Assembly: GCA_019117305.1 (NCBI GenBank) | Contig: DWZZ01000048.1 | Span: 1-34,167 of the forward strand | Direction of reading: 5' to 3' | DNA: 34,167 nucleotides | Origin: Candidatus Mediterraneibacter merdigallinarum | GTDB taxonomy: Bacteria > Bacillota > Clostridia > Lachnospirales > Lachnospiraceae | Shown: positions 1 to 34,167 of the stretch, one piece after another | Numbering within the stretch: position 1 is the first letter of the stretch | Layout: each line of letters begins with the position of its first letter | The notes under the pieces: model-generated | The model's database searches: none | What the model saw: the letters and a program-made list of their open reading frames with translations, nothing else | Told to the model about the DNA's origin: nothing | Made by a program: the position numbers and the translations under genes

Positions 1-174
1 TTGCATTTTCATGCTGGTAAATGCCAGCTTTTGCAATGTAGCTTCCTTAACACAGAACCACCGTAAAAATCAGAGAATTTCACTCTCTGTTTCTCACGGG
101 GGTTCTGCAGATTATTTTCTGCTCCGGCGCTGTCACGGCCGGAATATGGATCTGTTCTTCTGTTCCATGCAGAT

Positions 175-306
175 TCAGAAATCCGTCTGACTGCTGAATT
201 CTTTCCACTCTTCGAGCTCAGCCGTCCTCTGACGCAGAGATTCCTCAACCACTTCCACTGCATCTTTTCCAAGTACAAGCCGGAACTGGATATCTCCGGC
301 CTTTAC
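175..306 (-). pseudogene. C-terminal remnant of a short-chain dehydrogenase/reductase (SDR)
   Basis: Minus-strand reading VKAGDIQFRLVLGKDAVEVVEESLRQRTAELEEWKEFSSQTDF* resembles SDR C-termini. No N-terminal part follows; the reading runs directly into IS21-like sequence. Confidence 0.55.
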
Positions 307-318
307 TGTCTCTATAAT

Positions 319-800
319 TCATCCTCCATTTATTTTACAGGGGATGCAGTCAACTGCTTTATGATACATGCTGTTCTGACGGTTGCACCATCCGATGGCT
401 TCCAGATTCAATTCTGTGATCGTACCAAAAACTCTGCCGGCAAGAAAGTTATCTTTTACAAAGCGGATCAGGCGCTCCACTTTGCCTTTAGTGAAAGGAT
501 GCTTTGGCTTGCAGAGTTTTGTCTGGAAACCGATTGTTTCCATGAACACTTTATAATCTTTCTGCCACAGCGGATGGCCTTCCGGATCCCGCCGGACTAC
601 GACGCTTTTCATGTTATCTGTCAGTATATAGCGTGGGATCCCCATATAAGTAAACGCATGGATCATCCCTATAAAGAGATTTTCCTGCCTGGCATTGGGA
701 AAGAATTCAATATATCTTTCCCCGCAATGATGGCAGATCATAGCAAAACATGCAACCTTATAGGATGTACTAGTATCCGTATCTCCCTGGACAAATCCCC
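319..800 (-). pseudogene. Internal fragment of an IS21-family IstA transposase
   Basis: YKVACFAMICHHCGERYIEFFPNARQENLFIGMIHAFTYMGIPRYILTDNMKSVV...KLCKPKHPFTKGKVERLIRFVKDNF matches the DDE core of IS21 IstA. Both ends are missing. Confidence 0.8.
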
Positions 801-804
801 AATG

Positions 805-1227
805 CAGTATTCCGTTATGATCAAGCACAATCCGTTTTACAATCGCAAGTCCCAGACCGCTTCCCTCGCTGCAGCGTGTCCGGGACGCGTCCAGTCTGCA
901 GAAGCTTTCGAATATTTTCTCCAGATTTTCATCCGGCACACCGGGACCGTCGTCTGCTATATCCAGAAGCAGACGGGAATCCTGTCTTTTCAGCTCAACC
1001 GTCACGCAGCTGCTCTCTTTTGTCCGGTAACGGATTGTATTTATTATAATATTGTCAATCACCCGTCTGAACTCTCTTGCGTCAATTACCGCCCACAGAC
1101 CTTCCCCTTCCTGATTTCCGTCCCCGGATTTTTCTGTAAGGACAGAAACTTTCACTTTGTTTTCTTCCAGATATTCCTGATTCTCTGACAGATAGCCGGA
1201 GATAATAAGTTTCTTTCGTATGGACAT
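805..1227 (-). pseudogene. Histidine kinase fragment (HATPase_c region)
   Basis: RRVIDNIIINTIRY (N box), DIADDGPGVPDENLEKIFESFCR (G1/F box), GSGLGLAIVKRIV (G2 box). No HisKA or sensor; the 3' end is fused in frame to IS21 sequence. Confidence 0.8.
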
Positions 1228-1282
1228 TTCGTATTCCCCATTTCATAACGCAACAGTTCAGCCGTATGTACGGATCACTCTC

Positions 1283-2116
1283 TTATACCTGCAGGACTCC
1301 CAGTACATTTAACAGGATCACCACCGCGCCCAGCGCGATCCGGTACCACCCGAAGATCTGGAAATCATGCTTTTTGACATAATCCATCTGGAACCGCACT
1401 ACTGCGAGAGATATGAGAAAGGCAGTTACCATTCCCACGCCCAGCACCATCAGTTCCGTTCCCGTAAATGCGAAGCCATACTGCAGCACCCGCAGCAGAC
1501 TTGCCCCGAGCATGACGGGAACCGCGAGATAAAAAGTAAACTCCGCAGCCACAGTCCTTGACACACCGATCAGCAAGGCGCCCACAATGGTCGCGCCGGA
1601 TCGGGAAGTCCCCGGAAATACCGCTGCGATCACCTGAAAGACGCCGATAATAAGCACCGCGGATACCGTAAGCTGATCTACGGATGTAATCTTATCCGGT
1701 TTCCCTCTCTTCCATCTCTCGATAAGGATAAAAGCCACACCGAATACGATCAGCGCTATTGCTACCGGCACGGCGTGATAGAAAAGGGCTTCAAAGGTAC
1801 TGTCAAACAACACGCCGATGACAGCGGCAGGAATACACGCCAGCAGGATTTTCCCCCACAGGACCATCTTGTCTTTCTCAATCACGGGCTTCTCTCTGTC
1901 ACGGAACTGAAACGGAAAGAGCCTGTTCCAGAACAACACGACAACAGCAAGAATCGCGCCGAGCTGGATCACCACAAGAAATACGTTTATAAAAGAATCC
2001 GAACCCTTAAGTCTTACAAACTCGTCCAGAATAATCATGTGCCCTGTACTGCTTACGGGCAGCCACTCCGTAATTCCTTCCACGATACCGAATATAACTG
2101 CTTTGAAAAATTCCAT
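1283..2116 (-). CDS. uppP: Undecaprenyl-diphosphatase UppP/BacA
   Basis: MEFFKAVIFGIVEGITEWLPVSSTGHMIILDEF... and FPGTSRSGATIVGALL are UppP signature motifs. Confidence 0.95.
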   Translation of the reverse strand: MEFFKAVIFGIVEGITEWLPVSSTGHMIILDEFVRLKGSDSFINVFLVVIQLGAILAVVVLFWNRLFPFQFRDREKPVIEKDKMVLWGKILLACIPAAVIGVLFDSTFEALFYHAVPVAIALIVFGVAFILIERWKRGKPDKITSVDQLTVSAVLIIGVFQVIAAVFPGTSRSGATIVGALLIGVSRTVAAEFTFYLAVPVMLGASLLRVLQYGFAFTGTELMVLGVGMVTAFLISLAVVRFQMDYVKKHDFQIFGWYRIALGAVVILLNVLGVLQV

Positions 2117-2123
2117 AATAAAA

Positions 2124-2190
2124 ATATCCCCTGTTCTTTATGATCACTGTTGTCTATCATAGACGATGATCATAAATAAACAGGGGATAT
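2124..2190 (-). promoter_or_regulatory. Long nested inverted repeat in the uppP leader (attenuator/RBS-occluding hairpin candidate)
   Basis: ATATCCCCTGTT (2124-2135) pairs with AACAGGGGATAT (2179-2190); nested TATGATCA/TGATCATA and GTCTA/TAGAC. On the minus strand it is followed by TTTTTATT and the uppP ATG. Confidence 0.75.
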
Positions 2191-2278
2191 TAGTTAAACA
2201 ATTCTTAAATTTTTATATTATGCATAAATGGGTTTTCCTTCAGGTTCCGGAATCTCCGGACCTCCATACTGCAATACC

Positions 2279-3145
2279 TCACAGCAGCGCCATCGCCACC
2301 GTACCGGCAGTGAGCAGCACAAGCCCCAGTGCTTCTTTCCTTCCCAGTTTCTCGCCGAACACAAAATAGGAAAATGCCACCGTCACAAGCACGCTCAGTT
2401 TATCGACCGGCGCTACAATGCTGGCCGGTCCCTCCTGAAGCGCCCGGTAATAGCAGAGCCAGGACGCGCCCGTGGCCACACCGGAGAGACAGATAAACGC
2501 CATTTCCTTTTTTCCGATCCGGGCAGCCTCTTTCTGTTTTCCTGTCACAAAAACCATGCCCCATGCCATAATGAGCACCACGCATGTACGGATAGCGGTT
2601 CCCAGATTGGACTCCACGCCGGAAATGCCGATCTTTCCGAGGATCGCTGTCAGACTGGCAAAAAATGCAGATCCTGCCGCATAAAGAAGCCAGCCTCCCT
2701 TTCCGCTCTTTTTCGTCTCTTCCACATCTTTCTTCTCGATCATCAGAAAAATCCCCGCTGCAATGACAATAACTGCCCCTGCCTTCGGCAGAGATATCCC
2801 CTCCTGCAGGAATATCAGGGCCAGAATAATTGTAAGTACAGTGCTGGATTTGTCAATGGGCACAACTTTATTGATATCTCCGGTCTGCAGTGCTTTGAAA
2901 TAGCACAGCCAGGAAGCTCCTGTTGCAGCTCCCGACAAAACCAGAAAGACAAACGTATATCCGCTGATCGACGAGATCTCAGCAAAGGAGCCGGATACAA
3001 ACACCATGATCCATGAAAAAATAAGGACAACCACCGTGCGCACCGCCGTTGCCACGGTAGAGTCCGTTTTTCTTATCCCGCATTTTGCCAGAATCGAGGT
3101 GACTCCGGCGAAAAATGCAGAACCTATGGCATAAAAAAGCCACAT
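2279..3145 (-). CDS. EamA/DMT-superfamily transporter with two EamA repeats
   Basis: Internal duplication: WLFYAIGSAFFAGVTSILAKCGI... and WLLYAAGSAFFASLTAILGKIGI...; ten-TM pattern. Confidence 0.85.
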   Translation of the reverse strand: MWLFYAIGSAFFAGVTSILAKCGIRKTDSTVATAVRTVVVLIFSWIMVFVSGSFAEISSISGYTFVFLVLSGAATGASWLCYFKALQTGDINKVVPIDKSSTVLTIILALIFLQEGISLPKAGAVIVIAAGIFLMIEKKDVEETKKSGKGGWLLYAAGSAFFASLTAILGKIGISGVESNLGTAIRTCVVLIMAWGMVFVTGKQKEAARIGKKEMAFICLSGVATGASWLCYYRALQEGPASIVAPVDKLSVLVTVAFSYFVFGEKLGRKEALGLVLLTAGTVAMALL

Positions 3146-3415
3146 AACTGATTCCCTCTTTCTCTTATTACATATTCAGCCGGTATCCTGCGCCGGGACC
3201 CCGGCACTGCCTCTATATTAACATGCCGGACAGCACGGACGCAATCGTCTCGATTTTCTTTACGGAGTACATTTGAATAAGAACATGTGGTACAATGGTT
3301 TAAGCTGTTGAACCAAAGGAGTATAACTATGATGGAGCACGAAAGAGAACTCTCTCAGCTCGCTGAAGAGTTTGAGAGCTGCCGTCGGATAAATAAAATG
3401 AATGGAGAAAATCGC

Positions 3416-4084
3416 ATGACAGACTTAATGCAATTAATGAAAGAACGCCACAGTGTACGCCAGTACGAGGACAGACCGCTTGAGGACAGCGTTGTCTCCG
3501 CGCTGGAAGAGGAAATCAAAGTATGCAACAAGGAAAGCGGGCTGCACATCCAGCTTGTGAAAAATGAGCCAAAAGCTTTTGACAGTTTCATGGCTCATTA
3601 CGGAAAGTTCAGCGGCGTCACAGACTACATCGCCATGATCGGGAAAAAAGGCGCTGATCTGGAAGAAAATTGCGGATACTACGGAGAACGTCTTGTCCTG
3701 AAAGCCCAGGAGCTGGGTCTGAATACATGCTGGGTCGCCATGACCTACAGCAAAGTAAAGACCGCTTTCACCATAGACAGCGGAGAGAAGCTGTGCATTG
3801 TCATTTCCCTCGGATACGGAAAGACAAAGGGCGTACCGCATAAGTCAAAATCAGCGGACGCCGTGACAAAAGCCGACGGCTCCGTTCCAGACTGGTTCCG
3901 GAAGGGAACAGAAGCCGCCCTTCTCGCGCCTACTGCAATGAACCAGCAGAAATTCCTGCTTACATTGAACGGAAACAAAGTCTCCGCGAAAGCCGGATTC
4001 GGATTTTATTCAAAAATTGATCTTGGAATCGTAAAATATCATTTTGAAATCGGAGCGGGGAAAGAAAATTTCCAGTGGGCGTAA
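3416..4084 (+). CDS. Nitroreductase family protein
   Basis: MTDLMQLMKERHSVRQYEDRPLED... and LVLKAQELGLNTCWVAMTY are nitroreductase motifs. GGAG precedes the ATG at 3416; the longer ORF start is discussed in findings. Confidence 0.85.
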   Translation: MTDLMQLMKERHSVRQYEDRPLEDSVVSALEEEIKVCNKESGLHIQLVKNEPKAFDSFMAHYGKFSGVTDYIAMIGKKGADLEENCGYYGERLVLKAQELGLNTCWVAMTYSKVKTAFTIDSGEKLCIVISLGYGKTKGVPHKSKSADAVTKADGSVPDWFRKGTEAALLAPTAMNQQKFLLTLNGNKVSAKAGFGFYSKIDLGIVKYHFEIGAGKENFQWA

Positions 4085-4108
4085 GCTTTCACCGGACGTC
4101 CTGATAAA

Positions 4109-4152
4109 GAGAGCGGATCTTCTGCAGACTGCAGCGATCCGCTCTCTTCCTT
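4109..4152. terminator. Intrinsic, probably bidirectional terminator
   Basis: GAGAGCGGATC (4109-4119) and GATCCGCTCTC (4136-4146) form a perfect 11-bp stem flanked by T-rich sequence on both strands. Confidence 0.75.
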
Positions 4153-4327
4153 ATAAGTTATATTCCTTTTTTCTTTCTGAAGCTTTTATCTCTTTCAGCC
4201 GGTTTGCCAGTTCTCTGTAACAGCGTCTGTATGTTTTTCTGAACATCGGGCACTCTTCTGTTTCAGCCAAGTAAACAAGATTATTCATCATTCCTCTGAT
4301 CAGCATCTTCCGGATTGACATGAGCAT
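4151..4327 (-). CDS. Small hypothetical protein (58 aa)
   Basis: ORF MLMSIRKMLIRGMMNNLVYLAETEECPMFRKTYRRCYRELANRLKEIKASERKKEYNL, preceded by a GGAAGTGGAG-like RBS. Confidence 0.45.
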   Translation of the reverse strand: MLMSIRKMLIRGMMNNLVYLAETEECPMFRKTYRRCYRELANRLKEIKASERKKEYNL

Positions 4328-4458
4328 TTCTCCACTTCCTTTCCAACGACCCTTTCTCTTGACTTCATCTCTGTTCCGAAATATAATTTTACAGTACATT
4401 TTTCAGATTATCTATCAGATATCTGTGTAATCTTATAACAATCCTGCGAGGTAATAAA

Positions 4459-5349
4459 ATGGCTGTTTCCATCACATTGAACGATGACCGTTCCGAAAAA
4501 ATCCGCTATAACTATCCCGGGTATCCGATCTATATGCGCGAAGCACTTCTCTCCCAGTACCCGGAATACAGGGCTCCCAGCCACTGGCATGATGATATCG
4601 AGTTTATCTGCGTACTGTCAGGCGGGATGAAATATAATATAAATGGAGAAATCGTGAATCTGAAAAAAGGAGAAGGGATTTTCGTCAATTCGGGGCAGAT
4701 GCATTCTGGCTTTTCGGATGACGGACAGGAATGCGGCTTCCTGTGCCTGCTCTTCCATCCCATGCTGCTGTGCTCTGTATTTCCGTACGAAAATGATTTT
4801 GTGACGCCATTGATTCAAAACAGCCGGACGCCTTATCTGCTGCTTTGCCCGGAGCAGGCACCGGCAGCTGCCTGGCAGCAGGAGATTCTGTCCCGGCTTC
4901 GTCTTCTGTACCGGAACCGGAATTCCCATACCGCTCCTCTGCGCGCCCTGTCGTCCTTCGCCCTGATCTGGTCGCTGCTGCTGGAACACGCTCCTGCGGA
5001 CACCGCGAAAGGGAAGTGGCAGAGTCAGGATCTGACAATTGTGAAAAACATGACCGGATTTATTCAGAAAAATTACAGAAAAAAGATCTCTCTTGCGGAG
5101 ATCGCTTCGTCCGGCGCCGTAGGACAGAGCAAGTGCTGCAGGCTCTTTGCCAGATACTTTTCCCAGTCGCCGAATGAATATCTGAATCATTACCGACTGA
5201 GTAAAAGTCTTGATCTGCTTCACAATACAGATATGTCAGTTACAGAGATCGCTCTGTCTGTCGGATTCGGCGGCGCCAGCTATTTTGCCGAAACATTTCG
5301 CAAAAGGATGGGGATAAGCCCCACGGAGTTCCGCAGGCAGGATCAGTAA
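4459..5349 (+). CDS. AraC-family transcriptional regulator with N-terminal cupin-type domain
   Basis: C-terminal double HTH (KISLAEIASSGAVGQSKCCRLFARYF...MSVTEIALSVGFGGASYFAETFRKRMGISPTEFRR); N-terminal HWHDDIEF cupin-like motif. Confidence 0.92.
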   Translation: MAVSITLNDDRSEKIRYNYPGYPIYMREALLSQYPEYRAPSHWHDDIEFICVLSGGMKYNINGEIVNLKKGEGIFVNSGQMHSGFSDDGQECGFLCLLFHPMLLCSVFPYENDFVTPLIQNSRTPYLLLCPEQAPAAAWQQEILSRLRLLYRNRNSHTAPLRALSSFALIWSLLLEHAPADTAKGKWQSQDLTIVKNMTGFIQKNYRKKISLAEIASSGAVGQSKCCRLFARYFSQSPNEYLNHYRLSKSLDLLHNTDMSVTEIALSVGFGGASYFAETFRKRMGISPTEFRRQDQ

Positions 5350-5930
5350 ACTGCTTCGATCTCCACCGTACCAGAGAGTTGTGATATTTCTTCCTCGCCT
5401 GACACTGCGTGGCCCAGCTCATAAAGCGACGGATTCTCGCTGTATTCACCGTAAAACATGACCACATCTCCCCAGGGCGCATAGTATGCCAGGGTTCCGG
5501 TCTCCACCCCCGCCAGAGGGGTATCTGCAGTGTCCAGAGCTTCAGGATAAAATATTTTTTCATTGTCGCTGAAATCCTCGATCTCGACGGAAAGCGGCAG
5601 CTGCGCATAGAGATCTGCCGCTGCTGTGCTGTCATTCAGTTCAAAAATTATTTCGCTGCCGTCTTCCGCCAGGACCCGTATCTGTCGTTTTTCTCCAGAC
5701 ATTGTTTCGTCCTCCTCTCTGTCTGCAGCCCGGTTATCCGGACCTGCTGTTTCTTCCTGACTTTCCTGCAGAGTTTGTTCATTATCTCCACCGTCAGTTT
5801 TCTGTGTGTTCCTGCTTTGCCGGCTCTCTTCCGCACTCTCTCTGCTCTGAGAAGAAGCGCAGCCCCCGGCCAGAAGTATTGTCAGAGCTGCAGATACCAG
5901 CATCCATCTCTTTTTCATTTTCCACATCAC
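5343..5930 (-). CDS. Lipoprotein with cyclophilin-like fold domain
   Basis: Lipobox LLAGGC; C-terminal FELNDSTAAADLYAQLPLSVEIEDFSDNEKIFYPEAL...YAPWGDVVMFYG typical of cyclophilin-like proteins. Confidence 0.8.
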   Translation of the reverse strand: MMWKMKKRWMLVSAALTILLAGGCASSQSRESAEESRQSRNTQKTDGGDNEQTLQESQEETAGPDNRAADREEDETMSGEKRQIRVLAEDGSEIIFELNDSTAAADLYAQLPLSVEIEDFSDNEKIFYPEALDTADTPLAGVETGTLAYYAPWGDVVMFYGEYSENPSLYELGHAVSGEEEISQLSGTVEIEAVY

Positions 5931-6298
5931 CTCGATTTCTGTTCGTCACTCTGTCTGCCATTTTCTATCTTAAACCGCAGATAATCCATGCGTTCCAGCT
6001 GTTTCTCCCGGAGATGAATCTCGTCCAGCGTAATTCCTCTCTGCCGGTTAAGCATCTGCATGCGCTGCTCTGCCGTATCTTCTTTTTTCAGGAACAGCCG
6101 CATGTATTCCTCTACTTCACTGCTGTCAAATCCGATATCGTGAAGAGTCATGATCATGCTCAGCCGTTCAATATCCTGATCGTCATACTGCCACATGCCC
6201 ATCACTTTCTTTACAGAGCCGCACAGTCCCCAGCTCTCATATTCTCTGAGTATCTCCAGCGGGATCTTATACCGCTCGCTTGCTTCCTGTATCGTCAT
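5927..6298 (-). CDS. MerR-family transcriptional regulator
   Basis: MTIQEASERYKIPLEILREYESWGLCG...YDDQDIERLSMIMTLHDIGFDSSEVEEYMRL is a MerR HTH plus coiled coil. Confidence 0.85.
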   Translation of the reverse strand: MTIQEASERYKIPLEILREYESWGLCGSVKKVMGMWQYDDQDIERLSMIMTLHDIGFDSSEVEEYMRLFLKKEDTAEQRMQMLNRQRGITLDEIHLREKQLERMDYLRFKIENGRQSDEQKSR

Positions 6299-6326
6299 AT
6301 TGCGCTCCCTTCTGCCTCCTGTCCCG

Positions 6327-7193
6327 TCACTGGACAAAACGGATATTATAAAGCCGGTACACTTCCGCCAGGCTCCGTATCTTGAGAATCTGGCTTTTTC
6401 CGCTGTCCATCCGGCTGATCTGCACCATATCTTCCGGCGCCAGTTCAAAGTCATCTATGTCAAAATTCTGCCGGATTCTTTCTTCATGCACCGATTTCGG
6501 AATGGCAATAATGCCCTTCTGCCTGAGCCATCTTAAGATAACCTGCGCAGGCTGTTTTCCGTATTTTTCCCCGATTCCCGCAAGCATCGCATTGGTAAAT
6601 ATTCCATTTGCGCCTTCCGCAAAGGGAGCCCATGCCATAGCTTTTATATCATACTGCTCCATCACCTCTCTTAAATCTTTCTGCTGGCAGAACGGATGAA
6701 GCTCGATCTGATTTACCGCAGGCACAACTTCGCTGTTCAGGATAAGATCCACAAGCCGGTCGGCCTCAAAATTGCATACTCCGATTGCCCTGATCTTTTT
6801 CTCCCGGTACAGTTCTTCCATCGCCCTCCAGCTTCCGTAATAATCCCCGTAAGGCATATGAATGAGATACAGATCAAGATAATCTGTCCCAAGATTCTCC
6901 AGTGTCTTCTGAAAAGAGCGCTTCGTCTTCTCATACCCTGCGTCCTGGATCCATACTTTGGATGTAAGGAACACTTCCTGTCTGGAAATACCGCTCTCTC
7001 TTACTGCTTCCCCTACCGCCCGTTCATTGCCGTAGCAGGCCGCAGTGTCAATCAGGCGGTATCCTGTCTGCAAGGCCGTAAGAACACTTTCCCTGCATTC
7101 TTTTTCGTCCGTAATCTGGAACACCCCGAAGCCAAGCCGGGGCATTTCTGTCCCGTTATTCAGACATATTACACATTCATTCCTGTTTTCCAT
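6327..7193 (-). CDS. Aldo/keto reductase
   Basis: MPRLGFGVFQI...YRLIDTAACYGNERAVGEAV...YLDLYLIHMP...IRAIGVCNF...NQIELHPF AKR motifs. Confidence 0.93.
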   Translation of the reverse strand: MENRNECVICLNNGTEMPRLGFGVFQITDEKECRESVLTALQTGYRLIDTAACYGNERAVGEAVRESGISRQEVFLTSKVWIQDAGYEKTKRSFQKTLENLGTDYLDLYLIHMPYGDYYGSWRAMEELYREKKIRAIGVCNFEADRLVDLILNSEVVPAVNQIELHPFCQQKDLREVMEQYDIKAMAWAPFAEGANGIFTNAMLAGIGEKYGKQPAQVILRWLRQKGIIAIPKSVHEERIRQNFDIDDFELAPEDMVQISRMDSGKSQILKIRSLAEVYRLYNIRFVQ

Positions 7194-7473
7194 TTTCCGT
7201 CTTCCCTTTCTTTTATCCGATATTTTATCTGTATAAATAAATGATATATTCATTCACATGCCGTGTCTAATGCTTGTTTTTTTGTTTCAGAAATGCTTGT
7301 GCCGTATTTCTCATTTTCCGGATTTCCTGATGGTTGACCTCCACAAAATTTCATGTGCGGTAAAGTAACACAGAAATTTGACGGGCAACAGTCCACCATT
7401 CCGTAATTCTCAAATAAAGATATATACTTACGCAACCAGACCTAACATTTTTTGCCCGCCATAGTTGGTGGAA

Positions 7474-7498
7474 CTTTTGAAAAGTCAAAAGTATAATG
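7474..7498 (+). promoter_or_regulatory. Putative operator/promoter of the HTH-AbrB/ABC operon
   Basis: CTTTTGA-AAAG-TCAAAAG dyad (7474-7491) abutting TATAAT (7492-7497), just before AGGAGGTG and the regulator start. Confidence 0.5.
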
Positions 7499-7519
7499 AT
7501 ATCAGGAGGTGTGAAAAGT

Positions 7520-7999
7520 ATGAAAATGCAGAAAAATAATATCGCCTGTAATTTGACTGCACTGCGGCAACTTAATAAATTCTCCCAGGAGGAAGTAGCA
7601 GAGCGAATTGGAGTTTCCCGGCAGGCTGTTGCAAAATGGGAAGCCGGTCAATCAGTACCCGACATTCTGAATTGTGACGCGCTGGCCAAACTGTATAATG
7701 TGGATCTCGATGATCTAATCCATTACGACCAGGAGCAGACTGGCGAAAGCATACCGCCCAGGGGTAAGCACATATTCGGAACCGTTTGCGTAGGTGAACG
7801 CGGTCAGATCGTACTTCCCAGGCGGGCCAGAGATGTATTCAAAATTAAGCCCGGAGATATGTTAGTCGTTTTAGGGGATGAAGATCCGGAACATCCGGGA
7901 ATCGCACTAATGAAAGAAGATTTTTTTCTGGGTATTGCCCGGCTGTTCAAAACTGCTTTAAATATGACAGATGCCCCTGACAGAAAGGAGAAAAAATAA
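7520..7999 (+). CDS. XRE-type HTH regulator with C-terminal SpoVT/AbrB-like domain
   Basis: LTALRQLNKFSQEEVAERIGVSRQAVAKWEAGQSVPDI (HTH_3) followed by VGERGQIVLPRRARDVFKIKPGDMLVVLGDE (AbrB-like swapped hairpin). Confidence 0.85.
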   Translation: MKMQKNNIACNLTALRQLNKFSQEEVAERIGVSRQAVAKWEAGQSVPDILNCDALAKLYNVDLDDLIHYDQEQTGESIPPRGKHIFGTVCVGERGQIVLPRRARDVFKIKPGDMLVVLGDEDPEHPGIALMKEDFFLGIARLFKTALNMTDAPDRKEKK

Positions 8000-8760
8000 T
8001 GGAAGCTGTATTAAGCGTTCAGAATATTAATAAACACTATCCCGGATTCACTCTGGAAAATGTCAGCTTCTCGCTTGCCCCTAACCGCATTATGGGGTTG
8101 ATTGGTAAAAACGGGGCAGGAAAAAGTACAACCTTGAAAACTATTCTTAACATGGTGTCGCCAGAAAGCGGAAGCGTCACCATGTTCCAAAAAAATTTCT
8201 ATAAATATGAAAAAGAGTGTAAGCAGCGAACCGGTGTTGTGTTTGGAGGAGTTGATTTTTATCCGCTGAAGAAACTCTCTGCTATCACGGCTGTTACTCG
8301 AAAATTTTATACAAACTGGGATCAGGCCCAGTATCAAAAATATATCAGGCGTTTTGCTTTGAATGAAAGTAAAAAAATCAAAGAACTTTCAAACGGAATG
8401 AAAGTCAAATACCTGCTTGCGCTGGCATTGTCCCACCATGCTGAGTTACTGATTCTGGACGAGCCGACTTCTGGTTTAGACCCGGTATCCCGTGAGGAAC
8501 TGCTTCATATTTTCCGGCAAATTGTGAAAAACGAAAAATGTTCTATCCTGTTTTCCACACATATTACTTCTGATTTGGACAGATGTACTGATGATATTAC
8601 CTATATTCAGAATGGGCAGGTATTGCAAAGCGCAGATAAAGATACATTTCTGCGTTCTTTTGAACATTTGAAAACACCAGATGATACAGGGCCGCTCACT
8701 TTGGAAGAAATTATGCTGCGTACAGAAAGGAGTGAATGGAATGATGAAATTACTGTATAA
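7999..8760 (+). CDS. ABC transporter ATP-binding protein
   Basis: Walker A GLIGKNGAGKST, signature LSNGMKVK, Walker B LLILDEPTSGLD. Confidence 0.95.
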   Translation: MEAVLSVQNINKHYPGFTLENVSFSLAPNRIMGLIGKNGAGKSTTLKTILNMVSPESGSVTMFQKNFYKYEKECKQRTGVVFGGVDFYPLKKLSAITAVTRKFYTNWDQAQYQKYIRRFALNESKKIKELSNGMKVKYLLALALSHHAELLILDEPTSGLDPVSREELLHIFRQIVKNEKCSILFSTHITSDLDRCTDDITYIQNGQVLQSADKDTFLRSFEHLKTPDDTGPLTLEEIMLRTERSEWNDEITV

Positions 8761-9382
8761 GGAAGTGAGGCTTGCAGCTCATCCAACCTCTATTGTCTTT
8801 GCTTTTCTGGGCTGTCTTGTTCTGGCGCCGTCCTATCCTTACAGTGTAATTTTTATGTTTGGCTGTTTAGCACCTTACATCACGTTTCTGAATGCACGAG
8901 AAACAAATGATGTCTGGTATACAGCTGTTTTACCAGTAACAAAACGCGAAAGTGTTCTGGGGAAATGTCTGCTTGTTGTTTCCTTACAGTTGTTTCAGCT
9001 GCTTTTCTCTATCCCATTCGCACTTTTGCGAAACACCCTGAATATAACAAATAACCCTGTAGGTTTAGACGCAACCATTGCATGGTATGGTCTGGGGTTT
9101 TTCTTATATGCGGTATTCGATTTGGCATTCCTCACGGCATTTTATAAAAGCGGCTACAAGGTTGGGAAATCATTTATCCTTGCCGCAGGTCCTATCGTTC
9201 TTTTCATGGCAGCGATAGAAGCAGCTTCCCACATTCCGGCACTTGTCTGGATGGATAGCTGCCAGCCAAAGCATCTGCTGATGCAGCTGCCGATTTTAAC
9301 AGCCGGAATTTTCTGTTATAGTATATTTATTCCATTGGCATATCGGATTTCCATAAAGCGCTTTGAGAAAGTTGACCTGTAA
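8741..9382 (+). CDS. ABC-2 type transporter permease
   Basis: Multi-TM protein MMKLLYKEVRLAAHPTSIVFAFLG..., overlapping the ATPase stop; operonic context. Confidence 0.8.
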   Translation: MMKLLYKEVRLAAHPTSIVFAFLGCLVLAPSYPYSVIFMFGCLAPYITFLNARETNDVWYTAVLPVTKRESVLGKCLLVVSLQLFQLLFSIPFALLRNTLNITNNPVGLDATIAWYGLGFFLYAVFDLAFLTAFYKSGYKVGKSFILAAGPIVLFMAAIEAASHIPALVWMDSCQPKHLLMQLPILTAGIFCYSIFIPLAYRISIKRFEKVDL

Positions 9383-9794
9383 ACTCAATATCCACTACAC
9401 AATCCAGCCGGATCCGCATCCCGTCCTCCAGAATAATCTGACCGGCATCCGGATCGATCCGCCGGATCTTTCCCCTGGCCGTATGACAGGCTCCGCCGGA
9501 TTTTTTCTCATCCTGGACAAAATAAGTAAGCACAATCTCCGGTTTCTCTCCCGGAAGAGCGCAGGCAAGCTGAATTTTGTAATTCAGCTCCTGTTTTTCA
9601 TCCTCCGACAGATCCGGCCTCTCATCTGTCTGCCGGGCCGTCTCCTTTATTACTTCTCCGTATCCGGTCAGCGCGGCAAAGGGAGCGAACTGTGCCGCAC
9701 GGTCGGATACCGGCATGTGTGGATGAACGGAAGAAACGTGGTGAGGAAGATGAATAATATCCCCGTATTTTTTCTCTGCATCTTCTGTCTTCAT
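9327..9794 (-). CDS. YolD-like family protein
   Basis: MPVSDRAAQFAPFAALTGYGEVIKETARQTDERPDLSEDEK... is characteristic of YolD-like proteins and it sits next to a Y-family polymerase. The C-terminus looks replaced (see findings). Confidence 0.88.
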   Translation of the reverse strand: MKTEDAEKKYGDIIHLPHHVSSVHPHMPVSDRAAQFAPFAALTGYGEVIKETARQTDERPDLSEDEKQELNYKIQLACALPGEKPEIVLTYFVQDEKKSGGACHTARGKIRRIDPDAGQIILEDGMRIRLDCVVDIEFTGQLSQSALWKSDMPME

Positions 9795-11314
9795 GCTTTA
9801 TGACCTCCGATCTGGCTGTTCCTGTCCCTGGCAGTCGCCCCTTCTTCCAGATTCATTCCTTTCAGAACAGCATTTTTTCCGAACTTTTTCTTGATCTCCA
9901 GCACTGCTTTCTGCATCTTCCTTTCCCGCTCCAGCTCCGCCTCCTGCTTCTCCTGTTCTTTCTGCAGGGCGGCATAATCTGTAAAAAGATCCATCTGCTC
10001 AAACCGGGGTTCATTCTGTGCCTCAGCTTCCGGGATGACATGTGCCGCAGCCATGCTCAGTCTCCGCACCAGAAGTTTTTCATCTACAATGCAGTCAAAA
10101 AGTTCCGTGACCGCCTGTATAATCTGCCGCGTCGAAGAAGTATACTGCTTCAGATTGACTGTGCCGTGGGCATGCTTTGGTATCTTTCTTCCGTAACGGT
10201 CCGTCTTCACCTCTCCGCCGTACTTCTTCCGAAGGGCAGGATCCTTCAGATTGTCAATATCATATCCTACCGTCAGAACAATCTGATTGGTAACCAGTCC
10301 TTTCTCTACCAGATCCAGCGCAAGCAGATCCGCCATCTCCTTCGCTGCCAGTCTTGCCTTTTCAAAGGGATAGGCACAGTGAAGCACCTGTCCGGAGCCC
10401 ACGCTGCTGCTCCGGGGCCGGTATGCCTTGATATCTGCAATCGTGCATGGCTCCCACCCCCACGCATGATCGATCAGAAGTTCTGCGTTGACGCCGAACA
10501 GACTGTACAGAAGATCTTCATTGTAATAATCTGTCTGTTTGCCCAGAGAACAGCGGGCAATATCTCCCATGGTAAAAAGTCCGTGTTCTTCCAGTTTCTT
10601 CGCATATCCTCTGCCCACCCGCCAGAAGTCTGTAAGCGGCCGGTGAGACCACAGCAGGCGCCGGTAGGACATCTCGTCCAGCTCGGCAATACGCACGCTG
10701 TTCTCATCCGCCGGGATATGCTTCGCCTCAATGTCCATAGCAACTTTACAGAGATACAGATTCGGCCCGATTCCCGCCGCGGCAGTAATGCCGACAGTCT
10801 CAAGCACATCACGGATCATCTTCACAGCCAGCTCCCTCGGGGTCATCCGGTAAGTCCCCAGATAGGACGTAGCGTCAATAAACACCTCATCGATAGAATA
10901 GACATGGATATCCTCCGGCGCAATATATTTCAGATAAACCTCATAGATCTCGCTGCTGATCTGCATATAGCGCGCCATCTGAGGCGGCGCAACGATATAG
11001 TCCAGCGCCAGAGCCGGATCCTTTTCCAGATCCGGAGCCTGACAGGAGGATCCCGCAAACTTATACCCCGGGGCATTCTGCCGGCGCCGGGCGTTAACTT
11101 CCCCGACCTTCTGCACCACCTCAAACAGTCTCGGCCTTCCCGGGATACCATAAGCCTTCAGAGACGGGGAGACCGCAAGGCAGATGGTCTTCTCCGTCCG
11201 GCTTTTATCCGCCACTACCAGATTTGTAGTCATCGGGTCAAGTCCCCGTTCCATACACTCCACGGAAGCATAGAATGATTTCAGGTCAATTGCAATGTAA
11301 GTTCTCTCATCCAT
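9791..11314 (-). CDS. Y-family DNA polymerase (UvrX/UmuC-like)
   Basis: MDERTYIAIDLKSFYASVECMERGLDP...VYSIDEVFIDAT...TAAAGIGPNLYLCKVAMDIEAK are Y-family catalytic motifs. Confidence 0.95.
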   Translation of the reverse strand: MDERTYIAIDLKSFYASVECMERGLDPMTTNLVVADKSRTEKTICLAVSPSLKAYGIPGRPRLFEVVQKVGEVNARRRQNAPGYKFAGSSCQAPDLEKDPALALDYIVAPPQMARYMQISSEIYEVYLKYIAPEDIHVYSIDEVFIDATSYLGTYRMTPRELAVKMIRDVLETVGITAAAGIGPNLYLCKVAMDIEAKHIPADENSVRIAELDEMSYRRLLWSHRPLTDFWRVGRGYAKKLEEHGLFTMGDIARCSLGKQTDYYNEDLLYSLFGVNAELLIDHAWGWEPCTIADIKAYRPRSSSVGSGQVLHCAYPFEKARLAAKEMADLLALDLVEKGLVTNQIVLTVGYDIDNLKDPALRKKYGGEVKTDRYGRKIPKHAHGTVNLKQYTSSTRQIIQAVTELFDCIVDEKLLVRRLSMAAAHVIPEAEAQNEPRFEQMDLFTDYAALQKEQEKQEAELERERKMQKAVLEIKKKFGKNAVLKGMNLEEGATARDRNSQIGGHKA

Positions 11315-11371
11315 TCTTTCCGCCTCCCCGTATGATTTCATCCTCTTATATTTCTATCCTCTTTTATAGAA

Positions 11372-11407
11372 AGAATAACACAATTCCCGAATCCGAACAA
11401 GTGTTCT
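11372..11407 (-). promoter_or_regulatory. Promoter with LexA-type SOS box for the Y-family polymerase operon
   Basis: CGAAC-AAGT-GTTCT (11394-11407) fits the Gram-positive LexA box CGAACN4GTTCG with one mismatch. It overlaps a minus-strand TTGTTC-N17-TATTCT promoter. Confidence 0.75.
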
Positions 11408-11427
11408 TTTCCATTTTTTATATTGTA

Positions 11428-11456
11428 TTGCTCTTTCCCTGAACTGAGATTATAAT
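11428..11456 (+). promoter_or_regulatory. Putative sigma-A promoter of the MATE gene
   Basis: TTGCTC-N17-TATAAT upstream of the MATE start at 11517. Confidence 0.6.
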
Positions 11457-11516
11457 ACATATGCTGATCAGTTCTGTCAGAAAAATCACAGAATTGCAAC
11501 TTAAGAGAGGTATTTT

Positions 11517-12887
11517 ATGGAAACAGTACATCAGACAAAAAACGAAATTACAGAAGGAGTTATCTGGAAACAGCTTCTGCTGTTCTTTTTTCCGATTCTG
11601 CTGGGCACATTTTTCCAGCAGCTTTACAATACAATCGACAGCGTGATTGTGGGCCAGTTTGTAGGAAAAGAGGCTCTCGCCAGCGTAGGGGGCTCCTCCG
11701 CCCAGATCGTCTCTCTGGTTGTCGGTTTCTTTACCGGGCTCTCTTCGGGAGCCGCAGTTGTCATCGCCCAGTTTGTGGGCGCCCGGAAGGAAGAGACTGC
11801 CAACGCCGGACTGCACACCGCATACGCCATCGCGGCGGCCGGCGGAATCGCTCTTACATTTATCGGAATCATGACGGCGCCCTTTCTGCTCAGGCTTATG
11901 AATACGCCGGCCGATACTATGGACGGCTCCCTGACTTACCTGCGGATTTATTTCGCAGGCATTCTGTTTGTGCTCATCTACAACATGGGCTCCGCTGTTC
12001 TCCGTGCTGCAGGGGATTCAAAAACGCCCCTGTATATTTTGATTATCTGCTGTATTATCAATATTATACTGGACACGGCTTTTGTACTTCTTTTCCACAT
12101 GGGAGTCGCAGGCGTCGCTGTAGCCACACTGACCGCCCAGGCTGTCAGTGCTGTTCTCGTTACGCTCAAGCTGATGCGCTCTGACGGAATTCTGCATCTT
12201 TCCCTGAGAAAAATCCGTTTTCACGGTTCTCTTCTAAAGCTGCAGCTGAAACTGGGACTGCCCACGGGATTTGAATCCGTTCTGTTTGCGATTACAAATA
12301 TCGCCATTCAGACCGCCATCAATACATTCGGCACAGATACCACCGCTGCATGGTCTGCATACGGCAAGCTGGATGCCATTTTCTGGATGGTCAGTACCGC
12401 GTTCGGCATCTCCATCACCACTTTTGTAGGGCAGAACTACGGCGCGGGAAAGCTGGACCGTGTGCGCAGGAGCACACGAATCTGTATCTGCATAGATCTG
12501 GCTGTGTCCTTTGTTCTGGTGGCCCTGCTTATTCTGGCAAGAAGTCTTCTCTTCCGGCTGTTTACTTCAGATGAAACGGTTGTGCAGATCGGTTCCGATA
12601 TGCTGCTGTTTATCACTCCCTGGTATATTGTCTATGTGTTTATCGAGGTGCTGAGCGGTTCCCTGCGGGGCCGTGGAAATGTAATCGTTCCTGTGGTAAT
12701 CACCCTGGTCGGAGTCTGCCTTCTGCGGATCGTCTGGCTGGCAGGCGTGCTGAAAATCTCACCGACCATCCATGCAATTATCTTCAGTTATCCCGTAACA
12801 TGGGTTATCACGGCTCTTGCCTTTATCACATATTACCTGTGGCAGAACAGACGATACCGGCACAGATCTTCCGATACAGTCAGATAA
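11517..12887 (+). CDS. MATE family efflux transporter (full length)
   Basis: FFFPILLGTFFQQLYNTIDSVIVGQFVGKEALASVGGSSAQI...; 456 aa, twelve-TM pattern. Confidence 0.93.
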   Translation: METVHQTKNEITEGVIWKQLLLFFFPILLGTFFQQLYNTIDSVIVGQFVGKEALASVGGSSAQIVSLVVGFFTGLSSGAAVVIAQFVGARKEETANAGLHTAYAIAAAGGIALTFIGIMTAPFLLRLMNTPADTMDGSLTYLRIYFAGILFVLIYNMGSAVLRAAGDSKTPLYILIICCIINIILDTAFVLLFHMGVAGVAVATLTAQAVSAVLVTLKLMRSDGILHLSLRKIRFHGSLLKLQLKLGLPTGFESVLFAITNIAIQTAINTFGTDTTAAWSAYGKLDAIFWMVSTAFGISITTFVGQNYGAGKLDRVRRSTRICICIDLAVSFVLVALLILARSLLFRLFTSDETVVQIGSDMLLFITPWYIVYVFIEVLSGSLRGRGNVIVPVVITLVGVCLLRIVWLAGVLKISPTIHAIIFSYPVTWVITALAFITYYLWQNRRYRHRSSDTVR

Positions 12888-12902
12888 GCCGCTTTACACA
12901 GC

Positions 12903-12946
12903 CAGATGCCGGCTGTCTGACAGAAACATCCGGCATCTGTTTTTAT
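12903..12946 (+). terminator. Intrinsic terminator downstream of MATE
   Basis: CAGATGCCGG (12903-12912) / CCGGCATCTG (12930-12939), 10-bp perfect stem followed by TTTTTATT. Confidence 0.88.
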
Positions 12947-12967
12947 TATACCGCAGAATACTTTCTC

Positions 12968-14815
12968 TCATTTCAGGACAATAATGCGGTCATACTCCGC
13001 TTCTGTCTGTTTCATTCCGTCCGTGCTCAGGCTGCTGGTCACGTACACATCCGGCGCCCACAGAAAATATCTGCACACATACCTGACTTCACCACTTGAC
13101 ACCTGCCCGTTCTCATCCGGCGCCACAATCAGATATTTCCTTGTATCTGTCTCCCCATTTTCATACCAGTGATCCCCCGCAATCCTCTCCACCTGCCCCG
13201 GCAGAGAAGTTTCATATCCGGCGCGGATGCTTCGCAGGCCGTTAAATTCTGAATATAAAAAGTTTATCCCGAGAATCACCGTTCCAAGCACCGCCCACTG
13301 ATATCTGCGTTTTGCCCCGGGGGAGGAGTATGCCCGGTATGCTCCCCGCTCATCGATATTCACCGCGAAGGATTGTTCCAGATCCACTGTCATCCCCATA
13401 ATCAGCGACCCTGCGAAAAGGACTGCCGCGCTGCAGGCGTACCTCTCAAAACCTGCCAGCCTCAGCGCCTCCTCTGCAGGCATAGAAAAAAGATACAGAT
13501 ACAGCATTCCGGCGTAATACAGAACCGTTACGGCAATACCGGAAACAAGAATCCATCCGAGCCTCCACTTCTTTTTCATCCTGAACCGGGCGTACAGAAC
13601 CGCTCCCGCGGCCAGAATCAGACTCAGAAAGATAATCTGCAGCGCCCGTCCGGAAGGATCAAAAGCGGCCTTCAGAAATGCTTCTGTCACCTGTCCGTAA
13701 AGCTCTCTTCCCACGGGCGCTCCATAATCTCCGGCCGCCTGTTGCGCGCCTGCCGTCAGCCACTGGCCGAACTTACCCTCAAAGCCTGCCAGATCCGTAT
13801 TCAGATGATGCTGCCACGCCAGAACAGGCAGCGCACTTCCGGCAGTCATCAGTGCTCCCCATAAAATCACTCTCATTCTGCACCGCATGTCCCGGAACAG
13901 TTTCCTGCGGCTGTGCAGCTTCACGTTTTCTTCCGACTTTCCTCCGCATATCTTCCGGGCGTTCTGCCGTTCGGTCCGGATTAATATCCACAGGGCGTAC
14001 GCTGCCGCCGTGCCGGCAAAAAATATTCCCGTGCTCTTGACGATTCCCGTATAGCCAAGAAGGATTATCTGGAGGAAACAAATCCTCTCCGGCTCTTCCC
14101 GGTATCGCCAGGATACTGCCAGGGACGCCATTGCCAGCAGAGGCAGCAGAAAATCCACCAGCAGATTATTTATCCGGATGGTCAGATTCAGATAGGACAG
14201 AACTGCGCACCCCATTCCCAGAAAAGAATAAAGCAGAAATCTCCTCCTCTCTTTCACAATACCGAATACTGCATAGAAACAGGCGAAAATCAGGCTGTTC
14301 TGCGCAAGAATCATCATGCCCTGAGAATGCCCGGCAAATCTGCAGACATAATAGATGAACAGACTGCTGCCCGGCGGATAATCCCGGAATGGTATCAGGA
14401 TGCTGTCCGCCCCCGGGAACCTGTCCGCAGACAGCAGATATTTCACGATCAGCGCCCAGTGGGAAAAATTGTCATAATGAATCATCTTAAGATTCAGAGA
14501 AAGAAGTGCAAATGCCATCGTTCCCAGGACAAAGCAGAACCCGCACAGACTCCCTTCCGGCAGATGTATTTCCCCTCTTATGAAAAAGACAAGAAATACA
14601 GCGAATCCTGCCACACCGCCCAGAAGCAGCAGATCCGCCGTCAGCGCCAGACAGTTCAGCAGTCCTCCCCAGAAAAGCACAAGGCCGATTCCTGACATAG
14701 AGACAACCGGCACGAACCATTTCCGCACTTTCCCGAACCGGTAAACGACAAAAAAATATCCCGGGAATGACAGGAAAAGCAGGAAAGCTTTCCCCGAATT
14801 CCATATCAGTTCCAC
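12968..14815 (-). CDS. Large polytopic membrane protein (615 aa), possible glycan polymerase/glycosyltransferase-like
   Basis: Many TM segments with an FRDYPPGSSLFIYYVCRF loop. Last gene of the c-di-GMP/GT2 operon; GTG start with GGAAGGTGAG upstream. Confidence 0.65.
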   Translation of the reverse strand: MELIWNSGKAFLLFLSFPGYFFVVYRFGKVRKWFVPVVSMSGIGLVLFWGGLLNCLALTADLLLLGGVAGFAVFLVFFIRGEIHLPEGSLCGFCFVLGTMAFALLSLNLKMIHYDNFSHWALIVKYLLSADRFPGADSILIPFRDYPPGSSLFIYYVCRFAGHSQGMMILAQNSLIFACFYAVFGIVKERRRFLLYSFLGMGCAVLSYLNLTIRINNLLVDFLLPLLAMASLAVSWRYREEPERICFLQIILLGYTGIVKSTGIFFAGTAAAYALWILIRTERQNARKICGGKSEENVKLHSRRKLFRDMRCRMRVILWGALMTAGSALPVLAWQHHLNTDLAGFEGKFGQWLTAGAQQAAGDYGAPVGRELYGQVTEAFLKAAFDPSGRALQIIFLSLILAAGAVLYARFRMKKKWRLGWILVSGIAVTVLYYAGMLYLYLFSMPAEEALRLAGFERYACSAAVLFAGSLIMGMTVDLEQSFAVNIDERGAYRAYSSPGAKRRYQWAVLGTVILGINFLYSEFNGLRSIRAGYETSLPGQVERIAGDHWYENGETDTRKYLIVAPDENGQVSSGEVRYVCRYFLWAPDVYVTSSLSTDGMKQTEAEYDRIIVLK

Positions 14816-14845
14816 CTGCTCACCTTCCTTCCAGTTCTGTCCTTT

Positions 14846-16771
14846 TCATGCTTTCTTCTTCCTCCGCTCCCGGCGCATCCGTATATTGCGGTATATTTCA
14901 TCATAAACAGTCAGCCACGGATCGATTTCCCGGGGAAGCGAGTGTTTCCGGTCATGAATAATCTGCAGCCACTGCCTCCGGTTTCTTTCATCTACCGGAG
15001 AAACCACTGCCGCAAGAAGCTGGCCGGACTCTTTTCCTTCCTTCAGAGGTTTCTCCCTGCTGTAAACGCATGACGCATTGAGAACTGCTTTATAATGGTC
15101 TGAGATAACCGCAACGTGAAATGTATCTCCCTTTTTCACAGACAGTTTTTCCGGAAGCCGCAGTGAAATCCCCTCTTCCGACACATCCGCCGTTCTCCCC
15201 CTGCGGTATTCTCCCCGGCTCCATATCTCCGCTTTTTCCTCTGCGCCGATCCTGTCTGAAACGCGCTGTGATTCTCTTCCCAGCATAAAAAAAAGCGCGT
15301 ACAGAAGAGCCACCAGGTTATACCCCAGCCAGAACAGGATCACGCTGCTGTACACCAGCGCCATTCCATACTTGCCCCGCAGGAACCGGATCAGGGACAG
15401 AACGGTAAGGATAATCAGAATCCCGTGAGGAATCAGGTAACGGGCGGATGTGGTCTTTGCCCTTTGCTTCCTTTTATCTGTTACTTTGAATTTCTTCTGG
15501 TGAATCCCCACCGATTCCAGAAAAACCGGGATAATCAGATAGGGGGCAAGGATGGTATCTATAATCTGGCTCCAGCGCAGATTCCGGATATTGGTGCTCA
15601 GATACCCCATAGATACACGGCTGCACACATATGACGGCAGCCAGAACAGCAGCAGCTCTCCAAACCCGCATTCCACCAGCCGGAACCCGAACAGGGCAAA
15701 GAGGACCGGAGCCAGGATAAAGATCATCCTGCACAGAAAAGACCACCAGTACAGATAGGAATTCAGATAGGACAGACGCGCCGCAGCCGTCAGTTCTTTC
15801 GCGAATACCGGGTTCGTATTCTGAATGCTCTGGATTACGCCCCTGGCCCACCGGATCCTCTGCCCGATCATGCTCTCTACCGTTGTAGTGGAAAGTCCTG
15901 CTGCCAGGACTTCCGTTGTGGCATAAGTGATATACCCTGCTTTCTGAAGACGCAGACTTGTTTCAAAATCTTCGGTCACCGTATCATACGGGAATCCGCC
16001 GATCTCTTCCAGTGCCGTCCGCAGGATGACGGTATTGCTTCCTGTATACACAGCAGTATTGGAAGCATTTCTCATTACATTGATCTCCCTCGAAAAAAAG
16101 TCCTGCTCATTGGGAATATCCTTTTCCGAAAAAAGATTGAACTGAAACAGGTCCTGATTGTAAAAACTCTGAGGTGTCTGTACCAGTCCCATCTTTTTCT
16201 CCGGTATAAAAAAATAGGGGACTGTCTTTACCAGAAACTCTCTTCTCGGAATCATATCTGCGTCAAATGTAGCAATCAGCGGAGAAAACGTGCAGGAAAG
16301 AGCATGATTATAGTTTCCTGACTTGGCATGCCGGTTATCTGAAAGCCCCAGATACCCCACGCCAAAATCCTCCGCAAGCTTCCGGATTTCCTCCCGGTTT
16401 CCGTCATCACACACATAAATATGAACTTTTCCCTTATTCGGATATTCCAGAAAGGTACAGGCATTGACTGTCTTATAAAGAAGCTTTGCGGATTCATTGT
16501 GGGTAGCAATAAACACATCCACGTCAGGAAACCGTTCCGGGGGAACCTCCGGAAGATGAATTTCATACCTGCTGCTTTTCATCCGTCCGGCCATCAGCTC
16601 CGCCATCCCCAGAAATGTTACCGTTTCCGCCAGAACCAGCGCGATCCCCGCTGCGGCCTGCAGAAAGCCGGCGCTCCAGGGAAGAGTAAAAAAAATCCTC
16701 CATAACAGATAAACCATGGAAAAGAAAATTGTCATCAGAAACCATATATTTCTCTTCTTTTCAGATGTCAT
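14846..16771 (-). CDS. BcsA-like membrane glycosyltransferase family 2 with C-terminal PilZ domain
   Basis: GT2 motifs DVFIATHNE, TFDADMIPR, VTEDFETSLRLQ, QRIRWARG (QxxRW). PilZ motifs RGEYR (RxxxR) and DVSEEG (DxSxxG). Start set at MTSEKKRN. Confidence 0.92.
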   Translation of the reverse strand: MTSEKKRNIWFLMTIFFSMVYLLWRIFFTLPWSAGFLQAAAGIALVLAETVTFLGMAELMAGRMKSSRYEIHLPEVPPERFPDVDVFIATHNESAKLLYKTVNACTFLEYPNKGKVHIYVCDDGNREEIRKLAEDFGVGYLGLSDNRHAKSGNYNHALSCTFSPLIATFDADMIPRREFLVKTVPYFFIPEKKMGLVQTPQSFYNQDLFQFNLFSEKDIPNEQDFFSREINVMRNASNTAVYTGSNTVILRTALEEIGGFPYDTVTEDFETSLRLQKAGYITYATTEVLAAGLSTTTVESMIGQRIRWARGVIQSIQNTNPVFAKELTAAARLSYLNSYLYWWSFLCRMIFILAPVLFALFGFRLVECGFGELLLFWLPSYVCSRVSMGYLSTNIRNLRWSQIIDTILAPYLIIPVFLESVGIHQKKFKVTDKRKQRAKTTSARYLIPHGILIILTVLSLIRFLRGKYGMALVYSSVILFWLGYNLVALLYALFFMLGRESQRVSDRIGAEEKAEIWSRGEYRRGRTADVSEEGISLRLPEKLSVKKGDTFHVAVISDHYKAVLNASCVYSREKPLKEGKESGQLLAAVVSPVDERNRRQWLQIIHDRKHSLPREIDPWLTVYDEIYRNIRMRRERRKKKA

Positions 16772-16775
16772 AGGC

Positions 16776-17933
16776 TCAGCCGTCCTTTCTTCTTTTCTGA
16801 AACACCCATCTTTTCTGCGCCTGGTAAGAAAAAATGAACAGAATGCCGTCACAAAGAAGCTTTGCCGCGGTCGGTTTTATGTGGAAAAATTCGGAGACCG
16901 CATATACCGAAAAAGCAGACACTGCAGTAATTCCGACACACAGAATCAGGTACCGGACAGCTTCCTTCTTTTTTCCCGAGGACCGGCAATGGTCTTTTCT
17001 CTGCTTTCTTCCCTTCACTTCTCTCCGGAAAACCCAGCTCCTGTTCAGAATAAAATTCACTGCCGCAGAAAGCACCCGCGCAATTACGGTAGCTGCGGCA
17101 ATCTGCCGGAACTGTCCCTGCTGCCCGGGACCGAAAAAACGGGAAAGCAGAGAAGTGCTCCGGATATGAGTAAAAGTTTCATCAAAAAGCCAGAAAAGAA
17201 ACAGATCCAGCAGTGCGCACAGCAGAGACGTGAATACAAATCTCCCGGGGCCGCCGAAAAGCGCTCCCGTAACCCGGAGGCTGTCCTGAACCGGCCTGAA
17301 ATGCGTACCTGCATTTTCATTTAGGTAAACCGTCTCAATCTTTTCCGTCCGCACGGGTATACCCTGTTCTGCGCACGCAAAGAGAACGCGCGTCTCATAC
17401 TCAAACCGGTCTCCGGGAATTTCCAGCATCTGATCCAGAAGCATTCCGTCAAATGCCCGGAATCCGGTCTGAGTATCTGCCAGATATATGCCGCTGAACA
17501 CCCGGAAAAGGACGGATGAAATCCGGTTTCCCAGTCTGGATTTCCAGGGAACCTCTTTTCCCGAAAAATCGCGGACGCCAAGAACCAGCGTATCCGGATG
17601 CTTTTCCGCTGTCCTTAACAGCCGCACTCCATCCTGCGGAAGGTGCTGACCGTCACAGTCCAGGCACAGCACTCTGCACGCTTTTCCGGCAGATTCACGC
17701 ACATACCGGAATCCTGTTTTCAAAGCCTGCCCCTTTCCCCTGTTTTCTCCATGATGCAGTACAATACATCCTGCCATCTTTTCGATCCGGTCAAATATCT
17801 CCCGGTAGTCCCTGCCGGATCCGTCGTCAATAACTACAACCTGCGACGGAATTTTCTCCTGAAGCTCTCTGATCTGTCTGCACAGTCCGGACTCCGGTTC
17901 CAGAGCCGGAATGATAATATATGTCCTCTTCAT
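16776..17933 (-). CDS. GT2 (DPM1/GtrB-like) glycosyltransferase fused to GtrA-type membrane domain
   Basis: YIIIPALEPESGL...VVVIDDGSG...LDCDGQHLP...TQTGFRAF; then GGPGRFVFTSLLCALLDLFLFWLF (GtrA). Confidence 0.9.
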   Translation of the reverse strand: MKRTYIIIPALEPESGLCRQIRELQEKIPSQVVVIDDGSGRDYREIFDRIEKMAGCIVLHHGENRGKGQALKTGFRYVRESAGKACRVLCLDCDGQHLPQDGVRLLRTAEKHPDTLVLGVRDFSGKEVPWKSRLGNRISSVLFRVFSGIYLADTQTGFRAFDGMLLDQMLEIPGDRFEYETRVLFACAEQGIPVRTEKIETVYLNENAGTHFRPVQDSLRVTGALFGGPGRFVFTSLLCALLDLFLFWLFDETFTHIRSTSLLSRFFGPGQQGQFRQIAAATVIARVLSAAVNFILNRSWVFRREVKGRKQRKDHCRSSGKKKEAVRYLILCVGITAVSAFSVYAVSEFFHIKPTAAKLLCDGILFIFSYQAQKRWVFQKRRKDG

Positions 17934-17939
17934 TTTCCG

Positions 17940-19688
17940 TCATCCTTTCCTGTCTGTCTCAGATGATACAGCCGGCTTCCCTTCATCTGGCCGGTCGCCG
18001 CCCAGAATCCTGCTTCTGGGGCAGTCTGATCTGCATCCGATACACTCCCTTCTCATGCAGTTAATCATTTTGCTGTTAATATAAAAGCGGTCTTTCCCCA
18101 GATATTTTGAAATATACAGCGCCGTATCCGCGCATTGATACAGATGCCTGTAATCCCGGATGCTCCCATCCACAGGAACCGCTCCAATGCTGGCGGAAAC
18201 CCGGTATTTGTCATAATCTTCTTTCAGTGCGCTGCGGATATCCTCAAGAAGAGCGCTGAACTTTTCCTCCAGGATTTCCTCCGACACAGAATTGCAGACA
18301 AGAACCACGAATTCATCCCCGCCAAGCCGGCCTGTGACATCCTCTTTTCTGAAGGCTTTGGACAGACACTGCGCGAATTTCTGAAGGGCCCGGTCTCCCT
18401 CCGGATGTCCTTTAAAATCATTGATCTGTTTAAAATTATCCAGGTCAAAAAGGATCAGCGCCCCGCCCGGATGCTCTTCTTTCAGAAATGCTTCTGCCCG
18501 GCGTTCAAAACCATTTCTGTTGTACAGGCCTGTAAGCGGATCATAATCCGCCTCTGTCCGCGCGGCAGAAAGCTGATCTTCCATCCGGTCCATTCCCTGT
18601 GATTTCTCCACATACTCCCGTTCAAGCTGAAAAATCATTTCCATCAGAGGCCTGAGCTCCGGGATCTCACTGCCGTCTTCTTTCAGTTCCCGCCCGCCCC
18701 GGATGATACGGCATATCTCCTCCGTGATCTGCTCAAAATGGCTGAACAGATATTTTTTCAAATGATGCCGCACCATCAGCACAGTCAGTACGCTGATAAA
18801 TCCGATCACTGCCAGTCCGATCCAGAATGTCAGAAATATATTGCCCAGCACCCGGTTCATACCGGAAAAAGCCACCAGATACATCTCATCCAGCTCTCTT
18901 ACCACCGCGCTCTGAAAGGCTCCTTTGACCGAAAGCAGCACTGGCTCCCCTTTTGGAAGCCGGGCAAGATAATCCAGCATCTCTTCACCCTCACTGACAT
19001 CTTTAAGCCGGATCTCCTGACTGTTGTTCTCGGTGATGCCGAAAACTCTGCCCCTTTCCTTACCAACTGCAAAAATGCTGGTCTCATATTCAGTTGTTGC
19101 CTGTTTCAGGATTGTTCCTACCACTTCTTTCCCGTTTAACAGTCCCGTCCGGGACATATCCGCGTCGATCCGCACTGCAGCGAACCGTTCCGACTGTGAT
19201 CCCGCGGCTGCGTAGAAATATTCCGGCCGGTTCTGAAAATCCGCCCTGTCAATCCGTACTGCAGTACTTTCCCCTTCTGCCGCAGTTTTCAGCTCCTCCA
19301 TCAGTGCTTCCTCTTCCCGGATTCCCTGCAGAGTTTCACTTGTACTTAAAAAAATTACTCCCTCTGAATCAATCAGGGAGATCTCGCCCGCCTTCATAAG
19401 TCCCTTCAGGATCTCCAGACCGTTTCTGTCAATCATCTGCGTATCGTGTGCCGCAATATACTCCACCGCCCGGGCCCGGTTTATATAATCTTCTGTCAGA
19501 TGCTCCAGATTCTCCTCATATTCCTGTGAGGCCTGTTCCAGATTTGCCTCCACACTCGTCAGAAGCTGATTCAGATATCTGCCGTTTTCCTCTACTCCCC
19601 TCTTATAAAGACTGACAGCAAAAATCAGCACGGTCAGGACAGCGGAGAGCAGAAATGTGGCTGCAAGTCTTTTATACAGCCGTTTCAT
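17940..19688 (-). CDS. Membrane diguanylate cyclase (GGDEF) with extracytoplasmic sensor region
   Basis: TM-flanked sensor, then DYDPLTGLYNRNGFERR...GRLGGDEFVVLV. RKED sits 5 aa upstream of GGDEF, the I-site position. Confidence 0.93.
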   Translation of the reverse strand: MKRLYKRLAATFLLSAVLTVLIFAVSLYKRGVEENGRYLNQLLTSVEANLEQASQEYEENLEHLTEDYINRARAVEYIAAHDTQMIDRNGLEILKGLMKAGEISLIDSEGVIFLSTSETLQGIREEEALMEELKTAAEGESTAVRIDRADFQNRPEYFYAAAGSQSERFAAVRIDADMSRTGLLNGKEVVGTILKQATTEYETSIFAVGKERGRVFGITENNSQEIRLKDVSEGEEMLDYLARLPKGEPVLLSVKGAFQSAVVRELDEMYLVAFSGMNRVLGNIFLTFWIGLAVIGFISVLTVLMVRHHLKKYLFSHFEQITEEICRIIRGGRELKEDGSEIPELRPLMEMIFQLEREYVEKSQGMDRMEDQLSAARTEADYDPLTGLYNRNGFERRAEAFLKEEHPGGALILFDLDNFKQINDFKGHPEGDRALQKFAQCLSKAFRKEDVTGRLGGDEFVVLVCNSVSEEILEEKFSALLEDIRSALKEDYDKYRVSASIGAVPVDGSIRDYRHLYQCADTALYISKYLGKDRFYINSKMINCMRRECIGCRSDCPRSRILGGDRPDEGKPAVSSETDRKG

Positions 19689-20463
19689 ATGCACCCCTCC
19701 ATCTGATATACTGTTCTTTCGGCAGCGGTCTGGAAAAGTAATACCCTTGTCCGAAATAACACTGGTGCTCCACAAGAAAACAGATCTGTTCTGCCGTCTC
19801 CACACCTTCAGCCACCACTTCCAGCCCCAGGCCTCCTGCCATTGTAATTGTAGACGCAAGAATAATATCCGCTCTGGGATCTCCGATTCTGCTGACAAAA
19901 TGCCGGTCCAGTTTCAGAATATCAAAGTGGACTTCCTGTAATAATTTCAGAGTAGAACAGCCGGTTCCGTAATCATCCATGGCAACCCTGTATCCCTCCT
20001 CCTGCAGATCATCCGCAAGCTGTATTATCCCTTCCCCGCCGTTTTCTTCCGCAGATGTCTCCGTAATTTCAAAAGAAAGATCTTGCCGGGTCACTCCATA
20101 CTGTTCTGTAAGCCTCCGGAACCGCTCCGGAGTCTCCTGCCTTTCTGCATGCAGCCTGGACAGATTCACTGATACAGGACCAAATGGAATCTTCCGCTGT
20201 TTCGACTCACTGATATCCTGACAGACAATCCGCATCACTTCCGCATCCAGCAGCGCCGTGAGTCCCGCTTTCTCCAGAAGCGGAATGAATTCATCCGGCC
20301 GCACCAGACCACTGTCCTGTCTCTGCCAGCGGACAAGCGCTTCTGCACCTCTTGGAACCCCTGTCCTCATGTCAACCTGAGGCTGATACCAGACATGAAA
20401 CTCTCTGTTCTTCAGTGCCTCTCCAAAGCGTTCTGCCGTCTCCGATAATCTGTCTGTTCCCAT
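19672..20463 (-). CDS. EAL-domain c-di-GMP phosphodiesterase
   Basis: AEALVRW, VSVNLSR, FEITET, MDDYGTG, KLDR and VAEGVET catalytic motifs all present. GGAGG RBS before the ATG at 20463. Confidence 0.93.
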   Translation of the reverse strand: MGTDRLSETAERFGEALKNREFHVWYQPQVDMRTGVPRGAEALVRWQRQDSGLVRPDEFIPLLEKAGLTALLDAEVMRIVCQDISESKQRKIPFGPVSVNLSRLHAERQETPERFRRLTEQYGVTRQDLSFEITETSAEENGGEGIIQLADDLQEEGYRVAMDDYGTGCSTLKLLQEVHFDILKLDRHFVSRIGDPRADIILASTITMAGGLGLEVVAEGVETAEQICFLVEHQCYFGQGYYFSRPLPKEQYIRWRGAYETAV

Positions 20464-20546
20464 AAAAGCCTCCATATTCCTGCAAATGCATGCTCCTGTA
20501 TCATTAGAATGCCTGAAAGCCGGAAACTTTATACCATACTTTTTTT

Positions 20547-21890
20547 TTATTTTTCTTTCACCCACGGAAATATAAGGGTAATCTCAAATATATTCTCTGT
20601 CTGTTTAACCCTGAAGTATCCGTCCATATTTTTCATCATCTTCTCCACATTATGCAGTCCGATATTCGTGTTGCCCTCTGTTTTTCTCCGGTCTTCCGTG
20701 CTGCAGCTGATCCCGTTTCGAAAGGCCAGACCTCCGTACTCTTCCGTGTATATGGTTTCTATTCGCACAGGCATGCTCTTATCTGCATATTTTTCGATAT
20801 TGGAAACAATGTTGTCCATGATCCTGTTTATATACTCTTCATTTACACGAATCTGTCTCCTTTCACTGCCTGATCCGGTGTCCGGCCGCAGTTCCACTGT
20901 ATATCCGCGCTCCCCCAGATAAGCTGTCATTTCCGAGAGGGGATCGTAAAAGAGCTCCCGCAGTGTCTGCGGCTCCCCGAGCTCTGCTTTTGTTTCCTCT
21001 GTGATAAGGGCATATTCGAATATATTGTCTGACAGACGTTTGATCTGACGTGCCTTTTTCTCGATCTTGCGGACATACTCCATAGCCTGCCGCGGGTCTT
21101 TTGCTGCTTTCTTCCCGAGTATCTCCGTATAAATGAGCAGTGAAGTAAGCGGAGTTCTCAGATCATGGGACATCTCGGTTATCATTCTGCGGTTGGCGGC
21201 TGTAAGCTCTGCTTCTTTTTCATTGCTCTCTCTGAGGGCCATGCGCATATTGTCAAGTCCGCGCGCAAGTAGAGAAAGTTCGTCCTTTCCCTGTACTGTG
21301 ACCTGATAATCGAGATCCCCGCTCCCCAGGATCTCACATTCAGCTTTCAGTCTGCCGATATACCGCACGGGTTTCCGTATGCCCAGTATCACAATTGCGA
21401 CAAGCAGAATAACTGCGAGGAGAATTTCCGCTGTCATGGCATAACTGTATAACGGATATGAGAAAAATCCATACAGAAATACATCCGCCGTTCCATCTGC
21501 AAATTCCGCTGTATAGTAATACTCCCAATCGTAATACGCTCCCTCCGCCTCTGCGTCTTCCACAGCAGCATCGGGATAATTGGAATCATAGGTAAGAATC
21601 TCGTCCTTATAAACCTGGATGGATACAATCTTCCGCTTTCTCACCCATTCTGTAAGTTTTTCCGAATCGTTCGACGCCGCTTTGGTTTCGTCTATGTAGT
21701 CCTGAAGATCCTGTATATACGCTTCGCTCAGTTTTTCAATATGGCTGCTGTCCGAAAAAACTTTCGTAATAATCTGTTCACCCGCGTAGTTTATCACGAC
21801 GAAAAACAGGCCAGACACCGCTACTGCAGCAAGCAGCAGCCCCGCCAGTTTAAAATACAAAGAGTGCATCTTCTCCCTAACGTTCTCCAA
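20547..21890 (-). CDS. Two-component sensor histidine kinase
   Basis: Two TM segments, HAMP-like region, MSHDLRTPLTSLLIYTEIL (H box), IMDNIVSNIEKYA (N box). Confidence 0.93.
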   Translation of the reverse strand: MENVREKMHSLYFKLAGLLLAAVAVSGLFFVVINYAGEQIITKVFSDSSHIEKLSEAYIQDLQDYIDETKAASNDSEKLTEWVRKRKIVSIQVYKDEILTYDSNYPDAAVEDAEAEGAYYDWEYYYTAEFADGTADVFLYGFFSYPLYSYAMTAEILLAVILLVAIVILGIRKPVRYIGRLKAECEILGSGDLDYQVTVQGKDELSLLARGLDNMRMALRESNEKEAELTAANRRMITEMSHDLRTPLTSLLIYTEILGKKAAKDPRQAMEYVRKIEKKARQIKRLSDNIFEYALITEETKAELGEPQTLRELFYDPLSEMTAYLGERGYTVELRPDTGSGSERRQIRVNEEYINRIMDNIVSNIEKYADKSMPVRIETIYTEEYGGLAFRNGISCSTEDRRKTEGNTNIGLHNVEKMMKNMDGYFRVKQTENIFEITLIFPWVKEK

Positions 21891-22581
21891 ACCTGTACCC
21901 CTTTCCCCACACTGTCAGAATGAGCTTCGGATTCTTCGGGTCTTTTTCAATCTTTACACGCAGTCTCCGGATATGTACCATCACCGTAGAATTGCAGTTA
22001 TAAAAGTACGGCTCGTTCCAGACGCTTTCATACAGATTCTGAGCAGAAAATATCTTGCCCGGATATTTCATCATCAGCAGCAGAATATTGTACTCAATCT
22101 CTGAGAACTCCACATTTTCACCATTTATGAGTACTTCATTAAACTCTTCGTTAATCCGTATGCCCGCCTGCTCAATGTATTTCTGCGTCTGCTCCTCTTT
22201 GGGTTCTTCTTTACACCTGTATATCTTCCATCTTCTGATTAGCGCCTTTACTCTGCCGAGGAGTTCAGAATAGGAAAACGGCTTTGCCAGATAGTCGTCC
22301 CCGCCAGCCATAAGACCGATCAGCTTATCTGATTCCTGCGATCTTGCCGTCAGAAACAGAACCGGGACATAAGAAATCTTCCGGATCTCCTCGCAAGTTT
22401 TAAGCCCGGATATTCCCGGCATCATTACATCAAGTATGACGAGATCCGTCTCCTCTTTCATAAGCTCAAGACCTTTCCTTCCATTCTCCGCCTCCGATAC
22501 AGAATACCCCTCTCCTTCCAACAGGATTCTCACTCCTTCCCTTATATCCGCATCATCCTCTACAATCAATATCTTTTCCAT
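21877..22581 (-). CDS. OmpR/PhoB-family response regulator
   Basis: ILIVEDDADIREG...VILDVMMPGISG...LFLTA...GGDDYLAKPFSYSELLGRVKALIRR plus winged-helix C-terminus. Confidence 0.95.
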   Translation of the reverse strand: MEKILIVEDDADIREGVRILLEGEGYSVSEAENGRKGLELMKEETDLVILDVMMPGISGLKTCEEIRKISYVPVLFLTARSQESDKLIGLMAGGDDYLAKPFSYSELLGRVKALIRRWKIYRCKEEPKEEQTQKYIEQAGIRINEEFNEVLINGENVEFSEIEYNILLLMMKYPGKIFSAQNLYESVWNEPYFYNCNSTVMVHIRRLRVKIEKDPKNPKLILTVWGKGYRFGER

Positions 22582-22606
22582 AAATCGCCATACCTTTATC
22601 TTTCCA

Positions 22607-22653
22607 CAGCAGAACAGGGTGCAGTTCCCTTCCGGGAATGCACTCTGCTGCTG
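22607..22653. other. Extended imperfect hairpin between lipoprotein gene and response regulator gene
   Basis: CAGCAG...TGCAGTTCCC-TTCC-GGGAATGCAC...CTGCTG; mismatched long stem with small loop, no clear T-tract on the minus strand. Confidence 0.55.
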
Positions 22654-22679
22654 TTCTTCTCTGTTCTTAAACTCATATA

Positions 22680-23183
22680 TCAGCGGGATTTTCTGCCGGA
22701 ATTTGTACCGGATGAATTCCTGTTTTTCCCTGAGGCAGCTGAGTTTTTCTTTCCTGATTTTTTATTGGATGAACTGCTGTTTTTTCCTGAACTTCTGCCC
22801 GTAGAACCTGCAGAACTGCCTTCGGTACTTTTTTTACTGTTGCTGCCGGAGCTGTTCGTTCTGTCAGAGCTGCCCGAATTCCTGTTCTTAGAATTCTGAC
22901 CGGTGTTTCCGGATTTTTTGTCATTGGAGCTCTGACCTTTGTTACGCGAATTTCTGTCGGAATTACTGTCTGAGCTATTGGAAGTATTTCCCGATCTGCC
23001 GTCAGATTTTCCTGTCGAAGAACTATCTGAACTTGTGCTTGTAGAGCTCTTACTATCTGACTTCTTACTGTCATTTCCTCCACATGCTGTGGCCGACACT
23101 GCCATCATAGCCACCATTCCCAGAACCAGACCTTTCTTCATAAATCCTTTTATCTTCTTTTCTGCTGTGTTTCTTTTCTGCAT
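22680..23183 (-). CDS. Low-complexity Ser/Asn/Gly/Lys-rich lipoprotein
   Basis: MQKRNTAEKKIKGFMKKGLVLGMVAMMAVSATACGGNDSKKSDSKSSTSTSSDSSS...: signal peptide with lipobox SATAC, then almost exclusively S/G/N/K/R/D/T. Confidence 0.75.
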   Translation of the reverse strand: MQKRNTAEKKIKGFMKKGLVLGMVAMMAVSATACGGNDSKKSDSKSSTSTSSDSSSTGKSDGRSGNTSNSSDSNSDRNSRNKGQSSNDKKSGNTGQNSKNRNSGSSDRTNSSGSNSKKSTEGSSAGSTGRSSGKNSSSSNKKSGKKNSAASGKNRNSSGTNSGRKSR

Positions 23184-23353
23184 ATTCCTTGTCCTCTCTT
23201 TCTTATAGCAGGATTTCAAAGGCTTCTCTGTTATGACTGTTCCTGCTGTCTCTGCCTTTGATGGTTCTTATTATCAGGCACAGACCTTAACCAATCCTGA
23301 ACGAATTCTTAATAAATCTGAAATCCTTTGTTTTCCTGCAGAGAGGCGCGTGT

Positions 23354-24445
23354 TTATTTTTCTGCCAGATATTTTTCCAGTTTCTCCGTATCAAATCCGG
23401 GTATGTAGTTCTTCTCCGTATTTTCCAGAAGAATCCATCCTGCATCGGATCTCAGTCTTAAGGCAGTCCAGAGGATACTGAATACCGCTGCTGTTCCAAG
23501 AGCATATTTCAGCGTTTCCCGGATTCTCCCTCCTTTTCCTGCGCCGAAATTGGTGGAAATAATCGGCTGTGACGCCTGCCCCACACTGTATGCGCAGCAC
23601 TGTACGAAGGTACTGATGTTGACGATAATTCCATAGACCGACAGTGCGTTGGTTCCGAGATAAATCACAATCTGACGGTTGAACAGAATTGTCAGGATTC
23701 CCATTGCCACATCGATAAAAAATGTGGAAAACCCTGTTGTTGTTATCTCCTTCAGCTTCCGCAGCAGGCCTTCCGGACGTACAAGGCGGAGTGTATTCTT
23801 CTTCGTGAAGAAATGGGACAGCATTGCAAGGAAGCTGATCGCAGAACCGATGGCAGTCGCGAGTCCTGCTCCGAATGCGCCCATATCACAGGTAAATACA
23901 AAGAAATAATCGCCGAATATATTGAAAATTCCTCCGGCAAGTACGGCTCCTGTCGCCAGCGCCGGGTTCTTGTCGTTTCTCAGATATGCCGCCAGCATCT
24001 GGTTGAACAGGAAAAAAGGAATTGCGAACTTGATCGGAAGCACATATTCTCTGGCCAGTGTAAGGGTATTGTCCTGCGCGCCAAATACAATCAGCAGTTC
24101 CCGGTCAAAAAAGATAACAATAAGCCAGATGATCACAGCCAGTACAACTGAGCCGATCACGGACACCGTAAAATATTCATTTGATTTCTTAATATTTCCG
24201 TCTGCTTTCCCCCGGATCGTACTGAATATAACGGAGCCTCCGATTCCCATCAGAAGTCCGAAACTGTAGATAATGTTCCACACCGGAGCTACCACCGCCA
24301 GCGCCGCGGAGCCTTCCGGGCCGTGATACTGGCCTACCATTGCCATGTCAACGATAGAATAGATGGAAGTGATCAGGGCGCTTCCAAATGCCGCCGACAG
24401 ATACCTGAAATAAATCGTTTTAATTCTGCCATTCAGAAAATCCAT
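23354..24445 (-). CDS. MATE family transporter with atypical or truncated C-terminus
   Basis: MDFLNGRIKTIYFRYLSAAFGSALITSIYSIVDMAMVGQYHG...VGQASQPIISTNFGAGK is MATE. It ends in hydrophilic RLRSDAGWILLENTEKNYIPGFDTEKLEKYLAEK where final TM helices are expected. Confidence 0.85.
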   Translation of the reverse strand: MDFLNGRIKTIYFRYLSAAFGSALITSIYSIVDMAMVGQYHGPEGSAALAVVAPVWNIIYSFGLLMGIGGSVIFSTIRGKADGNIKKSNEYFTVSVIGSVVLAVIIWLIVIFFDRELLIVFGAQDNTLTLAREYVLPIKFAIPFFLFNQMLAAYLRNDKNPALATGAVLAGGIFNIFGDYFFVFTCDMGAFGAGLATAIGSAISFLAMLSHFFTKKNTLRLVRPEGLLRKLKEITTTGFSTFFIDVAMGILTILFNRQIVIYLGTNALSVYGIIVNISTFVQCCAYSVGQASQPIISTNFGAGKGGRIRETLKYALGTAAVFSILWTALRLRSDAGWILLENTEKNYIPGFDTEKLEKYLAEK

Positions 24446-24478
24446 TTTCTCATCCTCCTGTAATAAACCTGATAAAGC

Positions 24479-24525
24479 AAAAAACCGGATAAGGAATAAG
24501 CATTGCAGCTTATCTCTTATCCGGT
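24479..24525 (-). terminator. Intrinsic terminator inside the MATE leader
   Basis: RNA ACCGGAUAAG AGAUAAGCUGCAAUGCUUAUUC CUUAUCCGGU UUUUU; arms at 24516-24525 and 24484-24493. Confidence 0.88.
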
Positions 24526-24627
24526 CTGTCATTTCTTTTGAATGACCTTCCCTCCGAGGGTCAGGCGTCTCAGCCTGCCTCTTATCCGGCTGACACTGTT
24601 TTTTCCTTAACAGACAGCCCTCCGAGC
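24526..24627 (-). ncRNA. Structured 5' leader of the MATE gene with two repeated modules (riboswitch/attenuator candidate)
   Basis: CTCGGAGGG and CCGGATAAGAG each occur twice, about 65-68 nt apart and in the same order, each with a hairpin between and after. The terminator follows. Confidence 0.65.
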
Positions 24628-24634
24628 AGTATTA

Positions 24635-24663
24635 TGTATAACATATTGAATTTTATTTGTCAA
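24635..24663 (-). promoter_or_regulatory. Sigma-A promoter driving the MATE leader
   Basis: TTGACA (24658-24663, minus) - 17 nt - TATACA (24635-24640). The predicted start falls at the first module. Confidence 0.75.
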
Positions 24664-24880
24664 ATGTTCCTTCCCTTACTTTATAAATCAGGTAGTCCAG
24701 AGAATCCAGACACTGCTGTTTCTCATGGATTTTTTCAAGCACTTCAAAACGGAATTTCCGCAGAATACGTACCATTTCTTCTTTTCCATCCTCTTTCCGC
24801 AGTGTCTCCAGCTGCCTCAGATTTTCTTCGTCCATCCCTGCTTTCTGCAGAAACCGGACCGTTTTATCCGGTAATGTCAT
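24653..24880 (-). CDS. Small (75 aa) protein resembling a MerR C-terminal coiled coil without an HTH
   Basis: MTLPDKTVRFLQKAGMDEENLRQLETLRKEDGKEEMVRILRKFRFEVLEKIHEKQQCLDSLDYLIYKVREGTFDK; GGACGGAG RBS. Confidence 0.6.
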   Translation of the reverse strand: MTLPDKTVRFLQKAGMDEENLRQLETLRKEDGKEEMVRILRKFRFEVLEKIHEKQQCLDSLDYLIYKVREGTFDK

Positions 24881-25080
24881 CTCCGTCCTCCTTACCCGGA
24901 AAGTGCAAGTACATAATCCGGAAATATTTTTCCTATCTGTACTTCCATTATAATCAGGCTCATATACCATGTCTAATACCTAATATATATTTTTCGGCAT
25001 ACCTTCCGGGCATGATTTTTCAATTGTTTTCCTTCTCCTTTTCCTTCTCCGGATGCAGCAGCATCCCCACGTTTTCTCTG

Positions 25081-26661
25081 TTAACTATCCTTCTGTTTTT
25101 CTATTACCTCTCGCCCTGCCTTTACTTCTTCAAATTCTCTCTGAATCTGTTCAGAAGGCTTCGGCGTCAGCAAAGATACAACGACAATGCACAGGCAGGA
25201 GAAGAGAAATGCCGGCAGCAGCTCATAAATATCCCACAGGCCGCCCAGGGGACGAACCAGCAGATTCCATACAAAAACCATTCCGGCGCCGCCCAGCATG
25301 CCGGCAATCGCTCCGGCTCTGGTTGTTCTCTTCCAGAACAGGCTGAAGAGCATCAGCGGTCCGAACGTAGCGCCGAATCCGGCCCAGGCGAAACTTACAA
25401 TCGTAAAGATAACACTGTTCTCATCCAGCGCAATGATAATCGCCACAACCGCGATCAGAAGCAGCGTAATTCTTGAAATATTCAGTACTTCTCTGTCAGA
25501 CGCCTTTTTGCGGAACAGTCCCTGGTAAATGTTCTTCGCGAATGCGGAAGCCGCAATCAGAAGATAGGAATCCGAGGAACTGATCGTCGCCGCAAGGATG
25601 CCGGCCATTACGAATCCCGCGATCAGCGGAGGAAGCAGGTTCGTGGAAAGAAGAATAAATACGTTCTCCGCGTCTGAAGATGTTGTAAGAGCCGTCGGAT
25701 ACAGGGTTCTTCCCACCAGGCCGATAAATACTGCGATAGTAAGTGAAATCACAACCCATACCGTTGCAATACGGCGGGAACGCTTCAGTTCATCTTCGTG
25801 GCGTATTGCCATAAACCGGAGCAGTACCTGAGGAACGCCGAAATATCCCAGTCCCCACGCAAGAGCTGACGCGATGGGCAGGAATCCATAAGATGCCGCT
25901 TCTCCGAAAAGGGGCACGCCTCCGGCCGCCTGCTGCACACCGTCAACCGTCTGGGGCGAGGCAATCCCGAAGAAATCAAGAAAGCCCGGTATATCTCTGA
26001 CATTGTCTATAACAGCGCCAAGGCCGCCCGCTGAGATGGTTCCCACACAGACGATAACCCCCAGCGCAATAATCATTACCATAGCCTGCATAAAATCCGA
26101 AGCGCTCTCCGCCAGGAATCCTCCGATAATCGTGTAGATCAGCACAAATACTGCTCCGATAATCATCATGGGGATATAAGGCAGATCAAACAAAGTAGAA
26201 AACAACTTTCCGCAGGTTACAAGGCAGCTGGCCGCATACACGGTAAAAAAGATCAGAATAAATACAGCCGCTATCGTCATAATAACTTTCCGTTTCTCAT
26301 GGAAACGGTTGGAAAAATATTCCGGCAGCGTGATTGCGTTTCCTGCCTTTTCACTGTAACGGCGCAGCCGTCTGGAAACGATCAGCCAGTTTACATAGGT
26401 CCCCACTGCCAGACCGATTGCCGTCCATGCCGCGTCCGCGATTCCGCACCAGTATGCCACGCCCGGCAGTCCCATAAGCAGCCACCCTGACATATCGGAC
26501 GCCTCCGCGCTCATTGCCGTCACCCATGGTCCCAGGCTTCTGCCTCCCAGGAAATAGGCGTCCGAGCTTGCGTTTGCCTTTTTCGCAAAAGTAACTCCTA
26601 AAATAATTACCGCCGCCATGTAAATAATCATAGCAGTCAAAATCTGTAATGTATCTCCCAT
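25081..26661 (-). CDS. putP: Sodium/proline symporter PutP
   Basis: SSS-family protein: YFLGGRSLGPWVTAMSAEASDMSGWLLMGLPGVAY..., SRRLRRYSEKAGNAITLPEYF. Confidence 0.9.
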   Translation of the reverse strand: MGDTLQILTAMIIYMAAVIILGVTFAKKANASSDAYFLGGRSLGPWVTAMSAEASDMSGWLLMGLPGVAYWCGIADAAWTAIGLAVGTYVNWLIVSRRLRRYSEKAGNAITLPEYFSNRFHEKRKVIMTIAAVFILIFFTVYAASCLVTCGKLFSTLFDLPYIPMMIIGAVFVLIYTIIGGFLAESASDFMQAMVMIIALGVIVCVGTISAGGLGAVIDNVRDIPGFLDFFGIASPQTVDGVQQAAGGVPLFGEAASYGFLPIASALAWGLGYFGVPQVLLRFMAIRHEDELKRSRRIATVWVVISLTIAVFIGLVGRTLYPTALTTSSDAENVFILLSTNLLPPLIAGFVMAGILAATISSSDSYLLIAASAFAKNIYQGLFRKKASDREVLNISRITLLLIAVVAIIIALDENSVIFTIVSFAWAGFGATFGPLMLFSLFWKRTTRAGAIAGMLGGAGMVFVWNLLVRPLGGLWDIYELLPAFLFSCLCIVVVSLLTPKPSEQIQREFEEVKAGREVIEKQKDS

Positions 26662-26823
26662 TCCATAGTATCCTTTCTGTTTTTCATACCGGTACAGACC
26701 GGTACTTTTTCCTGTGTCTGTTCTGAGAAAAGCTGATCTCTGAAACATTTTCCATACACAATATGGAATTGATTATAAACAAATTATAAAATTTTGGCAA
26801 TCTTTTTCTGCCGTCCTTCCTGT

Positions 26824-27575
26824 TTATATCCTGAAAACCTGCTGCGACAGTTCCTGTTCCAGATTATTTTCTGAAAACCGGAAAATCAGATCTTCCCCCT
26901 GAAACCAGGCCAGATCCGCAGTAAGCCGCAGAACCTGCCGCAGGTTCTCTTCCGCTTCTGCAGTATATTTTTTTCTATTCCTCCGCTGTTTTCCTGCATC
27001 TGATAAAGCGCCCGCAGCAGTTCGTTACACTGTTCATCCTCTTCAATATCCATACTGTACATTTCCCGGCTCCCGGCCTTTTCTTTTCCGTAATTCTCTG
27101 TTCTGCCGCCTCCCTGCTTCCAGTAAACCCGAACGGAAGAAGCTGTCTGCAGCAGTCCGGAAACCAGTGCCTGAAGAAGGGTATAAAAGGCATCCCGGGC
27201 AGATTCCGTGTTATTCTTTCCTTCTGTCAGATCCAGAAAAAGAACAGCCCTGCCTTTCGTCTCTTCCTCATAATTATTCCCCGGCAGAGAAAAAGTCTGC
27301 ATATCCTTTTCTTCCATCTTTCTTTTTCCGGAGAAAAGCGAAAGATAATCAAATACCCGGAGCTCTTCTGTGCAGTAGGATATAATTCCGCAATGTTCCC
27401 GTCTGTCCTGAACGGAAAGTATATGCTCACCGCAGTCACTGCTTCCATATACTTTTCTCTTTTTCATAACTTTCCCATTCCGGGAAAGATGAAGCAGCAC
27501 TGCAAATCTGGCGGCCGGAAGCCTTCCCTGATTCTGCACTTTCAAAATCCAGGTAAATGGTTCTCTGACATAAGA
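26824..27575 (-). pseudogene. DUF58-family protein remnant (5' truncated, frameshifted)
   Basis: EPFTWILKVQNQGRLPAARFAVLLHLSR...RREHCGIISYCTEELRVFDYLSLFSGKRK is DUF58-like. After a 1-nt shift at an A7 run (26968-26974) the C-terminus continues AEENLRQVLRLTADLAWFQGEDLIFRFSENNLEQELSQQVFRI*. Confidence 0.7.
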
Positions 27576-27779
27576 AAACATTGAAAAATGCGATAAAATC
27601 AATGTTTTTGGGCATGAGCAAGCGTTTGGTGTTGTGAAAAATTGAATAAAACCGCAACAAAGGACAGGGTTTTCTCTAAATCGTGTCCTTTTGCTTTGTC
27701 TGGAAATAGAGATAGCCGTAGTTTCTGAAATTTAGAACCTGCGGCTTTTTTCATGTCCACGGAAAGGAGCTGATAGCTG

Positions 27780-27815
27780 ATGGCAGTATTCCGAGTAGAA
27801 CGCAACAAAGGTTAG
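27780..27815 (+). pseudogene. Start of an ICE replication/helix-turn-helix gene (MAVFRVERNKG...), truncated
   Basis: GGAGCTGATAGCTG-ATG encoding MAVFRVERNKG then stop. This is the usual N-terminus of replication-initiator/DUF6017-type ICE proteins. Confidence 0.5.
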
Positions 27816-28117
27816 CCATATTTGAACAGATAGAATACCGCGCAAGCCAGCCGCCAGATCAGGACAACGCCGCCGATCAGTCCGCCTACAATGAAGTTGA
27901 CCGCCCAGATTCCCACCGTTCCGGCTATGTCATAATTACGGGGAACCAGCCAGAGGAACATTCTGCGGATACCAAAAGGAATCCCGCATAATATCCACAG
28001 CAGCACATAGTTGATGGTTCCGTTTTCTTCCGTGCAGACTGGACGGAACAGGAAAAAGAGGAATACAGCCAGCACCACTTTTTGAAGGAAGTTTTTCAGG
28101 ATTTCTTTTCTCTCCAT
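27812..28117 (-). CDS. Small ICE-type membrane protein (DUF6050-like)
   Basis: MERKEILKNFLQKVVLAVFLFFLFRPVCTEENGTINYVLLWILCGIPFGIRRMFLWLVPRNYDIAGTVGIWAVNFIVGGLIGGVVLIWRLACAVFYLFKYG; context next to AbiE. Confidence 0.55.
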   Translation of the reverse strand: MERKEILKNFLQKVVLAVFLFFLFRPVCTEENGTINYVLLWILCGIPFGIRRMFLWLVPRNYDIAGTVGIWAVNFIVGGLIGGVVLIWRLACAVFYLFKYG

Positions 28118-28134
28118 TTCGTTCACCTCTCTTG

Positions 28135-28849
28135 CTAAAAATTCATTTTCTCTGTAAACTCTTTTACGGTTTCCATGATAGCAGGATATGTAATCTCTCT
28201 TGCATATAAATTTTGTGCCTGATACCTTTTCCATAAATCCCGCAGGACGGTTGATTCTTCCAATGCCAGCAGAATCCGTTTCGTGTCCTGCAGAACGGAC
28301 AAGGAATCTCTTTTTTCGCTGTGGCAAGCACCGCCTGTTTTAGAAGGTTCCAGTCTGCATTTTCCCGGTATAGCCGGTACAGAAGGTGTAAATCATAAAA
28401 ATCTCTTGCCCGCGTATTTCCTACATTTCTTCGGATGATCGTTTCGTATTTTTCCGCCAGTATGGTTTCCTGTGTGTAGGCTTTCACCATTACCCGGCGT
28501 TCATCAAACAGGAAGGGATAGGAAAATTGAATTTCTTTTGGTGTAATTTCGTCACCGGTTGTACAGGCTGATCCAGAATTTCGCTGATCGCTTTCCGTAT
28601 GCTCTGTTCATCCATTGGTAAGCCTTTTACGGTTGTGTCCATATCCATTGTCGTCCGTTCCGCTACGCCGAGGATGGCGGAAATCAACAGCCCGCCTTTT
28701 AAAATAAATCTGTCCTTGTACGGAGAAACAGAAAGCCGTTCAATGATACGTTCAAACATAAAAATCTGCAGGATTTCCTGTGCATGGATTCCTTTCTTCT
28801 TTGCCAGATTGCGAATGGCTCCTTTTAGTTGTTCTGGTGTTTTCATCAT
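28135..28849 (-). pseudogene. AbiEii-type nucleotidyltransferase toxin, disrupted
   Basis: MKTPEQLKGAIRNLAKKKGIHAQEILQIFMFERIIERLSVSPYKDRFILKGGLLISAILGVAERTTMDMDTT..., then deletion/frameshift, then ETILAEKYETIIRRNVGNTRARDFYDLHLLYRL, then another frameshift. Confidence 0.85.
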
Positions 28850-29439
28850 AATATCTCCATATACTCTTGTACTTTTTCCTCAATGTGAAATTTCCTGGCA
28901 TATTCCATCAAGCGGATGTTGTCACGCTCTTTGGAAGCAAAATATCCTTTTATCGCTTGGCTAAAAACCTGTGGGTCTGTCTGTTTGCGGCTCCGTATCA
29001 TATCACAGATACACCGTTCTCTGTCATAGACCATGATTTTTCCGCCTTGCGGTGAGACCATCTCCATCATTCCAATGCTCCATAAGGACGGCTTGATCCG
29101 GTGGAACTCTACATGAAATAATTCTTCCTTTAGATAAAATACATTATAGGTCTTTGGCACTGTCATGGAAACCATCTGTGGAAAACGGTCAGACAGGCCA
29201 TGAAAATATAATGCTGTTCCATAAGAGAAAACCCCTTTTTTACATCTGATCTGCAGCAATACAAATTCGTCATTGATACTGTCCGCAAAGGAATAGATTC
29301 CCCGGCTTTCCCGGATCAGACTGCCTTCATCCAGATATTTTTTGAGCTGTTCCCGGCGAATCCCTGCGCTGGTTACGTCTTTCGTATATAGATAGCCATT
29401 TTCTCTGACAAGCTTTTTCAAAAAATCTAAATCGGTCAT
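28846..29439 (-). CDS. AbiEi-type antitoxin (type IV toxin-antitoxin)
   Basis: MTDLDFLKKLVRENGYLYTKDVTSAGIRREQLKKYLDEGSLIRESRGIYSFAD... wHTH plus effector domain; stop overlaps the AbiEii start. Confidence 0.88.
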   Translation of the reverse strand: MTDLDFLKKLVRENGYLYTKDVTSAGIRREQLKKYLDEGSLIRESRGIYSFADSINDEFVLLQIRCKKGVFSYGTALYFHGLSDRFPQMVSMTVPKTYNVFYLKEELFHVEFHRIKPSLWSIGMMEMVSPQGGKIMVYDRERCICDMIRSRKQTDPQVFSQAIKGYFASKERDNIRLMEYARKFHIEEKVQEYMEIL

Positions 29440-29461
29440 AACATCACCTCTCTTGTTATAG

Positions 29462-29491
29462 CTTGACACCATTATATCATACGGTATCAAG
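29462..29491 (-). promoter_or_regulatory. Inverted-repeat operator overlapping the abiE -10 element
   Basis: CTTGACACC (29462-29470) and GGTATCAAG (29483-29491), 8/9 dyad flanking minus-strand TATAAT, directly upstream of abiEi. Confidence 0.55.
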
Positions 29492-29546
29492 TTTGTACGT
29501 ATCCTTGATGGTTTTATTATGGCCGATTTTTGCGGATTTATACCTG

Positions 29547-29670
29547 TCAAATCTGGATAGAAGATTCTTTTTCTTTGCCCCGGTCTTTGTCCGGTTCCGG
29601 CCGGATGAGCTGTTCCAGATTTGCCCGGACAGTTTCATGCTGCCGGACTTTCTGATTCAGTTTCCGGTAC
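29547..29670 (-). pseudogene. C-terminal fragment of an ICE protein, possibly a relaxase
   Basis: Minus-strand reading PYRKLNQKVRQHETVRANLEQLIRPEPDKDRGKEKESSIQI* immediately after the truncated BadF gene. Confidence 0.35.
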
Positions 29671-31231
29671 GGGTAACCTCTTTCCCGATATATTCTTCCA
29701 GAGCCCTGAGCACCGCGTCATTTTCAAATGTTCCTCCCTGTACCACAATCCGGTCTCCCAGGGAATCTACGTTGGAAAGACGCACAACCTTTGTAAATAC
29801 GTTTTCAATAATCGATCTGCACAGGCCTGCCATAATATCTTCCGCACGTCTGCCGTTTCTCTGTTCCGTAATAATACTGCTGTTCATAAATACCGTACAC
29901 CGGCTTCCCAGCACTGCGGGATGCCGGGACGAAAATGCCGCGTCCGCGATCTTGTCCACCGGAATATGCAGGGAAGACGCAAAGTTTTCAAGGAAAGATC
30001 CGCAGCCGGTAGTGCCTGCCGCGATAATATGAAGCCTGCTTCCCGCCTTTCTGTAGCGTTCTCTCATATCAATGAGCGCACGGCGGGCAACCGCAAGGGG
30101 CGAACCTTCATTCGGCGCGTAAAACGTATCCAGGATCTCTCCGTCTTCTCCAAGCAGGACAAATTTTGTAGTCGTGCTTCCGGAATCAATTCCCAGCCAT
30201 GCGGAGATGTCCTTGTTTTTTCAATTCCGGCATGGCGGGGTTCTGTTTTTTTATGTCTTCTGCAGAACTCGTGCCGCTCTTCTTCCGAGGCAAAAAGCGG
30301 CGCGGCCTCTTCTCTGCTGTTCTCTGTTATGACGGACTTTTTCTCATTCAGAATCTGAAGCAGCTTTTCCGCCGTACAGTCTTTTCTCCGCGCAGGAATA
30401 TTTACGGCGGAGACTGCCGCGCCGTAAGCAATCATCAGCTCAGAATGAGGCGGAACCAGGATATCCTGTTCCGAAAGGTTCAGCCGGCCGGCAAACACCT
30501 TGACCAGAACAGGGTTAAATGTAAGAGGACCGCCTTCAAAGGCTACCGGCGGTTTGATCTCAAGCCCCTGTGCCAGACCTCCTATGGTCTGTTTCGCAAT
30601 AGCATGAAAGGCAGATAAAGCCAGATCCGCTTTTGAAATCCCCTGATTCAGCAGCGGCTGAATATCCGTCTTCGCATAGACACCGCACCTTCCGGAAATG
30701 TCATAGACACATTTTCCCTCTGCCGCAAGGGAATTAAACTCTTCCACCGGTACTTTCAGAACAGAAGCAATTTCATCAATAAATGCGCCGGTTCCCCCGG
30801 CGCAGCTTCCATTCATCCTCATATCGGCTACATTTAATGCTCCTGTGTTCTCATCCTCCCGGAAAAAAAATCATCTTAGCATCCTGTCCTCCCAGTTCAA
30901 TGGCTGTACCGATATTTTCATACTGACTTTTCAGAGCCTCCGCATTTGCAGCTACCTCCTGAATAAACGGAACCCCCAGCTGCTCTGCTATGGGCTTTGC
31001 TCCGGAACCGGTCATGCCCACTCGAAACAGAGTGTGGGGGAATTGATTTTTTAACTGCTCCAGCACGTAAATCACACTTTGTACCTGATCCGCCTGGTGC
31101 CTTCTGTAATCAGAATAAAGAATTCTGCCGTCACACGGATCCACTACCGTAACCTTCGTTGTGGTAGATCCGATGTCAATGCCTGCTGTCAGATTTTTAC
31201 AATCCGCAGCTCTTCTCTTTTCATTTGTCAC
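29660..31231 (-). pseudogene. BadF/HgdC-type acyl-CoA dehydratase activase (double BadF domain), multiply disrupted
   Basis: TAGIDIGSTTTKVTVVD...GGQDAKMIFF / MRMNGSCAGGTGAFIDEIA... / WLGIDSGSTTTKFVLLGEDGE (alternate frame) / GCGSFLENFASSLHIPVDKIADAAFSS...VVQGGTFENDAVLRALEEYIGKEVTR, in three frames, with internal deletion and 3' truncation. Confidence 0.85.
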
Positions 31232-31404
31232 TTTATCACTTACTTTCTCTTCGGTTATCTCTGTAAAAGGGAAACCCTTTGCAACTATTTTACTACCGCT
31301 TTTGCCGAATTTACAACCGCGGATCTTTTTTTTTCGAATATGACGGATAGTCGGCCTGAAATTGTCCTTTTTACATGCATATTGCTCATTACGCTGTTTT
31401 CTTT

Positions 31405-31638
31405 TTATTCGTCAAACTCCAATGTCAGATACTTGAAACGTTCGTCATGCCATTTTTTTACAACCTTTCCGGATCTGGTTTTCAGCCGTTCACGGTTCGT
31501 GAAATTGCCGCTGGCCCCATAGGCGTGTTCAAGCATGTACCAGTAGGATGTGGGAAGTTTGTTTTCCTCCACCTGCAAAATATCGCCGATCTCACAGCAG
31601 TCCGGCGTCTCAGTAGTAAAGTCCATTAATCTTGCCAT
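31405..31638 (-). CDS. Conserved-looking hypothetical protein (77 aa)
   Basis: ORF MARLMDFTTETPDCCEIGDILQVEENKLPTSYWYMLEHAYGASGNFTNRERLKTRSGKVVKKWHDERFKYLTLEFDE; coding-like composition. Confidence 0.6.
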   Translation of the reverse strand: MARLMDFTTETPDCCEIGDILQVEENKLPTSYWYMLEHAYGASGNFTNRERLKTRSGKVVKKWHDERFKYLTLEFDE

Positions 31639-31709
31639 AATTTCTCAGCTCCCTGCTTTTATATTGTAAGTACTCTGCTGTTTCTGCATGCTATAACCTC
31701 CCTGTTTCT

Positions 31710-32270
31710 TTACTTTAAGCCAAACTCTACAGGGGGCTGGGCACTGCAGTGCTCCCCGATTATTTTTTCCATCCAGATCATGTGATACCAGTTTCCAAAT
31801 TTATACCCGCATTTATGAAATTCTCCCACTTTTACAAAGCCCAGATGCGCATGGAACTCTGCGCTGTTTCTGTTGAGATACCGGTCTTCCTTTTCCGGAT
31901 ACCCGATGCAGGCATACAGGTTCAGTATGCCCGTTTTTTTGAGTCTGCTCTCCAGCGCTTCATAGATTTTTCTCCCCAGTCCGCATTTCCGTGCATTGCG
32001 GTCAAGATAAACCGTCAGCTCGCATGACCAGTCGTAGGCGGCGCGTCCTACAAACGGTCCTGCATAAGCATAGCCTTCAATTACTCCGTCCCTTTCAATA
32101 ACCAAGTATGGATACCGTGCCTTCGTCTTCTTTATCCGTTCCTCAAACTCCGCTAAAGATGGAACTTCATATTCAAAAGTGATTGCTGTTTTCTTTACAT
32201 AATATGCATATATTTCCAACAGCCGCGCCGCATCTTCCAGCTGCGCGTCTCTGATTATGATGTGATTCAT
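31710..32270 (-). CDS. GNAT family N-acetyltransferase (phosphinothricin acetyltransferase-like)
   Basis: IIRDAQLEDAARLLEIYAYYVKKTAITFEYEVPS...GYAYAGPFVGRAAYDWSCELTVYLDRNARKCGLGRKIYEALE. Confidence 0.9.
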   Translation of the reverse strand: MNHIIIRDAQLEDAARLLEIYAYYVKKTAITFEYEVPSLAEFEERIKKTKARYPYLVIERDGVIEGYAYAGPFVGRAAYDWSCELTVYLDRNARKCGLGRKIYEALESRLKKTGILNLYACIGYPEKEDRYLNRNSAEFHAHLGFVKVGEFHKCGYKFGNWYHMIWMEKIIGEHCSAQPPVEFGLK

Positions 32271-32378
32271 TTTAATCCTCCGGTCTGGACAATGTGATTT
32301 CCTAAATTATAACAGCTGTCATCCCCGGTTACAACATCTCTTCAGAAAGCACAGCGGAATATTAACATCAGTTAAAAC

Positions 32379-32406
32379 CGTGACCCCCATAGGGGGGGGG
32401 TTCACG
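32379..32406 (-). terminator. Putative terminator with G9/C9 homopolymer
   Basis: CGTGACCCCC-ATA-GGGGGGGGGTTCACG hairpin, followed on the minus strand by TTTT. Confidence 0.5.
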
Positions 32407-32755
32407 TGTTGTTTTTTTTCTTCACATCCAGCAGCTTAGTTCCCTCCGGCGGATTGCTGTCCACTGCGCCTACAATCCTGTGGGGCACATATGGCTCTTC
32501 CAGGAATGCAATATCTTCTTCTGTTAATTTCACCGAAAACGCGCCGGCGGCGTCATCAAAATGGGATGCTTTCGTAGCCCCGATGATCGGCGCTGTTACT
32601 CCTTTTTCCCATTCCCATGCCAATGCGATCTGCTGCATTTTTACGCCATATTTTTCTGCCAGACGATGAACCCTGCGGACGATTTCCATATCCTGTTCCT
32701 GAGTCCGGTCATATTTTCCCATAGCTGCCCGGTCTGTCTTACTGCGGATAGAGTC
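32402..32755 (-). pseudogene. C-terminal fragment of an aldo/keto reductase
   Basis: DSIRSKTDRAAMGKYDRTQEQDMEIVRRVHRLAEKYGVKMQQIALAWEWEKGVTAPIIGATKASHFDDAAGAFSVKLTEEDIAFLEEPY: AKR C-terminus with no TIM-barrel N-terminus. Confidence 0.85.
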
Positions 32756-32757
32756 CG

Positions 32758-32805
32758 GTTTCCGTTTTTTCTCGGACTTGCTGAAAGAATTAATATATTT
32801 TTCAT
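32758..32805 (-). pseudogene. N-terminal stub of a flavodoxin/NADPH-dependent FMN reductase family gene
   Basis: GGAGGAAAAA-ATG encoding MKNILILSASPRKNGN, then fused to the AKR remnant. Confidence 0.6.
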
Positions 32806-32870
32806 TTTTTCCTCCGTGCAAAAGCCAGAACCATGAAACGATAAAAAGTCTCATGGTTCATGGCAGATTA

Positions 32871-33812
32871 TTATTTCATTTCTTTTTCCCAGTAACGGAT
32901 CACATTGAGCTGTGCCTTGTCACCCAGCTTCTCGATCGTCTCGATCTCTTCTGCGGACAGCTCAACTTCCGCTGTCTTCACAGCATCCTCTACCTGGTAA
33001 ACTTTCGTCACTCCGATGATCGGCAGCGTGCCTTTTGCAATAGCCCAGGCGATCGGAATCTGTGCAGCCGCCACATGATGGCGGTCGGCAATCTCCGCCA
33101 GGCCGGCGTTCAGCTTCTCCAGCTGCGGAAGCATCGGATTGTAGGTTCTTCCCCGGTCAGAGTCTTCCGGGAACGGATGCTCTGTGTCGTACTTCCCGGT
33201 CAGGGCTCCCTGCTCCAGCACCATATAGGAGAAGAAAATGATATCATTTTCTTTGCAGTAATCCAGAATTCCGGAAGTTTCTGAAGACCGGTTCAGAAGA
33301 CTGTAGTGGTTCTGGATCGCTGATATCTTCAGGCCCTCTTTTGCCAGAATGTCAGCCGCCTCTTTGATCTCTGCCAGACTGTGGTTTGAGAGTCCGATCT
33401 TCCCGATCTTTCCGCTCTTTGCAAGGGGGATCAGCTCTGTCACCCATTTCGGCGCGTCCATTGGATTGTGGATCCAGTAGAAATCCATATAGTCTGTTCC
33501 AAGCAGTTCCGCGCTCTTCTCATACAGCGCGGTCACAGCGTTCTCTGCTGCCGGGTCCGCACACTGCGGTGTAAATTTATCAGAGATCAGATAGCTGTCC
33601 CTGGGAACCCCTCTGAGAAAATCCCCCAGAACCTTTTCCGAAGTTCCCATCCCGTACACATACGCAGTATCCCAGAGATTCAGTCCTTCTTTCATGGCCG
33701 CGTCGAATACCGGCCTGAGAGTTTCCGGCGTAAGAGTTCCTCCAAATGTACCATCGTTTCCCCATGCCCATGCTCCAAGAGCGACCTTAGGCATTTCTTT
33801 TATTTCTGCCAT
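32871..33812 (-). CDS. Aldo/keto reductase
   Basis: MPKVALGAWAWGNDGTFGG...GLNLWDTAYVYGMGTSEKVLG...YMDFYWIHNPMD...KIGLSNHS. Confidence 0.93.
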   Translation of the reverse strand: MAEIKEMPKVALGAWAWGNDGTFGGTLTPETLRPVFDAAMKEGLNLWDTAYVYGMGTSEKVLGDFLRGVPRDSYLISDKFTPQCADPAAENAVTALYEKSAELLGTDYMDFYWIHNPMDAPKWVTELIPLAKSGKIGKIGLSNHSLAEIKEAADILAKEGLKISAIQNHYSLLNRSSETSGILDYCKENDIIFFSYMVLEQGALTGKYDTEHPFPEDSDRGRTYNPMLPQLEKLNAGLAEIADRHHVAAAQIPIAWAIAKGTLPIIGVTKVYQVEDAVKTAEVELSAEEIETIEKLGDKAQLNVIRYWEKEMK

Positions 33813-33835
33813 GTTGTTTTCCTCCCGATATTCTG

Positions 33836-34165
33836 CTACTCGCTTATATTCATACATTTCCCGATCACATCGCCTGTCCGGAGATACTCATACGTCGGCA
33901 TCTCAAAAAGAACCGGTTTCAGTGTACGGTAATCGATCTTCCCTGCGTCGTTCAGCACGTTCTCTTCTGCATAAACGCCGTCAATCTTACAGATAAAGCT
34001 CTCGAATCCTTCCGTTTCATAGATATCATCTACGATACAGTCCATGACTACCGGAGCCTCGTCAACGACCGGCGCTCCTGTCCCTTCTGTGTGGTACGCA
34101 AACATATCGGATTTATCCACCTTGTTTCCGCTGACGCATCCTGTACGGTCCGCTTTCTTCAGCAT
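33836..34165 (-). CDS. Flavin reductase family protein (5' end probably outside window)
   Basis: MLKKADRTGCVSGNKVDKSDMFAYHTEGTGAPVVDEAPVVMDCIVDDIYETEGFESFICKIDGVYAEENVL...; likely C-terminal part of a longer protein. Confidence 0.65.
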   Translation of the reverse strand: MLKKADRTGCVSGNKVDKSDMFAYHTEGTGAPVVDEAPVVMDCIVDDIYETEGFESFICKIDGVYAEENVLNDAGKIDYRTLKPVLFEMPTYEYLRTGDVIGKCMNISE

Positions 34166-34167
34166 TG

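Follow-up and report, generated by a model that had tools for sequence, protein, structure and literature searches.

Does a gut bacterium possess an exopolysaccharide (EPS) operon that carries its own c-di-GMP circuit, and if so, what does the operon make and is its synthase gated by that signal? The question is raised by five minus-strand genes at positions 12968-20463 of a 34,167-nucleotide stretch of DNA from Candidatus Mediterraneibacter merdigallinarum (the window), which encode an EAL protein, a GGDEF protein, a GT2-GtrA fusion, a BcsA-like GT2-PilZ protein and a 615-aa membrane protein. The biology of c-di-GMP has mostly been studied in organisms with dozens of diguanylate cyclases (DGCs) and phosphodiesterases (PDEs). 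We favour the reading, at a probability of about 0.6, that this is a c-di-GMP-controlled, synthase-dependent EPS operon with a decoration module of its own. The observations behind it are the gene content, the conservation, the catalytic motifs, the predicted fold class, the scarcity of c-di-GMP parts in the carrier genomes and the homology to an operon of Levilactobacillus brevis KB290.

Gene order and distribution of the operon

All five open reading frames that a first-pass annotation had assigned to one operon were recovered, tightly packed, and their start codons were chosen by comparison with homologues. The features are as follows.

20547-22581, minus strand: two-component system (HK 20547-21890, RR 21877-22581); Pfam HisKA/HAMP and Response_reg/Trans_reg_C
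20463-19672, minus strand: EAL gene, 263 aa; predicted stand-alone c-di-GMP phosphodiesterase; Pfam EAL 3.4e-63
19688-17940, minus strand: GGDEF gene, ATG start; 17-nt overlap with the EAL gene; Pfam GGDEF 1.4e-35
17985..18060, minus strand: cysteine cluster at the C terminus of the cyclase, pattern C-x4-C-x2-C-x3-C-P
17933-16776, minus strand: GT2-GtrA gene, 385 aa; 6 nt after the GGDEF gene
16771-14846, minus strand: GT2-PilZ synthase gene, ATG start, 641 aa; 4 nt after the GT2-GtrA gene
15047..15268, minus strand: PilZ domain, 25.1 bits in the genome scan, above cut-off; the single PilZ match in this genome
14815-12968, minus strand: membrane-protein gene, GTG start, 615 aa; 30 nt after the synthase gene

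The two-component system lies 83 nt upstream of the EAL gene and is probably not an operon member, as it stands beside the operon in no relative examined. A scan for promoters and terminators gave promoter-like sites no commoner than in shuffled sequence. The full five-gene order recurred in 19 of 29 homologous loci, which is beyond chance; the remaining loci are interrupted by contig ends or are missing one or more genes. The synthase was present in 25 of the 58 species of the genus, and the carriers are chiefly chicken-gut relatives of Mediterraneibacter. We found no literature on such an operon in Lachnospiraceae. The last three genes (GT2-GtrA, synthase and membrane protein) were also detected with no c-di-GMP genes beside them, both in a further Lachnospiraceae genome (L094) and on conjugative plasmids of L. 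brevis and L. plantarum (L142/L143), which makes this trio look like the functional unit.

The c-di-GMP circuit and the PilZ synthase

The EAL protein and its 23 homologues keep the motifs EAL, NLS, EITE, DDYGTG, LKLDR, EGVE and QGYY, and with its catalytic residue set present it is predicted to be an active PDE. Likewise, the RxxD I-site and the GGDEF motif are invariant in 24 homologues of the GGDEF protein, which is thus expected to be an active DGC. The cyclase consists of a TM helix, an extracytoplasmic sensor, a second TM helix and the GGDEF domain with its I-site; the structure model has a long TM helix, an alpha/beta extracytoplasmic region and GGDEF, and when searched with Foldseek, the GGDEF domain alone gave informative matches. 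The cysteine cluster is found in 23 of 24 operon homologues (it is missing in Ructibacterium), and among the GGDEF matches listed from 391 genomes of the class no other extends intact over it. The literature on iron-sulphur DGCs held no relevant match for a cysteine-tailed cyclase.

Another strong GGDEF protein was absent in 19 of 25 carriers, another PilZ protein in 20 of 25, and both in 17; in these 17 genomes the operon holds the sole PilZ and the sole strong GGDEF, so that the signal circuit looks private. It is not private everywhere, since five carriers, including the window's genome, have further strong GGDEF proteins, and the operon's DGC as the universally sole one is thereby ruled out. 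In Mediterraneibacter catenae the only GGDEF protein outside the operon reads TGDQY; isolates such as this species seem to encode a single competent DGC, a pair of EAL proteins and a single PilZ protein, all but one EAL protein within the operon, which makes signal specificity directly testable there. No c-di-GMP riboswitch was matched in the window by Rfam, and class I was absent from all eight operon genomes searched for it (the window's and seven others).

In the synthase, the GT2 domain (Pfam 2e-20) has the motifs D, DxD, TED and QxxRW and the gating loop FxVTxK typical of Bcs enzymes, conserved here as DDG, DAD, TED, QRxRW and FxVTxK. The PilZ match was under the Pfam cut-off in the protein scan (5e-4), whereas it was above it in the genome scan. 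The domain contains RxxxR and DVSxxG, as the first-pass annotation had pointed out together with the EAL, GGDEF and I-site motifs, and would be predicted to bind c-di-GMP. R503, R507, D529, S531 and G534 are invariant in 29 sequences, whereas the domain drifts outside these contacts (mean conservation over 510-600, 0.59).

This pattern has to be weighed against RiGT2 of Romboutsia ilealis, which has RxxxR and N/DxSxxG and yet showed neither binding of c-di-GMP nor activation by it, and lost its activity when PilZ was removed (PMC10374906). Moreover, at the position of the BcsA Glu371 tether both our synthase and RiGT2 have Thr, and the synthases of the L. brevis plasmids retain their PilZ motifs although no GGDEF or EAL genes adjoin. 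We counted these three points against gating. They would be accommodated if the polymer were synthesised constitutively, as in RiGT2, with PilZ as a structural domain and with the EAL and GGDEF proteins steering the EPS by transcription or through another receptor. However, it is precisely the c-di-GMP contact residues that are selectively invariant, the class I riboswitch is absent and most carriers lack a second PilZ, and the negative binding result for RiGT2 came from an isolated PilZ-GFP, a caveat raised by its own authors (PMC10374906). We therefore regard constitutive synthesis as rather doubtful. Of the earlier description of a self-contained, signal-gated system, the first part is supported by a conserved circuit that stands beside a PilZ synthase and is often the sole source of strong GGDEF and PilZ domains, while gating is weakened by RiGT2 and the shared Thr.

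The CelA family match, the motifs common to RiGT2 and E. coli BcsA as the best solved relative in the PDB search (3e-78) might suggest a clostridial synthase operon of the usual kind, for cellulose (Ccs) or for mixed-linkage beta-glucan (Cgs). However, the score against CelA TIGR03030 was 395.5 bits, below the NCBIfam equivalog cut-off of 699.1, and the operon contains no CcsZ, CcsB, CcsH or CcsI genes, nor do MBOAT or DHHW genes accompany the synthase. Such MBOAT and AlgX/DHHW acetyltransferase genes instead flank relatives of about 40% identity, and in the tree the operon synthases form a separate clade with full support. This was the least probable of the explanations considered.

The GT2-GtrA fusion, the 615-aa protein and the polymer

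No BcsB, BcsC or BcsZ is encoded within the five-gene operon, in line with the first-pass annotation; however, its proposal that the places of these partners are taken by the GtrA fusion and the large membrane protein did not hold, and both look like a decoration module. The fusion matched Pfam GT2 (4.6e-16) and GtrA_DPMS_TM (1.2e-13) above cut-off, its GtrA-type flippase domain (PF04138) scoring 51.7 bits against a cut-off of 26.1. The nearest NCBIfam kin, AglJ/PpgS, stayed below cut-off. By its domains the fusion is probably a polyprenyl-phosphate sugar synthase joined to a flippase.

The 615-aa protein matched no Pfam family and has no sequence relatives in the PDB. Its AlphaFold2 model (pLDDT 79.5, pTM 0.85) gave as the best three hits of the PDB fold search ArnT (twice, probability 1.00) and OST (0.92), all of them GT-C enzymes, at a Foldseek E of about 0.01 and a TM of about 0.4, a match of fold without a match of sequence. 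Both ArnT and OST work with lipid-linked sugars. HYDNFSHW (113-120) is invariant and YPPG conserved. Distant kin of the protein adjoin GT2 or GT2-GtrA genes in three of six genomes. According to the model, this polytopic membrane protein is probably a GT-C glycosyltransferase; a role as BcsB stand-in is unsupported, since the fold resembles GT-C instead. Two loci (L058 and L061) are without the GT2-GtrA gene, L058 retaining the GT-C gene, and a third (L054) has the synthase and GT-C alone; together with the E and TM of the GT-C fold match, these were counted against the favoured reading.

The GT2-GtrA and GT-C proteins could also add their sugar to something other than the EPS, for example a teichoic acid or a surface protein, and have only their regulation in common with the EPS synthase. 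In the studies consulted, the acceptors of characterised Gram-positive GtrA-type systems are teichoic acids or secondary wall polymers (PMC13390465, PMC7389260), and distant kin of the 615-aa protein stand next to GT2-GtrA with no BcsA-like gene present. However, the order of the trio is maintained from Clostridia chromosomes to Lactobacillus plasmids, and the two sugars cited for the KB290 EPS also argue for a common polymer. We consider separate acceptors unlikely.

The KB290 operon, on plasmid pKB290-1, comprises LVISKB_P1-0027/-0028 and the next gene, and encodes a homologous GT2-GtrA, a BcsA-like GT2 with PilZ motifs and a GT-C-like protein in equal order. The stretch HYDNFSHWALIVK is identical in the two operons, and the three proteins of the trio are 33%, 40% and 28% identical to their plasmid counterparts. 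The KB290 operon differs from ours in residing on a plasmid of Bacilli, in this 28-40% identity and in having no adjoining EAL or GGDEF gene. Loss of the plasmid from KB290 abolishes aggregation and gut tolerance, and its two glycosyltransferases were named as candidates (PMC3609814); a later KB290 paper, as cited elsewhere, attributes EPS formation, aggregation and resistance to bile to the operon. The EPS is cited, second-hand and as composition only, as containing glucose and N-acetylglucosamine (PMC10185785). Calling the polymer unknown, as was done at first, was thus too strong. The polymer trio is already known in kind, as relatives of a plasmid operon linked to a sticky, bile-resistant L. 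brevis, and the novelty lies in the built-in signalling circuit.

Proposed pathway and comparison with known systems

In the c-di-GMP-controlled pathway that we favour, the membrane cyclase would sense an extracellular cue, perhaps redox or metal via its cysteine tail, and make c-di-GMP, which the EAL protein would degrade. Binding of c-di-GMP to PilZ would switch on a processive glycan chain, which would leave the cell by the channel of the synthase itself, with no BcsB involved. GT2-GtrA would load a sugar onto polyprenyl phosphate and flip it, and the GT-C protein would transfer this lipid-borne sugar to the emerging chain outside the cell. Here c-di-GMP binding and activation, the sugar identities and the action of GT-C on the operon's polymer are what we infer. 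By analogy with KB290, the product is probably a cell-bound, aggregating EPS with glucose and GlcNAc, e.g., a glucan with GlcNAc side residues. More tentatively, as a possibility well short of an even chance, the operon could be a transferable EPS cassette that brings a private c-di-GMP circuit (one DGC, PDE and PilZ), GT-C lipid-sugar decoration and a cysteine-tuned cyclase into hosts otherwise lacking c-di-GMP synthesis. The operon bears on the gating of Gram-positive PilZ synthases, to which RiGT2 says no and the gene context here yes, and ties synthase-dependent EPS to post-polymerisation glycosylation in chicken-gut bacteria and probiotic Lactobacillus.

Among known systems, the RiGT2/Cgs mixed-linkage glucan synthase resembles ours as a Gram-positive GT2-PilZ protein of ~640 aa without BcsB, with shared motifs and the same Thr, whereas the accessible part of the report names no GtrA/GT-C or DGC/PDE partners and describes c-di-GMP independence in its assays (PMC10374906). 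The clostridial ccsZABHI operon likewise links modification genes to a CcsA-type GT2-PilZ; however, it has GH5 CcsZ, CcsB and O-acetylation by MBOAT and DHHW, whereas ours has glycosylation genes (PMC7710045). The pssA-E operon of Listeria (PMC4125290) and the gts genes with dgcA/pdeA of L. acidophilus (PMC6123363) are also c-di-GMP-linked EPS systems of Firmicutes with a BcsA-like GT2, but their receptors are not PilZ but the GGDEF-domain protein PssE and the degenerate EAL protein PdeB, respectively, and no GtrA or GT-C is described in either. The three-component glycosylation systems (GtrA/GtrB/Gtr, CsbB/GtcA/YfhO) consist of a polyprenyl-phosphate sugar synthase, a GtrA flippase and a GT-C transferase (PMC11127046, PMC7389260), of which ours has the GtrA flippase and probable counterparts of the other two, whereas our operon fuses the probable synthase and the flippase and links them to synthase-dependent EPS and c-di-GMP enzymes.

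Layout and distribution of the operon

The five-gene minus-strand operon proposed in the first-pass annotation (12968-20463; EAL, GGDEF, GT2-GtrA, BcsA-like GT2-PilZ synthase and a 615-aa membrane protein) was confirmed in position, with overlaps or gaps of 4 to 30 nt. According to its homologues, the GGDEF gene starts at ATG 19688 (-), the mechanically listed reading frame being too long, and the synthase gene starts at ATG 16771 (-). The domain assignments agreed with Pfam and NCBIfam, but the PilZ match was weak and the motif evidence therefore weighs more.

Scanning one genome per species recovered 30 loci, from which Clostridium thermobutyricum (44% identity, no operon) was left out. All five genes occurred in the same order in 19 of the remaining 29. 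The upstream EAL gene was not detectable in L046, L047, L048 and L057, contig ends cut L050, L055, L056 and L061, the GT2-GtrA gene was missing in L058 and L061, and L054 consisted of the synthase and the membrane protein only. The operon is real and well conserved. Within Mediterraneibacter, a synthase match was found in 26 of 58 species (25 at ≥70% identity). The named carriers derived mostly from chicken gut according to their record titles (ChiBcec, CHK, Chicken_mag, gallinarum, caecigallum).

In the tree, the operon synthases formed a fully supported clade, which also took in both synthase copies of a larger Lachnospiraceae genome. Since the synthases of the Oscillospiraceae-labelled Ructibacterium gallinarum (isolate) and Fournierella (MAG) fell within the Lachnospiraceae group, transfer is suggested. 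The Lachnospiraceae genome G448 held two synthase copies, one (L094) with GT2-GtrA and GT-C genes and the other (L093) alone.

The genes flanking the operon varied from locus to locus. Downstream in the window (9791-12887) lie a Y-family DNA polymerase-like gene and a MATE transporter, a pair that also adjoins the operon in three other carriers, M. catenae among them (L032, L046, L060); flanks differ elsewhere. A 179-aa Ser/Asn-rich, low-complexity lipoprotein-like ORF (22680-23219, -), matching no Pfam family, adjoins a VanR/VanS-like two-component system.

The synthase, its PilZ domain and the proposed c-di-GMP circuit

The synthase was BcsA-like along its entire length (motifs DDG, DAD, TED, QRIRW and FKVTDK). 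R503, R507, D529, S531 and G534 were invariant in 29 operon synthases, the mean conservation of residues 510-600 being 0.59; such invariance amid drift is the pattern that selection for c-di-GMP binding would leave. However, the Romboutsia ilealis synthase RiGT2, which carries equivalent motifs, neither bound nor needed c-di-GMP in its authors' assays (PMC10374906), and this counts against the binding interpretation. Both synthases have Thr at the position of the BcsA tether Glu371. Whether the operon synthase would bind c-di-GMP is the main uncertainty of the whole reading.

In eight operon genomes, the window's included, the operon PilZ was the sole PilZ, and no class I c-di-GMP riboswitch was found in them either. 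Among the 25 carriers of the genus, many of them incomplete MAGs, tallies from the tables revealed no strong GGDEF (>100 bits) beyond the operon's in 19, no second PilZ in 20, and neither in 17; 18 of 33 non-carriers lacked any strong GGDEF. What GGDEF remained in M. catenae and its relatives was weak and lay in a GGDEF-EAL protein, where the motif reads TGDQY or TGDEY. The window's genome encodes a second intact PAS-GGDEF-like protein on a different contig, and thus the circuit is not exclusive there. In Sellimonas caecigallum (L137), the operon-adjacent EAL gene was longer (768-aa frame), its EAL part being fused to a sensor and to a degenerate GGDEF domain.

The cyclase carries a C-terminal cysteine cluster:

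17985-18060 (-): CMRRECIGCRSDCPRS, in 23 of 24 operon homologues

This tail was absent from every other GGDEF match listed among 391 class genomes. Its sequence resembles half a ferredoxin motif, making it a possible Fe-S or Zn site.

Probable decoration module and known systems

GT2-GtrA probably represents two parts of known three-component glycosylation systems, fused. The 615-aa protein matched no Pfam family; its 25-sequence AlphaFold2 model (pTM 0.85) had ArnT, ArnT and OST as the best three PDB folds. Its invariant HYDNFSHW and conserved YPPG recall two motifs of GT-C enzymes, the acidic one and the PP one. In 3 of 6 genomes, distant relatives from other families adjoined GT2 or GT2-GtrA genes. 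On an Enterococcus gilvus megaplasmid (L144), a BcsA-like gene overlaps one annotated as a glucosyltransferase domain protein (GtrII-like), a further synthase paired with a membrane glycosyltransferase.

Synthases of other Lachnospiraceae with ~40% identity adjoined MBOAT and AlgX/DHHW acetyltransferases, and ccs operons likewise contain MBOAT and DHHW acetyltransferases (PMC7710045). Thus, acetylation genes accompany those synthases, whereas glycosylation genes accompany the operon synthase, and modification modules seem to have been exchanged, one for another, beside related synthases.

In a search of plasmid records, conjugative plasmids of Levilactobacillus brevis KB290 and of L. plantarum turned out to encode GT2-GtrA, a synthase and a protein of 617 aa. 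Each of the three is a homologue of its counterpart in the window (33, 40 and 28% identity, respectively), and the gene order is shared. KB290 cured of pKB290-1 along with two other plasmids lost aggregation and gastrointestinal tolerance, loss of those two alone having no effect, and the two glycosyltransferases of pKB290-1 were named as candidates (PMC3609814). A 2019 paper, by its title and as cited elsewhere, ascribes EPS production, aggregation and bile resistance to the KB290 glycosyltransferase operon, and the EPS is cited as glucose plus N-acetylglucosamine (PMC10185785). In composition, linkage and the pairing of enzymes with sugars aside, this matches a two-enzyme model of backbone and decoration. 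The polymer-making core of the operon is of an already known kind; what is new is that this core is consistently joined with a cyclase and a phosphodiesterase of its own, that the c-di-GMP circuit is nearly private and that the cyclase has a cysteine tail.
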